From positions 2,046,001 to 2,110,000 of the forward strand of contig NZ_CP162004.1 of assembly GCF_040822115.1 (NCBI RefSeq): DNA of 64,000 bases, in the 5' to 3' direction. This stretch comes from Flavobacterium sp. WC2421. Its GTDB lineage: Bacteria > Bacteroidota > Bacteroidia > Flavobacteriales > Flavobacteriaceae. A model generated the notes under the pieces. It saw nothing but the letters and a program-made list of their open reading frames with translations. It was not told the origin of the DNA and searched no databases. Of this stretch, positions 1-64,000 are shown piece after piece; the first letter of the stretch is position 1; each line of letters begins with the position of its first letter. A program made the translations under genes and the position numbers.

Positions 1-38
1 TTGCGCTCTTAAAATCAATAGCCATACAATTTCAGAAG

Positions 39-1589
39 ATGATGAACGAAGAACAAATACATGGAGGAGTAATCACATCGGAAGAAATTAACCGTTGTAT
101 TGCGATTCTCGCTCAATTAAATATGGATACTGATCAAATATTTGATATCCCAAAAGAACAAAGAACGGCTTTAATAAAAGCGGCAGGTCAATTCTCGAGA
201 CCAGATCGAGACGAGCTTTCTCGTAGAAAAAAAGACGGAAAAGCAGTTGCAAAACGTAAAAAAGAAAAGCAAGATAGAACGGCACGTAAAGAAACTGGAA
301 TTAGATATGCGCGTGAAGCAAGTGTTTTTGTTGCGCCAAAATTACTGGCTTTTAATGATTTAGAAAGCAAAGAGCAGTTAGAGTTAGAAACGTCTAGGAA
401 TTGCTATGTATGTAAAACGTCGTTTACTAAAATGCATCACTTTTATGATACTATGTGTACTGATTGTGGCGATTTTAATTATGCCAAACGTTTTCAAAGT
501 GCTGATGTAAAAGGACAAGTAGCTGTTATTACCGGTTCTCGATTAAAAATTGGGTATCATATTACATTGATGCTACTACGAGGAGGAGCAACGGTTATTG
601 CAACGACACGTTTTCCAGTTGATTCAGCTTTGCGTTTTGGGAAAGAACCTGATTTTATGGATTGGGGACACCGTTTAAAAATCCATGGATTGGATTTAAG
701 ACATATTCCTAGTGTTGAGATTTTTTGCAATTTCATAGAGCAGAAATACGAGCGATTGGATATTTTGATTAATAATGCGGCGCAAACTGTTCGACGTCCT
801 GCTGGGTTTTATACCCACATGATGGAGAATGAAGAGCGTCCAATTCATACTTTGCCTAAACAAGCACAAGAATTATTACTAGATCATATTAATTGTTTGG
901 ATGAATTAAAAGTACTGACTTCGGGAGCTTCTTCGACTGAAAATATGCCAGTAACTTGGCATGGTCCAGAACCGGGAATTGGTTTGCGGGCTTCCGCCAA
1001 ATTATCTCAGATCCCTTATTCATTTGACAACGCACTTGTCGCTAACGAGGTCTTTCCTGAAGGAGAACTCGATGCCGACTTGCAACAAGTAGATTTAAGA
1101 AAGACGAATAGCTGGCGTTTAAAGTTGGGCCAAATAGAAACTACCGAAATGATTGAAGTACAATTGGTGAATTCAGTTGCACCGTTTGTATTATGTAATC
1201 GTCTTTCGGAAGTAATGAAAAAAGACAATACGGGACAAAAGCATATTATTAATGTCTCAGCTATGGAAGGGAAGTTCCATCGTTTTTTTAAAGAAGCCCG
1301 ACATCCACATACTAATATGGCTAAAGCTGCTTTGAATATGCTTACGCATACCGCTGCTGGTGAATTGGCGAAAGCCGGAATATTTATGAATGCCGTAGAT
1401 ACGGGTTGGGTGACTGATGAAGATCCTGCCGAATTAGCCAAGAAGAAACAAGAACTCGAAGATTTTCAACCCCCTTTAGATATTGTGGATGGTGCGGCTA
1501 GGGTTATGGATCCGTTATTTGATGGTATTAATACTGGAAAACATTGGTGTGGGAAGTTCTTGAAAGACTACAACCCGATTCCTTGGTAA
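39..1589 (+). CDS. SDR-family oxidoreductase-like protein with N-terminal zinc ribbon
   Basis: About 516 residues, twice the length of a classical short-chain dehydrogenase. The N-terminal ~110 residues are charged and helical. A CxxC...CxxC zinc-ribbon pair (CYVC and CTDC) follows at about residues 122-142. A Rossmann domain then starts with [12 protein letters not shown] and contains the NNAA motif. The serine of the catalytic triad is probably in INVSAMEG, but the usual YxxxK reads TNMAK, so the catalytic tyrosine is missing and classical SDR catalysis is doubtful. The frame stays open from position 3 to the ATG at 39, so the gene may begin upstream of the window; ATG at 39 or 42 is otherwise plausible. 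A strong terminator follows. The fold is clear; substrate and role are unknown. Confidence 0.8.
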
Positions 1590-1637
1590 AAGCATGTCCC
1601 CCTTCAATAGGGAATTCTAATAATTTATAAAATAGAG

Positions 1638-1670
1638 CCACAACAGAATATAATTTTGTTGTGGTTTTTT
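1638..1670 (+). terminator. Rho-independent terminator after the SDR-like gene
   Basis: Inverted repeat CCACAACA / TGTTGTGG followed directly by six T. It lies about 50 bases after the SDR-like stop codon. Confidence 0.8.
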
Positions 1671-1725
1671 GTTGCTACTTATTACGTGCATAGAATATAT
1701 TCATAGTTTTTATCTATTGAAAAAA

Positions 1726-1733
1726 TATTTTTG
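1726..1733 (+). promoter_or_regulatory. Candidate -7 element for katG
   Basis: TATTTTTG matches the Bacteroidetes TAnnTTTG -7 consensus, 60 bases before the katG ATG. No clear -33 TTTG is visible at the expected spacing, so this is tentative. Confidence 0.35.
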
Positions 1734-1756
1734 ATAATAAATTTTATGTAAATTAG

Positions 1757-4009
<2,253 letters not shown>

Positions 4010-4046
4010 TCAGTCTAAAAAGACTAAAGAGATTGTGTTATTTTAT

Positions 4047-4087
4047 AAAACCACAGCGGAATCTAGGATTCTGTTGTGGTTTTTTTT
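4047..4087. terminator. Terminator after katG
   Basis: Long hairpin with outer arms AAAACCACA / GTGGTTTT and inner GAATC / GATTC, followed by a run of T. The A-run at its left edge means it could also stop transcription of the converging minus-strand gene. Confidence 0.8.
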
Positions 4088-4152
4088 CTTTATATTTTAT
4101 AATTAGTAATTTTGTCGAGTTAATTTAAAATATACTTTCAATTAATAGCAGT

Positions 4153-5310
4153 TTAATCTTGACTATTAATTATTGCTGTATTTATATTATTCCGTCTTTT
4201 TAAGTTATAATCAACAATGTTAACCCATTTGTTATGGTAAGTAGAATTAAGATCTTTTGTAAACCTGTTCAATTCTTCTGAAACGATTTCAATATATTCC
4301 GCATAAGTTTTTAGATCTAGTTCACTTAAGTTTTGTTCTTCTTTTATTAAAGCCGATAGACCCATTAAGTTGGCAACAGGTTTTCTAAGCACGTGCGAAA
4401 TGTCAAATGAAATTTGTTCCATTGTTTTTTCGTAGGCAATGTGGCTGCTGATTTCATGATACATACCATACCAAACGACTTCATTATTAGGTAATCTTTC
4501 AGGCTCAGCTTTCACCATATACCATTTGGTTACATTATCTATTTCAATTTTATATTCAAAATACCAAGTAGTAAGTGTTTTGTATGATGTCTCTAAGGCT
4601 TTTTTGAATTTAGTTTGGTAATCTTTGTGAATTAAATTAAATCCATCAAATGGTTCTAAAACTTTTTTATCTTCATCAAGATTTTTAGGTAATTTAAAAT
4701 CGCCTAAACTTAGAAAGTCGTATATAAATTCCCCATTAGATCTTCTTCTTAATTGAAAAATAGTAGAAGGAATGTTATCTGTAAGTTTTATTAGGTTCTC
4801 AGCACTTTTGGCAATGTAATTTCTTTGTTCAAGCATTAGCTTTCTAATATTCAAAAAATCCATTGTCTTTTTTGCCAATATTTGTAATGCTTTTTTTTGA
4901 TTCTCGGTAATAAACCTTGGTTTACTATCAAGAACACATAAAGTACCTAATACATTTCCTTCTGGTGTCACTAATGGGGCTCCTGCATAAAACCGAATGT
5001 TAAGTGGACCAGTTACAGTAGGATTATTTGCAAATCGTTTATCTGTATAAGTATCTTCAATAACAAGTACTTCATTTGGTTTCGTTAAGGTATACTTACA
5101 AAAGGAATACTCTCTTTTAGTTTGTTGTTGATGGACTCCCTTCCTGGCTTTAAACCATTGCCTGTCTTTATCAACCATTGTTATTAAAGAAATTGGCATG
5201 TCAAACACCAGGGAAACTAATTCAGTTATTTCATTTAATTCCTCCTCAGGATCTGTGTCTAAAATGGCATAACTTAACAAATCTTCAACACGATTTTTGT
5301 ATTTCTTCAC
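4153..5310 (-). CDS. GAF-domain sensor with HisKA-like helix but no ATPase domain
   Basis: Cytoplasmic 385-residue protein without signal peptide or membrane segment. Residues ~20-155 form a GAF domain of the type found at the N-terminus of many bacterial kinases (features include DKDRQWFKARKG, APLVTPEGNVLGTLCVLD). A PAS-like region lies at ~175-290. Residues ~295-355 resemble a HisKA dimerisation helix pair, with His306 in FDISHVLRKPVANLMGL at the position of a phospho-accepting histidine. The protein ends soon after, with no N, G1, F or G2 boxes, so it cannot phosphorylate itself by the normal route. It may be a phosphotransfer or dimerisation partner of another kinase, or a degenerate kinase. 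No response regulator is adjacent. Confidence 0.8.
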   Translation of the reverse strand: MKKYKNRVEDLLSYAILDTDPEEELNEITELVSLVFDMPISLITMVDKDRQWFKARKGVHQQQTKREYSFCKYTLTKPNEVLVIEDTYTDKRFANNPTVTGPLNIRFYAGAPLVTPEGNVLGTLCVLDSKPRFITENQKKALQILAKKTMDFLNIRKLMLEQRNYIAKSAENLIKLTDNIPSTIFQLRRRSNGEFIYDFLSLGDFKLPKNLDEDKKVLEPFDGFNLIHKDYQTKFKKALETSYKTLTTWYFEYKIEIDNVTKWYMVKAEPERLPNNEVVWYGMYHEISSHIAYEKTMEQISFDISHVLRKPVANLMGLSALIKEEQNLSELDLKTYAEYIEIVSEELNRFTKDLNSTYHNKWVNIVDYNLKRRNNINTAIINSQD

Positions 5311-5840
5311 GGTTCTTTAAATAGGTTAGTTAGTTTTAATAAAAATACTAATATTATTAAAAAAAAACAATTCCATTTAACGCCACTTTTTTACTATTCA
5401 TCTATATAAAATGGCTTTTTTAGATATAATCAAAAAAATTAACAGCTTTAAATGAATATCTAATCGTTAAAATTTATTAATTCCACTTATTTAATTGTTT
5501 TATGTTTTTATTAATTATAGTAAGTTTTAATGCTACCAAATAGATTATTTCAATGAATTACTTTTGGAGCCATTAAAATGCGGTTTTATACTATTTATTA
5601 TGAAAAATCAGGGTTGTTTTTTATAACATTAATTGTAGCTAAATAGAATCGTTTTATTGTAGGATAGTTGTGTATTTGAATATTAGGTAAAGTAAAAGTT
5701 TATTTAGTATTATTAAATTTGTAAATTATTCTTAATTTTTTACTTCTGTTTTATTTTTTTACTAATTTTACAACTCAATAAAGAGAATATAATAATAAGA
5801 CTTTCAATTTTAGTTTAACTGCATTTTAAAAATTAAAAAT
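5311..5840. other. 530-base AT-rich intergenic region
   Basis: Very AT-rich stretch between divergent genes. Only a 22-codon reading frame at 5578-5646 and the candidate -7 element at 5714-5721 were noticed. No convincing hairpin, tRNA or repeat was seen. It is unusually long for this gene-dense window, so a small RNA or long leader cannot be excluded. Confidence 0.5.
5714..5721 (+). promoter_or_regulatory. Candidate -7 element upstream of the 101-residue gene
   Basis: TAAATTTG fits TAnnTTTG. It would give a leader of about 110 bases before the ATG at 5841. The -33 element is not obvious. Confidence 0.3.
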
Positions 5841-6146
5841 ATGGTAGTACAATATCAAGGACAACAAAAAGGAATTCCGACAAAATTTACGGTAAGAATC
5901 AACCGAAATAATATATTGAAAAATGGGTCAAAATACCGAATGGATTTATTGGTAGGAGAAAAGCAATTACCCTCTTTTAAGACATTAAATCATAAAAGTC
6001 TATCTGATTGTTTAAAAGAAATGTACCTGTTCAGAAAATTCAACAATATAGAGTTAGAAGCTTCTTCAGAAAAAGTTGAACCTACTTTTATTCCTTCGGA
6101 TTCGATTTTATACAACAACTATAAGCAGACTTTATTTATGGCATAA
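5841..6146 (+). CDS. Hypothetical 101-residue protein
   Basis: No family recognised. The protein is basic and hydrophilic, with no signal peptide, membrane segment, cysteine or known catalytic motif. The N-terminal half (MVVQYQGQQKGIPTKFTVRI) looks strand-rich. The middle contains a helix-like stretch around SLSDCLKEMYLFRKF. Reality of the gene is supported by an A-rich leader typical of this genome, a frame free of stops in AT-rich DNA, and a strong terminator 25 bases downstream. It is a monocistronic unit with a long upstream region. Confidence 0.65.
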   Translation: MVVQYQGQQKGIPTKFTVRINRNNILKNGSKYRMDLLVGEKQLPSFKTLNHKSLSDCLKEMYLFRKFNNIELEASSEKVEPTFIPSDSILYNNYKQTLFMA

Positions 6147-6169
6147 TACCATTTATAAGTTATAAAATC

Positions 6170-6209
6170 AAAAAGCCACAATAGAATTAATTTCTATTAT
6201 GGCTTTTTA
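6170..6209. terminator. Terminator after the 101-residue gene
   Basis: Arms AAAAAGCCACAATAGAA / TTCTATTATGGCTTTTT with one mismatch and a short loop. The A-run and T-run on the two sides could serve both this gene and the converging ABC-F gene. Confidence 0.8.
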
Positions 6210-6279
6210 CTATTCAAATATGTGGACAAGAATAAAAATTTGGGAGGCTCTATTCTTTCTCTTTCTGATATAATTAATA

Positions 6280-8142
6280 TCATCCTTCCATCTTGGCACT
6301 CAATTCAAACCATCGTTCTTCTTTAGCTTCCATTTTATTGATAAGGTTTTGTAATTCTTTAGCTTTTTTCTCAATATCGGTATCAGCTACTTTTCCTTCA
6401 GAAAATAAAAGCTCAATCTTGGCTTTTTGTTCTTCTAAATCTTTGATTTCGCGTTCTGTTTTTTGGAATTCTTTTTGCTCGTTGAAAGTTAAGTTTCCAG
6501 TTGGATTGTTTTGTTTCCAGTCTTTTTTCTCCGCTTTGTTTTCTTCTTTTTGTGCCACATCAGCACTGTCTTCATAGGCTCTAAAATCAGAATAGTTTCC
6601 AGGAAAATCTTCTACAACACCATCACCTCTAAAGATAAATAAGTGATCTACAATTTTATCCATGAAATACCTATCGTGAGAAACCACTAATAAACATCCA
6701 GGATAATCTAGAAGGAAACTTTCTAGCACATTCAAAGTCACAATGTCTAAATCATTCGTTGGTTCATCCAGAATCAGGAAGTTAGGATTCTGAATCAAAA
6801 CTGTACACAAGTACAAACGTTTCAACTCTCCACCACTTAAACGATCTACAAAATCGTATTGTTTTTTTGAGTCAAATAAGAAACGCTCTAATAATTGAGA
6901 AGCCGAAATTAATTTCCCTTTCATCAACGGAATAAATTCTCCATATTCTTTAATGACATCTATTACTCGTTGTCCTGGTTTTGGGTTGATTCCACTTTGG
7001 GTGTAATAACCCACTTTTATGGTTTCACCCACAATTACTTTTCCTCCATCAAGTGGTAAAGTTCCTGTCAATAAATTCAAGAAAGTCGATTTTCCAGTTC
7101 CGTTTTTACCAATGATTCCAATGCGTTCTCCACGTTGAAAGTCAAAACTAAAGTTGTCCATGATGACATGGTCCTTGAATTTTTTGGAAATTTTGTGAAG
7201 CTCAATAATTTTGCTTCCCATGCGTTCCATATTAATTTCAAGCTCTACTTTATTTTCACGACGGCGACTTTGTGCTTTTTCTTTGATGTCGTAAAAGTCA
7301 TCCTGACGCGATTTAGATTTGGTTGTTCTCGCTTTTGGTTGGCGACGCATCCATTCTAATTCTTTTACAAATAAATTCTGTGCTTTATCAACACTCGAAT
7401 TTTCTGAGGCAATACGCTCTTCTTTTTTTTCTAAGTAATAAGAGTAATTTCCTTTGTATTGGTATAATTTTCCGTTGTCTAGTTCAATGATTTCATTACA
7501 AACACGTTCTAAGAAGAAACGGTCGTGCGTCACCATAAACAACGTAATGTTTTCTTTGGCAAAATAACTTTCTAACCATTCGATCATCTCTAAATCCAAG
7601 TGATTCGTAGGTTCATCTAGAATCAATAAATCAGGACGGTTAATCAAAATAATAGCAAGTGATAATCTTTTTTTCTGTCCACCAGAAAGATTTTTCACTT
7701 TCAATTTGAAATTTTCTAACTTCAGTTTGAACAAAATTTGTTTGTACTGTGTTTCAAAATCCCATGCATTGTGTTGATCCATTCCATCAAAAGCTTTTTG
7801 ATACGCTTCTTCATCTTCTGGATTTTCTAATGCTTTTTCATAGGCTTCAATCACTTTCAAAGTCTCATTATCCGATGCGAAAATACTTTCCTCAATCGTC
7901 AATTCTTCTTGCAAATTATTGTTTTGCGACAAGAATGCCATTTTGATCCCTTTTCTTAAAACTACTTGACCAGTATCCGACTCTTCTAAGCCGTTAATGA
8001 TACTCATTATAGTAGTTTTTCCAGAGCCATTTTTGGCAATAAAAGCGATTTTTTGGTCTTTATTTATTCCAAACGAAATGTTGTCAAATAAGGTTCTTTC
8101 ACCAAATGATTTCGAGATATTTTCTACAGAAAGGTAATTCAC
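6280..8142 (-). CDS. uup: ABC-F family ATPase (Uup-like)
   Basis: 620 residues with two ABC ATPase domains and no membrane segments, as in ABC-F translation or ribosome-associated factors. Domain 1 has Walker A AKNGSGKTT, signature LSGGQKKR and Walker B LILDEPTNHLD. Domain 2 has GKNGTGKST, LSGGELKR and LILDEPTNDLD. The linker between them is rich in Arg and Lys. A C-terminal coiled coil (~555-620) rich in Glu and Lys fits the Uup subgroup rather than EttA. Uup proteins are linked to ribosome rescue and precise excision of transposons. Expression is probably from its own promoter just upstream of the start at 8142. The exact subfamily is inferred from the C-terminal extension. Confidence 0.9.
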   Translation of the reverse strand: MNYLSVENISKSFGERTLFDNISFGINKDQKIAFIAKNGSGKTTIMSIINGLEESDTGQVVLRKGIKMAFLSQNNNLQEELTIEESIFASDNETLKVIEAYEKALENPEDEEAYQKAFDGMDQHNAWDFETQYKQILFKLKLENFKLKVKNLSGGQKKRLSLAIILINRPDLLILDEPTNHLDLEMIEWLESYFAKENITLFMVTHDRFFLERVCNEIIELDNGKLYQYKGNYSYYLEKKEERIASENSSVDKAQNLFVKELEWMRRQPKARTTKSKSRQDDFYDIKEKAQSRRRENKVELEINMERMGSKIIELHKISKKFKDHVIMDNFSFDFQRGERIGIIGKNGTGKSTFLNLLTGTLPLDGGKVIVGETIKVGYYTQSGINPKPGQRVIDVIKEYGEFIPLMKGKLISASQLLERFLFDSKKQYDFVDRLSGGELKRLYLCTVLIQNPNFLILDEPTNDLDIVTLNVLESFLLDYPGCLLVVSHDRYFMDKIVDHLFIFRGDGVVEDFPGNYSDFRAYEDSADVAQKEENKAEKKDWKQNNPTGNLTFNEQKEFQKTEREIKDLEEQKAKIELLFSEGKVADTDIEKKAKELQNLINKMEAKEERWFELSAKMEG

Positions 8143-8158
8143 AAGTCTAAATTTTTTG

Positions 8159-8166
8159 CAAAAGTA
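8159..8166 (-). promoter_or_regulatory. Candidate -7 element for the ABC-F gene
   Basis: On the minus strand this reads TACTTTTG, matching TAnnTTTG, about 17 bases upstream of the start. It implies a very short leader, which is common in Bacteroidetes. The -33 element is unclear. Confidence 0.4.
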
Positions 8167-8223
8167 AACTTTTAAATGTCGATTTACGAATTGTTTAACT
8201 TATTCTAAGTTTTTTGAGCTTAA

Positions 8224-9189
8224 TTATTTTATCAGATACAAAGACAAATAAGCACTTAAGTCAAATTGATGTAATTTTTGGGGAGAATTTACAAATGGTT
8301 TTCTAGTAAAATTTTCATTGGTTAAATAATAATGCAACCCGTCTGCAGTCGCAATTCCTTCAACTTGATGAAAAGGAAGTTGGAGTTTTATTTTTCGCTT
8401 ATTTCCATTAAAAAAACTGGTTTTAGTGTAATTATAAAGCAGGTAAATAAAAGGGTGTAAAGTTTTGCTGTAACCACATAAAGCAATACTGTTTTGTGAA
8501 GGTAAATAGGTTGCTCCTGTGACCAATCCTTTTATTTTAAAGGTCTCTTTGTATTGTGCAATATAATTTCCGGGTGTTTTTGGTAAAGAGTAAACGCTGG
8601 TGTTTTGTTTATTCCATTTTTTGGTAAACAAATAAATACTGTCGTTTGTAACAATAAAAGCTTCACAGTCAAAATTGGTAGTATTGGGTTGTAAGGGAGT
8701 GAAATCAGTTTGGTCAGAGTACGAAAAAGAAATAGTATCTATTTTTTGGTTGAGTGATTTTAGCGACTTTTTTTCTACTTTTAAAATGTGTAAGTCCTTT
8801 CGGTTCCCAGATACATTATTCCCAAAATCACCAATGTAAAAATAAGAACTGTCTTGTGAAATTTCTTCCCAGTCTTTATTGGATACGTTTTTTAGCACCA
8901 CTTTTTGTTTGATATTTCCTGAAGTATCTAGCGCATAAAGTGCAGTATCGGTATCGTCATTAATAGTCCATAACAGCGAATTACTTTGGGTTAAACCCGA
9001 ACTTTCATTTAAATTTTTAGGAAGAGAAGCAGAATAAACTGGCTTAATTTTCGTAGAACGATAGCGACAACTGCCGTCATTTATTGTGGCTAATGAATTG
9101 TAATTTATAGAAAGTGGATCAGTACAACCCGAAATTTGGGCATATGTTGCCGTTATAAAAAGGAAAAAGAATAGGAGTACTGTTTTCAT
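8224..9189 (-). CDS. Secreted propeller-like protein with N-terminal CTDP...DGSC motif
   Basis: 321 residues with a signal peptide (MKTVLLFFFLFITATYAQ). Directly after it is a short Cys-framed motif beginning GCTDPLSINYN and ending NDGSC (Cys22 to Cys41). This motif recurs in secreted Bacteroidetes proteins. The rest is rich in beta-strand repeats such as DWEEISQDSSYFYIGDFGNN and resembles SdiA-regulated/phytase-like six-bladed propellers, though I cannot assign an enzyme. There is no type IX C-terminal sorting domain and no lipobox, so a periplasmic or released location is likely. It stands alone; the intergenic repeat at 9260-9330 lies upstream. Confidence 0.7.
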   Translation of the reverse strand: MKTVLLFFFLFITATYAQISGCTDPLSINYNSLATINDGSCRYRSTKIKPVYSASLPKNLNESSGLTQSNSLLWTINDDTDTALYALDTSGNIKQKVVLKNVSNKDWEEISQDSSYFYIGDFGNNVSGNRKDLHILKVEKKSLKSLNQKIDTISFSYSDQTDFTPLQPNTTNFDCEAFIVTNDSIYLFTKKWNKQNTSVYSLPKTPGNYIAQYKETFKIKGLVTGATYLPSQNSIALCGYSKTLHPFIYLLYNYTKTSFFNGNKRKIKLQLPFHQVEGIATADGLHYYLTNENFTRKPFVNSPQKLHQFDLSAYLSLYLIK

Positions 9190-9194
9190 ATTTT

Positions 9195-9202
9195 CAAAAG
9201 TA
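9195..9202 (-). promoter_or_regulatory. Candidate -7 element for the secreted propeller-like gene
   Basis: Reads TACTTTTG on the minus strand, six bases from the start codon at 9189. If used, the message would be nearly leaderless. Tentative. Confidence 0.3.
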
Positions 9203-9259
9203 ATCGTTTCTAAATGATTATTTTAATAATTTGGAGCGAATCATTAGGCATTATTTGCA

Positions 9260-9330
9260 GGCAAAGTTCCTGCTTTCACCTTTATCTTTGCTCGTTCCTC
9301 GCAAAGGATATCGGTTCTATCAGGGCTAAA
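9260..9330 (-). repeat. Structured intergenic repeat, copy 1
   Basis: Read on the minus strand, this has a 5' block AGCCCTGATAGAACCGATAT, a hairpin with CTTTGC / GCAAAG arms, and a 3' block AAAGCAGGAACTTTGCC. The same block order occurs on the plus strand near 23646-23714 and, more diverged, near 44307-44392. It lies outside genes. It resembles intergenic elements common in Flavobacterium genomes. Confidence 0.65.
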
Positions 9331-9363
9331 TTGGAAATAGTGTTTTTAATTTGAAACTTTGTG

Positions 9364-9395
9364 TCTTTGATTCATTAGATATATCTTTGATTCAT
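9364..9395 (+). repeat. Direct repeat of TCTTTGATTCAT across a start codon
   Basis: The 12-mer TCTTTGATTCAT occurs at 9364-9375 and 9384-9395, exactly 20 bases apart. The second copy contains the AT of the glycosyltransferase ATG. Both copies include a TTTG that resembles a -7 element. It may be a small local duplication of the promoter. Confidence 0.5.
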
Positions 9396-10557
9396 GCAAT
9401 TATCAGTAATCATCCTTAATTATAATGTCCGCTATTTTTTAGAACTCTGTGTTTTAAGTGTGCAAAGTGCGCTTACAAATATTGATAGCGAAATTATTGT
9501 AATTGACAATAACTCGGATGACGGTAGTTGTGAGATGATTAAAGCACTATTTCCCCATGTCAAACTCGTTCAAAATAAAGAGAATGTAGGTTTTTCTAAA
9601 GGAAATAATATTGGAGTAGCAGAAGCAAAAGGAGAATTTATATGTATTCTTAATCCAGATACAGTAGTTGCGGAAGATACTTTTGTTAAAATTTTAGCTT
9701 TCGCTAAAGGTCAAGACAACCTAGGAATTGTGGGGTGTCGATTTATTGATGGTTCAGGGAATTTCTTGCCAGAATGTAAACGAGGAGTTCCAACACCATG
9801 GGTTGCTTTTACCAAAATCGCAGGTTTGTATAAAATTTTTCCTAGATCAAGAATTTTCGGGAAATATTACGCCCAACAGCTATCGAAAAATGAAAATGGA
9901 AAAGTGGATATTTTAGTTGGTGCTTTTATGGTAATGAAAAGAGGATTCTATCAGGAGCTTGGTGGATTTGACGAAGATTGTTTTATGTATTCCGATGATA
10001 TTGATTTATCTTATAGAGCTTTGAAAAAGGGTAGTTTTAATTATTATTTTCATGAGACCACTATTATCCATTATAAAGGAGAGAGTACTTTAAAAGATGA
10101 AATCTACATGAAACGATTTCAGGAAGCCATGCAGTTTTTTTATAAAAAGCATTTCAAAGTTGCCCCGCTATTTACACTTTTTATGAACATAGGTAGTTAT
10201 TTTTTTTCTTTCGCAAAAAGAATACAGGGGCATTCTATAATTAAAAAAGCTCCAAAATCGTATCTGCTTTATTCTTCAGATGAAGAATTGGCAAATAAGC
10301 TGACTTTAATTTTGCAAAAAAAAGTGGTGTTTCACAATTTGAAAACAGAAAAAATGGTAATTTCGTCTTCTTATAGAAGCGCTAAAGCGGTCGAAATTAT
10401 TCTAGATAATGAATTTATTTCTTTTAAAGAATGTATAGCAATTATTGAATCTTCTAAAAGTAAGGAGCTTACCTTTAAAATGCGCCCTAAAAAAGCTAAT
10501 TTTTTGATAGGAAGCAATAATAGTAATGAAAGAGGTGAGATTATAAAAATCGAATGA
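9394..10557 (+). CDS. Family 2 glycosyltransferase
   Basis: 387 residues. The GT-A fold begins at residue 1 with LSVIILNYN, followed by IIVIDNNSDDGS (nucleotide-sugar binding) and ILNPDT at the DXD position. The later acidic motif GGFDEDCFMYSDDIDLSYR is the expected catalytic-base region of rhamnosyltransferase-like GT2 enzymes. The C-terminal ~120 residues are a family-specific tail of unknown role with a weakly hydrophobic helix near 250-265 that may touch the membrane. Likely function is addition of a sugar to a cell-surface polysaccharide or lipid on the cytoplasmic side. No other glycan genes are adjacent, so donor and acceptor cannot be guessed. Confidence 0.85.
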   Translation: MQLSVIILNYNVRYFLELCVLSVQSALTNIDSEIIVIDNNSDDGSCEMIKALFPHVKLVQNKENVGFSKGNNIGVAEAKGEFICILNPDTVVAEDTFVKILAFAKGQDNLGIVGCRFIDGSGNFLPECKRGVPTPWVAFTKIAGLYKIFPRSRIFGKYYAQQLSKNENGKVDILVGAFMVMKRGFYQELGGFDEDCFMYSDDIDLSYRALKKGSFNYYFHETTIIHYKGESTLKDEIYMKRFQEAMQFFYKKHFKVAPLFTLFMNIGSYFFSFAKRIQGHSIIKKAPKSYLLYSSDEELANKLTLILQKKVVFHNLKTEKMVISSSYRSAKAVEIILDNEFISFKECIAIIESSKSKELTFKMRPKKANFLIGSNNSNERGEIIKIE

Positions 10558-10596
10558 AAAATTACACTTAATGTAATTTATATATAAAATATTTAG

Positions 10597-10604
10597 TAAT
10601 TTCG
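10597..10604 (+). promoter_or_regulatory. Candidate -7 element for the E2 gene
   Basis: TAATTTCG is one base off TAnnTTTG and sits 38 bases before the ATG at 10642. Confidence 0.3.
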
Positions 10605-10641
10605 CAAACTGTAAAACAAAATCACCTTTTAGGTTAACAAT

Positions 10642-11949
10642 ATGGCAAGATTTGAATTAAAACTTCCTAAAATGGGAGAAAGTGTAGCAGAAGCAACCAT
10701 TACAAATTGGTTGAAAGAAGTAGGTGATGCAATCGAAGCAGATGAGGCGGTGCTCGAAATTGCTACTGATAAGGTAGACAGCGAAGTGCCTAGTGAAGTT
10801 TCTGGGATTCTAGTTGAAAAATTGTTTGGAAAAGACGATTTAGTTCAAGTGGGACAAACAATCGCTATCATTGAAACGGAAGGTGGAGATGTAACTCCTG
10901 TTGTTAGTGAAGCTGAAGCTCCGGCTGAGGTGGCAGCAGTGGAAAAAACGGTGGACGCAGCTAAAGAAAGTGTTGCAACCTCTGATTATTCAGAATCTGA
11001 TAAATTCTTTTCTCCATTGGTCAAGAATATTGCTAAAGAAGAAGGCGTTTCTGTAGCGGAATTAGAATTGATTGCAGGGACAGGCAAAGATGGAAGAGTT
11101 ACAAAAAGTGATATTTTAGAATACGTTAAAAATAAAGGAAATCAATCAGTAGCTGCTCCAGTAAAAGCGATAGAAACTCCTGATTCAGTTCAAACTTCTG
11201 CACCAGTTGCACAAAAAGCAGCACCAGTTTCTTTAAGTGGTGGTGATGAAATTGTCGAGATGGACAGGATGCGTAAGTTGATTGCGGGTTATATGGTTGC
11301 TTCAGTGCAAACGTCAGCCCATGTACAATCATTCATTGAAGTTGATGTGACAAACATCGTAAAATGGAGAGAGAAAAATAAATTGGCTTTCGAAAAGAGA
11401 GAAGGAGAGAAGTTGACTTATACTCCTATATTTATGGAAGCAGTTGCAAAAGCGATAAAAGATTACCCTGGAATGAATATTTCTGTGGATGGTGATTTTA
11501 TAATCAAAAAGAAAAATATTAACCTTGGTATGGCTGCTTCATTGCCAAACGGGAATTTAATTGTTCCTGTTATTAAAAATGCAGATCAGCTGAATCTAGT
11601 AGGAATGGCAAAGGCAGTAAATGATTTAGGCGGACGTGCTAAAGCAGGAAAATTAAAACCAGACGATACACAAGGCGGAACGTATACGGTGACGAATGTG
11701 GGGACTTTTGGAAGTGTTTTTGGAACGCCAATTTTGAATCAACCACAAGTAGGGATTCTAGCACTTGGTGCTATCAGAAAAATGCCGGCAGTTATTGAAA
11801 CTCCAGAAGGAGATTTTATAGGTATTCGTCAAAAGATGTTTTTGTCACACAGTTACGATCATCGTGTTGTAGATGGAGCTCTTGGAGGTAGTTTTGTAAA
11901 AAGAGTTGCTGAGTATCTTGAAGCATTTGATGTAAATAGAGATGTTTAA
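10642..11949 (+). CDS. 2-oxoacid dehydrogenase E2, dihydrolipoamide acyltransferase
   Basis: 435-residue E2 core enzyme that moves acyl groups from lipoamide to CoA. The N-terminal lipoyl domain carries the lipoylated Lys44 in EIATDKVDSEV. An Ala/Pro/Glu-rich linker leads to a peripheral subunit-binding domain (~120-165, SPLVKNIAKEEGVSVAEL). The C-terminal catalytic domain ends with SYDHRVVDGA, with His407 and Asp411 as active-site residues. A second Ala/Pro-rich linker separates the binding and catalytic domains. Sequence type fits branched-chain oxoacid dehydrogenase E2 better than pyruvate E2, but E1 and E3 are not in the window, so the substrate is not settled. It ends with a strong terminator and is monocistronic. 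Confidence 0.92.
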   Translation: MARFELKLPKMGESVAEATITNWLKEVGDAIEADEAVLEIATDKVDSEVPSEVSGILVEKLFGKDDLVQVGQTIAIIETEGGDVTPVVSEAEAPAEVAAVEKTVDAAKESVATSDYSESDKFFSPLVKNIAKEEGVSVAELELIAGTGKDGRVTKSDILEYVKNKGNQSVAAPVKAIETPDSVQTSAPVAQKAAPVSLSGGDEIVEMDRMRKLIAGYMVASVQTSAHVQSFIEVDVTNIVKWREKNKLAFEKREGEKLTYTPIFMEAVAKAIKDYPGMNISVDGDFIIKKKNINLGMAASLPNGNLIVPVIKNADQLNLVGMAKAVNDLGGRAKAGKLKPDDTQGGTYTVTNVGTFGSVFGTPILNQPQVGILALGAIRKMPAVIETPEGDFIGIRQKMFLSHSYDHRVVDGALGGSFVKRVAEYLEAFDVNRDV

Positions 11950-11970
11950 TTCACACAATAATTAAGAAGG

Positions 11971-12008
11971 AACCCGATAAATTTTATATTTATCGGGTTT
12001 TCTTTTTT
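11971..12008 (+). terminator. Terminator after the E2 gene
   Basis: Perfect 11-base arms AACCCGATAAA / TTTATCGGGTT around a TTTTATA loop, followed by a T-rich tract. Confidence 0.85.
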
Positions 12009-12039
12009 AATGTTATACCGAATTTTGAACCCAATTTTC

Positions 12040-12047
12040 TATATTTG
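12040..12047 (+). promoter_or_regulatory. Candidate -7 element for the exonuclease gene
   Basis: TATATTTG matches TAnnTTTG exactly, 20 bases before the ATG at 12068 and just after a terminator. A -33 element at the right distance is not clear. Confidence 0.45.
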
Positions 12048-12067
12048 TAGACACACAAAATTAAAAA

Positions 12068-12838
12068 ATGGAACTTAAACTCAGTAAACCAATTTGCTTT
12101 TTCGATCTTGAAACTACAGGAATTGATATTGGAAAAGACAGAATTGTAGAAATATCAATATTCAAAGTTTTTCCAAACGGAAATAAAGAAAGTAAAACTT
12201 GGTTAGTGAATCCTACGATTCCTATTCCTCCACAAACTACTGCGGTTCATGGAATCACTGATGAGAAGGTGGCAAATGAACCCACATTTAACGAGTTGGC
12301 TGCGGCGGTTTATAATATGATCAAAGACAGTGATTTGGCAGGGTTTAATTCTGATCGATTCGATATTCCATTATTAGCGGAAGAAATGTTGCGAGCGGGA
12401 GTTGATTTTGACATGAAAAATCGTGTTTCAGTTGATGTTCAAACTATTTTCCACAAAAAAGAAGAACGTACTTTAAGTGCTGCTTTGAAGTTTTACTGTG
12501 GAACAGATTTAGAAAATGCGCATTCAGCAGAAGCAGATACTATGGCGACCTATGAAATTCTTAAAGCACAATTAGAACGTTATCCAGATTTAGATAATGA
12601 TATGAAATTATTGTCTGAATTTTCTACTAGAAAAAAAATAGCTGATTTTGCTGGAATGATATCTTTTGATAAAGAAGGGAATGAAATATTTTCTTTTGGA
12701 AAACATAAAGGAGTAAAAGTAGATACTATTTTAGAGAAGGAACCAGGCTATTTTAGCTGGATTCAAAATGCTGATTTTCCTTTATATACTAAAAAAGTTT
12801 TAACGGCAATCAAACTTAGAAAATTGAATACTAAATAG
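12068..12838 (+). CDS. DnaQ-like 3'-5' exonuclease with ExoX-type C-terminal domain
   Basis: 256 residues. The DEDDh exonuclease fold is shown by Exo I FFDLETTGIDIGKDRIVEI, Exo II GFNSDRFDIPLLAEE and Exo III HSAEADTMATYEIL, which supplies the His and the last Asp. The C-terminal ~60 residues (FGKHKGVKVDTILEKEPGYF) form a small domain shared with exonuclease X and related proteins. Such enzymes trim single-stranded 3' ends during repair or proofreading. The usual polymerase III epsilon role is possible, but the extra domain favours a repair exonuclease. The next gene follows after 76 bases. Confidence 0.85.
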   Translation: MELKLSKPICFFDLETTGIDIGKDRIVEISIFKVFPNGNKESKTWLVNPTIPIPPQTTAVHGITDEKVANEPTFNELAAAVYNMIKDSDLAGFNSDRFDIPLLAEEMLRAGVDFDMKNRVSVDVQTIFHKKEERTLSAALKFYCGTDLENAHSAEADTMATYEILKAQLERYPDLDNDMKLLSEFSTRKKIADFAGMISFDKEGNEIFSFGKHKGVKVDTILEKEPGYFSWIQNADFPLYTKKVLTAIKLRKLNTK

Positions 12839-12914
12839 GTATAAGGTTGTCGGTATTGGGTGTTAGGTATTCTCAAAACCCAGAACTGATAAGCTAATAA
12901 TAAAAAACCAAGAT

Positions 12915-13526
12915 ATGAAAATCATCTGCATTGGTAGGAATTATGTCGACCATATAGAAGAATTGCAAAATGAGCGTCCTGCGGAACCCGTAGTTTTCAT
13001 GAAGCCTGATTCAGCAATTTTATTAAAACAACATCCGTTTGTGATTCCTGAATTTTCGGAAGATATACATCACGAAATCGAAATTATTGTAAAAATAAAT
13101 AAGGTTGGAAAGTATATTGAGTCAAAGTTTGCTCATAAGTATTATGATGAAATTAGTGTTGGAATCGATTTTACGGCTAGGGACTTACAACAGTCTTTAA
13201 AAGCAAAAGGATTGCCTTGGGAGAAAGCTAAAGCATTCGATGGGTCAGCAGTTATAGGAGATTTTTTACCAAAAGAGCAATTTAGTTCGTTAGAAAATAT
13301 TACTTTTGAACTAACTAATAATGACAAATCAGTTCAAATAGGAGATTCTAGTTTAATGTTATGGAATATTGACGAGCTTATTTCTCATGTTTCTCAATAT
13401 TTTACATTAAAAATAGGGGATATTATTTTTACGGGAACGCCAGCAGGAGTTGCTGCCGTAAAACCAGATGATGTATTAGAAGGATTTTTAGAAGGACATA
13501 AACTATTTAGAATACAGGTAAAATAA
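12915..13526 (+). CDS. Fumarylacetoacetate hydrolase family protein
   Basis: 203 residues, the single-domain size of bacterial FAH-fold hydrolases and decarboxylases. The start MKIICIGRNYVDH is typical. Metal ligands are visible as HHEIEIIVKI (the acidic pair) and the later DFTARD. The KGLPWEKAKAFDGS motif lines the active site. Members cleave C-C bonds in acylpyruvates or decarboxylate oxaloacetate; the substrate cannot be told from sequence. The stop codon overlaps the start of the Hpt gene by one base (TAATG), so the two are translationally coupled. Confidence 0.9.
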   Translation: MKIICIGRNYVDHIEELQNERPAEPVVFMKPDSAILLKQHPFVIPEFSEDIHHEIEIIVKINKVGKYIESKFAHKYYDEISVGIDFTARDLQQSLKAKGLPWEKAKAFDGSAVIGDFLPKEQFSSLENITFELTNNDKSVQIGDSSLMLWNIDELISHVSQYFTLKIGDIIFTGTPAGVAAVKPDDVLEGFLEGHKLFRIQVK

Positions 13527-13870
13527 TGGCTTTAAATTACAACCTTTCAAAAGTGTACGCACTTTCAGATAACGATTCAGAATTTGTAAATGAAATTCTG
13601 ACCTTGTTCGTAACCGAAGTTCCAGATGATTTATTGCAAATCAAAGAAGGAATTAAAAAGAAAGACCATAAGCATGCGTATGCTTATGCGCATAAAATAA
13701 AACCAACTCTAGATCTTTTAGGGTTGAATGTTGCTTTTGAAGAAATTCTTCAATTGGAAGCTTGGACAAAAACGGAAGGAAAAAAGAAAGATATTGAAGA
13801 TACTTTTAAAAGTATTAAAACACAAGTTAATGACGCTATAAAAGAAATAAAGAAAGACTTTGATCTTTAG
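13526..13870 (+). CDS. Stand-alone Hpt phosphotransfer protein
   Basis: 114-residue helical protein. The motif AHKIKPTLDLLGL around His56 matches the AHxLKGxxxxxG phospho-histidine motif of histidine phosphotransfer domains. There is no kinase or receiver domain attached. It would relay a phosphoryl group between a hybrid kinase and a receiver, but neither partner is adjacent. The start overlaps the stop of the FAH gene by one base. The C-terminus is Lys-rich. A 15-bp perfect hairpin follows the stop. Pro60 replaces the usual Gly of the motif, which is tolerated in some Hpt proteins. Confidence 0.85.
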   Translation: MALNYNLSKVYALSDNDSEFVNEILTLFVTEVPDDLLQIKEGIKKKDHKHAYAYAHKIKPTLDLLGLNVAFEEILQLEAWTKTEGKKKDIEDTFKSIKTQVNDAIKEIKKDFDL

Positions 13871-13895
13871 TTTATTAGTCTTTTTTAAGTAATAT

Positions 13896-13928
13896 AAATC
13901 AACATTCATTTTTAATGAATGTTGATTT
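13896..13928. terminator. Terminator between the Hpt gene and cinA
   Basis: Perfect 15-base arms (13896-13910 and 13914-13928) around a TTT loop. The right arm contains an ATG at 13915 that opens the cinA frame. That ATG is therefore unlikely to be the true start. Confidence 0.75.
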
Positions 13929-13962
13929 TATTTATACAGCAAATCCTAAATTCATATCGATA

Positions 13963-15216
13963 ATGAAAGCAACCATAGTTACTATAGGTGATGAAATTTT
14001 AATAGGGCAAATTGTAGATACTAATTCTGCTTTTATTGCTAAATCCTTAGATAGGATAGGAGTAGAAATTAATGAAATGGTTTCTATAAGTGATGATAAA
14101 AATCATATTTTGGATACGTTTTCAGCACTTCAAAATAAAGTTGATCTAGTTATTATAACAGGTGGATTAGGGCCTACAAAAGATGATGTGACCAAAAAAA
14201 CTTTTTGTGATTATTTTGAAGATGAATTGGTTGTAAATCAAGAGGTTTTAGCTCATGTTACTCAGTTAATTGAGGGCTTCTATAAACGAGAAATAACGCA
14301 AATCAATAAAGACCAAGCGCTTGTTCCTTCAAAATGTACTGTGCTTCATAATCAAGTAGGTACAGCTCCAGGAATGTGGATGAAAAAAGAAAACACTGTT
14401 TTTATTTCGCTACCTGGTGTGCCTTATGAAATGAAATACTTGGTTGAAAATGAAATTATTCCAAAAGTTGTAAAAGAATACAAACGACCTTATATAATCC
14501 ATAAAACAATTCTTACCTATGGACAAGGAGAAAGTATGGTTTCGGAACGAATTGAAAACTGGGAAAACAGTCTTCCTGAATTTTTGAAGCTAGCTTATTT
14601 ACCAAGTCCAGGAAGAGTAAGATTGCGTCTTTCGGCACGTGGTACAAATAAAGAATTGTTAGAGAATGTAATCGAAGAATATATCGTTTCACTAGATGCA
14701 ATTATTCATGATATTATTGTAGGATTTGAAGAGGAGGAAACAATTGAGGTAATCATAGGGCAAATGCTCAAGAAACAGGGTAAAACGATAGCTACTGCCG
14801 AAAGTTGTACAGGTGGTTCGATTGCAGCGCTACTGACATCTGTTCCTGGAGCATCAAATTATTTCAAAGGGAGTGTGGTTTCGTATGCTACAGAAACTAA
14901 AATTGCTGTTTTAGGTATCTCAGAAGAGCTGATAATGGAGCATTCTGTAGTGAGTAGTGAAGTAGTTTCGGCAATGGCTTTGAGTGTAAAAAGATTGATG
15001 AAAACAGATTATGCAATTGCGACAACAGGAAACGCTGGACCAACAAAAGGAGATGGAAATGCTGAAATTGGGTCGGTTTTTATTGCATTGGCAACTCCAA
15101 GCGAAGTAATTGTTGAAGAACATAATTTTGGCCAACCACGTGAAAAAGTGATAGATAGAGCAGTGTTTAAGAGTTTAGAATTATTAAGGAAAGAAATTTT
15201 AAAAAATGTGCTGTAA
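13963..15216 (+). CDS. cinA: CinA family protein (MoaB-like plus NMN deamidase domain)
   Basis: 417 residues from the preferred ATG at 13963 ([15 protein letters not shown], the normal family start). An in-frame ATG at 13915 lies inside a terminator stem and adds 16 residues with no family match. The N-terminal MoaB/molybdopterin-binding-like domain has [11 protein letters not shown] and LPGVPYEM. The C-terminal CinA domain has AESCTGG and GNAGPTKG, the signature of nicotinamide-nucleotide amidohydrolase. In other bacteria CinA recycles NMN from NAD breakdown and can cleave ADP-ribose. It precedes the L28-L33-DUF4295-FtsY cluster; a separate promoter appears before L28. Confidence 0.93.
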
Positions 15217-15220
15217 TTTT

Positions 15221-15251
15221 TTGCTTCATCCGTTTATTTTTCTTTTCTTTG
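15221..15251 (+). promoter_or_regulatory. Promoter for the L28-L33 operon
   Basis: A -33 TTG at 15221-15223 and a -7 TTTCTTTG at 15244-15251 are 20 bases apart, fitting the Bacteroidetes sigma-A pattern. The -7 block runs into GCACCC, often seen after strong flavobacterial promoters. The ATG is 37 bases downstream. Confidence 0.6.
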
Positions 15252-15287
15252 CACCCTGATTTTGAATAACGATAAAAGATAAGTATA

Positions 15288-15524
15288 ATGTCAAGAGTTT
15301 GTGACCTTACAGGTAAAAGAGCGATGGTAGGAAATAACGTTTCTCACGCTATGAATAAAACTAAGAGAAAATTTTCTGTTAACTTAGTGAAAAAGCGTTT
15401 TTATCTTCCAGAAGAAGATAGATGGATTACTCTTAGAGTAGCAGCATCTACGATAAAAACAATTAACAAAAATGGAATTGCAGCTGTTTTGAAAAAAGCA
15501 CAGTCACAAGGATTTATTAAATAA
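15288..15524 (+). CDS. rpmB: 50S ribosomal protein bL28
   Basis: 78 residues, the standard length. The start [21 protein letters not shown] is diagnostic, and the basic [18 protein letters not shown] and [14 protein letters not shown] segments match bL28. It binds 23S rRNA in the large subunit. It opens a cluster with L33 (31 bases downstream) and DUF4295, an arrangement conserved in Bacteroidetes. The pair is transcribed from the promoter at 15221-15251. Confidence 0.98.
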
Positions 15525-15555
15525 TCTTTAAATTCCAATATAAAAAAATAGCAAG

Positions 15556-15738
15556 ATGGCAAAGAAAGGTAATAGAATCCAAGTAATTTTAGAATGTACT
15601 GAGCACAAAACAACTGGTGTTGCTGGAACTTCAAGATACATTACAACTAAGAACAAAAAAAATACTCCAGATAGATTAGAGATTAAAAAATTTAATCCAG
15701 TTTTGAAAAGAGTAACTGTTCACAAAGAAATTAAATAA
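15556..15738 (+). CDS. rpmG: 50S ribosomal protein bL33
   Basis: 60 residues, as expected for bL33. The protein starts [18 protein letters not shown] and contains [22 protein letters not shown]. Only one cysteine is present, so this is the zinc-independent (C-) form, lacking the CxxC pairs of the C+ form. It sits between bL28 and DUF4295 in one operon. Confidence 0.97.
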
Positions 15739-15810
15739 TAATAGCATTTTGATTATAATCTAAAATGATAACATTATAGATTTTTTTTAAAATATAAATA
15801 ACATTGAATC

Positions 15811-15963
15811 ATGGCAAAGAAAACCGTAGCATCGTTACAGACATCTTCTAAGAGATTATCAAAAGCCATCAAAATGGTGAAATCTCCTAAAACAGGTGCA
15901 TATACATTCGTAGAATCTATTATGGCTCCTGAAGCAGTTGATGAATTCTTGAAAAAGAAATAA
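15811..15963 (+). CDS. DUF4295 protein, ribosome-associated small protein
   Basis: 50 residues, basic and short enough to be missed by a 60-residue cutoff. It starts MAKKTVASLQTSSKRLSKAI and ends EAVDEFLKKK. This is the Bacteroidetes-specific DUF4295 family, regularly encoded after L28 and L33. From memory, a new large-subunit protein named bL38 was reported in the Flavobacterium johnsoniae ribosome structure and I believe this is that family, but I could not confirm it here. It is 72 bases downstream of L33 and followed by a strong terminator. Confidence 0.93.
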   Translation: MAKKTVASLQTSSKRLSKAIKMVKSPKTGAYTFVESIMAPEAVDEFLKKK

Positions 15964-15983
15964 TTCATAAAAGCATTATATAG

Positions 15984-16017
15984 AAAAGCTACTTTCATTC
16001 GGAAGTAGCTTTTTTAT
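15984..16017 (+). terminator. Terminator after the L28-L33-DUF4295 operon
   Basis: Arms AAAAGCTACTT / AAGTAGCTTTT followed by further T. It separates the ribosomal-protein operon from ftsY. Confidence 0.85.
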
Positions 16018-16021
16018 TTTC

Positions 16022-16029
16022 TATCTTTA
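16022..16029 (+). promoter_or_regulatory. Candidate -7 element for ftsY
   Basis: TATCTTTA followed by CCG is one base off TAnnTTTG. It lies just after the terminator and 63 bases before the ftsY ATG. Confidence 0.35.
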
Positions 16030-16092
16030 CCGATTAGGAAATCGTATTAGTTCATTGTACCTAATGATTCATTTTTAATACTGTATAATACC

Positions 16093-17046
16093 ATGAGTTT
16101 TTTTAAAAGAATATTTTCATCTGAAAAAAAAGAGACCTTAGATAAAGGTCTTGAAAAATCAAAAACAACTTTTTTTAGTAAATTAAGTAAAGCTGTTGCA
16201 GGGAAATCTAAAGTAGATGATGCTGTTTTAGACAATTTGGAAGAAATACTCGTTTCTTCTGATGTGGGAGTTGATACTACCTTAAAAATAATTACACGTA
16301 TTGAAAATCGTGTAGCTTCAGATAAATACCTTGGTATAGAAGAACTCAATCAAATTTTACAAGAAGAAATTGCTGCTTTATTATCAGAAACAAATACTGG
16401 TGAAGCAACTGAATTTGTTATTCCTATACAAACTAAACCATATGTTTTAATGGTAGTAGGTGTAAATGGAGTAGGAAAAACGACTACTATAGGTAAATTA
16501 GCTTACCAATTCAAAAAACAAGGTTACAATGTTGTTCTAGGTGCTGCGGATACGTTTCGTGCCGCGGCAATTGATCAATTGCAAATTTGGGCAGATAGAG
16601 TAGGAGTTCCTATTGTAAGACAGAATATGGGAAGTGATCCAGCTTCTGTTGCGTTTGATACGTTACAGTCGGCTGTTGCTCAAGGAGCAGATATTGTTAT
16701 TATTGATACAGCGGGACGTTTGCATAATAAAGTGAACTTGATGAATGAGTTGACCAAAGTGAAACGTGTGATGCAAAAAGTGGTAGCTGATGCTCCACAT
16801 GATGTTTTATTGGTTTTGGATGGTTCAACTGGTCAAAATGCTTTTGAGCAAGCCAAGCAGTTTACTGCAGCTACTGAGGTTACTTCACTAGCGATTACTA
16901 AATTAGATGGTACTGCCAAAGGTGGTGTTGTCATTGGCATCTCAGATCAATTTAAAATTCCTGTGAAATATATTGGAGTTGGTGAAGGGATTGAAGATTT
17001 ACAAGTCTTTAATAAATTTGAATTTGTAGATAGTTTTTTCAAATAA
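16093..17046 (+). CDS. ftsY: Signal recognition particle receptor FtsY
   Basis: 317 residues, with the short N-terminal region typical of Bacteroidetes FtsY and no long acidic A domain. The NG GTPase domain has G1 GVNGVGKTTTIGKLA, DTFRAAAIDQL, G3 DTAGR, G4 TKLDGTAKGG and the closing GVGEGIEDL. It docks the SRP-ribosome complex at the Sec translocon. It follows the ribosomal-protein operon, a common Bacteroidetes neighbourhood. A small membrane-protein gene begins 10 bases after its stop. Confidence 0.97.
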   Translation: MSFFKRIFSSEKKETLDKGLEKSKTTFFSKLSKAVAGKSKVDDAVLDNLEEILVSSDVGVDTTLKIITRIENRVASDKYLGIEELNQILQEEIAALLSETNTGEATEFVIPIQTKPYVLMVVGVNGVGKTTTIGKLAYQFKKQGYNVVLGAADTFRAAAIDQLQIWADRVGVPIVRQNMGSDPASVAFDTLQSAVAQGADIVIIDTAGRLHNKVNLMNELTKVKRVMQKVVADAPHDVLLVLDGSTGQNAFEQAKQFTAATEVTSLAITKLDGTAKGGVVIGISDQFKIPVKYIGVGEGIEDLQVFNKFEFVDSFFK

Positions 17047-17055
17047 AAGGACCCC

Positions 17056-17232
17056 ATGAATTTTTCTTCAATAAAAAAATTAAGTGCTATTTATCTTTAT
17101 TTAATTAGTGTTGTTTGCTTTGTGATAGCTAATGTTATCCGTGAATATAATATTATTTTGTATTATATTTTACTAGTATTAGGTGTTGGTTTTTTTGTTA
17201 TTGGTTTTACCAAGAGGTTAAAAAAGCAATAG
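17056..17232 (+). CDS. Small two-helix membrane protein
   Basis: 58 residues, below a 60-residue cutoff. The ATG at 17056 is 9 bases after the ftsY stop. The sequence has two hydrophobic segments (about residues 11-28 and 32-51) joined by a short REYN turn, and a basic tail ending TKRLKKQ. This is a coherent inner-membrane hairpin with both ends probably cytoplasmic (positive-inside). No family was recognised. The tight spacing implies cotranscription with ftsY. Confidence 0.6.
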   Translation: MNFSSIKKLSAIYLYLISVVCFVIANVIREYNIILYYILLVLGVGFFVIGFTKRLKKQ

Positions 17233-17302
17233 GCCTATTTAAAGAAATAATTTGAAAAGCTATAGTTTGTTTTATTTTTCAATAATTAGCACATTATGAG
17301 TT

Positions 17303-18400
17303 ATGGATTTTATATCTACCGAAGAAATTCTTAAAGAAAGGATTAAAGAATTATCTTGTTTATATGATGTTTCTTCAGTAATAATGCAACATGAAGATTC
17401 TGTTACAAATATTTTAGATAAAATTTGTTCCATCTTAAAATGCGCTTGGCGATTTTCTAATGATTCAATCGTAGAGTTAGAGTTGGATTCTTATTACCAT
17501 ACTACGGCTACAATTCCAGAACATACCGTTTTTCAAAAATCTTCCATTTCTATTTTTAATGAGAAAAAAGGGTATATTAAAGTGCATTATCCATCCGGAC
17601 AATTTTCTAAAAAACATTTTTTGGGTGATGAAGAAAAGCTACTTAATAAAGTGTCTTCAGATATTAGTGTTTTTTATGAGAGACATTTAAATAAAGACAA
17701 AGAAGAGCTTTTAAAGAGAAGTGCCGAGCGTGTCGATCGACTTTCTATTCTTGGTGAAATAACTGCAGGAATAGCTCATGAATTGAATACTCCACTTGGT
17801 AATATTCTTGGTTTTGCGGAATTTATTAAAGAAAGAACTACAGAAAAACAATCACAAATGGATAGTGCAAAGATTATTAAAGCAGCTATTTATTCTAGGG
17901 AGGTTGTGAAAAAACTGATGTTTTTTTCTTGTGAGATGCCACAAAACATGAAATTTGTAAAAATTACGCCCATAGTTACAGATGCTTTGAGCTTATTAGG
18001 ACCTAATTTTAAAAAAGCAGGTCTAAGTTATGAAGTCGATTTTAAGGATTTAGAATTAGAAGCGCAACTTGATCCCATTCAACTTACTCAAGTTTTATTT
18101 AATATCTTGATAAATTCGATCTATGTCTCCCCACTGAATACAGTAATTAAAGTTAGTGTATATACTGTCGAAGATCATTTTGTTATCGAAATAGGAGACC
18201 AAGGTCCTGGGATCAATAATGCTTATAAGTCTAAGATTTTTGAACCTTTCTTTACTACTAAGCCTATAGGCGAAGGTTCGGGATTAGGTTTGAGCGTGGT
18301 CCACGGGATTGTTAAAAGCCATAAAGGAGATATTTCTACCAGGGACAATCATCCTAATGGAACTATTTTTCAAGTTAGATTACCTTTAAAAATGTCTTAA
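17303..18400 (+). CDS. Cytoplasmic sensor histidine kinase
   Basis: 365 residues without membrane segments. Residues ~1-130 form a GAF/PAS-like sensor region with no recognised ligand motif. A linker helix leads to the H box GEITAGIAHELNTPLGN with phospho-acceptor His159. The ATPase domain shows the N box (ILINSIYVSP), G1 IGDQGPGI, F FEPFFTTKP and G2 GEGSGLGLSV. The NTPLGN form of the H box and the cytoplasmic location fit kinases paired with NtrC-type regulators. The stop overlaps the start of the regulator gene by one base (TAATG), so the two form a cognate pair. Confidence 0.93.
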   Translation: MDFISTEEILKERIKELSCLYDVSSVIMQHEDSVTNILDKICSILKCAWRFSNDSIVELELDSYYHTTATIPEHTVFQKSSISIFNEKKGYIKVHYPSGQFSKKHFLGDEEKLLNKVSSDISVFYERHLNKDKEELLKRSAERVDRLSILGEITAGIAHELNTPLGNILGFAEFIKERTTEKQSQMDSAKIIKAAIYSREVVKKLMFFSCEMPQNMKFVKITPIVTDALSLLGPNFKKAGLSYEVDFKDLELEAQLDPIQLTQVLFNILINSIYVSPLNTVIKVSVYTVEDHFVIEIGDQGPGINNAYKSKIFEPFFTTKPIGEGSGLGLSVVHGIVKSHKGDISTRDNHPNGTIFQVRLPLKMS

Positions 18401-19737
18401 TGAAATTAAAGAAAGAAAATATTTTAATAGTAGATGATAACTATGATATGCTTGAGTTGCTTCATCGCAATTTAAAAGCTCAAAATTTTCATACTTATAA
18501 GGCATCTTCGGTAACAGAGGCAATTGAAATTTTAAAATTAAGTACTATTGATTTATTGATTACGGATTTACAGATGCCTGGTATAAATGGAATTGAGTTA
18601 ATCAAATATGTTAGAGAGCATTTTCCCTTGATTCCAAAACTTGTAATTACAGGATTTCCTTCTGTTGACAGTGCTGTTGAAGCAGTTAAGTCTGGAGCCA
18701 TAGACTATTTAGCCAAACCATTTACTAATGAGGAACTCAAAAAAGCGGTGCAAAATTTGATTGATTCTAAAGAAAAAATCAATAATAGTATTGCAGTAGT
18801 TAAAAGCCTTAGTGTCGATACTAATATGGAATATGCTGGTATCGTCGGTCAGTCCCAGCAAATTGTTGAGTTAGTTGATTTAATTCAACGTGTAAAGGAT
18901 AATCGAGCAACGATACTTATCCAAGGAGAAAGCGGTACTGGAAAGGAATTGGTAGCTAGAGCAATTCATTATAAAGGAATATTTTCTTCAAAACCTTTTA
19001 TTGCTGTCAATTGTGGTGCAATACCTGAGAATTTAATGGAGTCGGAGCTTTTTGGTTATGTAAAAGGAGCTTTTACGGGTGCTAATGAAACTAGAGGAGG
19101 TTTTTTTCAAGCTGCAGATGGTGGCACTATTTTTTTAGATGAAATTGGTACAGCACCGTTGAATGTTCAAACTCGATTGTTGCGAGTTTTACAAGAAAAA
19201 GAAGTGTGTATGATAGGCTCTCAAAAAGCACAAAAAGTGGAATTGAGAATAATCACTGCTACAAATAATGATCTTTATGAAATGTCTAATAACGGGAGTT
19301 TTCGTGAAGACCTTTACTATAGATTAAATGTTGTTAATATTGAAACTCCACCTTTAAGACTAAGAAAAGATGATATAAAGCTGCTCTTGACCACTTTTCT
19401 TACAAAATATGGTAATGAATATAATAAACCAAATATTACAATTTCTGATAAAGTAATAAAGGTTTTATTGCGTCATTCTTGGCCGGGAAATGTCAGGGAG
19501 CTTGAAAATGTTGTTCAAAGAATGATCATCATGAGTAATGAGCAAATTGAGGTTAGTGATGTTCCAGAATATTTAAAATATCCGATGCCTTTTGAAAAAG
19601 AAGAGTTGAAGTCGCTAAAAGACATTGAGAAAGCACATATTCTTAAAGTGCTTTTGGCAGTTGATAATAATAAAACACGAGCGGCAGAGATTCTTCAAAT
19701 TGATCGAAAAACGCTTCGTCAAAAATTAGATAACTAG
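18400..19737 (+). CDS. NtrC-family sigma-54-dependent response regulator
   Basis: 445 residues with the full three-domain layout. The receiver domain has Asp12/Asp13, phospho-acceptor Asp56 in LLITDLQMP and Lys107. The AAA+ domain has Walker A GESGTGKE, the sigma-54 contact loop GAFTGA (223-228), Walker B GGTIFLDEIG and the arginine-finger region FREDLYYRLNVV. The C-terminal Fis-type helix-turn-helix has NKTRAAEILQIDRKTLRQKL. It activates sigma-54 RNA polymerase by ATP hydrolysis from upstream sites. Its start overlaps the kinase stop. Candidate sites and a sigma-54 promoter lie just downstream, pointing to the 74-residue gene and glutamate dehydrogenase as targets. Confidence 0.96.
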   Translation: MKLKKENILIVDDNYDMLELLHRNLKAQNFHTYKASSVTEAIEILKLSTIDLLITDLQMPGINGIELIKYVREHFPLIPKLVITGFPSVDSAVEAVKSGAIDYLAKPFTNEELKKAVQNLIDSKEKINNSIAVVKSLSVDTNMEYAGIVGQSQQIVELVDLIQRVKDNRATILIQGESGTGKELVARAIHYKGIFSSKPFIAVNCGAIPENLMESELFGYVKGAFTGANETRGGFFQAADGGTIFLDEIGTAPLNVQTRLLRVLQEKEVCMIGSQKAQKVELRIITATNNDLYEMSNNGSFREDLYYRLNVVNIETPPLRLRKDDIKLLLTTFLTKYGNEYNKPNITISDKVIKVLLRHSWPGNVRELENVVQRMIIMSNEQIEVSDVPEYLKYPMPFEKEELKSLKDIEKAHILKVLLAVDNNKTRAAEILQIDRKTLRQKLDN

Positions 19738-19749
19738 CTTTTTTTTAGC

Positions 19750-19782
19750 GGGTAAATTCTCCTATATCGGGTAATTTCTCCT
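19750..19782 (+). promoter_or_regulatory. Candidate upstream activator sites (two dyads)
   Basis: GGGTAAATTCTCCT at 19750-19763 and GGGTAATTTCTCCT at 19769-19782 differ at one base and are 19 bases apart, close to two helical turns. Each is an imperfect dyad of form GGnnAA-TT-nCC. They sit about 125-145 bases upstream of the predicted start site of the sigma-54 promoter, the usual enhancer distance. Being adjacent to an NtrC-type gene suggests that protein binds here. Confidence 0.6.
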
Positions 19783-19818
19783 CAGTTATTTTTCACATAA
19801 TATCATTTTATTTTTCTT

Positions 19819-19848
19819 AAACCCCTTAATTTTAAGGGGTTTGTTGTT
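19819..19848 (+). terminator. Terminator after the response regulator gene
   Basis: Perfect arms AAACCCCTTAA / TTAAGGGGTTT around a very short loop, followed by GTTGTTTTT. It separates the kinase-regulator operon from the sigma-54 unit. Confidence 0.8.
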
Positions 19849-19871
19849 TTTGGTATGCGCTAAATATTCGA

Positions 19872-19888
19872 TTGGCATATCATTTGTC
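19872..19888 (+). promoter_or_regulatory. Sigma-54 promoter
   Basis: TTGGCATATCATTTGTC matches the -24/-12 consensus TGGCAC-N5-TTGC: the -24 TGGCA is intact, the -12 reads TTTGT, and the GG-to-TG spacing is exact. Transcription should begin near 19899, about 40 bases before the ATG at 19940. Confidence 0.7.
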
Positions 19889-19939
19889 TATTGTTAGGGA
19901 AAACAACTGTTTTTATATAAACAAGAATTAAAATTATAA

Positions 19940-20164
19940 ATGATGAACGCATTAAGTAAACAAGGAATTGATCATGTTCCTATAGTCATCGATTCAAAAA
20001 TTAGAGAGGACAAAAGAATTATTGATGTTAATTTCTCTTTTATTACAGAAGGAAAATTGGTTTCAGCAAATGATGTGATTAGAGGGTTGTGCATTAATTG
20101 TGATAAAAAAGCGCATTGTGCGTGGCAAGGAAATAATAAAGTGTTTTGTGAACATTATAAATAA
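19940..20164 (+). CDS. Small four-cysteine protein, function unknown
   Basis: 74 residues (or 73 from the second ATG). No family recognised. The N-terminal 45 residues look like a small mixed domain. The C-terminus carries Cys51, Cys54, Cys60 and Cys70 in a CX2CX5CX9C pattern ending CEHYK, which would suit zinc or an iron-sulfur cluster. It is six bases from the start of the dehydrogenase gene, so the two are cotranscribed, most likely from the sigma-54 promoter at 19872-19888. Its role could be a nitrogen- or redox-linked partner of the dehydrogenase; this is inference from position only. Confidence 0.75.
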   Translation: MMNALSKQGIDHVPIVIDSKIREDKRIIDVNFSFITEGKLVSANDVIRGLCINCDKKAHCAWQGNNKVFCEHYK

Positions 20165-20170
20165 GAGAAA

Positions 20171-21451
20171 ATGATAGATATAAAAGAGGTAGCTAAAAAA
20201 AGTATGTTAGATAATGTAATGTATCAGTTTAATAAAACGGCTGATGCCATTAAATTAAATCCAAATATTAGAAATATTTTATCAATAACAAACAATGAAA
20301 TTATTCTTCATTTTCCTGTAAAAATGGACACAGGTGAAGTTAAGATTTTTACAGGATATCGTGTACAGCATAATAATGCATTAGGACCATATAAGGGAGG
20401 GTTGCGTTACCATCCAACTGTAGATGTTGAAGACGCGAAGGCGCTAGCTATGTGGATGACATGGAAAACTTCATTGGCAGGATTACCTTATGGTGGTGCC
20501 AAAGGTGGAATTCAAATTGATCCAAGAGACTATTCTATAGGGGAACTAGAGCGAATAACAAGACGTTTTACTTATGCCCTAGGTGAAAATATAGGTCCCG
20601 ATCATGATATTCCAGCTCCAGATGTTAATACAAATGAGCAAACGATGGCATGGATGGCAGATACTTTTATGTCTACTAAATCAACTTCGGAACGCTCTCG
20701 TAATCAACATGTAGTTACAGGAAAGCCAGTGGGATCTGGTGGGTTAGAAGGAAGAAATCGTTCTACTGGTTATGGAGTGTATTTAACTATTAAATTATTG
20801 TATAAAAGTAAGGGGGAAAACTTGAAAGGAAAACGATTTATTGTTCAAGGTTTTGGTAATGTGGGATACTGGACTTCTCATTTTTTAACAAGTGAAGGAG
20901 CAATTTTACTTGCTGTACAAGATGCTCACGCCACTATTATTAATGAAAATGGAATTACGGTCGAAGATTTATTTGAACATTCAAAACCAAGAAAAGGATC
21001 AATCAAGGGATTCGCAGGAGCTGAGGAAATTAATCCTGAATTGTTTTTTGGGCTTCCATGTGATATCCTTATTCCCGCAGCATTAGGAAACCAAATTACG
21101 GAGGAAAATGCTTATTTAGTAAAAGCGGATGTTGTGGCTGAAGGGGCAAATGGACCAATCGATATGGAAGGTGAAAAAATATTATTGCAAAATGGGATTA
21201 CCATTATACCAGATATTCTATGTAATTCAGGAGGAGTGATAGGAAGTTATTTTGAGTGGTTGCAAAATAAGAATGGAGAACTTTGGCAATTGGAAGAAGT
21301 GATGCAAAAGATTGATAAAAAACTCACAGAGGTATTCTACAAAGTTGAGGGACTAGTAATAGAGGGAAAAATTGATTGGAGAACGGCGGCATATATTTTA
21401 GCGATTACTAGGATTGAAACTGCTTACATTCAAAGAGGTATATTTCCATAA
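20171..21451 (+). CDS. Glu/Leu/Phe/Val dehydrogenase (glutamate dehydrogenase type)
   Basis: 426 residues, the size of hexameric glutamate dehydrogenases. The substrate-binding and catalytic lysines are visible in GPYKGGLRYH (Lys75), MTWKTSLAGL (Lys99) and PYGGAKGG (Lys111). The Rossmann nucleotide-binding motif is GFGNVGYW. It interconverts glutamate with 2-oxoglutarate plus ammonia. Cofactor preference cannot be read safely. It lies directly after the four-cysteine gene behind a sigma-54 promoter, next to a kinase and NtrC-type regulator, which implies nitrogen- or carbon-responsive control. A hairpin follows the stop. Confidence 0.93.
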   Translation: MIDIKEVAKKSMLDNVMYQFNKTADAIKLNPNIRNILSITNNEIILHFPVKMDTGEVKIFTGYRVQHNNALGPYKGGLRYHPTVDVEDAKALAMWMTWKTSLAGLPYGGAKGGIQIDPRDYSIGELERITRRFTYALGENIGPDHDIPAPDVNTNEQTMAWMADTFMSTKSTSERSRNQHVVTGKPVGSGGLEGRNRSTGYGVYLTIKLLYKSKGENLKGKRFIVQGFGNVGYWTSHFLTSEGAILLAVQDAHATIINENGITVEDLFEHSKPRKGSIKGFAGAEEINPELFFGLPCDILIPAALGNQITEENAYLVKADVVAEGANGPIDMEGEKILLQNGITIIPDILCNSGGVIGSYFEWLQNKNGELWQLEEVMQKIDKKLTEVFYKVEGLVIEGKIDWRTAAYILAITRIETAYIQRGIFP

Positions 21452-21482
21452 TCGATTTTTAATTTGTTAAATTTAAATAGGG

Positions 21483-21516
21483 CCTTTATAGTTGCTCTTC
21501 ATTACTATAAAGGTTT
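21483..21516 (+). terminator. Hairpin after the dehydrogenase gene
   Basis: Perfect arms CCTTTATAGT / ACTATAAAGG with an 11-base loop, followed by a short T tract. Probable terminator with a weak U-run. Confidence 0.6.
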
Positions 21517-21541
21517 ATTGTTACTATAACATGAATAAATT

Positions 21542-21967
21542 ATGAAATACGGTCAATTAATAATAGATGAAAAGGAGTACGGTTTATTGATGCAAAGTAT
21601 AGCGAATTCACGGAGTCACGAAGATCAGATTTATAGAGATTCAATCAAAAAATTGAAAGCCGAAATGTTGACGGCTAAGTTAATGAATTATAACACCATT
21701 CCGGAAGACGTGATAAGGTATAATTCAATTGTTAAGATCAAGACTCCATTTAATGTGGAATGCTGTTATCAAATTGTAACTCCAGAAAAGAGTAATATTA
21801 AACAAAATAAAATTTCGATTTTATCCCCAATGGCATTAGCACTTTTTGGTTACGCCAATGGAGATACAATTATTTGGAAATTCCCTACAGGTATTAATAC
21901 GATAGAAATTATTTCAGTTTCACAAGAAAATTGCCTATTAAATAAAGAAATCATATGGAAGATTTAA
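21542..21967 (+). CDS. Rnk/GreA-family protein
   Basis: 141 residues. The C-terminal ~85 residues match the FKBP-like C-terminal domain of GreA/GreB and Rnk: VIRYNSIVKI, then ISILSPMALALFGYANGDTI and a final strand. The N-terminus is a short helical pair (residues ~15-50) rather than the long coiled coil of GreA, and the acidic DE pair that activates RNA polymerase cleavage is not seen. This fits an Rnk-like protein that binds RNA polymerase and may compete with Gre factors. The next gene starts 13 bases before its stop, so the two are translationally coupled. Confidence 0.75.
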   Translation: MKYGQLIIDEKEYGLLMQSIANSRSHEDQIYRDSIKKLKAEMLTAKLMNYNTIPEDVIRYNSIVKIKTPFNVECCYQIVTPEKSNIKQNKISILSPMALALFGYANGDTIIWKFPTGINTIEIISVSQENCLLNKEIIWKI

Positions 21968-22374
21968 TTTATAAACACGAGACGGTTGAGGAGATTCAGA
22001 TGAAGTTTATGGATAAAGATATTGAACTTTGGAAAGAAGACATTTCTATTATTAGGGTAGAAATTCTTTTTTTTAAAAGAATGTTGACTTCATCTATTTT
22101 TAAAAATTTGAATCCCAATCAACAAGGAAAAGATGATTTAATTAATGACTTGACGTATGTTAAAGAAATAAATGAATCCTATTACAATTTATTATTGGAT
22201 TTTGTAAATAAGTTGAGTAAAATAAAGGAATGTGATGATGTTCAATGCGAAACATTCTATTTGAATAATCATACAAAGTTTAGAAAAGATATTGAGAGTC
22301 ATTTTTCGGCTTATCGATTTTATAAGATGAATATTATTTTGTTTTTTGACAATTGTCTCGACGATAAAATATAA
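21955..22374 (+). CDS. Hypothetical helical protein overlapping the Rnk-like gene
   Basis: 139 residues, no family recognised. Sequence is strongly helical with heptad-like hydrophobic spacing (EEIQMKFMDKDIELWKEDIS, then LLLDFVNKLSKIKE) and no signal peptide or membrane segment. It starts inside the last codons of the Rnk-like gene (13-base overlap), so both are made from one message, which points to a shared task. A strong hairpin follows the stop. Confidence 0.65.
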   Translation: MEDLIYKHETVEEIQMKFMDKDIELWKEDISIIRVEILFFKRMLTSSIFKNLNPNQQGKDDLINDLTYVKEINESYYNLLLDFVNKLSKIKECDDVQCETFYLNNHTKFRKDIESHFSAYRFYKMNIILFFDNCLDDKI

Positions 22375-22401
22375 AAAAAGTTTGTGGTTTACTTTTGGTT
22401 G

Positions 22402-22437
22402 AAAACACATTTGGAGTAAATTCAAATGTGTTTTTTT
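22402..22437. terminator. Bidirectional terminator
   Basis: Perfect arms AAAACACATTTG / CAAATGTGTTTT followed by more T. It lies between converging genes and should serve both. Confidence 0.8.
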
Positions 22438-23512
22438 ATTGGTATAAAGCACTTATTTTTTGCCAAAGTACATCGTCAAAATCAGATAAAGCGAGATTGA
22501 CATTATCTGCAGCATCTCCCATTCTGATGACTACCATATTCTTGCTAGGGATGATGTATATTTTTTGATCATTTTTACCTAATGCCATAAACATATCGTT
22601 GGGTGCAGAAGGAATTATACTTCCAGAGAACTGTAATTGTGATTGCGGTAAATGGTAGCTACTTTTTCCGTTCAACCACCATAAATAGCCGTAACCTAAA
22701 TTGATGTTTTGTGAAGTGTTTGTGGTAGCATTAAAATAGTTTTCGTTTAGGATTGTAGTATTATCCCATTTTCCTTTATTGGCCATTAAAAGTCCGAAAC
22801 GAGCCATACTTCGTGTTGTACTGGCATAAACGGAATTATTACCTGATTGAAACCAAGTGCCATCCATTCCTATTTTATCTCTTAATCTTGTATTGAAATA
22901 AGTGTTCCAAGTTTGATTTGATGCTTTAGCAATTACATCTTGTAGTTTTACGTATACATTGTGATAAGCCCAGCGGGTTCCTGCATCTGCTTTGTAAGTA
23001 AGACTTGCTGGATCTACTGCGTCGCCGTTGTCAATATCTTCTATTCCAGAAGTCATGGTTAGTAAATGTTTATTAGTAATCAAGTTTTCTTTGGATATAG
23101 GCAAACTAGTCCATCCTATGCCAATATAATCAGATACTTTATTATTAATGTTTAAGTAGCCTTCTTGTTCTGCGATTCCAGTGAGTGTTGAAGTTAATGT
23201 TTTTCCAGCACTTGCCCAGTACCAATTAGTTGTTGCTGAATGTCCGTTGAAATAGTTTTCCATTACAATTCGTCCGTTGACAAGGATGATGAAAGATTTT
23301 GAGTTTTTTAGTGCTAAATAGTCTAGTAATGGTTTAACTGCTGTTTGTTTCCAGTTTAAGCTGGCTATTGATTTTGTTTCCCAAGTTGTTCCAGTAGTTG
23401 GGGGAAAATAAGTAGTTTCGGTTGGTGCAGGTGTAGGAGTCGTTGTAGGTTCTGAGCTACAACCGATACACAAAAAAAGGATAAACAAACTAGAAATGGC
23501 TTTTGATATCAT
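22436..23512 (-). CDS. Serine hydrolase lipoprotein, class C beta-lactamase fold
   Basis: About 358 residues from the ATG at 23512; a longer start at 23539 adds nine residues before the signal peptide. The signal ends with lipobox LFLCIGC, so it is a lipoprotein, followed by a Thr/Pro-rich linker. The active-site SxxK is SAGK (Ser110 and Lys113 in the longer numbering) in WYWASAGKTL. YHN in WAYHNVYVK is the YxN motif. The family includes esterases, peptidases and beta-lactamases; there is no basis to call antibiotic resistance. It is alone in its transcription unit. Confidence 0.88.
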   Translation of the reverse strand: MISKAISSLFILFLCIGCSSEPTTTPTPAPTETTYFPPTTGTTWETKSIASLNWKQTAVKPLLDYLALKNSKSFIILVNGRIVMENYFNGHSATTNWYWASAGKTLTSTLTGIAEQEGYLNINNKVSDYIGIGWTSLPISKENLITNKHLLTMTSGIEDIDNGDAVDPASLTYKADAGTRWAYHNVYVKLQDVIAKASNQTWNTYFNTRLRDKIGMDGTWFQSGNNSVYASTTRSMARFGLLMANKGKWDNTTILNENYFNATTNTSQNINLGYGYLWWLNGKSSYHLPQSQLQFSGSIIPSAPNDMFMALGKNDQKIYIIPSKNMVVIRMGDAADNVNLALSDFDDVLWQKISALYQ

Positions 23513-23645
23513 AGCAGGATACGTTTTTTGTAAGACCAAAAATATGCAAAATAGTTTAATGTGTTTTGCAATTTTTCTTTTGTTTGAGTTTTTTAAAGTT
23601 AACTTTGTAGTATTAAAAAAAAATAGAATTTATTTCCATAAATCC

Positions 23646-23714
23646 ATAGCCCTGATGGAAGCGGCATCCCTCGCTTTTTTGCGAGGATACAGCGGACAGC
23701 AGGAAAAAGCTCCT
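23646..23714 (+). repeat. Structured intergenic repeat, copy 2
   Basis: Contains AGCCCTGATGGAAGCGGCAT, then hairpin CCTCGC-TTTTTT-GCGAGG, then a 3' block ACAGCGGACAGCAGG and AGCTCC. It ends 13 bases before the ATG of the next gene. It matches copy 1 (9260-9330, minus strand) and copy 3 (44307-44392). Confidence 0.7.
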
Positions 23715-23727
23715 AAAAAATAATTAT

Positions 23728-24168
23728 ATGAAAAACACGTTTAGAATTCTGTTACTATCTCTTTTTTTTGTGGGTTGTCAACAAAAGATTCAGCCTACTG
23801 ATATTGTAAAAATCAATGGATATTGGGAAATTGAAAAAGTGGTTTTTGACAAAGGGGAAGACAAGGACTATAAGATGAATGAAAGCTACGACTATTTTGA
23901 AATAGCGAATAATAAGGGGATTCGAAAGAAAGTAATGCCACAGTTGAACGGAACATTTTTAGTTAATGATACGGATGAAAAGGTAAATGTGCGTTTTGAT
24001 AAAGACAAAGTATATTTGGATTATGGGACTGATTATGCAAAATGGAGTGAGGAACTAATTGCATTGTCAGATAAAGAATTAGTGTTGAAAAATACAGAGA
24101 ATAAGGAATATCATTATAAAAAAACGGGACCGATAAACTTGACAGGAGATGGCGAAAAGACTAAATAA
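23728..24168 (+). CDS. Small lipoprotein, lipocalin-like
   Basis: 146 residues. The signal peptide ends with lipobox SLFFVGC (Cys17). The mature part is strand-rich with INGYWEIEKVVFDKGEDKDY near the start, resembling the lipocalin-like lipoproteins common in Flavobacteria. No catalytic motif is visible. It overlaps the DciA-like gene by 20 bases, so expression of the two is coupled. The structured repeat just upstream lies where its leader would be. Confidence 0.8.
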   Translation: MKNTFRILLLSLFFVGCQQKIQPTDIVKINGYWEIEKVVFDKGEDKDYKMNESYDYFEIANNKGIRKKVMPQLNGTFLVNDTDEKVNVRFDKDKVYLDYGTDYAKWSEELIALSDKELVLKNTENKEYHYKKTGPINLTGDGEKTK

Positions 24169-24445
24169 TCAGAGTACAGTAGGGGATGTTTTGAAACAAA
24201 TAATCCAAGTGAATAAACTGCAACCAGGAATGGACCAAATTGATGTTAAAGACGCTTGGAGTAACTTGATGGGAAATGGGGTCAATAGCTATACCCGAAA
24301 TGTAGTTTTGAAAGGAAGCACTTTGTATGTGGAGTTAACGTCATCCGTATTGCGTGAAGAGTTGAGTCATGGAAAGGCTAAGATTGTGAAAATGATCAAT
24401 GAAGAGCTTCGGAGAGAAGTGGTAACGACTGTTGTTTTAAGATAA
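24149..24445 (+). CDS. DciA-like (DUF721) protein
   Basis: 98 residues of the DUF721 family. It has the typical pattern VGDVLKQIIQVNKLQPGMDQ, VKDAWSNLMG and LYVELTSSVLREEL. DciA loads or recruits replicative helicase in bacteria lacking DnaC. This copy is the short single-domain form usual in Bacteroidetes. It begins inside the 3' end of the lipoprotein gene, with AGGAG just upstream of its ATG, one of few Shine-Dalgarno-like sites in the window. Confidence 0.85.
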   Translation: MAKRLNNQSTVGDVLKQIIQVNKLQPGMDQIDVKDAWSNLMGNGVNSYTRNVVLKGSTLYVELTSSVLREELSHGKAKIVKMINEELRREVVTTVVLR

Positions 24446-24503
24446 TGATTTGCGATTGTTGATTAACAATTTCAGATTTCAGATTTTTCTGATTGTAAAT
24501 AAA

Positions 24504-24537
24504 AAAATCCCGTCTCGATTTATTGAGACGGGATTTT
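24504..24537. terminator. Bidirectional terminator
   Basis: Perfect GC-rich arms AAAATCCCGTCTC / GAGACGGGATTTT between the converging DciA-like and ndk genes. Confidence 0.88.
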
Positions 24538-24602
24538 ATATTTTTTTGATGATTTTTAGTATCCAATCAGCGATTGAGTTCTAAAAACCGTAAAACTGAG
24601 TA

Positions 24603-25022
24603 CTAGAATTGCTCTCTTCCTGCAAAATGGAAAGCACCTTCGATAGCTGCATTCTCATCACTGTCAGAACCGTGAACTGCGTTTTCTCCAATTGAAGTGG
24701 CGTATGCTTTACGGATAGTTCCTTCAGCAGCTTCAGCTGGATTAGTAGCACCAATTAGAGTTCTGAAATCTTCAACAGCGTTATCTTTTTCTAAAATAGC
24801 AGCAACGATTGGTCCTCTTGACATAAATTCAACTAATTCACCATAAAAAGGTCTTGCAGCGTGAACAGCATAAAATGCTTGAGCATCAGCAACCGTAAGT
24901 TGAGTTAATTTTAAAGAAACGATTTTGAAACCTGCATTAGTAATCATTGCAAGTATGTTTCCGATGTGTCCGTTAGAAACAGCATCAGGCTTAATCATTG
25001 TAAATGTTCTATTAGTAGCCAT
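24603..25022 (-). CDS. ndk: Nucleoside diphosphate kinase
   Basis: 139 residues, the standard length. It starts [15 protein letters not shown] and carries the active-site histidine His117 in [12 protein letters not shown]. It transfers the terminal phosphate between nucleoside tri- and diphosphates through phospho-histidine, keeping NTP and dNTP pools balanced. It is monocistronic, with a promoter immediately upstream and a terminator downstream. Confidence 0.97.
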
Positions 25023-25044
25023 TTTTTATTTTTTAAATTTTGTG

Positions 25045-25078
25045 CAAAAATAGTTTATTTTGTTTAATAATGTTGCAA
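25045..25078 (-). promoter_or_regulatory. Promoter for ndk
   Basis: On the minus strand the -7 element reads TATTTTTG (25045-25052) and a TTG lies at 25076-25078, 23 bases upstream. This is within the Bacteroidetes spacing range. The start codon is about 22 bases downstream of the -7 element. Confidence 0.5.
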
Positions 25079-25106
25079 TTTTCGCATTATAGTGCGCTAA
25101 TTATAT

Positions 25107-26696
25107 CTATAATGTAACAATTTCAAATGTTTGATCTAACGGATGCAACTGTGAAATTAATTTTGGGATTAAATTGGGTCCATTCTCGAGGTAAAATTCA
25201 GAAAAATTAATCTGGCGTTCCTGTAAACTTTTGTTAGGAAATAATTCGTTTTGTAATTCGGTTGCTCGTTCTATAAGTTCGCTGTATTTCCTTTTTTGTG
25301 CTTTAAGGAGCCTTTTTTCAAGGTTTTCTAATCCTTTTATTTGTTTTACTTCTTGTGCTTTCACTGCTCCCACAAATGATTTATCGGTTTGTTTTGCTAG
25401 TTCAAATAAATCAGCAAATTGCTTGTGCAGCAGTTCTTTTTGAGGAGTTAAATCAATAGGAAATTCAGAATTTTTCAGGGTAATGGTATTTATTAGTTCT
25501 GATTGTTTTGAAAATAAATCACTCCATTCTAAATTTAATTTATCTATTTTTTTGATTTGTTTTTCTGTAGCTAATAGAACTGAATTTCGTACCAAAAGTA
25601 TTGGAAAAGTAATGTTTACCGCATTAAAGAATGATTTTAATTCTAACCAATAGGCTATTTCTCCGCCTCCGCCTATGTAGCAAAGGTTTGGTAAAATAAC
25701 TTCCTGATACAATGGCCTCATGATCACGTTTGGGCTAAACATTTCTGGATTAGAATCAAGTGATTTTAAGATTTCATCTTCAGTAAATTCAATTTTGGTA
25801 TGGTTTACTTTGTAAATATCATTTTCAAAAACGATACGTTGGCGTAAATGATCTTCGATATAAAACAAATTGATTTCTCGAGGATTTACTTGAACGGTAT
25901 AATCTTTTAGTTTTTCGACTGTTTCAAGTACTAATTTATGAGATTTTTGATGAAGTAATTCTTCTTTTATATATGGAATAAAAGTCCTTTTGAGGTCCTT
26001 ATCATCTGCATCAAGAATTACTAAACCATAAGTACCAAAAAGAACATTTGCTAAATGCCGCGTTGCATTGGCTAGATTGTCATGTTGCAAGTACGCTTCT
26101 TTAAATAGTTTTTTTATCGCAGTTGCATTAGTACTTGTTCCTAATTCCTGTTCATAGATTTCAAAAAAGGCATCAAGACCTTCAGTAGATAATCGGCCTA
26201 CAGGTCCCGTACTTTCGGTATTCCATCTGAATTTTTTGCCTTTGAAATTAAAATAATTGATTTCTTCAAAATCATGATCTTCGGTTGCCATCCAGTAAAT
26301 TGGGACAAAATTATAGGCTGGATATTTTATTTTTAATTCCTCAGTAAGATTGATGGTAGAAATAATTTTGTACAAAAAATACAAAGGCCCACTGAATAAA
26401 TTGAGTTGATGACCAGTTGTGACTGTAAATGTATTATTAACTTTTAAGGCTTCAATATTTTGTGTTGTTAATTGAGAAGTGGTAAGAGAAGCATATTGTT
26501 TTTCAATAACGGAAACCAATGTAGCTCTCATAGTATTGTCAAAATTGGCTTGTTTTTCTATGATTTGCCCTTCAAAATTTTCAAGTTTAGGAAAGCGGTT
26601 ATATAATGGTTGTAAATTTGATTTTTCGTCTAAATAATCATTCATTAAAGAAGAAAAATACCCAGAAGTTTTATAGCTGATACAGTCGGTAGGCAT
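25107..26696 (-). CDS. bshC: Bacillithiol biosynthesis cysteine-adding enzyme BshC
   Basis: About 529 residues from the ATG at 26696 (MPTDCISYKTSGYFSSLMND), which matches the family start; an upstream ATG at 26774 adds 26 residues without family match. BshC adds cysteine to GlcN-malate to finish bacillithiol, the low-molecular-weight thiol of Bacteroidetes. The Rossmann-type core includes VTTGHQLNLFSGPLYFLYKI and PIYWMATEDHDFEEI. A coiled coil lies near the C-terminus (KRLLKAQKRKYSELIERATE). The other bsh genes are not in the window. Confidence 0.93.
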   Translation of the reverse strand: MPTDCISYKTSGYFSSLMNDYLDEKSNLQPLYNRFPKLENFEGQIIEKQANFDNTMRATLVSVIEKQYASLTTSQLTTQNIEALKVNNTFTVTTGHQLNLFSGPLYFLYKIISTINLTEELKIKYPAYNFVPIYWMATEDHDFEEINYFNFKGKKFRWNTESTGPVGRLSTEGLDAFFEIYEQELGTSTNATAIKKLFKEAYLQHDNLANATRHLANVLFGTYGLVILDADDKDLKRTFIPYIKEELLHQKSHKLVLETVEKLKDYTVQVNPREINLFYIEDHLRQRIVFENDIYKVNHTKIEFTEDEILKSLDSNPEMFSPNVIMRPLYQEVILPNLCYIGGGGEIAYWLELKSFFNAVNITFPILLVRNSVLLATEKQIKKIDKLNLEWSDLFSKQSELINTITLKNSEFPIDLTPQKELLHKQFADLFELAKQTDKSFVGAVKAQEVKQIKGLENLEKRLLKAQKRKYSELIERATELQNELFPNKSLQERQINFSEFYLENGPNLIPKLISQLHPLDQTFEIVTL

Positions 26697-26800
26697 AAGA
26701 TAATTTATTTGATGTAAAAATACCGAAAAATTTTGGAACAAAATATATTTGTTACTTACGAAAAATAGTATCAATTTTATCGAAATTTTTTAACGTACTT

Positions 26801-28084
26801 ATGAAAGATAATTTAAGTTCTAAGAAAGAAAACTCATTAAAACATGTTCTTTTTGGCAGTTTAATTGGTACAACAATTGAGTTTTTTGATTTCTATATTT
26901 ATGCCAATGCCGCGGTTTTGGTTTTTCCACAATTATTTTTTCCGTCTTCGGATAGTACCAATTCGGTTTTACTGTCGTTAGCCACTTTTTCAATAGCTTT
27001 TCTTTCTCGACCATTAGGTTCAGCGGTATTTGGCCATTATGGCGATAAGATAGGTCGCAAAACAACTTTAGTAATTGCTTTATTGACAATGGGAATTTCT
27101 ACAGTGAGTATTGGTTTTTTACCTAGTTATGCCAGTATTGGGATTGCGGCTCCCTTGTTGTTAATGTTGTGTCGCTTTGGTCAAGGTGTTGGTTTAGGTG
27201 GCGAATGGGGTGGAGCGGTGTTATTGGCAATTGAAAATGCACCCTCTGATAAACGGGCTTGGTATGGTATGTTTCCGCAATTAGGAGCACCAATAGGTTT
27301 ATTGCTTTCGGGAGGGACTTTTTTGATTTTGACAGATATACTTAGTCCCGAATCTTTCCTTGATTATGGATGGAGAATTCCGTTTATAGCCAGTTCTTTA
27401 TTGGTTGTAGTTGGTTTTTACATCCGATTAAAAATTACTGAAACCCCAGCTTTCGAAAATGCTAAAATAGAACAAGAGGAAGTGAAAATTCCATTTTTTA
27501 CTTTATTAAAATTTTATAAAAACCAATTGATTTTTGGGACATTTGCGGCTATTACTACCTTTTTGGTATTTTATTTAATGACGGTATTTACTTTGAGTTG
27601 GGCAACCTCAGATTTGGGTTATTCCAAAAGAGATTTTTTATTGATGCAGTTGTTTTCAGTATTGTTTTTTGCCCTTTTTATACCTATTTCGGCTTTAATT
27701 GCGGATCGAATTGGGCGTAGAAAAATGCTTATTTATTCCACAATCGCAATTGCAATTTTTGGTTTTATATTTTCTTTTTTCATGAATTCAGGAAATCCCG
27801 TTCTCGTGACTTTATTTTTATGTGTTGGAATGACTTTAATGGGATTTACGTATGGCCCTTTGGGAACTTTTTTATCGGAATTGTTTCCAACCAATGTACG
27901 TTATTCGGGGACATCTTTAGCATTCAATATGGCAGGAATTATCGGGGCCGCTTTTGCACCTATGATTGCGATTTGGCTGGCGACACATTATAGTTTGACT
28001 TATGTTGGTTTCTATTTAAGTGCAGCCGCTTGTATCTCTTTATTTTCGTTGTTAATGATTAGTAAAAAAGAGCATAAGTTTTAG
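26801..28084 (+). CDS. MFS transporter, metabolite:H+ symporter type
   Basis: 427 residues with about 12 membrane segments. The start HVLFGSLIGTTIEFFDFYIY and the loop GHYGDKIGRKTTL are signatures of the MHS branch of the major facilitator family (ShiA/ProP/citrate-type symporters). GQGVGLGGEWGGAVLLAIE in segment 4 is also typical. It should import a small organic acid or zwitterion with protons; the substrate cannot be told. It is divergent from bshC and ends 5 bases from the converging T9SS-protein gene. Confidence 0.9.
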   Translation: MKDNLSSKKENSLKHVLFGSLIGTTIEFFDFYIYANAAVLVFPQLFFPSSDSTNSVLLSLATFSIAFLSRPLGSAVFGHYGDKIGRKTTLVIALLTMGISTVSIGFLPSYASIGIAAPLLLMLCRFGQGVGLGGEWGGAVLLAIENAPSDKRAWYGMFPQLGAPIGLLLSGGTFLILTDILSPESFLDYGWRIPFIASSLLVVVGFYIRLKITETPAFENAKIEQEEVKIPFFTLLKFYKNQLIFGTFAAITTFLVFYLMTVFTLSWATSDLGYSKRDFLLMQLFSVLFFALFIPISALIADRIGRRKMLIYSTIAIAIFGFIFSFFMNSGNPVLVTLFLCVGMTLMGFTYGPLGTFLSELFPTNVRYSGTSLAFNMAGIIGAAFAPMIAIWLATHYSLTYVGFYLSAAACISLFSLLMISKKEHKF

Positions 28085-28089
28085 TTGAA

Positions 28090-30183
28090 TTAGCGTTTTA
28101 AGCTAAAATGCCCTCGGTATTCTATGCCATTTGCTCTAGTTACCACAAACCAATAATCGGTTGAGGGAAGTTCATGTCCGTTGAATGTTCCGTCCCAAGC
28201 GTTGCTGTGCGTTAATTCTTTGATGAGTTTACCATAACGGTCAAATATTTTTACGCTTAATCCTATCTCATCTGCTGAAAATTTAACTTTCCATGTATCG
28301 TTAAATCCATCTTCGTTTGGGGTGAAGAATTTAGGATACGTTATTGATGAATCAATGTCAGTTACTGGTTGACAATTTGCATCTGCTAAAATTCGGGTAT
28401 TTATTACAATACGACTGCTTTCACAATTATTTATAGTTTGTGACGCATAATAATTTATTCCGTTTTTTAGTAAAGTTGTTTCAAGTAATTCAGTACCCCC
28501 AGTTTGTGAATCATACCATTTTATATTGTCACCGCTAATAATTACATTACTTAAAGTTGCATTTTGTTGTGTACAAAATTCCTGTGGAGAATTTGCTGTT
28601 GGTACTGTTTCAATGTTTATCACAACAGTAGCTGACTTCTTATCATCGCATCCACCAGTTCCTGTTATACTACAAGTGTATTGACCACTTTGTGATGCAT
28701 TTGCATTTAATATGGATGGATTTTGTTCTAATGAATTAAAACCATTTGGTCCAGTCCAAGCATAATTAGTCCCGCCAGATGCAGATAGCTGTATGGAATT
28801 GCCCTCACAAATTGGAGAATTACTGGTAGCAGAAAGGTTTTGAGAGCACAATTGGAGTTTAACCACCCAAAAATCCTGTAGCCCACTTTTATTTTCTGTT
28901 TTATCTCCAGATATATTAGACTGTGACCAGCCTAACGCAACATAACCTCCATCTTTGGCTTGTACTATAGATTGTGTTTGGTCAAGACTATCACCGCCTA
29001 CAGTTTTATCCCATTCAAATTGACCAGCTGCATCGAGTTTTACAATCCAATAATCACGGTCTCCCCTTGAAGCTTCAGTTTTGTAGCCTGAAATTCCCGA
29101 GTAGGACATGATGCCTAGAATAAAACCATTATCCGAGGTCATTCGGATATCTGCAAATACTTCAGTATCATTTGCTCCAATATTTTTTTGCCATAAAATT
29201 TGCCCAAAATCATTTAATTTGAGAATCCAAACATCATTAGAATTATTCAATGTATTTTCTGTTTTATCTCCAGAAATGTTGGAGAAAGAATCACCTCCTA
29301 AAATGTAATTGCCATCTGAGGTCGCTATTATAGATTTTAAATAATCTCCATTATTTCCTCCAATAGTTTTTTGCCAGACAATAGTACCTAAACTATCGAT
29401 TTTTAAAACCCAGTAATCTCCTCCTCCTCTTGAATTTTGGGTTTTATCACCAGAAATATTTGAGTTTGAAGAGCCAGCTAATAGATAACCTCCATCAGCT
29501 GTTTTTAGTAGAGATTGAACCCAATCAGAATTGTCTCCTCCAAATGTTTTTTGCCACATTATATTCCCGGATGCATCAATTTTAATAATCCACATATCTA
29601 GATTCCCCTTTGAATTTTCAGTTTTATCTCCTGAAATGTTAGAGTCTGAAGAACCTCCCATAAGATAACCACCATCCACAGTTTGAATTATTGATGTCAA
29701 TCGATCTACACCACTTCCACCATAGGTTTTGTCCCAAATAATATTCCGGTTTTTATCTAATTTTACAACCCAATAGTCATCTTGTCCCCTTGAATTTTGA
29801 GTTTTTTCTCCTGATATTCCTGAAGAACTGTAGCCACCAAGGATGTAACCGCCATCCTTCGTTTCTTTTGCTGAAGTTAAATGATCAAAACTGTTTCCGC
29901 CAATAGTTTTTTGCCATAATAAATTACCAGAAGTGTCATCAATTTTAATTAACCAATAATCACCTTCTCCTCTTGAATTTTCAGTTTTATCATCAGATAT
30001 ATTAGAGTAAGAATATCCACCCAAAATATAATTTCCATCATTAGACAGTTCTATAAAATCACTCCAATCATAATCATTACCTCCAATAGTATTTTCCCAT
30101 TGTATGGTTTGGGAACTCATTCGGACAGAAAAAAAGATTGAAATGATTAGTGAGAGGGCAATGAGTTTTATATTTTTTATCAT
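28090..30183 (-). CDS. T9SS type B secreted protein with seven propeller-like repeats
   Basis: 697 residues. A signal peptide (to about residue 25) is followed by seven ~59-residue repeats built on WQKTIGG...DGGYILGG...SNISGDKTENSRG...DYWVVKLD, spanning about 27-450 and suggesting a seven-bladed propeller. An Ig-like/PKD-like domain follows (SNSPICEGNSIQLSASGGTN) with paired Cys, then a second strand-rich domain. The last ~90 residues, YPKFFTPNEDGFNDTWKVKF to the final HFSLKR, are the type B T9SS sorting domain (gliding-motility C-terminal type). It is surface-exposed or secreted. It is 63 bases from its upstream neighbour on the same strand, which shares its C-terminus. Confidence 0.9.
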   Translation of the reverse strand: MIKNIKLIALSLIISIFFSVRMSSQTIQWENTIGGNDYDWSDFIELSNDGNYILGGYSYSNISDDKTENSRGEGDYWLIKIDDTSGNLLWQKTIGGNSFDHLTSAKETKDGGYILGGYSSSGISGEKTQNSRGQDDYWVVKLDKNRNIIWDKTYGGSGVDRLTSIIQTVDGGYLMGGSSDSNISGDKTENSKGNLDMWIIKIDASGNIMWQKTFGGDNSDWVQSLLKTADGGYLLAGSSNSNISGDKTQNSRGGGDYWVLKIDSLGTIVWQKTIGGNNGDYLKSIIATSDGNYILGGDSFSNISGDKTENTLNNSNDVWILKLNDFGQILWQKNIGANDTEVFADIRMTSDNGFILGIMSYSGISGYKTEASRGDRDYWIVKLDAAGQFEWDKTVGGDSLDQTQSIVQAKDGGYVALGWSQSNISGDKTENKSGLQDFWVVKLQLCSQNLSATSNSPICEGNSIQLSASGGTNYAWTGPNGFNSLEQNPSILNANASQSGQYTCSITGTGGCDDKKSATVVINIETVPTANSPQEFCTQQNATLSNVIISGDNIKWYDSQTGGTELLETTLLKNGINYYASQTINNCESSRIVINTRILADANCQPVTDIDSSITYPKFFTPNEDGFNDTWKVKFSADEIGLSVKIFDRYGKLIKELTHSNAWDGTFNGHELPSTDYWFVVTRANGIEYRGHFSLKR
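28870..30110 (-). repeat. Seven tandem coding repeats of about 177-180 bases
   Basis: The DNA for the propeller repeats recurs with strong similarity, for example the segments encoding SNISGDKTENS and DYWVVKLD. These are in frame and coding, and a likely site of unequal recombination. Confidence 0.7.
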
Positions 30184-30246
30184 TAATTTTAAGGTTAGTG
30201 ATTTGGAAAAGGATTGTTTTTGTTGACTAAAATGCTGTTTTCGGGA

Positions 30247-30490
30247 TTATCTTTTTAAACTAAAATGACCGCGATATTCTGTGCCATTTGCTCTAGTTAC
30301 CACAAACCAATAATCGGTTGCGGGAAGTTCTTGTCCATTGAGTCTTCCGTCCCAATCGTTATTATGCGTTAATTCTTTGATGAGTTTACCATATCGGTCA
30401 AATATTTTTACGCTTAACCCAATCTCAACATTTGAAAATTTGATTTTCCATGTGTCGTTAAATCCGTCGCCATTTGGAGTAAAAAACTTT
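30247..30490 (-). repeat. Direct repeat encoding the sorting domain (partner at 28090-28330)
   Basis: The 3' ends of the two T9SS genes match at roughly 85 percent of bases by eye over about 235 bases, for example the shared run TGCCATTTGCTCTAGTTACC on the plus strand. Same orientation, about 2.15 kb apart. Confidence 0.75.
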
Positions 30491-33400
30491 GGATACATCA
30501 ATAAATACACTTCATCAGTTACGGTTCCACAACCGTTTTTGTCTCGTACATGAACCGTATATTGTCCACTGATGATGTTTGTAAACTGAGGCTCATCTTG
30601 AAAATGAATGCCGTCGATGGAATATTCAAAATCACCAGCACCAGTTGCATACACTGTTATTGTATTTTGATTGTCGGTCCAGTCTTGTGTGTCAATTGAA
30701 GTTATTGTGGCGATATTGGATTGTCGTACTTCAAAATTCTTTGTACTTGAACATGAAATAGTAGAGTAATTATTAGTGACAGTAACAGAATAATTACCCG
30801 GATTATCCACATTTATGCTCGATGATGTTTCACCAGTTGACCATAAGTAAGTATCGTAATCCAAGCCTGCGTCAATAGTAATGGTATTGTTTTCACAAAT
30901 AGGAACTACATCTGGGATTGTTATTTTAGGTTTCGACAAAAGAGTTAGTTTTAATTCGGAAATAGCATAACAAGGTGTATTAGAATTAATACGAACGTAG
31001 ATTTTATTATCTCCTAAAGATAAATTAAAATTAGAAAAATTAGTAATTTGACTACTTACCAATTGATTTTCGGCAGCTGAATAATTTGAATAATACGAAA
31101 AAGTATATCCAGCAGTATTGGATATTAACTTTGAATTATAATCAGACAAATCCACTTTTTCAGAACCATCATTTAAATCATCACAAAACAATTCTGCATA
31201 ATCATTTGCCGGTAAAGTACTGATAAGCGAAATTATAATGGCTAATTTATTTGTGCTCTCACAACCGTTTTCTGTTTGCGAAGCATAATAGGTTATACCG
31301 TCTTGCAAAGCGGTTGAATTGGATAAAAGAGTTCCACCAATATCATACCATTGTATAGCAGTTCCAGAAGCTACAATAGTATCTAAAGTTGGATTTTGAC
31401 TTTTACAAAATGTTTGATTTGCACTTCCTGTTGGAGTGGGAGTATTTTGAATATTTATTAAAACAGAAATTCTATCACTTTCACAACCATCAATCGTTTG
31501 TGAAGCGTAATAGGTAATTCCGTTTTGTAAAGGAGTCGTATTTGCTAATAAATTACCATTAGTCAAAGCATCATACCATTTGATGTTTTGACCTGTTATT
31601 TTTATTTCGTTTATTGTGGCATTTTGTTGGATGCAAAAAGTTTGTGTAGATGGAGCAGTTGGTAATGGCTGAGCAATTATTGTAATAGTTTGATTTTGTG
31701 TTGATGTGTTTCCGTTTCCATCATTATATTCCCAAATAACGGTATAGTTGCCAGGCAAGCTGTACGAAAGCGGACTGGTGGTAGTCGCTGTAATAGTGCC
31801 TGCACATACATCAGTAGCAGTTGGAATTGTATTTATGATAGTTTTGCAATCTCCAGTTATTGTTGGAAGAAATGCAAGATTAGGAATGGGAGCCTCAATA
31901 TCTCCAATGATTACATCCACTTTTTTTGTGTCATCACAACCTCCACTTCCAGTAATACTACAAGTGTATTGCCCACCATTTGAAGCTGTTGCATTAGGTA
32001 TAGTAGGGTTTTGTATGGTAGATGTAAATCCGTTTGGACCTGTCCATACATAATCTGTTCCTCCAGATGCTTTTAGTTCTAAAGTGTTGCCAATACATAT
32101 TGGGGAGTTACTAGTTACTAAAGCGCTTGATTCACAATCTTTAAACTTTATTAGATAGGCATCATTACCAGAATTATAAAGATTTGTTTGATGAGTATTT
32201 GGTGTTGCAATGTAATCTGAGCTACTTGTTGTCCCAGCTAGATAAATATTGCCATTGTTGTCGGTTGCAGATACATTTCCCGTACTTCCACCATAGTTTC
32301 CACCATAAAATGTGCCCCATTTTCTTTTTCCATTGTTATCAAAATTTTCTAAGTAAGCTTGAGCCCGTCCGTTATTATCTTCTTGATAAGCATTTGGAGT
32401 GGATATTGAAGGAATATTTATACTAGTAGTGCCGGTAAAATAAAGGTCACCATTTTTTGAAACAGATCCTTTTAGAGTTTCCGAAAAAAAATAAGTTCCC
32501 CAAATTTTATCGCCGTCTGAATTAAACTTAAAGATACAACCATTATTATCCGTAGCCCAAAATGAATCATTATATACTTCTTGAAAAACACCTGGGGTTG
32601 AAATGTTTGATAAACTTTGAGTCCAACCAAAAGTGTAGAGATAATTATTAGAATCAATTCCTAAAGAGAATGCATAGTCGTGTTTTTCGCCTCCAAAATA
32701 AGTACCCCAAATTCTATTTCCATTGGGACTAAATTTTATTAAAAAACTATCTGCATTAGAGTGACTAGGAGTATTTGTTGTATTTATTGAAGCGATATTA
32801 TTTGAACTTGAGGTAATTCCTGAAAAATATAGAAATCCGTTGGAATCGATTTGAGAATCAGAAATGTAGTCGTCATCTAGTCCTCCATAATAAGTTCCCC
32901 ATTCTTTATCTCCATCTGAATTAAATTTAGCAATGAATCCATCACTAAAATAGCCGTAAATAGGATTTAAACTAGGGTTGTCAATATTAATTTGATGTGC
33001 ATTTGGAGTAGATATTTTTTTATCAGCAAATGTTGCTCCTGATATGTATATTTTTTCGGAAGAATCAATAGATAAGTTACTAATGCTACCCCAATAATAT
33101 GTACCCCATTTTCTTTCACCATTAGTATCAAATTTCACAAAAAAGCCTGCCAGTTTTTGCCTTCCATCCTGAATAATTGAGTCGAAATTAGGTTCGAAAC
33201 TATTAGGTGTAGAAATGTTATTGTCACTTAGTGTTTCCCCTACAATATATACATTTTGATTGTTTGAGACTTTTACTTGAAATATAATGTCCGCTTTTCT
33301 CCCCCCATAATAAGTACTCCAAACTCTTGTTCCATTACTGTTGAATTTCACTAAGAAGCTGTCATAGTCGCTAATTGAGGCATAATAGAATGTGTTTGCT

Positions 33401-34314
33401 CCAGCACTAGCAATATTATCGGTGCTAGTGGTTGTACCGGTTAAATAGATATAATCGTCTTTGCAAAAAAGAGATGTAGGAGTTTCTCCATTTTCTCCCC
33501 CAAAATAAGTTCCCCACAGCCTCACTGGAACAGGATCAATAATTACCGTTTTATTCGAGATAGCATTTGCTGTTTTAAATCCATACACATCTTTTTTAAT
33601 TTTTGAATAAGCAACATTTATTGACTTTTTACTCATTCCGTCTTCGGTCCAACTGGCGGGAAGAGTTTCTTCCATTTCACCAAAACGAACTTGCATTTTG
33701 ATTTTATTGTCAACTAATTCTGTTTTAGCACCATTAAATTTCAATTGTATATCTGATATGTTCCCTTTTGGATGTACCACAAAATTATATTCTACGGTTT
33801 TAAGCGTGTCTTTAGGGATGGAGAATACAACATCAATATTAGGGTAAATATTCTTGTAAGTGATTTGTTGGTATTGATGTACATTGATAACACCTTCTGG
33901 TTTATTGGGTATATTATAATAATTATCATAATCAGTAGATGCTTTGTTAGTTACTAATTCAACATTAGGATTTGAATTTACAAAATCAATATCTACTCTA
34001 TGAAAAACGTATTCTAAAGTATAATCAGGTACTTTTTTATCATTATTTTTTAATGAAGGGAATGCTCTTTTTTCTTCTAAACGTTCTTTTATAGGATGTT
34101 TTTTCGTTTCATATATGTCATACGAAAATCCATCCTTTCTCAGTTGAACATTTAATCCTCTAGTGTTTAATAGGTATTTAACTGTATTATTTGGTTTGCC
34201 ATTTTGGTCAATAATTTGCCCTTTGTTTTCTTTAAAACCAATTGTTTGACTACTCTTTTGGGCAAAAGAAGCTAGAGTTATTAATAAAAAAAGAAAGAGT
34301 AATTTTTGTTTCAT
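30247..34314 (-). CDS. Large T9SS type B secreted adhesin-like repeat protein
   Basis: 1355 residues with a signal peptide (MKQKLLFLFLLITLASFAQK). Residues ~25-260 form the DUF7948-type N-terminal domain often joined to propeller repeats. About 265-740 hold SBBP-type propeller repeats (WGTYFGG...ISTPNA...FLVKFNSNG). An Ig-like domain follows (SNSPICIGNTLELKASGGTD), then an HYR-like domain (~820-895), two Ig-like domains with FC...WYD...YYASQT motifs, and further beta domains. The last ~85 residues are a type B T9SS sorting domain nearly the same as that of the downstream gene. Likely a cell-surface adhesin or matrix protein; the ligand is unknown. Confidence 0.9.
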   Translation of the reverse strand: MKQKLLFLFLLITLASFAQKSSQTIGFKENKGQIIDQNGKPNNTVKYLLNTRGLNVQLRKDGFSYDIYETKKHPIKERLEEKRAFPSLKNNDKKVPDYTLEYVFHRVDIDFVNSNPNVELVTNKASTDYDNYYNIPNKPEGVINVHQYQQITYKNIYPNIDVVFSIPKDTLKTVEYNFVVHPKGNISDIQLKFNGAKTELVDNKIKMQVRFGEMEETLPASWTEDGMSKKSINVAYSKIKKDVYGFKTANAISNKTVIIDPVPVRLWGTYFGGENGETPTSLFCKDDYIYLTGTTTSTDNIASAGANTFYYASISDYDSFLVKFNSNGTRVWSTYYGGRKADIIFQVKVSNNQNVYIVGETLSDNNISTPNSFEPNFDSIIQDGRQKLAGFFVKFDTNGERKWGTYYWGSISNLSIDSSEKIYISGATFADKKISTPNAHQINIDNPSLNPIYGYFSDGFIAKFNSDGDKEWGTYYGGLDDDYISDSQIDSNGFLYFSGITSSSNNIASINTTNTPSHSNADSFLIKFSPNGNRIWGTYFGGEKHDYAFSLGIDSNNYLYTFGWTQSLSNISTPGVFQEVYNDSFWATDNNGCIFKFNSDGDKIWGTYFFSETLKGSVSKNGDLYFTGTTSINIPSISTPNAYQEDNNGRAQAYLENFDNNGKRKWGTFYGGNYGGSTGNVSATDNNGNIYLAGTTSSSDYIATPNTHQTNLYNSGNDAYLIKFKDCESSALVTSNSPICIGNTLELKASGGTDYVWTGPNGFTSTIQNPTIPNATASNGGQYTCSITGSGGCDDTKKVDVIIGDIEAPIPNLAFLPTITGDCKTIINTIPTATDVCAGTITATTTSPLSYSLPGNYTVIWEYNDGNGNTSTQNQTITIIAQPLPTAPSTQTFCIQQNATINEIKITGQNIKWYDALTNGNLLANTTPLQNGITYYASQTIDGCESDRISVLINIQNTPTPTGSANQTFCKSQNPTLDTIVASGTAIQWYDIGGTLLSNSTALQDGITYYASQTENGCESTNKLAIIISLISTLPANDYAELFCDDLNDGSEKVDLSDYNSKLISNTAGYTFSYYSNYSAAENQLVSSQITNFSNFNLSLGDNKIYVRINSNTPCYAISELKLTLLSKPKITIPDVVPICENNTITIDAGLDYDTYLWSTGETSSSINVDNPGNYSVTVTNNYSTISCSSTKNFEVRQSNIATITSIDTQDWTDNQNTITVYATGAGDFEYSIDGIHFQDEPQFTNIISGQYTVHVRDKNGCGTVTDEVYLLMYPKFFTPNGDGFNDTWKIKFSNVEIGLSVKIFDRYGKLIKELTHNNDWDGRLNGQELPATDYWFVVTRANGTEYRGHFSLKR

Positions 34315-34457
34315 TTTTACAATTTGGCAATTGTAAATGTAATTAAATATCTACAAATTTTGCAACTATTTAATTTAGATAGGGTTTCATTTTTTGAATT
34401 GAATTACCAATACAATTAGTAGTAGCATCTTTTCGTGGAAAGAACACAAATAACCCT

Positions 34458-34465
34458 TATTTTTG
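34458..34465 (+). promoter_or_regulatory. Candidate -7 element for the radical SAM gene
   Basis: TATTTTTG matches TAnnTTTG exactly. It would start transcription near 34472, downstream of the GTG at 34435 and 11 bases before the TTG at 34483. It therefore supports the TTG start. Confidence 0.5.
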
Positions 34466-34482
34466 CACAAAACTTATTTCCT

Positions 34483-36711
34483 TTGAAAACTAAACTTTTC
34501 CTCATTACCCCGCCGTTTACCCAACTGAATACACCATATCCGGCAACGGCATATATAAAAGGGTTTCTGAATACTAAAAATATTGATTCAGTTCAGGCAG
34601 ATTTAGGTATTGAGGTTATTTTAAAATTGTTTTCGAAAGAAGGATTGCAAAGTTTATTTGAAGTTGCAAGTTTAAAGTTTGCTACGCCAGTTCGACTTTC
34701 AGTCTCGGGTGAAGTTAGAGAAATTTCAGATAATTCCAAACGTATTTGCGCATTAAAGGAGGAATATATTAAAACAATCGATTCGGTAATTGCTTTTCTA
34801 CAAGGTAAAAATCCAACCTTAGCTTTGCAAATTTGCCAAGAAGATTATTTGCCAGAAGCTTCTCGTTTTGCACAATTAGAAGAACTCGATTGGGCTTTTG
34901 GGACCATGGGAACACAAGATAAAGCGAAACATTTGGCTACTTTGTATCTCGAAGATATCTCCGATTTTATAGTGGAATGTGTGGATGCAAATTTTGGTTT
35001 CAGTCGTTATGCAGAACGTTTAGGAAGATCGGCAAATTCTTTTGATGAATTGTACGAGGCTTTACAACAAGAACCTACTTATATTGACACTGTTTTACTT
35101 TCGATTTTGCAAGAAAGAATTGAAACCATACAGCCCACATTATTCTTGATTTCAGTTCCCTTTCCAGGGAATTTATATAGTGCCTTTAGATCTGCACAAT
35201 GGGTAAAAAAACACCATCCCGAAATTAAGGTTTCGATGGGAGGCGGTTTCCCCAATACCGAATTACGTTCGTTATCTGATGCTCGAGTTTTTGAATTTAT
35301 TGATTTTATTACTTTGGATGATGGCGAAGCTCCTGTTGAGGAATTGATTGCCAATATTGAAGAACCCAATTACAAGTCTTTTAAAAGAACGTTTCTTCTT
35401 GAAAACGGAAAAGTAGTTTACAAAAATAATTCTACCAAAAGTGATTACAAACAATCCCAAGTAGGAACGCCAGATTATTCCGATTTGCCTTTGGATAAAT
35501 ACATTTCGGTTATCGAAATCGTAAACCCAATGCACCGCATGTGGTCTGATGGTCGCTGGAATAAATTGACTATGGCACATGGTTGTTACTGGGGAAAATG
35601 TACATTTTGTGATATATCATTAGATTACATTAAAATTTACGAACCAGTAGCTGCTAGTTTACTTTGTGATCGAATGGAGGAAATGATTGCGCAAACAGGT
35701 GAAAATGGTTTTCATTATGTTGATGAAGCAGCACCACCTGCATTGATGCGTGCCTTGGCTCTTGAAATATTGAGAAGAAAATTATCTGTGACTTGGTGGA
35801 CCAACATTCGTTTCGAAAAAAGCTTTACTAAAGATTTATGTTTGTTGGTGAAAGCTTCCGGTTGTATCGCTGTTTCTGGTGGACTTGAAGTAGCTTCGGA
35901 TCGTTTGTTAAAATTAATAGATAAAGGCGTAACTGTTGAACAAGTGGCTAAAGTCACTCGAAACTTTACGGAAGCCGGCGTAATGGTTCATGCGTATTTG
36001 ATGTACGGTTATCCTACACAAACAATTCAAGAAACGGTGGATAGTCTTGAAATGGTACGCCAATTGTTTGAAGTAGGCGTATTGCAATCAGGGTTTTGGC
36101 ACCAATTTGCCATGACAGCACACAGTCCAGTGGGATTGTATCCTGAGAAATTTGGAGTTGTAAAAGAAACCGAAGTTATTGGGACTTTTGCTAATAACGA
36201 TATTAATTATATCGACTCAACAGGAATCGACCATGACAAATTCAGTTTTGGATTAAAGAAATCGTTGTTCAACTTCATGCACGGTATCTGTTTTGATTAT
36301 GAGTTGCAAGATTGGTTTGAATTTAAAATTCCGAAAACTAAAATCTCTCCCGATTTTATTTTTGATGCACTTCAAGAAAACGATGGTTTTAATATCAAAC
36401 CTACAGCCAAAATTGTTTGGTTAGGTGGAACCCCTTTTGTAGACTATTTTACTAAAACTAAAAAAGGAAATTCTTGGGAAATGATGAGTTTGACTTTTCA
36501 TGATAAAAAAGAAAGTTTTACAATTCAAACCAACAAGGAAGAGGGCGAATGGCTTGCAGAAATACTTTTAAAAATAGCTGTTTCTAATGCTAAAATTTAT
36601 TCTTTCCAAGAAATTAAATCTGATTTTGAAACTCATTTTGAAGACTTTGAATTATTTTGGTATTCAAAACCTATTAATTCATTAAGAGAATTTGGATTAT
36701 TGGTGTTGTAG
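34483..36711 (+). CDS. B12-binding-type radical SAM protein
   Basis: 742 residues from a TTG start at 34483 (reading as MKTKLFLITPPFTQLNTPYP), preferred over GTG at 34435, which adds 16 residues. The N-terminal ~200 residues are family-specific. A cobalamin-binding-like Rossmann segment follows (TLFLISVPFPGNLYSAFRSA, KVSMGGGFPNTEL), but no DxHxxG motif is visible. The iron-sulfur motif is GCYWGKCTFCD, with Cys368, Cys373 and Cys376, that is CX4CX2C rather than the usual CX3CX2C. The radical SAM barrel extends to about 580, with MVHAYLMYGYPTQT. Such proteins are often methyltransferases or ring-forming enzymes; the substrate is unknown. It stands alone. Confidence 0.82.
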   Translation: MKTKLFLITPPFTQLNTPYPATAYIKGFLNTKNIDSVQADLGIEVILKLFSKEGLQSLFEVASLKFATPVRLSVSGEVREISDNSKRICALKEEYIKTIDSVIAFLQGKNPTLALQICQEDYLPEASRFAQLEELDWAFGTMGTQDKAKHLATLYLEDISDFIVECVDANFGFSRYAERLGRSANSFDELYEALQQEPTYIDTVLLSILQERIETIQPTLFLISVPFPGNLYSAFRSAQWVKKHHPEIKVSMGGGFPNTELRSLSDARVFEFIDFITLDDGEAPVEELIANIEEPNYKSFKRTFLLENGKVVYKNNSTKSDYKQSQVGTPDYSDLPLDKYISVIEIVNPMHRMWSDGRWNKLTMAHGCYWGKCTFCDISLDYIKIYEPVAASLLCDRMEEMIAQTGENGFHYVDEAAPPALMRALALEILRRKLSVTWWTNIRFEKSFTKDLCLLVKASGCIAVSGGLEVASDRLLKLIDKGVTVEQVAKVTRNFTEAGVMVHAYLMYGYPTQTIQETVDSLEMVRQLFEVGVLQSGFWHQFAMTAHSPVGLYPEKFGVVKETEVIGTFANNDINYIDSTGIDHDKFSFGLKKSLFNFMHGICFDYELQDWFEFKIPKTKISPDFIFDALQENDGFNIKPTAKIVWLGGTPFVDYFTKTKKGNSWEMMSLTFHDKKESFTIQTNKEEGEWLAEILLKIAVSNAKIYSFQEIKSDFETHFEDFELFWYSKPINSLREFGLLVL

Positions 36712-36765
36712 ATTAATTTTTGATAGCTATACTAATTTAGCATAAAACTTTTCTTTTTCTTTTAC

Positions 36766-36777
36766 GAAAACGTTTTC
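36766..36777 (+). promoter_or_regulatory. Perfect palindrome GAAAACGTTTTC
   Basis: A 12-base perfect palindrome 36 bases before the BCCP start, flanked by TTTTAC on both sides. It has the look of a LacI-family operator. No regulator gene is nearby. Confidence 0.4.
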
Positions 36778-36812
36778 TTTTACTTATTTTTACCACCATA
36801 AAAATAATACTA

Positions 36813-37298
36813 ATGAGTGATAGTTATAAAGTAAAAGTAAATGATTCTTTTTCATTTGATATTAATAAAGAAGAAGTTTCAAAACTCGATGCTGTAAATT
36901 TGGATTCCAATTCTGTCCATATTTTACATAAAAACAACCCTTATAAAGCAGAAATTGTAAGTTCTGACTTTCTTCAAAAAACGTATACTGTAAAGGTCAA
37001 TAACAACTCTTATGTTGTGGCAATCTCTAATCCGTTGGATGTTTTGATTAAAGATATGGGATTTGAAGTTGGACTCACTAAACAAGTCAATTTCATCAAA
37101 GCACCTATGCCTGGACTAATTCTAGAAATCAGTGTAGTGGTTGGACAAGCGGTACTTGAAAATGATAATTTAATCATTTTAGGTGCTATGAAAATGGAAA
37201 ATAGTTTCCTGTCTCCTCGTGATGGTGTTATAAAAACAATTTCGGTTGTGTTAGGAGATGCTGTTGATAAAGGGCAGTTGTTAATTGAATTTGAATAA
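36813..37298 (+). CDS. Biotin carboxyl carrier protein of acyl-CoA carboxylase
   Basis: 161 residues. The C-terminal 70 residues are a biotinyl domain with the acceptor Lys127 in LGAMKMENSF and the preceding IKAPMPGLI turn. The N-terminal part is a linker-like beta region typical of BCCP proteins that work with separate BC and CT subunits. It is the first of three genes for a biotin-dependent carboxylase; biotin moves between the biotin carboxylase and carboxyltransferase sites. Confidence 0.9.
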   Translation: MSDSYKVKVNDSFSFDINKEEVSKLDAVNLDSNSVHILHKNNPYKAEIVSSDFLQKTYTVKVNNNSYVVAISNPLDVLIKDMGFEVGLTKQVNFIKAPMPGLILEISVVVGQAVLENDNLIILGAMKMENSFLSPRDGVIKTISVVLGDAVDKGQLLIEFE

Positions 37299-37398
37299 AG
37301 TTGTAAGAAACAAGAAGAAAGAGGCAAGAAAATAGTTAGAGAGGATTTATATTGAATCTAGCAGCGTAGCGGTCTTTCGTCTTTTATCTAAAAAAAAT

Positions 37399-38838
37399 AT
37401 GAAAAAAATATTAGTTGCCAATAGAGGGGAAATTGCTATTAGAGTAATGAAAACCGCCCGTAAAATGGGGATTAAAACAGTTGCAGTATATTCAACTGTA
37501 GATAGAAATGCACCACATGTAAAATTTGCTGATGAAGCGGTTTGTATTGGAGGAGCTCCTTCTAGTGAATCCTATTTGTTAGGAAGTAAAATCATCGAAG
37601 TGGCCAAATCTTTAAACGTGGATGCGATTCACCCAGGGTATGGATTCTTGAGTGAAAATGCTGATTTTGCCGAAGAGGCCGAAAAAAACAATATCATCTT
37701 TATTGGTCCCAAGTCGAAAGCAATTCATATCATGGGAAGTAAGCTAGCAGCCAAAGAGGCTGTTAAAAAATACAATATTCCAATGGTTCCTGGTTATGAT
37801 AAAGCCATTACCGATGTGGAAAAAGCCAAAGTTGTAGCTAAAGAAATAGGTTTTCCAATTCTAATAAAAGCGTCAGCTGGTGGTGGAGGTAAAGGAATGC
37901 GTGTAGTAGAAAACGAAGCCGAATTTGAATCTCAAATGGATCGTGCAATTAGCGAAGCTATTTCTGCTTTTGGAGATGGTGCTGTTTTTATAGAAAAATA
38001 TGTGGGTTCGCCAAGGCATATAGAAATCCAAATAATGGCTGACAGTCATGGAAATATTTTGTATTTATTCGAAAGAGAATGTAGTATACAAAGACGTCAC
38101 CAAAAAGTTATCGAAGAAGCACCTTCCTCTGTTTTAACACCAGAATTGCGAAAAGAGATGGGTGAAGCTGCCGTTTTAGTAGCTAAATCTTGTGATTATC
38201 TTGGAGCAGGAACGGTGGAGTTTTTATTGGACGAAAATAATAATTTTTACTTCTTAGAGATGAACACCCGCTTGCAAGTAGAGCACCCAGTTACTGAATT
38301 AATCACAGGAACTGATTTAGTCGAACTACAAATTAGAGTCGCTAGAGGAGAAGAATTATCAATCAAACAAGAAGACCTGAAAATAAAAGGACATGCGATG
38401 GAATTGCGTGTCTATGCCGAAGATCCTATGAATGATTTTCTACCTAGTGTAGGTCATTTGGATGTTTACCAATTGCCTGTTGGCAAAGGAATTCGTGTAG
38501 ATAATGGTTTTGAGCAAGGAATGGATATTCCTATTTATTATGATCCAATGCTAGCAAAGTTGATTACCTATGGAGAAACACGTGAGGAAGCTATTCAAAT
38601 TATGCTAGAAGCCATAGATGGTTATCAAGTAGAAGGAGTAGAAACAACATTACCTTTTGGGAAATTTGTCTTTGATCATGAGGCGTTTCGTTCTGGAAAT
38701 TTTGACACCCATTTTGTAAAAAAATATTACAACGCGGATTTGTTGAAAAACCAATTGGCTCAGGAAGCTGAAATTGCTGCTATGGTAGCATTAAAACACT
38801 ATTTTGAAGATCAAAAAATCGTAAGATTACCAAATTGA
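37399..38838 (+). CDS. accC: Biotin carboxylase subunit of acyl-CoA carboxylase
   Basis: 479 residues. The N-terminal Rossmann part MKKILVANRGEIAIRVMKTA, the ATP-grasp glycine-rich loop ASAGGGGKGM, the metal/ATP motif FLEMNTRLQVEHPVTE and the C-terminal RVYAEDPMNDFLPS all identify a biotin carboxylase. It carboxylates biotin using ATP and bicarbonate. It is 100 bases from the BCCP gene and 51 bases before the carboxyltransferase gene. The partner organisation suggests propionyl- or a wider acyl-CoA carboxylase rather than the essential acetyl-CoA carboxylase, whose subunits are usually separate. Confidence 0.95.
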   Translation: MKKILVANRGEIAIRVMKTARKMGIKTVAVYSTVDRNAPHVKFADEAVCIGGAPSSESYLLGSKIIEVAKSLNVDAIHPGYGFLSENADFAEEAEKNNIIFIGPKSKAIHIMGSKLAAKEAVKKYNIPMVPGYDKAITDVEKAKVVAKEIGFPILIKASAGGGGKGMRVVENEAEFESQMDRAISEAISAFGDGAVFIEKYVGSPRHIEIQIMADSHGNILYLFERECSIQRRHQKVIEEAPSSVLTPELRKEMGEAAVLVAKSCDYLGAGTVEFLLDENNNFYFLEMNTRLQVEHPVTELITGTDLVELQIRVARGEELSIKQEDLKIKGHAMELRVYAEDPMNDFLPSVGHLDVYQLPVGKGIRVDNGFEQGMDIPIYYDPMLAKLITYGETREEAIQIMLEAIDGYQVEGVETTLPFGKFVFDHEAFRSGNFDTHFVKKYYNADLLKNQLAQEAEIAAMVALKHYFEDQKIVRLPN

Positions 38839-38889
38839 TTTTTAAAGAGTTACAAATAAAATTTGCGAATTAGCGGTAAAAAAAACAGT

Positions 38890-40431
38890 ATGCAAGACAA
38901 AATAAATACATTAAAAGATAAAATTGCTCAAGCTCATTTGGGCGGAGGCACAAAGAGGATAGCAAAACAACATTCGAATAAAAAATTAACGGCAAGAGAG
39001 CGTGTTAATTATTTAATGGACGAAGGTTCATTTGAAGAAATTGGAATGTTGGTAACACACCGAACTACCGATTTTGGAATGGAAAAGGAAATGTATTACG
39101 GGGATGGTGTCATCACCGGGTACGGAACAATAAATGGACGATTGGTTTATATTTTTGCACAAGATTTCACCGTTTTTGGAGGTTCGTTATCCGAAACACA
39201 TGCCGAGAAAATTTGTAAAGTTATGGACATGGCAGTCAAAATGGGTGCGCCTATGATTGGACTGAATGATTCCGGTGGAGCTCGTATTCAAGAAGGGGTT
39301 CGTTCTCTAGGAGGTTATGCTGATATTTTTTATAGAAATGTGCAAGCTTCGGGTGTTATTCCACAAATTTCGGCTATCATGGGACCCTGTGCTGGTGGAG
39401 CGGTATATTCGCCAGCAATGACGGATTTTACGATGATGGTCGAAGACACCAGTTATATGTTTGTAACAGGTCCTAATGTGGTAAAAACGGTAACTAATGA
39501 AACGGTAACTTCGGAAGAATTAGGAGGTGCGAGTTCGCATTCAACTAAATCGGGTGTGGCGCACATCACTTCTACAAATGATGTCGAATGCCTAGAAGAT
39601 TTGAAACGTTTGTTGAGTTATTTGCCACAAAGCAATAAAGAAAAAGCACATAATTTACCTTATGAATTAAAGGATGAGGTTCGTACTAAATTAGCAACTA
39701 TTATTCCCGAAAATCCCAATAAACCGTACGATATGCACGAGGTGATTGGTGGAATAATCGACGAAGATTCATTTTATGAAATTCATAAAAATTATGCCGA
39801 AAATATCTTGGTGGGTTTCGCTCGACTAGGAGGTAAAAGCATTGGAATTATAGCCAATCAACCGATGGTTTTAGCAGGTTGTCTGGATGTGAATAGTTCA
39901 AAAAAAGCGGCTCGATTTACCCGTTTTTGCGATGCATTTAATATTCCATTATTGGTTTTGGTAGATGTACCAGGATTTTTACCAGGAACAGATCAAGAGT
40001 GGAATGGAATTATAGTTCATGGAGCCAAATTATTATATGCTTTAAGCGAAGCGACGGTGCCTAGAGTTACTGTGATTACTCGTAAAGCCTATGGTGGAGC
40101 TTATGATGTGATGAATTCCAAACACATTGGTGCCGACATGAATTTTGCTTGGCCTACTGCAGAAATTGCGGTTATGGGGGCAAAAGGAGCCTCGGAAATT
40201 ATCTTCAAGAAAGAAATTCACGATGCCAAAGACCATGAAGCTAAATTGTTGGAAAAAGAAGCGGAGTATGCTGATTTGTTTGCCAATCCATATACAGCAG
40301 CACAACGTGGTTTTGTAGATGAGGTAATCCTACCGCAAGATACTAGACGAAAATTGATAAAAGCGTTTAGTATGCTCGAAAATAAAGTAAGCGTAACTCC
40401 CGATAGAAAACACGGGAATATTCCTTTGTAA
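38890..40431 (+). CDS. pccB: Acyl-CoA (propionyl-CoA) carboxyltransferase beta subunit
   Basis: 514 residues from the ATG at 38890 ([12 protein letters not shown]); a TTG at 38863 in the same frame is an unlikely start. The double crotonase fold is shown by the acyl-CoA site [12 protein letters not shown], the oxyanion region [14 protein letters not shown], and the carboxybiotin site [20 protein letters not shown]. The length and family match propionyl-CoA carboxylase beta. The likely reaction is propionyl-CoA to methylmalonyl-CoA, though acetyl-CoA is possible. Methylmalonyl-CoA mutase or epimerase genes are not beside it. A strong terminator follows. Confidence 0.93.
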
Positions 40432-40448
40432 AAGAATGATAAGAATAG

Positions 40449-40480
40449 AAAAAACCATTCGCCACGGCGAATGGTTTTTT
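40449..40480. terminator. Bidirectional terminator
   Basis: Perfect 15-base arms AAAAAACCATTCGCC / GGCGAATGGTTTTTT with a two-base gap between the carboxyltransferase gene and a converging gene. Confidence 0.88.
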
Positions 40481-40482
40481 GT

Positions 40483-40977
40483 TTAATGTAAACTAACCAC
40501 TTTTGTTATAGTCCATACATTATTATCATTTTTCCAAAAAATGATAAATTTACTAGCATGTGATGGCGTTCCTTCTTTCTCCCTATTATTATGAAATTTA
40601 TGCAGTCCCATTTCTATTGCTCCAAAATCTTTGATGGGATAAACCTCAATGCTTCCTTTTACTAATTCCCGCGTTACTTTACCGCAAATATTTTTTTTAG
40701 TACCATCAATTAGTTCTTGTTTAACAGTGCTTAATCCCCCTTTGTCATGGTAAAACTCAATATTGTCCGCGTATATTGCTGCCTGCTTATCTAGATCACA
40801 GGTATTGTACGCTTGGAAAAATGTACTATCCATGGCAACTATGGTATTGTAGAGTTCTAGATTGTCTGGAATGTATTGGTATGCTGGTTCTTTAGTAGTG
40901 TACTTTTGAGCAGAACATACAGCTGTTGTAATTCCAAATAAGAAAATTAAAAAACAGGGTAGGCTATAGTTTTTCAT
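40483..40977 (-). CDS. Secreted NTF2-like (DUF4440/SnoaL type) protein
   Basis: 164 residues with a signal peptide ending near CSAQ (no clear lipobox). The mature part has the NTF2-like pattern: a helix VAMDSTFFQAYNTCDLDK followed by AAIYADNIEFYHDKGG and a strand-rich end. Such small cone-shaped proteins bind or turn over small ligands, but no catalytic residues can be named. Its stop falls close to the terminator. Two cysteines remain in the mature form and may form a disulfide. Confidence 0.8.
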   Translation of the reverse strand: MKNYSLPCFLIFLFGITTAVCSAQKYTTKEPAYQYIPDNLELYNTIVAMDSTFFQAYNTCDLDKQAAIYADNIEFYHDKGGLSTVKQELIDGTKKNICGKVTRELVKGSIEVYPIKDFGAIEMGLHKFHNNREKEGTPSHASKFIIFWKNDNNVWTITKVVSLH

Positions 40978-41028
40978 AATTTATTTTAAATATTTGTAAG
41001 TGAATAAATAAGGCTTTTTAAATACGAC

Positions 41029-41481
41029 TTAAAAAGGTTTTGTAAATTTTTTTCTAAAATCAAAAACGATTTCCGAAGCTCCATTTTCCTGCAAATAATC
41101 TAATTTTTCTTTTGCATTATATAGCGTTGGGAATTCCCCTTTTTTGATCCACCACATTGCAGTATATACTTTGCCAAAAGTTTGAAACCATTCTTTTCTT
41201 CTTTTCAAAAACTCAGTATGGAAAGTTTTATAAACGAAATTTTCCAATGATTCTAGGTTTTCCCAAACGGAAACATTTACAATAATTTGTTCGTCATTAT
41301 ACGGGTTCAATGAAGTCGCATTATTTGTATCATCTTTTAGTCTCCAAACAAATCCGGCACTGCTTTCAGCCAGTTCATTAACGGAATCTAAATTATCGAC
41401 AAACTCTTTCATTATTGGGTCATTAATTGCAACTCCCTTCATTTTTGCAATATTAATCTCTGCAATTTGGTATTCTGCCAT
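41029..41481 (-). CDS. DUF3291 protein
   Basis: 150 residues without signal peptide. The middle segment (ESSAGFVWRLKDD, then IIVNVSVWENLESLENFVYK and FLKRRKEWF) matches DUF3291, a ferredoxin-like alpha/beta-barrel fold related to antibiotic biosynthesis monooxygenases. WWIKKGEFPT near the C-terminus is also typical. Function is unknown; the fold suggests a small dimeric oxidase or binding protein. It is 51 bases upstream of the NTF2-like gene on the same strand, so the two are probably cotranscribed. Confidence 0.8.
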   Translation of the reverse strand: MAEYQIAEINIAKMKGVAINDPIMKEFVDNLDSVNELAESSAGFVWRLKDDTNNATSLNPYNDEQIIVNVSVWENLESLENFVYKTFHTEFLKRRKEWFQTFGKVYTAMWWIKKGEFPTLYNAKEKLDYLQENGASEIVFDFRKKFTKPF

Positions 41482-41791
41482 AGAATTATTTTTTCGTTAT
41501 TTTTTTTGTTGATAATGTGATTGATTGGAGACTAAATTATGCATTTATTTTTGAATTTTATCTAATGATTTAGATATATAACTATTTGTATTTTTATTAT
41601 TTTAATAAGAAAATCGATAACTTTAAAATTAATTACGCGTTTTTTTTACCAAAAAGGAGTGACAAAGAAGGAGTCTTTGTGTAGAAACTACATAATGATA
41701 TTTTTACATTGCTATTTGACATTTTAGTATCTTTAATAAATAGACAAAATAGATAAGTTTGTGACATATGTTTTTATTTAACCCATAAATT
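41482..41791. other. 310-base intergenic region at the left edge of the mannan locus
   Basis: AT-rich divergent region. It contains a candidate -7 element TAAGTTTG at 41754-41761. An imperfect hairpin-like AAAAAGGAGTGACAAAGAAG area near 41650 was noted but is not compelling. No gene is seen. Confidence 0.45.
41754..41761 (+). promoter_or_regulatory. Candidate -7 element for the acetylesterase operon
   Basis: TAAGTTTG matches TAnnTTTG, 30 bases before the ATG at 41792. A -33 TTTG at the right distance was not found. Confidence 0.45.
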
Positions 41792-42886
41792 ATGATTTTG
41801 AAAAAATGTAGGTTTTTAATTTTATTCTTATCAGTTTCTGTTTTTTCTATGGCGCAAGATGCCAAGGTGAAATCTAGTTTTTATCACTATTCAGGGAGAG
41901 TCGAATTACAAGACAATAATAAAGTAATCTTGATTAGTGCAGCTTCATCTGTTTCCTTTGATTTTGTTGGAAAGACGTGTGAAATATTTTTACAAAATGT
42001 AACAGACCAACATAGTTTTATTGCCTTAGAATTGGATGGGAATTATATAGGCCGAATTCGAATCGAAAAAGGGATAGCTCAGACATTTCCTGTAAAAGTT
42101 ACTACCAATAAAAAAACACACCACCTTGCCATTTATAAAGCAACCGAAGCTTCAACAGGTGGGGTTATGTTCATAGGAACTACTGCAAAATTGATAAAAA
42201 GCACCACGCCAAACCGAAATAAAATTGAATATATAGGTGATTCTATTACCTCTGGATTTGGAAACGACACGGCCGAAATTCCTTGTGGGACGGGAGGTTG
42301 GTTTGATCAGCATAATGGATATTGGGCCTATGGAGCTATAGTTGCTCGTAGTTTAAATGTAGATTATGTATTGAGTTCTGTTTCTGGGTATGGGATGTAT
42401 CGCAACTGGAATGACGATCATAAAGAGGAGCCTAATATTCCTGATGTATATGAAAATTTGAATTTGGATACCAATACTTCAAAGCCTTATGATTTTGCTT
42501 TCCAGCCTGATTTAGTGAGTATTTGTTTGGGAACAAATGACCTCTCAGATGGTGATGGTAAAAAAGAAAGGTTACCATTTAGTGAAGATAAATACGTTTC
42601 AAATTATATCGCTTTTATCAAAACGGTATATCAACATACACCTAATACTAGAATTGTATTGTTGAACAGCCCTATGGTTTCTGGAGATAGAAATGTAGTA
42701 TTAGTACGTTGTTTGAAAAAAGTAATTCAAGCTTTTGAAAATGATGCAGAACATAAAACCATTGCTTTATTTGAATTTCAATCGATGCAACCAAACGGTT
42801 GTGGTTCACATCCTGATATTGCCGATGACAAAATCATGGCAAGCCAATTGACTCCATTTTTAAAAAAAATACTAGATGAAAAATAA
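41792..42886 (+). CDS. CE2-type SGNH acetylesterase
   Basis: 364 residues with a signal peptide (MILKKCRFLILFLSVSVFSMAQ). An N-terminal jelly-roll domain (to about residue 140) is followed by an SGNH hydrolase domain: catalytic Ser in EYIGDSITSGFGN, GTND block, and the final His in GCGSHPDIADD. This two-domain layout is carbohydrate esterase family 2, which removes acetyl groups from hemicellulose such as mannan. It is likely periplasmic. It overlaps the next esterase gene by 11 bases, so the two are coupled. It begins the plus-strand arm of the mannan locus. Confidence 0.85.
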   Translation: MILKKCRFLILFLSVSVFSMAQDAKVKSSFYHYSGRVELQDNNKVILISAASSVSFDFVGKTCEIFLQNVTDQHSFIALELDGNYIGRIRIEKGIAQTFPVKVTTNKKTHHLAIYKATEASTGGVMFIGTTAKLIKSTTPNRNKIEYIGDSITSGFGNDTAEIPCGTGGWFDQHNGYWAYGAIVARSLNVDYVLSSVSGYGMYRNWNDDHKEEPNIPDVYENLNLDTNTSKPYDFAFQPDLVSICLGTNDLSDGDGKKERLPFSEDKYVSNYIAFIKTVYQHTPNTRIVLLNSPMVSGDRNVVLVRCLKKVIQAFENDAEHKTIALFEFQSMQPNGCGSHPDIADDKIMASQLTPFLKKILDEK

Positions 42887-44255
42887 TGTAATTGCTTTTA
42901 TACTTTTTCTAACGCTTTCTTCTCCTGCTTTTGCAAATGTGACGCTACCCAATTTGTTTTCGGATAATATGGTGTTGCAACGCAATACCGAAGTTGCCAT
43001 TTGGGGTTGGGCGAATCCACAGGAAGAAGTAGTTATCAGTCCAAGTTGGAATAATGAGGTGTATAAAGTTAAAGCTTCAAATCAAGCAAAATGGGAAATT
43101 AAAATACCTACTCCAAAAGAAGGTGGACCTTATACTATTTCCATAAAAGGATACAATGAGATTGTATTGAAGAATATTTTGATAGGCGAAGTTTGGATTT
43201 GTTCTGGACAATCCAATATGGAGATGTCAGCAGCTTGGGGAATTGAGAATGGTGATGAAGCAGTAAAAAAGGCAATGAATCCCAATATCCGATTTTTTTC
43301 GATACCTAAATTGACAGCTACTGCACCACAAAATAATGTGTCTGGTAATTGGACGGAATGTACGCCAGAGACCATGAAAAATTTTAGCGCTACAGGTTAT
43401 TTCTTTGCCAAACGCTTACAAGAAGATTTAAAAAATGTGCCAATAGGTTTGATTTCGTCTAACTGGGGAGGTACGCCAGCGGAGATTTGGACACCGGAAG
43501 AAGTCATTCAAAAAGATGCCGTTTTACTTGAAAGTGCTAAAACTAGAAAAGAAGAAACCTATGGGCCAAACCAACCGGGACGCGCTTTTAATGCCATGAT
43601 TTATCCTTTGGCTGGATTCAAAATTGCAGGTGTGATTTGGTATCAAGGAGAATCAAATGTAGGTTCATCGGTTTATGACAAAACCTTTTCGGCTTTGATT
43701 ACTTCTTGGAGAAAGTTATGGAATTACGAGTTTCCTTTTTATTACGTGCAAATAGCTCCTTATCAATATGGAGAAGATCATTTTGGCGGAGTTGAAATTA
43801 GAAATGCGCAACGCAAAGTGTTGCAAGAAGTTGCTAATACAGGAATGGTATTAACAACAGATATTTCAACAATTGAAGACATACACCCAAAAGACAAGAA
43901 ATCGGTAGGAACTCGATTGGCGAATTTAGCCTTAGTGAAAACCTATAAAACCAATACGGATTTGGTAAACGGACCACTATATAAAGACATTAAAATAGAA
44001 GGGAATAAAGTTATTGTTGCTTTTGATTATGCTGAAGGATTGCATTTTACAAATAAAAAATCAAATCAATTTGAGATTGCAGGTGCGGATAATGTGTTTT
44101 ATACTGCAGAGGCTAGCATAAAAAACAATACGGTTATTCTAAAATCAAATAAAGTACCGCATCCTGTAAAAGTTCGTTTTGCATGGACAAATATTGCACA
44201 ATCGAACTTATTTAATAAAGCCAATTTGCCTGCTTCGTCATTTTTGAGTGAATAA
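42876..44255 (+). CDS. Acetylesterase of the sialate-O-acetylesterase-like family
   Basis: 459 residues with a signal peptide. The SGNH-like catalytic motifs are visible: Ser in CSGQSNMEM, WYQGESN, and DIHPKDK near the end of the catalytic domain (catalytic His). Family members named sialate 9-O-acetylesterase also include acetyl-xylan and acetyl-mannan esterases. Given the mannan locus, a role in removing acetyl groups from (galacto)glucomannan is more likely than sialic acid. It starts within the last codons of the CE2 gene. A repeat element lies after its stop. Confidence 0.85.
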   Translation: MKNNVIAFILFLTLSSPAFANVTLPNLFSDNMVLQRNTEVAIWGWANPQEEVVISPSWNNEVYKVKASNQAKWEIKIPTPKEGGPYTISIKGYNEIVLKNILIGEVWICSGQSNMEMSAAWGIENGDEAVKKAMNPNIRFFSIPKLTATAPQNNVSGNWTECTPETMKNFSATGYFFAKRLQEDLKNVPIGLISSNWGGTPAEIWTPEEVIQKDAVLLESAKTRKEETYGPNQPGRAFNAMIYPLAGFKIAGVIWYQGESNVGSSVYDKTFSALITSWRKLWNYEFPFYYVQIAPYQYGEDHFGGVEIRNAQRKVLQEVANTGMVLTTDISTIEDIHPKDKKSVGTRLANLALVKTYKTNTDLVNGPLYKDIKIEGNKVIVAFDYAEGLHFTNKKSNQFEIAGADNVFYTAEASIKNNTVILKSNKVPHPVKVRFAWTNIAQSNLFNKANLPASSFLSE

Positions 44256-44306
44256 TGGAAGTGATTATTGACAAAAAAACGCAGCTTAATTACGCAGATG
44301 CTGCGT

Positions 44307-44392
44307 GAGGGATAGTAGGTGATATCCTCGTAGCGCAGCGGAGAGATAAAGCCGAATAGCCCGACCCGAAGTTTTTACGAAGGGTCACGCCC
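44307..44392 (+). repeat. Structured intergenic repeat, copy 3 (diverged)
   Basis: Reads GAGGGATAGTAGGTGATAT, a hairpin-like GC-rich middle, then AGATAAAGCCGAATAGCCCG and a second hairpin with GACCC / GGGTC arms (about 44363-44385). The order and key words match copies 1 and 2, but with more changes. A separate hairpin ACGCAGC...GCTGCGT precedes it. Confidence 0.5.
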
Positions 44393-44415
44393 AAAAAAGA
44401 AAACCAAAACAAACT

Positions 44416-46710
44416 ATGAATACTAAAAGAATAATTACAACGGGGATTTTTGCCCTGATTACTATTGGAACTATGAATGCACAGAAAAAATCTTATTTAG
44501 ATAATACAAAACCTACTGAGGAACGTATTAATTTGTTAATGAAACAAATGACACTGGAGGAAAAAGTAGGGCAAATGAATCAATACAACGGTTTTTGGGA
44601 AGTAACAGGACCGGCTCCAACAGGAGGGAATGCAGAACTAAAATACAAGCATTTGCGCGCTGGGTTAGTTGGATCTATGTTATCCGTTCGTGGAGTGAAG
44701 GAAGTAAAAGCAGTGCAAAAAATTGCTGTGGAAGAAACGCGTTTAGGGATTCCGTTAATCATAGGCTTTGATGTAATTCACGGGTATAAAACCTTGAGTC
44801 CAATTCCGCTTGCTGAAGCAGCGAGTTGGGATATGGAAGCGATAAAAAAATCGGCTCAGGTGGCTGCAGCCGAAGCATCGGCAGTGGGAATCAACTGGAC
44901 TTTTGGACCAAATGTAGATGTATCTCATGATGCGCGTTGGGGGCGCGTAATGGAAGGAGCGGGTGAAGATGCCTATTTAGGAAGTAAAATAGCGATTGCT
45001 AGAGTTACCGGTTTTCAAGGCGATACTAGAGCTGATTTGTTAAGAGTAAACACAATTGCGGCTTGTGCCAAGCATTTTGCGGCTTATGGTTTTGCCGAAG
45101 CAGGGAAGGAATACAATACAGTAGATATTAGTAATTCAAGATTGTATAATGAAGTTTTGCCTCCGTTTCATGCGGCTACAGAAGCGGGAGTTCGTACGTT
45201 TATGAACTCCTTTAATATCCTGAATGGAATTCCTGCAACGGGAAACAGTTTTTTGCAAAGAGACATCCTGAAAGGGAAATGGAATTTTGATGGTTTTGTA
45301 GTTTCAGATTGGGCATCGGTAAAAGAAATGATAGTTCATGGTTTTGCCAAAGATGGTGCTGAAGCAACCGAGAAGGCGGTAAATGCGGGATCAGATATGG
45401 ATATGGAATCGTATATGTATGTGGTTGAATTGGCTAATTTGGTAAGAGCTGGTAAGGTACAAGAAGTTTTAGTTGATGATGCGGTTCGAAGAATTCTCAG
45501 AGTGAAATTTGAGTTGGGATTGTTTGATGATCCGTATAAATATTGTGACGAAAAACGCGAGAAAGAAACTATAGGAAGCAAGGCTAATAATGATGGTGTT
45601 CTCGACATGGCAAAGAAATCCATTGTCTTGTTGAAGAATGAAAATAACCTACTTCCGTTACCAAAATCAGGACAAAAAATTGCTTTAATCGGTGCTTTGG
45701 CAAATGATAAAAACAGCCCATTGGGAAGTTGGAGAATTGCTTCAGATGATAATACCGCAGTTTCCGTTTTGGAAGGAATGCAACAATACAAAGGGAATCA
45801 ATTGACTTTTGAAAAAGGAGCGGATTTGACGGTTGGGAAAACAGCTTTTGTAGATGAATTGGTTTTTAATACAACTGATAAAAGTGGATTTGATGCGGCC
45901 AAAAAAGCAGCAGCTACTGCCGATGTGGTAGTAATGGTGTTGGGAGAACATGGTTTTCAATCGGGGGAAGGACGTAGTAGAACGAATCTTGATTTGCCGG
46001 GTTTACAACAAGAATTATTAGAGGAAATATATAAAGTAAATCCCAATATTGTTTTGGTTTTAAATAATGGTAGACCTTTAGCTTTGCCTTGGGCAGCAGC
46101 ACATATTCCAGCAATTGTAGAAGCTTGGCATCTGGGAACCCAAACCGGAAATGCCGTAGCGCAAGTTTTGTACGGAGATTATAACCCAAGTGGTAAATTA
46201 CCGATGTCGTTTCCAAGAAACGTAGGGCAATGCCCTATTTATTATAACAATTACAGTACAGGAAGACCTACTAATGGAGAAGGAAATGTGTTTTGGTCTC
46301 ATTATACTGATGTAGAGAAAACGCCACAGTTCCCTTTTGGTTTCGGATTAAGTTATACTACTTTTGAGTATAAAAACTTAAAATTAGATAAAACTGCTAT
46401 TGCTTTAGGAGAAGAAGTAAAAGTATCTGTAGATGTTACTAATACAGGGGATTATGATGGTAAAGAAGTCGTGCAATTATACATTCATGATGATGTTGCT
46501 AGTTTAGCGAGACCGGTAAAAGAATTGAAAGGATTTGAATTAGTGGACTTGAAAAAAGGGGAAACTAAAACGGTAACCTTACCATTGACTGATAAAGAAT
46601 TGGGTTTCTTTGATAATGATGGTAATTATCTGGTAGAACCAGGAACTTTTAAAATCATGGTAGGAGGAAGCTCAGACAAAGGGTTGGAAAGTGCTTTTGA
46701 AATAAAATAA
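44416..46710 (+). CDS. bglX: GH3 beta-glucosidase-like enzyme
   Basis: 764 residues with a signal peptide (ends near MNAQ). The (beta/alpha)8 barrel domain carries the nucleophile Asp298 in GFVVSDWASV and the KHFAAYG motif. The (alpha/beta)6 sandwich follows with VVMVLGEHGFQSGEGRSRT, and a C-terminal fibronectin type III-like domain ends the protein. This layout and length match BglX-type periplasmic beta-glucosidases. In a mannan locus it may remove beta-glucose or beta-mannose from glucomannan oligosaccharides. A terminator follows. The leader is long and contains the repeat element. Confidence 0.93.
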   Translation: MNTKRIITTGIFALITIGTMNAQKKSYLDNTKPTEERINLLMKQMTLEEKVGQMNQYNGFWEVTGPAPTGGNAELKYKHLRAGLVGSMLSVRGVKEVKAVQKIAVEETRLGIPLIIGFDVIHGYKTLSPIPLAEAASWDMEAIKKSAQVAAAEASAVGINWTFGPNVDVSHDARWGRVMEGAGEDAYLGSKIAIARVTGFQGDTRADLLRVNTIAACAKHFAAYGFAEAGKEYNTVDISNSRLYNEVLPPFHAATEAGVRTFMNSFNILNGIPATGNSFLQRDILKGKWNFDGFVVSDWASVKEMIVHGFAKDGAEATEKAVNAGSDMDMESYMYVVELANLVRAGKVQEVLVDDAVRRILRVKFELGLFDDPYKYCDEKREKETIGSKANNDGVLDMAKKSIVLLKNENNLLPLPKSGQKIALIGALANDKNSPLGSWRIASDDNTAVSVLEGMQQYKGNQLTFEKGADLTVGKTAFVDELVFNTTDKSGFDAAKKAAATADVVVMVLGEHGFQSGEGRSRTNLDLPGLQQELLEEIYKVNPNIVLVLNNGRPLALPWAAAHIPAIVEAWHLGTQTGNAVAQVLYGDYNPSGKLPMSFPRNVGQCPIYYNNYSTGRPTNGEGNVFWSHYTDVEKTPQFPFGFGLSYTTFEYKNLKLDKTAIALGEEVKVSVDVTNTGDYDGKEVVQLYIHDDVASLARPVKELKGFELVDLKKGETKTVTLPLTDKELGFFDNDGNYLVEPGTFKIMVGGSSDKGLESAFEIK

Positions 46711-46728
46711 AATTTTTAAAATACTATT

Positions 46729-46767
46729 AATAAACCCGACAGCTTAAAAAACAGGTCGGGTTTATTT
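46729..46767 (+). terminator. Terminator after the GH3 gene
   Basis: Perfect arms AATAAACCCGAC / GTCGGGTTTATT around a 14-base loop, followed by T. Confidence 0.85.
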
Positions 46768-46836
46768 GTATTATAAACATATGAATGCGAATTTTACGAA
46801 TTATAAAATTGAAAATCAAATCTTTAAATTAATACA

Positions 46837-47793
46837 ATGGAATACAATAGATGCGGAAAAAGTGGTTTATTACTGCCACAGATTTCTTTAGGATTATGGC
46901 ATAACTTCGGTTCAGTAGATATTTTTGAAAACGGAGAAAATATTGTCAAAGAAGCTTTTGATAAAGGAATAACTCATTTTGATTTAGCCAACAATTACGG
47001 ACCAATACCGGGTTCTGCAGAAACTAATTTTGGTAGAATTTTAAAGAATAATTTCCAAGGAAATTTACGTGACGAAATGGTGATTGCTACAAAGGCAGGA
47101 TACAAAATGTGGGAAGGTCCTTATGGAGAATGGGGTTCAAGGAAATACTTAATATCAAGTTTGAATCAAAGTTTAAAGCGAATGAACCTCGATTATGTAG
47201 ATATCTTTTATTCACATCGTTTTGATCCAAATACACCACTTGAAGAGACTATGATGGCATTAGATTATGCAGTACGAAGCGGAAAAGCTTTGTATGCAGG
47301 AATTTCTAATTATCCAGCGGAGCAAACGAAACAAGCAACTGAAATTCTGAAACAATTAGGAACACCTTGTTTAATTCACCAAGAAAAATATTCGATGTTT
47401 GTGCGCACCTGTGAGGAAGGGTTGCTGGACGTTCTAGAAGAAAAAGGAGTTGGTTGTATTGCTTTCTCACCATTGGCACAAGGATTACTTACCGATAAGT
47501 ATCTAAAAGGGATTCCTGAAAATTCAAGGGCTTTTAATCCTAATGGACATTTGCAATCAGAAGAAGTATCTGAAGCTAAAGTTCAAAAGATAATAACGTT
47601 GAATGAAATAGCGAAAGAACGAAATCAATCTTTGGCACAAATGGCTTTGGCTTGGTTGTTAAAAGACAATAGAATCACTTCTGTTTTGATTGGCGCGAGT
47701 TCTGTGGGACAATTAAATAATAATATAGACAGTTTGCAGAATTTGGATTTCTCCGCAGCAGAATTAGCTGAGATTGAAAGTATTTTGGGATAA
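46837..47793 (+). CDS. Aldo/keto reductase, YghZ-like
   Basis: 318 residues. The catalytic tetrad is complete: Asp49 and Tyr54 in HFDLANNYG, Lys86 in IATKAGY and His127 in YSHRFD. The C-terminal NADPH-binding part ends SVLIGASSVGQLNNNI. The sequence is closest in kind to the YghZ/GprA subfamily, which reduces L-glyceraldehyde-3-phosphate and methylglyoxal. It is cytoplasmic. Its place in a mannan locus is not explained by the known pathway; it may reduce a sugar aldehyde or be a hitchhiker. A terminator shared with the converging GH28-like gene follows. Confidence 0.9.
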   Translation: MEYNRCGKSGLLLPQISLGLWHNFGSVDIFENGENIVKEAFDKGITHFDLANNYGPIPGSAETNFGRILKNNFQGNLRDEMVIATKAGYKMWEGPYGEWGSRKYLISSLNQSLKRMNLDYVDIFYSHRFDPNTPLEETMMALDYAVRSGKALYAGISNYPAEQTKQATEILKQLGTPCLIHQEKYSMFVRTCEEGLLDVLEEKGVGCIAFSPLAQGLLTDKYLKGIPENSRAFNPNGHLQSEEVSEAKVQKIITLNEIAKERNQSLAQMALAWLLKDNRITSVLIGASSVGQLNNNIDSLQNLDFSAAELAEIESILG

Positions 47794-47803
47794 TATATAT
47801 AAA

Positions 47804-47829
47804 AAAGAGACGCACAATTGCGTCTCTTT
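47804..47829. terminator. Bidirectional terminator
   Basis: Perfect 11-base arms AAAGAGACGCA / TGCGTCTCTTT with a CAAT loop, between two converging genes. Confidence 0.88.
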
Positions 47830-47850
47830 ATTTGATGTAATTTTAAAAGG

Positions 47851-49410
47851 TTAATTTTTTACGTTAATCTTTTTTGCAATAATTTTTTTATCTAAAACTA
47901 AGTCGGCATTTGTACCATTTTCAAGCAAAACAGGAACAGCCATTTTGTTTATTGGAGATGCGGATCCTTTAAAATTTGCAATACGTACATCGTTGAAATT
48001 ATTAATTTCGATACCATTGGTAAAGTAAGGCATTCTGGTACCTGTCCAAGTTAATTTGAAGTCTTCAATAGTTAAGTTGTCAACATATTGTCCGTAAATT
48101 CCCGGAATGTCACGTTGAAAAAGCTGTTGTTTTTCATCCAGACATCCTCTTAAATCGATATTTCCGCCAGCTACATCGTTTAGTTTGCTGTCTACAAAAT
48201 CAAAAGTTACATTTTTGAAATTGATGTTTTGAAGTCGGCTTTCTTCAGAACCATATACTAAAATTCCGTTTTCGGCTTTACAGTTTACGTTGCTAAAAGT
48301 CACGTTTTTGATTATGCCTAATTTTTCTGTTTCTGTACCAGCTACTTTTACTTTTCCGCGAACTGCCGAAATATGAATTGGTTCTCCATTTCCCCACCAA
48401 TCGCCAGTTCTAAGCTTGGTTTCTATATTTACATTCGATACATTTATGTTTTCTAAGGAACCTTGATCTCTCAGAAATATCCCAATTCCTCTAGTTGAAT
48501 TCGTAATATTACAATTGGAAATATTGATATTTCGAACCGAATTATGATCGAAATAACCTATTCTAATAGCACTTGAAGCAGATTGAAGATTACAATTTAT
48601 AATATTAATATTTTCTGAAGAATGACGTAAATCTTTAAAACCGGGAACTTCAAAATGCGAAGCATACCCCACAACAATAATTGCATCGTCTCCTGTGCGA
48701 ACATCACAATTACTAATCGTGATATTTTTTCCTGAAGTAATATCAATTCCATCTGCATTTGGCGCCAGCATATTGGTCCAAAGACGTATTCCGTCAATTA
48801 AAACACTGTCGCAATCGGCTATCAAAATAGTCCAGAAAGTAGATTGTGTTATGAAAACATCTTTTATAGTGACTCTTTTGCAATTACTGAAAATGATGGT
48901 TTGATAAGGTCTTTCTTTTGGTACAATTGGCCCGTCACCAATACTGCCATCCACCACTTTTCTGAAATTTTCTTTCTGGCGAGTGCCAGTAACGCCGCCC
49001 CATTCAATTTTTTTAGCTTTAGTTGCATCAAAAAATACACCGCCATTTGCATCAATATTTCCACTTCCAGAAATCGTAATATTTTCTGAATTCTCAGTAA
49101 AAAACATGCCGTAATGCACTCCGCTTACAGGAAGATAATCATTAATGTCAGCACTTCCTCTTAAAATTGCACCGCTTTCAAGATGCAGATTTACATTGCT
49201 TTTTAAGTTTACCGTTCCCATCATAAAAATACCTGCAGGCACATAAACGGTTCCTCCACCGTTTTTAAAACAAGTGTCGATTGTATTTTGGATAGCTTTG
49301 GTATTTATAGTTTTGGCATCGCCAATTGCTCCGTACTTTGTAATATCAAAAGTTTGTGCATTGGTTGAAAATGCAAAGCTGATGAATAGTAATATGATAA
49401 TTTTTTTCAT
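47851..49410 (-). CDS. GH28-like right-handed beta-helix protein with altered active site
   Basis: 519 residues with a signal peptide (MKKIIILLFISFAFSTNAQ). The opening FDITKYGAIGDA and the repeated NITISNC/NINISN rungs are typical of pectin-lyase-fold GH28 proteins. Two of the GH28 motifs are recognisable: NADGIDI for NTD and GDDAI for the DD pair. The third, GHG, is replaced by SAIRIGY, and the RIK motif is not seen, so polygalacturonase activity is doubtful. It is the last gene of the minus-strand mannan cluster. Substrate could be a side chain or a different uronic-acid-containing glycan. Confidence 0.85.
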   Translation of the reverse strand: MKKIIILLFISFAFSTNAQTFDITKYGAIGDAKTINTKAIQNTIDTCFKNGGGTVYVPAGIFMMGTVNLKSNVNLHLESGAILRGSADINDYLPVSGVHYGMFFTENSENITISGSGNIDANGGVFFDATKAKKIEWGGVTGTRQKENFRKVVDGSIGDGPIVPKERPYQTIIFSNCKRVTIKDVFITQSTFWTILIADCDSVLIDGIRLWTNMLAPNADGIDITSGKNITISNCDVRTGDDAIIVVGYASHFEVPGFKDLRHSSENINIINCNLQSASSAIRIGYFDHNSVRNINISNCNITNSTRGIGIFLRDQGSLENINVSNVNIETKLRTGDWWGNGEPIHISAVRGKVKVAGTETEKLGIIKNVTFSNVNCKAENGILVYGSEESRLQNINFKNVTFDFVDSKLNDVAGGNIDLRGCLDEKQQLFQRDIPGIYGQYVDNLTIEDFKLTWTGTRMPYFTNGIEINNFNDVRIANFKGSASPINKMAVPVLLENGTNADLVLDKKIIAKKINVKN

Positions 49411-49501
49411 TTGATTTAATTTTAAAAAGTAACGGATTTAGTTGCAACTCAAAAGTTGTAATAGTACACTGCAGTACTTCTTTACATATAGAATTAAAAA
49501 G

Positions 49502-50791
49502 TTATTTCAATTTCAAATTGTACATTTTTACCAATTCCAATGTCAATTTATCCGAAGAAAAAACAGTATTCAAACCTTGTGGTTCTTGTGGAGGATCTGC
49601 AGTAAAAGTGTCTCCGATATTCCATTTTCCTGTAGCGTTAACGGCTTTTCCTTCGCCACCAAAGCCCCAGAAATTAATCCCTTGTAATGCCTCATTATTG
49701 TTGTGACTTTTCAGTAATCTTTCGAAGAAAGCTTTGTAAAATGTATTTCTATCCACTACGTAGGAATTTGGCAATAGACTTTCATTGGCTCTTGGTAATC
49801 CAAATTCTTCAATTACAATAGGTTTTCCTAATTTTTTTGCCACCGCAATATGGTCATTAATATATTGTGTGGCTTTTTCAATCGCAACTGGTAAAGTAGT
49901 TTTCGCATCATCAGCTTTGAACCAACCCCAGTTTTTCGGCCAAATATGCATCGTCAAATAGTCAATTTTTGGATTGTTATGGGTACGCTCAAAAGTAGCC
50001 AAATCATCATTCGAGCCTGCTTTTCCTTCAGAACCTGTCGAAATCAAATGGTTGGGGTCTAAACGGTCAATCAAATCAACAGTTTTATTCAGCCAAATTG
50101 TAAATTTTCCTTCATTTTCAATACTTTGTACACGAGGTTCATTACCTACTTGCCAAGCCATAATCGCATTGTCCTGGGTATATTTTTTATTATTATAGGC
50201 ATTTGTTCGTCCCAAAATATACTTGATATGATTCTCAAAAGCCACCATACACGGTTCACAACTGTGGTATTGCTTTATATAATCCATAAATTGAGGCCAA
50301 GTGTTGGGTTTAATGTTCGGATTTGGAATTTTTCCGTAGCCATTCCATTCTAAATATTGTGACATACCGCCTGACCATTCCCAGTTGTTATTCAAATATA
50401 AAACCGCATACATGTTGCGTTTTCCCATTTCTGCAATCAAGAAATCCAAGCCATCCAATAAATCGGCATTGTATTTTCCTTGTTCGTATTGCAAAGCCGG
50501 ACTAACGGTATAATCATACGTTCCGCCATCAGCTCCTACTAAAATTCGAAGATTGTCTATTCCGTTTTTTTTCATTAAATCCAGTTCGCGAAGCAATCGT
50601 TTACGATCACCCACTTTTTTGGAACCCAGTAAACTGCCATACCAATAATTGGTGCCAACATACGAATACGGTTTATCACCTTTGTAAAATTGCGTCCCTT
50701 TTACGGTTATTGGCGCTTGTTTTTGTGCCGAACAAACAGTTGCCGAAACACAAATAGCGAGCAGCATTATTTTTGAAACTAAATTCTTCAT
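49502..50791 (-). CDS. GH5 endo-beta-1,4-mannanase
   Basis: 429 residues with a signal peptide ending CSAQ and a cysteine near the cleavage site. The (beta/alpha)8 clan GH-A signatures are present: acid/base Glu218 in WQVGNEPR and nucleophile Glu329 in IVIEEFG. The sequence type (GTNYWYG start, MHIWPKNW strand) fits GH5 subfamily 7 mannanases. It hydrolyses internal beta-1,4-mannosidic bonds. It lies 91 bases upstream of the GH28-like gene and 173 bases from the epimerase gene on the same strand. Confidence 0.88.
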   Translation of the reverse strand: MKNLVSKIMLLAICVSATVCSAQKQAPITVKGTQFYKGDKPYSYVGTNYWYGSLLGSKKVGDRKRLLRELDLMKKNGIDNLRILVGADGGTYDYTVSPALQYEQGKYNADLLDGLDFLIAEMGKRNMYAVLYLNNNWEWSGGMSQYLEWNGYGKIPNPNIKPNTWPQFMDYIKQYHSCEPCMVAFENHIKYILGRTNAYNNKKYTQDNAIMAWQVGNEPRVQSIENEGKFTIWLNKTVDLIDRLDPNHLISTGSEGKAGSNDDLATFERTHNNPKIDYLTMHIWPKNWGWFKADDAKTTLPVAIEKATQYINDHIAVAKKLGKPIVIEEFGLPRANESLLPNSYVVDRNTFYKAFFERLLKSHNNNEALQGINFWGFGGEGKAVNATGKWNIGDTFTADPPQEPQGLNTVFSSDKLTLELVKMYNLKLK

Positions 50792-50964
50792 ATTTTTTTA
50801 TTTAGGAGCTATTTCCAGCTATACGTTGCAATCTTTTATTTTTTAAAGAAAAAAATAAAAGGATTTCCACTACTATCTGGGCTAGGGCTATTGTTATAAC
50901 GGAACGATTATCTTGTCCATTTGTCTTTCTGATAAAGGAGTGATTAGACTCAAAATGGTTCTAT

Positions 50965-52167
50965 CTATGTATTCTCGATTTTTTTAATTCGGTTAATGAC
51001 TTCAATACAGGCCCGACCATTATGATAGGGACATTTCCAAAAACCGGCTTTGTCTTTTTCTATTAAAGAATAATCGGCATTTACACCCCAGTGCCATTCC
51101 CCGTTTTCTGTATCAAGAAGGTATTTCTTTATAAATTCCCAATTCTTTAAGACTACATCTAAATAGCTTTTATCTCCGGTTAATTCATAGGCATTAAAAA
51201 AACCAATCATCAATTCTGCTTGAGGCCACCAGTGTTTTTCGACAATTAATTCATTTCTTTCGGGATCCAATTCATACCATAAACCACCATCTTCATCAAT
51301 TCCTTCATTGGTGACATCCGTAAGTTGAATAGCGTGTTTTTTATAACGTGCTATTAATTTTTCATTTCCAGAAATTTCTGCACATTGTAATAAAAGCCAT
51401 GCAGCTTCTATGTCGTGTCCATAGGATATTACATCTGGGTTTTCGATCCAGTTTTCATCAAAAAATAGTTTTAAATGACCTGTTTCTTCATTAATAAAAT
51501 GAGCATCAATTACCTCGAGCAATTCAACAATGTCATTAAGTAAGGTTTCCTCTTTCCAAACGGTATACAAATTGGCATATGCTTCCACAATATGCAAATG
51601 CGTATTCATTGTTTTCTTTTCGTTAGCGTCTTTATCACTCAAGCGCAAATCGTCAATGTTTTGCCAATGGCGTGTAAAAGCTTCTAGATACCCTTTGTTT
51701 ATTGGATCGTAACTGTGCTCTTGAATTTTTTGGTACAAATGAATAGCGAGTTCTAATGCTTTTTCTTCTTTGGAAATAGCATAATATTCCGTCAATCCAT
51801 AGATTACAAATGCGATCGCATAAATTTGGTTTTTGGTATCTTTTGGTGTTCCATCAGCATGTAAACTCCAAAAAATACCGCCAAATTCCGTATCATAAAA
51901 ATGATCAGCGATATAGTCAAAAGCACGTTTGGCAATTTTTTTGTGCTCTTCGTATTTTGTTTGTTTGTAAGCTGCTGAGAACGTCCAAAGAATGCGAGCA
52001 TTCAATACCGAACCTTTTTCTGCTTCGGTATAAATTACCTCGTTGGCATCAATTTGGCCTACAAAACCATTATTAACTGTATCCAATGAAAACGCCGACC
52101 AATATCCTAAAATAGAATCGAGTTCTGCTGTTAGTTCAAATTTTAATTTTTTTAATTGTAAGGACAC
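50965..52167 (-). CDS. Cellobiose/mannobiose 2-epimerase (AGE family)
   Basis: 400 residues, cytoplasmic, the standard size for the (alpha/alpha)6-barrel N-acylglucosamine 2-epimerase superfamily. The two catalytic histidines expected for cellobiose 2-epimerases are His251 in SYGHDIEAAWLL and His382 in CPYHNGRA; HWWPQAE is also present. In the mannan pathway it turns beta-1,4-mannobiose into 4-O-beta-mannosyl-glucose, the substrate of the GH130 enzyme encoded two bases upstream in the same transcript. The neighbours argue against a sialic-acid role. Confidence 0.92.
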   Translation of the reverse strand: MSLQLKKLKFELTAELDSILGYWSAFSLDTVNNGFVGQIDANEVIYTEAEKGSVLNARILWTFSAAYKQTKYEEHKKIAKRAFDYIADHFYDTEFGGIFWSLHADGTPKDTKNQIYAIAFVIYGLTEYYAISKEEKALELAIHLYQKIQEHSYDPINKGYLEAFTRHWQNIDDLRLSDKDANEKKTMNTHLHIVEAYANLYTVWKEETLLNDIVELLEVIDAHFINEETGHLKLFFDENWIENPDVISYGHDIEAAWLLLQCAEISGNEKLIARYKKHAIQLTDVTNEGIDEDGGLWYELDPERNELIVEKHWWPQAELMIGFFNAYELTGDKSYLDVVLKNWEFIKKYLLDTENGEWHWGVNADYSLIEKDKAGFWKCPYHNGRACIEVINRIKKIENT

Positions 52168-52169
52168 GT

Positions 52170-53366
52170 TTATGAAATTGCTTTATTTTTATTTACTAAT
52201 TCAATAATTGTATGCACTGATCCTGCTGATGTAAAGGTGTCTTCAGGAGTATTGGTTACGTAATCTACTAGTTTTTCAACAGATGAAACCGCTACATGCA
52301 TTCTCGTATCTGATGAAGCGTAATAGATAAAAACAGTTCCATCTTCATCCTCAATCCATCCATTAGAGAACAAGACATTAGATACATCACCCACTCTTTC
52401 AATTCCTTCTGGCCCCATAAAATGTCCAGCAGGTTTGTGGGTTACTTTTGAAATATCATCTAAAGCTGTCATAAACATGTACAAAGTATATCGCAATCCT
52501 GCAGCGGTATTTCTTACACCATGTGCTAAATGCAACCAACCCTTTGTAGTTTTAATTGGTGCTGGACCTAAACCGTTTTTAAGTTCGTAAACCGTATGAT
52601 ATTGCTTTCCGTAAATGATAGTCTCGTTTTGCACCACTGGATTTGTAATGTCATCGATATAACCTAATCCTACACCACCACCATTTCCTATGTCAATAAA
52701 TCCGTCTTGTGGACGCGTATAAACTGCATATTTTCCGTTTACAAATTCAGGATGAAATACTACATTTCTTTGTTGACCTGTATTCGAAATTAAATCAGGC
52801 AAACGTTCCCAAGTTATTAAATCTTTGGTTCGTACGATTCCTGCATTTGCAATAGCAGAACTAGTATCTCCTTTTGGAGCATTTGGATCTTTTCTTTCGG
52901 TACAAAATATACCATAAATCCATCCGTCTTCGTGGTTTACTAAACGCATATCGTACACATTAGTGTCAGGATTCCCTTCGATTTGAGGCAATACACATGG
53001 TTTCTCCCAAAATTCGAAATTATCAACACCATTTGGACTTTCAGCAATAGCAATAAATGATTTACGATCAAAACCTTCTACACGAACAGCAAGAATATAT
53101 TTATTATTCCATTTAATGGCACCAGAATTCAAAGTTGCATTTACCCCAATGCGTTCTAATAATAATGGATTAGTAGCTGGATTTAAATCAAATCTCCACT
53201 CAATAGGAGCGTGACTAGCTGTTATAATTGGATTTTTGTAACGTGTGAAGATACCGTTTCCAACAGTGTTTTTAGGTTCGTTTTTTTGTGCTATTAAAAT
53301 TTGAAATTCGTTTTGAATATCAGTTTTTCTATTTTGGAAATCAGTGATCATATTTTTTGTATTCAT
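52170..53366 (-). CDS. GH130 4-O-beta-mannosyl-glucose phosphorylase
   Basis: 398 residues. The five-bladed propeller family GH130 is shown by KYKNPIIT-like start, LNSGAIKW, NVYDMRLVNHEDGW and the phosphate-binding HLAHGVRN. Asp139 in NVYDMRL is the likely proton donor. The sequence type fits subfamily 1. The enzyme splits mannosyl-glucose with phosphate to mannose-1-phosphate and glucose in the cytoplasm, saving one ATP. Its stop is two bases from the epimerase start, and a sugar symporter gene lies 23 bases upstream in transcription. Confidence 0.93.
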   Translation of the reverse strand: MNTKNMITDFQNRKTDIQNEFQILIAQKNEPKNTVGNGIFTRYKNPIITASHAPIEWRFDLNPATNPLLLERIGVNATLNSGAIKWNNKYILAVRVEGFDRKSFIAIAESPNGVDNFEFWEKPCVLPQIEGNPDTNVYDMRLVNHEDGWIYGIFCTERKDPNAPKGDTSSAIANAGIVRTKDLITWERLPDLISNTGQQRNVVFHPEFVNGKYAVYTRPQDGFIDIGNGGGVGLGYIDDITNPVVQNETIIYGKQYHTVYELKNGLGPAPIKTTKGWLHLAHGVRNTAAGLRYTLYMFMTALDDISKVTHKPAGHFMGPEGIERVGDVSNVLFSNGWIEDEDGTVFIYYASSDTRMHVAVSSVEKLVDYVTNTPEDTFTSAGSVHTIIELVNKNKAIS

Positions 53367-53389
53367 AATTTAGAGTTCTAATTCAGGTA

Positions 53390-54781
53390 TTATTTATTTA
53401 AATTTCGTTTGTTATCAAGTTCTTGTTCTATGATTTGTAGTTTTTCTTCATTCAATGGATAAAATAGAATAAAGAGTACTGAGATTGCTGCGGCAATAGC
53501 AGGAAGAATACTTAGCATGAGTTGGATTCCGTTTTGTGTCAAGGCGGTTTGTTCAATATTCGCCTGAAAACCATAAAATGCAAGAAGCCATCCTGTTGCA
53601 GCCCCACCAATTGTCCAACCAAATTTTTGTGACATAGAAGAAGCAGAGAATACTAATCCTGTTGCTCTACGACCTTGTTTCCATTCAGAGTAATCAGCAC
53701 TGTCAGCATACATCGACCAGATTAAAGGAAAGATGCAACCCGCACAAATACTTATTAATATTTGGAAAACCATAATTAGTAAAACATCTTCTTTTCCAAA
53801 AAAGTAAAAAACAACGCTTAAAATTGCGGCTAAGGTCATCGCTCCAAAAAAGGTGTTTTTTTTACCAATTTTGTTTGCAATAGGAGTGGCGGCAATTACT
53901 CCAATAATATTCGCAGCTTGTCCTAGAACTAAGTATAATGAGGTTGGTGTCATTGCAAAAGTCTCTCCAAATACATTAAAACTGTAGTTTACTGTATTGC
54001 TTACGTAATATTTAAAGTAATAAACGGCTGCACCATCTCGGATTGAATTGAATACTAATGCACCAATTCCCGCACCAAGTAAAATCCACCATGGTTTGTT
54101 TTCCCATAGATCTTTAAGGTCTTCTTTTAAATTTGTTTTTTCATCAGAAATGGGTTTAACGCGCTCTTTGGTTAGAAAAAAACAGCCCCAAAAAAAGAGG
54201 GTCGTGATAATTCCAAATACGATGATGGTATATAACCAACCCGTTTTTGAATTCATATTTCCTCCAAAATGATTTACCAAAGGTTCTATTAACCAAAGTG
54301 CCAATAAGCTTCCAGCAAATGCAAAAACCATACGATAAGAAGATAGGGTTGTGCGTTCTTTTCTATCCGATGACATTACTCCAAGTAGTGAAGCGTAAGG
54401 AACATTGATTATGGAATACACCATCATCATTAAAGAATAAGTAATGTAAGCATAGATTATTTTGCCTTTTTCATCAAAATCAGGAGTATAAAATGTTAAG
54501 ATACCTATTACGGCAAATGGAATTGCAGTCCATAATAAATAAGGTCTAAACTTACCCCAACGTGTTTTAGTACGATCAGCAATTATTCCTACAATGGGAT
54601 CAAAACAAGAATCCCAGATTCTAGTTATTAAGAACATAGTTCCAACTACGGCTGGAGCTAGACCGAAAACATCGGTGTAAAAAAACATAAGATACATGCT
54701 GAATATTTTCCAAAACATAGAGGAGGCAGCATCTCCTAAGCCGTAACCAACTTTTTCTTTTATACTTATTTTATGGTGCAT
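53390..54781 (-). CDS. GPH-family sugar:cation symporter
   Basis: 463 residues with about 12 membrane segments. The start ISIKEKVGYGLGDAASSMFW and the loop ADRTKTRWGKFRPYLLW are diagnostic for the glycoside-pentoside-hexuronide:cation symporters. Within this operon the cargo is almost certainly mannobiose or a related mannan disaccharide, taken from the periplasm to the cytoplasm for epimerisation and phosphorolysis. It lies between the GH26 mannanase gene and the GH130 gene. Confidence 0.93.
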   Translation of the reverse strand: MHHKISIKEKVGYGLGDAASSMFWKIFSMYLMFFYTDVFGLAPAVVGTMFLITRIWDSCFDPIVGIIADRTKTRWGKFRPYLLWTAIPFAVIGILTFYTPDFDEKGKIIYAYITYSLMMMVYSIINVPYASLLGVMSSDRKERTTLSSYRMVFAFAGSLLALWLIEPLVNHFGGNMNSKTGWLYTIIVFGIITTLFFWGCFFLTKERVKPISDEKTNLKEDLKDLWENKPWWILLGAGIGALVFNSIRDGAAVYYFKYYVSNTVNYSFNVFGETFAMTPTSLYLVLGQAANIIGVIAATPIANKIGKKNTFFGAMTLAAILSVVFYFFGKEDVLLIMVFQILISICAGCIFPLIWSMYADSADYSEWKQGRRATGLVFSASSMSQKFGWTIGGAATGWLLAFYGFQANIEQTALTQNGIQLMLSILPAIAAAISVLFILFYPLNEEKLQIIEQELDNKRNLNK

Positions 54782-54810
54782 TTTTGGTTGTTTAAAGGTC
54801 TAAATGTTAA

Positions 54811-55959
54811 TTAATTATTTTTATATAGGTTTTCTTTTTTCGCTTCTTTTTCGAATAGAATTTTATCAAGTTTATAAAAATTGATAAAGTCTTTTTCGCT
54901 TATTTGCCCTTTATAGGGTGCGTAATAATGCATTTTTTGTTCTTTCTCTTGCCATCCGTGGTTTCTCCATACTAATAGATAGGAAATTTTATAATCACCA
55001 ATCGCTTTTATTAATGTATCAGTCCACCATTTATCATAAGGAATAGCTTCATAACCCGTTTCGGCAAAAGCCATAATTTTATTTTGTTCTTTGGTTACTT
55101 CATCCATGATTTTAAATTGTCTTTGGCAATTTTCTATAAAAGAATTATCTTTCGTAGGGTCACTGTATTGGTATTTATCAAAACTTAAAATATCAGCATA
55201 ATCACTTCCAGGATAATATTCTAGAAACTCTTCTTTGGTATTAAAGTCGGCAGTATTGTAAACATATATTAAATTATGTACTCCTTTTTGCTGAAAATAA
55301 TTAATAGTAAATTTCCATAATGCTTTAAACTCTTCTGGACTTCCATTGTTTTTGCACCACCAAAACCAGTTTCCTGTAAGTTCATGGTAGGGTCGGTATA
55401 CCATAGGAATAGGTTTTCCATTTTCATCTTTTATAGATAAAATAAAGCGTATTCCTTCATCTAACCAAGATTTGAATTTTTTATGATTGACACCACCAGG
55501 TAGCGCTGATGCTAGAGAATTTGGAGTAATGTCCCAAGCGTTTTTATTTGTTAAAGGATTATCAATATGCCAGCTAAGAGTAGTAATACCTCCTCTTTTA
55601 TGTGATTCTTTGATGTACTGTCTCATTTTATCAAATGGTACACCGTCTATATTTGTTTTTGATTTTTTTTCTAGTCCTGCAAGATCCCATCCATATACCG
55701 CAGGATAGTCTCCAGTGAGTTCTTTTACATCACTTCTTCCAGCTTCATATTTCCAATTTACACCGTAGGCTAAATCATCTTGGTGACCAAAAAAGATTCC
55801 AATATCAATTGATTTTTTTAAATTATTGTATAATTGTTGAGTTTCTATAGTTGATTTTGTATCAGAAAGAGATGATTTAGTATCATTAGGTTGTTTTTTT
55901 GAGGCGCAAGAGATAAAAAGGCAAAAAAGAGTGAATAGTGCAATAGTGTTTTTTTTCAT
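54811..55959 (-). CDS. GH26 beta-mannanase lipoprotein
   Basis: 382 residues from the ATG at 55959; an in-frame ATG at 55983 adds eight residues before the signal. The lipobox CLFISC places the lipid on Cys18. GH26 catalytic residues are visible as acid/base Glu193 in YRPYHELTGNWFWW and nucleophile Glu300 in IMAFAETGYEA. GH26 enzymes of this kind release mannobiose from mannan chains. It is the first gene of the minus-strand operon (mannanase, symporter, phosphorylase, epimerase, GH5, GH28-like) and divergent from the AraC-type regulator. Confidence 0.93.
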   Translation of the reverse strand: MKKNTIALFTLFCLFISCASKKQPNDTKSSLSDTKSTIETQQLYNNLKKSIDIGIFFGHQDDLAYGVNWKYEAGRSDVKELTGDYPAVYGWDLAGLEKKSKTNIDGVPFDKMRQYIKESHKRGGITTLSWHIDNPLTNKNAWDITPNSLASALPGGVNHKKFKSWLDEGIRFILSIKDENGKPIPMVYRPYHELTGNWFWWCKNNGSPEEFKALWKFTINYFQQKGVHNLIYVYNTADFNTKEEFLEYYPGSDYADILSFDKYQYSDPTKDNSFIENCQRQFKIMDEVTKEQNKIMAFAETGYEAIPYDKWWTDTLIKAIGDYKISYLLVWRNHGWQEKEQKMHYYAPYKGQISEKDFINFYKLDKILFEKEAKKENLYKNN

Positions 55960-56153
55960 TTTTGGGAGTTGATTTGAGTGCATGTTTTTTAGTACTCTAC
56001 TTTTTTAAATTGATGCTAAAATAGTTTTTTATGTAATAAAAAAAACAAACGATTTAAGGAATGAAATTATTAAAACAATAAAAATAATGGATAATAAAAA
56101 TGATTTGTATTTAATATGAATGTAGTTTTTAAAATAATGATAAATGTATTTTT

Positions 56154-56161
56154 CAAAGATA
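56154..56161 (-). promoter_or_regulatory. Candidate -7 element for the minus-strand mannan operon
   Basis: Reads TATCTTTG on the minus strand, fitting TAnnTTTG. The leader to the GH26 start would be about 190 bases. The -33 element is not clear. Confidence 0.35.
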
Positions 56162-56234
56162 ATTGGATGACTCGCTTCTAATTAATATTATTTTATCAAT
56201 TATATATCATATTATTGCAAATAAAAAAGTTAAT

Positions 56235-57113
56235 ATGAGCAATCTGAAAAATTTTTACAGAGAAATACCCCCTCTTTCTTCGGGAGACAGTTTTTTGGTT
56301 TTTGACAGAGTCAAAGATAATTTTGACTTTCCAGTTCACTATCATCCTGAATTTGAGATCAATTTCATTCAAAATGGTAAAGGAGTGAAGCGTGTTGTGG
56401 GTGATAATATTGAAGAAATTGAAGATATTGAGCTGGTACTAATAGGACCTAATTTATATCATGGATGGGAACTTAATAGATGTAAAAACAATCAAATTCA
56501 TGAAATTACGATTCAGTTTCATAATGATTTATTTGATGACACCTTGTTGTCTAGACGTATAATGAATCCTATTAAGGATATGTTTAATCGCTCAATTCAT
56601 GGTATTTTATTTTCTAGAAAAACTGCTGAAGAGCTTGCTTCTCGTCTTGTTAAAATCTCAAAACTGGATGGTATAGATTATTTTTTAGAGATCATTTCAA
56701 TTTTATATGACTTAGCTAACTCTAGGAATCAGAGGCTTTTATCTACTTTTACTGTTGATCATGATACGTTTGAAGATTATGATAAAATGAAATTGGTTTA
56801 TGAATATGTGCAAAATAATTTTGCCGAAAAAATAACTTTGGATGAGGTTTCCAGTGTGGCGAGCATGTCGAGTATTTCATTTAATCGATTTATAAAAAAG
56901 AGGACTGGTAAAACTTTTGTCAATTATATAAATGATATTAGAATTGGGTATGCTGCAAGATGGCTAGTTGAAAAGGATCTGAGTATATCTGAAGTTGCAT
57001 TCAAATCTGGGTTTAATAATATTGCTAATTTTAATAGAAGTTTTAAGACTATTAAAAAATGTACTCCAAGTCAGTATAGAGAAGATTTTTCGGGGTTAAA
57101 AAGAATTTTATAA
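56235..57113 (+). CDS. AraC-family transcriptional regulator
   Basis: 293 residues from the ATG at 56235 (MSNLKNFYREIPPL). A longer start at 56163 adds 24 hydrophobic residues that do not fit the family. The N-terminal cupin domain has the sensor motif FPVHYHPEFEINFIQNG. The C-terminal double helix-turn-helix has ITLDEVSSVASMS and ISEVAFKSGFNNIANFNRSF. It lies between the divergent GH26 operon and the SusC/SusD genes, so it likely activates both in response to a mannan oligosaccharide; this is unusual in that many PULs use hybrid two-component sensors. Confidence 0.9.
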   Translation: MSNLKNFYREIPPLSSGDSFLVFDRVKDNFDFPVHYHPEFEINFIQNGKGVKRVVGDNIEEIEDIELVLIGPNLYHGWELNRCKNNQIHEITIQFHNDLFDDTLLSRRIMNPIKDMFNRSIHGILFSRKTAEELASRLVKISKLDGIDYFLEIISILYDLANSRNQRLLSTFTVDHDTFEDYDKMKLVYEYVQNNFAEKITLDEVSSVASMSSISFNRFIKKRTGKTFVNYINDIRIGYAARWLVEKDLSISEVAFKSGFNNIANFNRSFKTIKKCTPSQYREDFSGLKRIL

Positions 57114-57210
57114 CATTTTTTCTTAATTGATTCTATTTGTTTTCACTGTACTTTAGAACCTTTTTTGCGAAAACAGCATAGTCTTCTTTTTTTTTGTAAG
57201 ACAATTTTAT

Positions 57211-57244
57211 ATAGCCTTTAATTATTAAAGGCTATTTTTTTTTA
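57211..57244 (+). terminator. Terminator after the AraC-type gene
   Basis: Perfect arms ATAGCCTTTAA / TTAAAGGCTAT around TTA, followed by about nine T. Confidence 0.88.
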
Positions 57245-57405
57245 CTCCATTTCATTTCATTTTATCGTATTTTTTTTATCAATTAATTATACAATACGTA
57301 ATTAAAAATGTGTTTTTTTTTCAAATACATATAGTTATTGAGTATAAAGTAAAAATATTATCATTAAATGATATAATACTATTAATAAGATGTTTGCTTG
57401 TGTTA

Positions 57406-57413
57406 TAGATTTG
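57406..57413 (+). promoter_or_regulatory. Candidate -7 element for the susCD operon
   Basis: TAGATTTG matches TAnnTTTG, giving a leader of about 85 bases to the ATG at 57505. The -33 element is not obvious, which would fit a promoter that needs an activator. Confidence 0.4.
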
Positions 57414-57504
57414 TTAATTATAAATAATTAAAATTAACCTGTATTCTAATTTCTAATTTTTTCCCTTTTAGAAATTAGTATTCTTAACTAACCAAACATT
57501 TATT

Positions 57505-60500
57505 ATGAAAAAATTATTGTCTAATTTGATTCATTGGAAAATCAATCATCGTCTGTTTCCTTTGATGTTATTTTTATTACTAACAAGTACTTTTGTTACT
57601 GCTCAAACCAAAATTTCGGGAGTGATAAAAGATGCGAATGGGCTTACTATCCCAGGAGCTAATATTGCAATTGTTGGGTCTAGTAAAGTCGTATCAACAG
57701 ATATTGACGGTAAATATGAAATTGATGCGCCATCAACTGCGACATTATCATTTTCCTTTATTGGATTTGACACTCAAAAAATTGCTGTAAAAAGCAGGTC
57801 AAAAATCAATGTAACTTTATTAAGTGATTCACAAGCTTTAAATGAAGTTGTAGTTATTGGATATGGAACTCAAAAAAGGGGAGATATCAATAGTTCAATA
57901 TCATCTGTTAAAGCAAAGGATTTAGAGAACATTAAGCAAGTCAACATTGATCAAATGTTGCAAGGTAAAGCTGCAGGTGTTTCTATAACAAATAACTCTG
58001 GATCTCCTGGTGGAGCGGCTTCGGTTAGGATCAGAGGAACAACTTCTATATCTGGGACTAATGAACCTTTATATATTATTGATGGTATTCCTATTTCTGG
58101 TGATGCTACAGGCAAATCTACAAGTGGACAAGCTCTAGCAGGAAAAGATGGTTTTTCATCAACTGGTGGGGGTGGTAATAGCGCTGTAAGTCCTTTGTCA
58201 ATGATAAATCCAAATGATATTGAATCTATTGATATTTTAAAAGACGCTTCTGCGACAGCTATTTATGGTTCAAGAGGAGCAAATGGTGTAATTATTATTA
58301 CTACTAAATCGGGTAAAAAAGGTGCAGGTAAAATTACTTATGATACGTACTCTTCTTTTATAGCAAATTCTAAATCTCTTGATGTAATGAATTTGCAACA
58401 ATTCGCAAAAAACAAAACAGATTTAGCAAATTTATACGGATACGAAGTTAGACCAGAGTTTGCCCATCCTGAATTATTGGGATTAGGAACAAATTGGCAA
58501 GATGAGGTGTATAGAACAGCATTGGCTAAAAGCCATCAATTATCATTTTCTGGAGCCAAAGAAGGAACAAGTTATTATTTGTCTGGAGGATATTTAGATC
58601 AAGAAGGAACTATTATTGGTTCGGGTTATAAGAGATACACGGTAAGGTTAAATGTAGATTCAAAAGTTAAAGACTGGTTGAAAGTGGGGTCAAATTTGAC
58701 TTCTGGAATAACGAATGAAAAAATTACTGTGAATCAAAGTTTTCAAGGTTTGATTAGTAATACACTACTACAATCTCCTGATATACCAGTAAGGAATATT
58801 GATGGAACTTTTGCAGGACCTCCTAATAAAGACCAAAGTGTTACTTATTATAATCCTGTTGCTGAAGCATTAACAAGAGAGAATTCATTAGTAAGAAAAA
58901 ACTTTTTGGGGAATATCTATGCCGAGATTGACATTGTTAAAGGTTTGAAATACCGTGCTGAAGTTTCGGCAAATACCGAGTTTTCTGAAAACAATGATTT
59001 TAGACCTTCTTATAAATGGGGGTCTCAAGTAAATCTTTTGGCAGATTTAAACATGAGAAGACAAAATTGGTATTCAACAAATATTAAAAACTTGTTGACG
59101 TATGACAAACAGATAAATAAACATAAGTTTACTGTTCTAGTAGGTCAAGAAGCAAATGATAGTCATTGGGAAGGATTAGTAACTTCATCAGAAGGGTTTC
59201 AGACTAATGAAAACCATACTATAAATTTAGCCAATGTTGATAATAACACAGTAACAGGTTACAAAGGTAGTGCATCGTTATATTCCCTCTTTGGGCGTGT
59301 TATTTATGATTTTGATAATAGATTTAGTTTAAATGCCTCAATAAGAGCTGATAAGTCTTCAAAATTTGACCCTGCAAATGGGGATAAACAATGGGGCGTT
59401 TTTAGAGCGGTTTCTGGATCTTGGAAATTGTCTAACGAGGCTTTTATGGAAAGTACTCGTGACTATATCGATAATATTAAATTTAGATTAGGATATGGTG
59501 AAACGGGGAATCAACAAATTGAAAACAATAGGTACACTGCTTTATTAGGACAACAAAGCTCTGGTTTAGGTAGTGGGTTTTTAGTGTCAAACTCTCCAAA
59601 TCCGGATTTAACTTGGGAATCACTTAATCAAAAAAATGTAGGACTTGATTTTACACTATTTAATTCAAGATTATCTGCAAGTGTTGATTTTTATGAAAAA
59701 ATTTCAAAAGACTTTTTGTTTCAAGTGCCATTGCCAATATACTTGACAGGTGGGGGAGGTCAATACGGAGGGATTTCTGCTCCTTATTCTAATCTTGGAA
59801 CCATGAGTAATAAAGGATATGATATTACTTTAGGCTATAATACAAAAGGAAGTGGTTTTAATTGGAGTTCCTCATTAGTTTTTTCTCATTATGTAAACAA
59901 ACTGGTAGATATTCAAAATGGTATTATTTTGACACAACAAGTAAATACAAATGGATACCAACCAGTCGTGGCAACAAATACCGTAGTAGGACAGCCAATA
60001 GGGATGTTTTATGGCTATGTTTCTGAGGGGATTTTTAAAGATATGGCAACACTAAATGCAGCGCCATTACAATTTGGTCAAACTGTTGGGACTGGTGCTG
60101 GACAAACGTATTTAGGAGATGTTAAATACAAAGATGTGAATGGCGATGGCGTAATTGATCCATTAGACAAAACGTTAATAGGTAGTCCACATCCAGATTT
60201 TACTTTCGGATTTACCAATAATTTTAATTACAAAAATTTTGATCTTTCTGTTTTCTTACAAGGTTCATATGGTAATGATATCTTGAATTTAACTAAAAGA
60301 GCAGGTACAACTAATGCTTCATTATATGAAAATCAATTGGTAGAGGCAGCAAATTATTGGACTCCAACAAATACAAATACGGATATTCCAAGACCTATTG
60401 CAAATTCATCAAATACGAATCTTGTGATTTCAAGTCGTTATCTAGAAGATGGTTCTTATATGAGAATTCAAAATCTAACTTTTGGATATTCATTGCCTCA

Positions 60501-60696
60501 AGATGCTATTTCAAAATTAAAAATGTCAAGATTAAGATTTTATGGTTCTGTACAAAACTTGTACACTTTTACAAAATATTCAGGTTACGATCCAGAGATT
60601 GGTTCTTTTAATCAGAATCCTCTTTTGTCAGGTATTGATAATGGAAGGTACCCATCTCCAAGAACATTCACAGTTGGAGTAAATGTTGAATTTTAA
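57505..60696 (+). CDS. susC: SusC-like TonB-dependent outer-membrane transporter
   Basis: 1063 residues, the usual SusC length. After a signal peptide (ends near TAQ), residues ~35-115 form the carboxypeptidase-like regulatory domain (ISGVIKDANGLTIPGANIAI). The TonB-box region ALNEVVVIGYGTQKRGDINS leads into the plug, with MLQGKAAGVSITNNSGSPGG and RIRGTTSISGTNEPLYIIDG. The rest is a 22-strand beta-barrel ending VGVNVEF. It imports large oligosaccharides, here probably galactomannan fragments, through the outer membrane together with SusD (encoded 19 bases downstream). Confidence 0.96.
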   Translation: MKKLLSNLIHWKINHRLFPLMLFLLLTSTFVTAQTKISGVIKDANGLTIPGANIAIVGSSKVVSTDIDGKYEIDAPSTATLSFSFIGFDTQKIAVKSRSKINVTLLSDSQALNEVVVIGYGTQKRGDINSSISSVKAKDLENIKQVNIDQMLQGKAAGVSITNNSGSPGGAASVRIRGTTSISGTNEPLYIIDGIPISGDATGKSTSGQALAGKDGFSSTGGGGNSAVSPLSMINPNDIESIDILKDASATAIYGSRGANGVIIITTKSGKKGAGKITYDTYSSFIANSKSLDVMNLQQFAKNKTDLANLYGYEVRPEFAHPELLGLGTNWQDEVYRTALAKSHQLSFSGAKEGTSYYLSGGYLDQEGTIIGSGYKRYTVRLNVDSKVKDWLKVGSNLTSGITNEKITVNQSFQGLISNTLLQSPDIPVRNIDGTFAGPPNKDQSVTYYNPVAEALTRENSLVRKNFLGNIYAEIDIVKGLKYRAEVSANTEFSENNDFRPSYKWGSQVNLLADLNMRRQNWYSTNIKNLLTYDKQINKHKFTVLVGQEANDSHWEGLVTSSEGFQTNENHTINLANVDNNTVTGYKGSASLYSLFGRVIYDFDNRFSLNASIRADKSSKFDPANGDKQWGVFRAVSGSWKLSNEAFMESTRDYIDNIKFRLGYGETGNQQIENNRYTALLGQQSSGLGSGFLVSNSPNPDLTWESLNQKNVGLDFTLFNSRLSASVDFYEKISKDFLFQVPLPIYLTGGGGQYGGISAPYSNLGTMSNKGYDITLGYNTKGSGFNWSSSLVFSHYVNKLVDIQNGIILTQQVNTNGYQPVVATNTVVGQPIGMFYGYVSEGIFKDMATLNAAPLQFGQTVGTGAGQTYLGDVKYKDVNGDGVIDPLDKTLIGSPHPDFTFGFTNNFNYKNFDLSVFLQGSYGNDILNLTKRAGTTNASLYENQLVEAANYWTPTNTNTDIPRPIANSSNTNLVISSRYLEDGSYMRIQNLTFGYSLPQDAISKLKMSRLRFYGSVQNLYTFTKYSGYDPEIGSFNQNPLLSGIDNGRYPSPRTFTVGVNVEF

Positions 60697-60715
60697 AAAA
60701 TAATAAATTAGAAAG

Positions 60716-62308
60716 ATGAAATATAAAACTTTTTTTAACACCTATAGATTGCTTAGTGTAGCAATTGTATTTTTAGTTTTTGGGTCTTGTCAGGAAGACT
60801 TCACAAACAGACCTCCAGAGGATGCAATAAGTTTAGATTCTTATTACAGTACTAATGAGCAGGTAGCATCGGCTACTAATGGGATGTACAGTAGAACTTG
60901 GTTTCAAATGTATAATAAGTTCTATTGGGCTCTAGAAGTAGGATCAGGTAACATGTATTCAGGTTCACCAGATGTAAGTGGTTTAAGAACATTTTCTTTA
61001 AACGGGAGTGATCCTGAATTGGAAAATGGTTGGGCGTCACTTTGGGCTAATGTCGCTCAAGCTAATGCAATAATTAATTTCTTGGAATCAAGAGTTGGTT
61101 CAGCAGTTAATCCAGCTGTTGTTCAAAACACAATTGGAGAAGCTTATTTTATGAGAGCGACTGCCTATTTTGATTTAGTGAGAATATGGGGAGCTGTACC
61201 TATTATAGAAAACAATTTAGATTTCTCTAGTAATCCTAATGTTAATACTAATTCAGTTGAAGATATCTATAAGTTAATCACTATGGATTATCTCCAAGCG
61301 ATTGATCGATTAGCTGATAGAACTAGAGGGGCTAATTATGGGGTTAATGGACATGTTTCAAAAGGATCTGCAAAAGCTTTTTTAGCTAAAGTTTACTTAT
61401 ACCAAAAAGATTATCCTAATGCTAAATTGATGGCAGAGAGTGTAATTAATAGTGGGGAGTTTAAACTTCTTGGAGGCGATCAATTACCAGATAAAAGTTT
61501 TGCTGATTTATTTTTGTATAAAAACAACAATAATGAAGAATCAATATTTGCATTACAATGGAAAGGGGATGGGAATTACGGTTCAGGAAACAATTGCAAT
61601 ACACAATTTGGTATAAGTTCATCTACAGTTTCTACTTCAAATGCTTCCTATGGAGGTGTGTTTGGTCCTTCTCAAGAAGTGATGTCTTTATATGTTACTG
61701 GAGATAAAAGAAAACATGAAACTGTAATGACTCCTGGAGATGTATATCCTAATATGAACACTACAACAGGGATTGGTTTTACTGTTCCTGATGAAAATAA
61801 TGCTCAAGGTTCTGGGGGAGGAATTAAGAAATATTGCATTGGTGTAAAATCTGATGCAACTGGACCAACAGATGCCTGGGCGATGATGGATAATAATAGC
61901 TATGTGATGCGTTATGCTGAGTTGCTATTGATACACGCTGAGGCTATTTTAGCAGGTGGATCAAGTACAGGTGATGCAGCAGCATTACGTTCATTTAATG
62001 CTGTTAGAAATAGAGCAGGATTAGCCAGTAAAACATCAATTACTTTTGATGATATTTTTAAAGAAAGAAGGTTAGAGTTATGTTTTGAAGGAGATTATTG
62101 GTTTGATTTAGGGAGAATTGATAAAACAAAAGCAATAGCAATTATGGCTGCTCAAAATAGAGGAGATAAGAATGGTTCTGCCTATTTTACTCCAATTTAT
62201 GACCCGGTAAATAGACAGGCTAATGACTTTTTAATGCCTTACCCAGATAATGATGTTGCTAAAAATCCAAAATTATTGGAAGCTCCAGTTCCTTATACTT
62301 TCAAATAA
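60716..62308 (+). CDS. susD: SusD-like surface glycan-binding lipoprotein
   Basis: 530 residues of the RagB/SusD family. The signal ends with lipobox VFGSC (Cys25). The tetratricopeptide-like core includes WANVAQANAIINFLES, AYFMRATAYFDLVRIWGAVP and KAFLAKVYLYQKDYPNAKLM. The C-terminal FKERRLELCFEGDYWFDLGR is a family hallmark. It forms the lid over the SusC channel and binds the glycan at the cell surface. It is in one operon with susC and the following IPT/TIG protein. Confidence 0.96.
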   Translation: MKYKTFFNTYRLLSVAIVFLVFGSCQEDFTNRPPEDAISLDSYYSTNEQVASATNGMYSRTWFQMYNKFYWALEVGSGNMYSGSPDVSGLRTFSLNGSDPELENGWASLWANVAQANAIINFLESRVGSAVNPAVVQNTIGEAYFMRATAYFDLVRIWGAVPIIENNLDFSSNPNVNTNSVEDIYKLITMDYLQAIDRLADRTRGANYGVNGHVSKGSAKAFLAKVYLYQKDYPNAKLMAESVINSGEFKLLGGDQLPDKSFADLFLYKNNNNEESIFALQWKGDGNYGSGNNCNTQFGISSSTVSTSNASYGGVFGPSQEVMSLYVTGDKRKHETVMTPGDVYPNMNTTTGIGFTVPDENNAQGSGGGIKKYCIGVKSDATGPTDAWAMMDNNSYVMRYAELLLIHAEAILAGGSSTGDAAALRSFNAVRNRAGLASKTSITFDDIFKERRLELCFEGDYWFDLGRIDKTKAIAIMAAQNRGDKNGSAYFTPIYDPVNRQANDFLMPYPDNDVAKNPKLLEAPVPYTFK

Positions 62309-62326
62309 TATTAAAAAATAATGATT

Positions 62327-63367
62327 ATGAAAAAATTAAAAATAAAATATTTATTGAGCTTTCTGATGATGGCTACAATATTTATTAGTGTACTATCTTC
62401 ATGTTCAAATGACGATAATGGGACTGCATCATCAGCTTTGACAATTGAAAGCGTGAGTAAGTCAGAAGCTGGGGATTTAGTACCTACAGCTGTTGGTTTT
62501 GCAAATAATGTGTATATCATAAAAGGGTCTGGTTTTAGTACTGTTGAAAAAATATATTTTAATGATACGGATACTTATTTTAACCCAACTTTAGTAACGG
62601 ATACAGCAATTTTTGTAACTATTGATTTGAATACTCCATATGCAAACTCATCTAATGAGTTAAAGATTGTTACTAAAAATGGGACTGTAACTTATCCATT
62701 TGTTGTGGCTCCGCCAGCCCCTGTTTTATTATTTGGATTTAATCCAATCAATGCTGTTGAGGGCGATATTATTACAATATACGGGAACTTTTTTCTTGAC
62801 CCTGTGGTGACTATCGGTACAACTGCTACTCCAGTAATTTCGTCTTCATTAACAGAGATTAAAGTAAAAATTCCTGCAAATTCAGATGGTAAATATGTAA
62901 ATGTAACCACTATTTCAGGTACGATTAAATCTGCTGCTGCTATTGGTTCGGCACTTTATGATGATGCTTTGCAAGGAGATGCGGGGCATTGGATGTGGAA
63001 TGGGGCTGATACTTTTAATACCGATTACACTTCGGATAAGGCTCAAGGGTTAAAAAGTATAAAATTTATTTTTGGTGGATGGAATGGTGCTGATATGAAG
63101 TTTGCTTCCAGAGATGTAACAAAATATAAAGCATTTAGAGTTCGTGTTAAAAGCATTTCTACTAATGCAGATGCCAGTGTTATATTTGTTTTTGGAGGAT
63201 GGGCATTTCAAATTAAAAAGGCACTATCAACTGATTGGACCTATATCGAGATTCCTTTTTCTGAAATTGGCAATCCTACTACATTTGATCAGTTGACTTT
63301 ACAAGAGTCAGGTAGTTTTGGAGGAAATACAATCCTTATGGACGATATGGGATTTGTCTTAAAATAA
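62327..63367 (+). CDS. IPT/TIG-domain surface glycan-binding lipoprotein
   Basis: 346 residues from the ATG at 62327 (an ATG six bases earlier is also possible). The lipobox VLSSC places the lipid on Cys26. Two IPT/TIG immunoglobulin-like domains follow (about 30-120 with YIIKGSGFSTVEKIYF and 120-205 with GDIITIYGNFFLDPV). The C-terminal ~140 residues form a beta-sandwich rich in Trp and Gly (GHWMWNG, FIFGGWNGADM, FVFGGWAFQI), which looks like a carbohydrate-binding module. It occupies the SusE/SGBP position and probably binds mannan at the surface. A strong terminator follows. Confidence 0.85.
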   Translation: MKKLKIKYLLSFLMMATIFISVLSSCSNDDNGTASSALTIESVSKSEAGDLVPTAVGFANNVYIIKGSGFSTVEKIYFNDTDTYFNPTLVTDTAIFVTIDLNTPYANSSNELKIVTKNGTVTYPFVVAPPAPVLLFGFNPINAVEGDIITIYGNFFLDPVVTIGTTATPVISSSLTEIKVKIPANSDGKYVNVTTISGTIKSAAAIGSALYDDALQGDAGHWMWNGADTFNTDYTSDKAQGLKSIKFIFGGWNGADMKFASRDVTKYKAFRVRVKSISTNADASVIFVFGGWAFQIKKALSTDWTYIEIPFSEIGNPTTFDQLTLQESGSFGGNTILMDDMGFVLK

Positions 63368-63395
63368 TATTTTGTTTAAGTGAGTTTGGTTGAGC

Positions 63396-63432
63396 AATTC
63401 CCTAATTTAAAAATTAGGGAATTCTTTTTTTT
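63396..63432 (+). terminator. Terminator after the susCD operon
   Basis: Perfect 13-base arms AATTCCCTAATTT / AAATTAGGGAATT followed by C and a long T run. It separates the binding proteins from the alpha-galactosidase gene, allowing only read-through. Confidence 0.88.
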
Positions 63433-63453
63433 AATCTATGTTAATAATTAAAT

Positions 63454-64000
63454 ATGAAAAAAATAACAATAAGTTTTTTAACATTACTAACCTCTTTTGT
63501 AGGCTTTAGCCAAGGAAATAAAGTGAATCAAACTGGTGGAAAATTTGAAGGTCTTGCTATGGCTCCACCAATGGGTTGGAATTCTTGGAATACATTTGAA
63601 ACCAATATAAATGAAAAACTAGTAAAAGAAACTGCCGATATTATGGTAAGTACAGGAATGGCAGCCGCTGGTTATAAATATATTGTCCTAGATGATGGAT
63701 GGATGACTAGAGAAAGAGATGCTAATGGAGATTTAGTTCCGGATCCTATTAAATTTCCAAGTGGAATGAAAGCCTTAATTGATTATGTTCATTCTAAAGG
63801 TTTGAAATTTGGACTATACAATTGTGCAGGAACACAAACTTGTGCAGGGTATCCAGGTACACGAGGATATGAATATCAAGATGCACGATTTTACGCTAGC
63901 CTAGAAATAGATTATCTAAAGTATGATTGGTGTAATACAGCAGGAATTAATGCTCCCGAAGCGTATGCAACGATGAGTAACGCGCTTAAAAAAGCGGGAA
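63454..64000 (+). CDS. GH27 alpha-galactosidase (N-terminal part, cut by window end)
   Basis: Partial: 182 codons are visible and the frame runs off the window. A signal peptide ends near GFSQG. GH27 signatures are MGWNSWNTFE, YIVLDDGWM, GLKFGLYNCAG and LKYDWCN, where the Asp of KYDWC is the nucleophile. It should remove alpha-1,6-galactose side groups from galactomannan, letting the mannanases reach the backbone. It begins 31 bases after a terminator and may be served by read-through or its own promoter. Confidence 0.95.
   Translation, partial: MKKITISFLTLLTSFVGFSQGNKVNQTGGKFEGLAMAPPMGWNSWNTFETNINEKLVKETADIMVSTGMAAAGYKYIVLDDGWMTRERDANGDLVPDPIKFPSGMKALIDYVHSKGLKFGLYNCAGTQTCAGYPGTRGYEYQDARFYASLEIDYLKYDWCNTAGINAPEAYATMSNALKKAG

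Follow-up and report, generated by a model that had tools for sequence, protein, structure and literature searches.

A predicted two-component sigma-54 circuit for a four-cysteine miniprotein and glutamate dehydrogenase operon in Flavobacterium sp. WC2421

The stretch of DNA analysed here (the window: 64,000 nucleotides, positions 2046001-2110000 of the 3.83 Mb single-contig genome of Flavobacterium sp. WC2421) very probably carries a local two-component sigma-54 switch that drives an operon for a four-cysteine miniprotein and a glutamate dehydrogenase. The cytoplasmic kinase encoded at 17303-18400 would phosphorylate the adjacent NtrC-type regulator (18400-19737), which in its activated form would bind an enhancer formed by the paired sites (19750-19782) and loop to sigma-54 RNA polymerase at 19873-19887. 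The operon would start near 19899 and include the four-cysteine and glutamate dehydrogenase genes and probably the Rnk-like and 139-aa genes, and a terminator would part the regulator transcript from it. The circuit probably controls this one operon only. The parts, their conservation, spacing and co-occurrence, and their adjacency in two phyla were computed here; we infer phosphorylation within the pair, binding to the sites, the start site, the operon extent and the single-operon scope.

All genes of the module lie on the + strand. The sensor histidine kinase (17303..18400, 365 aa) presents HisKA and HATPase_c domains by Pfam, which detected no sensor domain. Its N-terminal helix/strand domain is related to that of planctomycete kinases in an alignment of 27 kinases, and, within a set of 46 kinases, its N-terminal 140 aa gave E values of 1e-8 to 1e-15 with six from planctomycetes. 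The ZraS core is the top fold match of the predicted kinase model (pLDDT 82). No sensor fold is claimed, the best 50 matches listed in the full-kinase fold search being kinase cores and poorly superposed whole kinases. The kinase N-terminus (window 17303-17400) shows an invariant L-ER-KEL-C pattern, and the cysteine at residue 19 is present in 27/27 aligned kinases, two of them planctomycete; Cys19 could be a redox-sensing residue.

The start of the response regulator gene (18400..19737, 445 aa) overlaps the kinase stop by one base. The regulator, whose closest relatives are found in Flavobacterium, has an intact receiver, a Sigma54_activat AAA+ domain and a Fis-type HTH, each above the Pfam gathering score, and its HTH helix reads IDRKTLR. 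The GAFTGA loop can be read in it and is exact in 48/51 orthologues (GAFSGA in L032), in line with the original prediction of an NtrC-type protein with this loop. The best-scoring solved structure by sequence is also an NtrC-family regulator (4l4u). NtrC-family activators bind paired enhancers and remodel the sigma-54 holoenzyme via looping. By its domains, the GAFTGA loop, the rpoN gene and the paired sites, the protein classifies as a predicted NtrC-family sigma-54 enhancer-binding response regulator.

Behind the regulator, 19940..20164 encodes a 74-aa miniprotein with the motif C-x2-C-x5-C-x9-C (cysteines 51, 54, 60 and 70). It is followed by a 426-aa member of the glutamate dehydrogenase family (ELFV_dehydrog by Pfam and NCBIfam; 20171..21451), which is not the sole one, since the genome has four ELFV family members. 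The next gene (21542..21967) encodes a protein with a GreA/GreB C-terminal domain (Pfam, NCBIfam), called Rnk-like here, which scores 66.5 of 109 bits, below the cut-off, against the NCBIfam model of Rnk (nucleoside diphosphate kinase regulator). The last gene of the module (21955..22374) encodes a 139-aa protein without a family in Pfam or NCBIfam, and a terminator-like hairpin 3' of it (22401..22435, + strand) may be the operon end.

The two predicted activator sites, GGGTAAATTCTCCT (distal, 19750..19763, + strand) and GGGTAATTTCTCCT (proximal, 19769..19782, + strand), were called from the letters, a matrix and conservation. They stand 19 bp apart, start to start, within an 18-nt direct repeat of 89% identity. 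They had been described as near-identical dyads; the sites and their spacing agree with the letters, and the dyad symmetry turned out to be weak in the window, with complementary position pairs at 4/7 in the distal and 3/7 in the proximal site. Some relatives are much more symmetric at this place, such as CGGGGAGATTCTCCCCGG in L111. With a start at about 19899, the site centres fall near -142 and -123, in agreement with the distance of about 125-145 bases that had been proposed.

Within this genome, the site at two or fewer mismatches gave 91 matches versus 66 for the control, and the sole pair of distinct sites within 60 bp in that list is formed by the two of the window. Shuffled windows contained at least two matches at this threshold in 24/100 cases; both real sites are exact. 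When the enhancer matrix was run 60-260 bp upstream of the 24 sigma-54 promoter strings of the genome, the window scored 19.1 with a second site at 14.8 and the other 23 strings at most 6.5, with a training set that includes the window's own sites. A wider regulon was considered and set aside: the third exact copy of the site is located inside a 590-aa reading frame, and a degenerate consensus applied to the loci at other promoter strings or single sites gave a pair, a weak one, in L054 alone (matrix scores 0.5 and -2.6). The remaining argument is comparative.

The predicted -24/-12 promoter element, TGGCATATCATTTGT (19873..19887, + strand), is supported by its letters and by conservation, and its predicted start is near 19899. 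In TTGGCATATCATTTGTC, GG occupies 19874-75 and GT 19886-87 with ten bases between, which bears out the exact spacing that had been noted. The standard sigma-54 spacing is GG-N10-GC, and a GC ending is commoner than GT; the second element ends in GT in the window and in GC or GT in most loci. The string TGGCAYN5TTGY occurs 24 times genome-wide versus 20 in a reversed control and, not being above chance, was rejected as standalone evidence. The circuit would fail without sigma-54, and the genome does carry one rpoN gene (PF04552, E 3.5e-52). The sigma-54 activator domain is matched ten times in the genome: four matches are strong, at E 9e-63 or better, and the other six clear the cut-off only weakly.

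An intrinsic terminator was found between the sites and the promoter, as originally predicted (19818..19843, + strand; 11 pairs, 4 G-C, then T-rich). It probably ends the kinase-regulator transcript. Inspection by eye showed similar hairpins only in loci closely related to that of the window. The terminator overlaps a weak IHF-like match (AAACCCCTTAATT, 7 of 9), and the window and its near relatives have the hairpin at the place aligned to an IHF-like element of other loci. This YAANNNNTTGATW-like element stands 42-43 nt before -24 in 13/29 loci (L013, L014, L016, L018-L023, L026, L034, L037 and L041). These 13 share one 3-nt position, where the shuffle maximum was 3 in 200, relatedness not being controlled. 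The element is good in relatives; the window match is about the shuffle mean of 7.1.

A collection scan found 45 relatives of the regulator. Seven matches covering about the receiver only (L043-L049) were left out, and the 38 near full-length ones (L005-L042) together with the window gave 39 regulator-to-next-gene regions. The strict promoter form [TA]GGCA[CT]N5TTG[CT] is present in 31/39 regions and a relaxed -24/-12 form in 36/39, versus 0.2 expected from shuffles; no relaxed form was found in L029, L030 and L033. Paired sites matching a consensus fitted by eye occur in 24/39 regions (0.9 expected). To avoid the circularity of that fit, a consensus taken from the window alone was applied to the 38 other loci. 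It found a site in 12/38 at two or fewer mismatches (0.05 expected) and in 21/38 at three or fewer (0.88 expected), leaving 17/38 without a site at the latter threshold. Pairs 18-20 apart appeared in 9/38 loci with at most four mismatches per site (0.0 expected) and in 16/38 with at most five (0.66 expected). The near-duplicates L015, L017, L026 and L038 are dropped from one of the two counts made with the window-only consensus. The related loci are not independent, and some of the motifs were chosen post hoc.

Three sets of stretches served as controls: 27 lying behind the dehydrogenase, 27 behind the 139-aa gene and 38 in front of the kinase. They contained no single site at two or fewer mismatches; at three mismatches there were none after the dehydrogenase, two after the 139-aa gene and three before the kinase, and one pair was seen at five mismatches. 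Pairwise column identity over 29 regions, with the near-duplicates L015 and L017 dropped as in the IHF analysis, was 0.64 in site 1, 0.57 in site 2, 0.74 in the -24/-12 element and 0.50 in the terminator stretch, compared with 0.36 outside sites and promoter. In L025 (5700-5850), repeated GC-rich palindromes of the GACCCCAGCGGGGTC type lie in an intergenic region that is otherwise AT-rich. The gene set has a patchy distribution. For the regulator, matches at E 1e-130 or better were found in 7/296 sampled genomes of its own phylum (its own genome included), from four genera of one family.

The arrangement of sites and promoter is conserved as well. In 30/36 promoter-bearing loci the distance from the centre of the distal site to -24 is either 103-105 or 114-117 bp, two groups that are about one helical turn apart, the window being in the longer group. 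L025, L031, L032, L035, L038 and L040 have a different distance or one clear site. With other Flavobacteriaceae and planctomycetes added, 39/53 regions have their two top-scoring matrix sites at a spacing of 17-20 bp. The distance classes cluster modulo 10.5 bp (p 0.02 for the distal and 0.006 for the proximal site; 0.12 for planctomycetes alone), in a test of seven distance classes picked by hand with L111 and L115 (one site) left out; L147 is off-phase. These distances are suggestive of changes by whole helical turns. Conservation of the dyads and the promoter in relatives was part of the original prediction, and both do recur in numerous relatives, close and distant, with a nearly constant distance between them.

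Several other readings of these elements were weighed. The sites are directly behind the regulator stop codon and some NtrC-family proteins autoregulate, so the sites, bound by the neighbouring regulator, could chiefly serve autoregulation of the kinase-regulator operon or repression. We consider this very unlikely, since the stretch before the kinase has a site in 0/38 loci at two or fewer mismatches and in 3/38 at three or fewer, and since the -24/-12 element lies downstream at a conserved distance whose shifts resemble whole helical turns. Still less likely is that the repeats belong to another regulator and that the NtrC-type neighbour is accidental. The genome does have three other strong sigma-54 activator matches, but the sites follow orthologues of the window regulator in two phyla, after cargo swaps too, and most loci with a four-cysteine gene have nearly the same HTH helix, AAEIL.IDRKTLR (L025, L030, L031, L121 and a few others being exceptions).

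The count of 24 promoter strings against 20 in the reversed control would also fit a chance resemblance, with the operon transcribed by a housekeeping sigma factor. This reading is highly improbable given the 36/39 regions with a -24/-12 element at the orthologous place and at a near-fixed distance to the sites, and given that, out of the 24 strings, strong upstream sites accompany that of the window only. A local switch acting through the neighbouring regulator is the preferred reading. The original prediction that the regulator controls the four-cysteine gene and the dehydrogenase is supported by the link being kept in 27/39 loci for the former and 28/39 for the latter. The Rnk-like gene is present in 32/39 and the 139-aa gene in 28/39. 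The gene order is kept across loci while the flanking genes differ.

Concerning the four-cysteine protein, 17 aligned Bacteroidota copies have six invariant columns: the four cysteines, a Lys and a Glu. Pfam gave no match for the window copy and chance-level matches under the cut-offs for two others, and NCBIfam gave none for the three members tested. A search with the tandem form, which carries the motif twice, retrieved 2,913 proteins at E 1e-6 or better, and no Pfam domain was present among the 120 matches listed. These searches place the protein in a large family that no known model describes. Its cysteine pattern suggests that it may bind a metal or an Fe-S cluster. The structure model (pLDDT 47) was too poor for use. 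A single-sequence search, an insensitive method, found the protein in 2/59 other relatives, with one of the two hits coming from the 36 same-genus relatives.

In 12/39 loci the four-cysteine motif is missing, and some lineages carry a different cargo behind the promoter. Nine loci from F. hydatis, F. pectinovorum DSM 6368 and their kin (L020, L022, L023, L024, L026, L027, L029, L034 and L038) have AraC-type genes and no dehydrogenase, the AraC-type assignment having been checked by Pfam for one of these genes. Two or more AraC-type genes are present in these loci, with DMP19-like or Rnk-like genes in some. Eight of the nine retain the promoter, which reads AGGCA, and in 9/9 the HTH helix ends in DRKTLN or DRKTLS, not DRKTLR. 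In two loci of other Flavobacteriaceae genera (L119 5783-8760 and L121 6228-9260), a 120-126-aa protein, probably exported, is encoded between regulator and dehydrogenase, and a Rnk-like gene stands behind the dehydrogenase.

Comparable loci were also found in planctomycetes. L040, a Brocadiia MAG contig whose regulator is 50% identical to that of the window, carries paired sites and TTGGCACGCTAATTGC, and encodes a 91-aa protein with two copies of the four-cysteine motif. A close orthologue of its regulator (at least 57% identity) is present in 11/199 sampled genomes of the phylum, the genome of L040 included, and three more show a match at 44-46%. The tandem four-cysteine protein was found in 17/392 planctomycete genomes, in 12 of which the regulator is directly upstream on the same contig (truncated by the contig end in G154 and split over two frames in G627). 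As for the other five, the two genes are on separate contigs in G255 and G134, G187 has a weak four-cysteine match about 1 kb behind the regulator, and no adjacent regulator was found in G177 and G642. The four-cysteine gene occurs in 10/11 genomes with the regulator versus 2/188 others, one of the two being G154, a count which assumes that the 392-genome draw contains the 199-genome draw.

The commoner planctomycete cargo consists of NuoE- and/or NuoF-like genes, located behind the four-cysteine gene in 12/17 genomes (on another contig in G082); seven of these 12 also have Fer2 and GltB-domain genes. A glutamate dehydrogenase gene lies there in G209 (41% to that of L035) and G154 (55% to that of L039), so that the order regulator, four-cysteine protein, dehydrogenase also exists in two planctomycete genomes. 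Neither cargo was seen behind the four-cysteine gene in G642, G134 and G187. In L145 (1276-3844), two consecutive dehydrogenase genes follow the tandem four-cysteine gene. A site matrix trained on 32 Bacteroidota sites only gave a best p of 0.01 or less in 7/12 of the planctomycete regions between regulator and four-cysteine gene and of 0.06-0.19 in the remaining 5/12, with the top two sites 17-20 apart in 8/12. A loose -24/-12 form, for which there is no chance expectation, matched in 7/12 of these regions and not in 5/12.

The mechanism is that of textbook sigma-54/NtrC systems, and the circuit is a new member. NtrB/NtrC, AtoS/AtoC and ZraS/ZraR share with the window the receiver, the GAFTGA AAA+ domain and the Fis HTH, and in NtrC-family systems the upstream sites likewise come in pairs, some 120-145 bp ahead of a -24/-12 promoter, whereas the site and the target operon are different. 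Among NCBIfam models the kinase scores best with AtoS, and the regulator with AtoC, followed by NtrC. The regulator falls far under the cut-offs of AtoC (397.6 of 714 bits), TIGR01818 ntrC (388.2 of 558.6) and ZraR (356.8 of 760), and an assignment as AtoC, ZraR or NtrC proper was discarded on these three equivalog models.

The sigma-54 regulon of F. psychrophilum, from the same genus, has the same type of -24/-12 motif (SM4), and mutating the promoter of one operon was reported to show that the motif matters. The targets named in the accessible text are chaperone, envelope and gliding genes; the main text of that article contains neither 'glutamate dehydrogenase' nor 'gdh' (PMC9723704). In Desulfovibrio vulgaris, most sigma-54 enhancer-binding proteins control one to four operons, small regulons that resemble the window circuit in its predicted scope, and the main text of the report has no GGGTA string and no glutamate dehydrogenase (PMC4641369). 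A cross-phyla survey lists glutamate dehydrogenases (COG0334) among sigma-54 targets in Bacillota, and its accessible text names no Bacteroidota glutamate dehydrogenase and no four-cysteine protein (PMC12316311). The planctomycete cargo, not that of the window, is reminiscent of the Sporomusa-type Nfn transhydrogenase (Stn): both have NuoE- and NuoF-like proteins, according to the accessible text on the latter, where the third Stn subunit is GltD/NuoG-like (PMC7483475). L040 differs in encoding Fer2/Fer4 on a protein of its own and a GltB-type Glu_synthase domain on another. No description of the window circuit or its regulon was found in the literature searched, from which subscription journals were mostly missing.

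Both kinds of cargo, glutamate dehydrogenase and the NuoE/NuoF/GltB-like proteins, are linked to glutamate or NAD(P)H. As a lead, this suggests a redox or ammonium-assimilation signal, and the output of the circuit may serve the glutamate/NAD(P)H balance. A broader reading, possible but doubtful, is that the kinase, the regulator, the paired GGGKA...TMCCC enhancer and the four-cysteine protein form a portable unit, spread between Bacteroidota and Planctomycetota by descent or transfer, that docks varied NAD(P)H-linked enzymes (glutamate dehydrogenase or a NuoE/NuoF/Fer2/GltB-like complex), with the four-cysteine protein as a metal- or redox-responsive partner tuning or assembling the enzyme. 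If so, the switch would sense and correct an imbalance of reducing power or glutamate at two levels.

For the predicted local switch, the regulator, site, promoter and operon can be named from the sequence, and each is directly testable, in a phylum for which few mapped sigma-54 circuits were found in the literature searched. The interest lies in the recurring pairing, in two phyla, of this activator with an uncharacterised four-cysteine family, whose association with a dedicated activator and with enzymes linked to glutamate or NADH is a first lead to its function.
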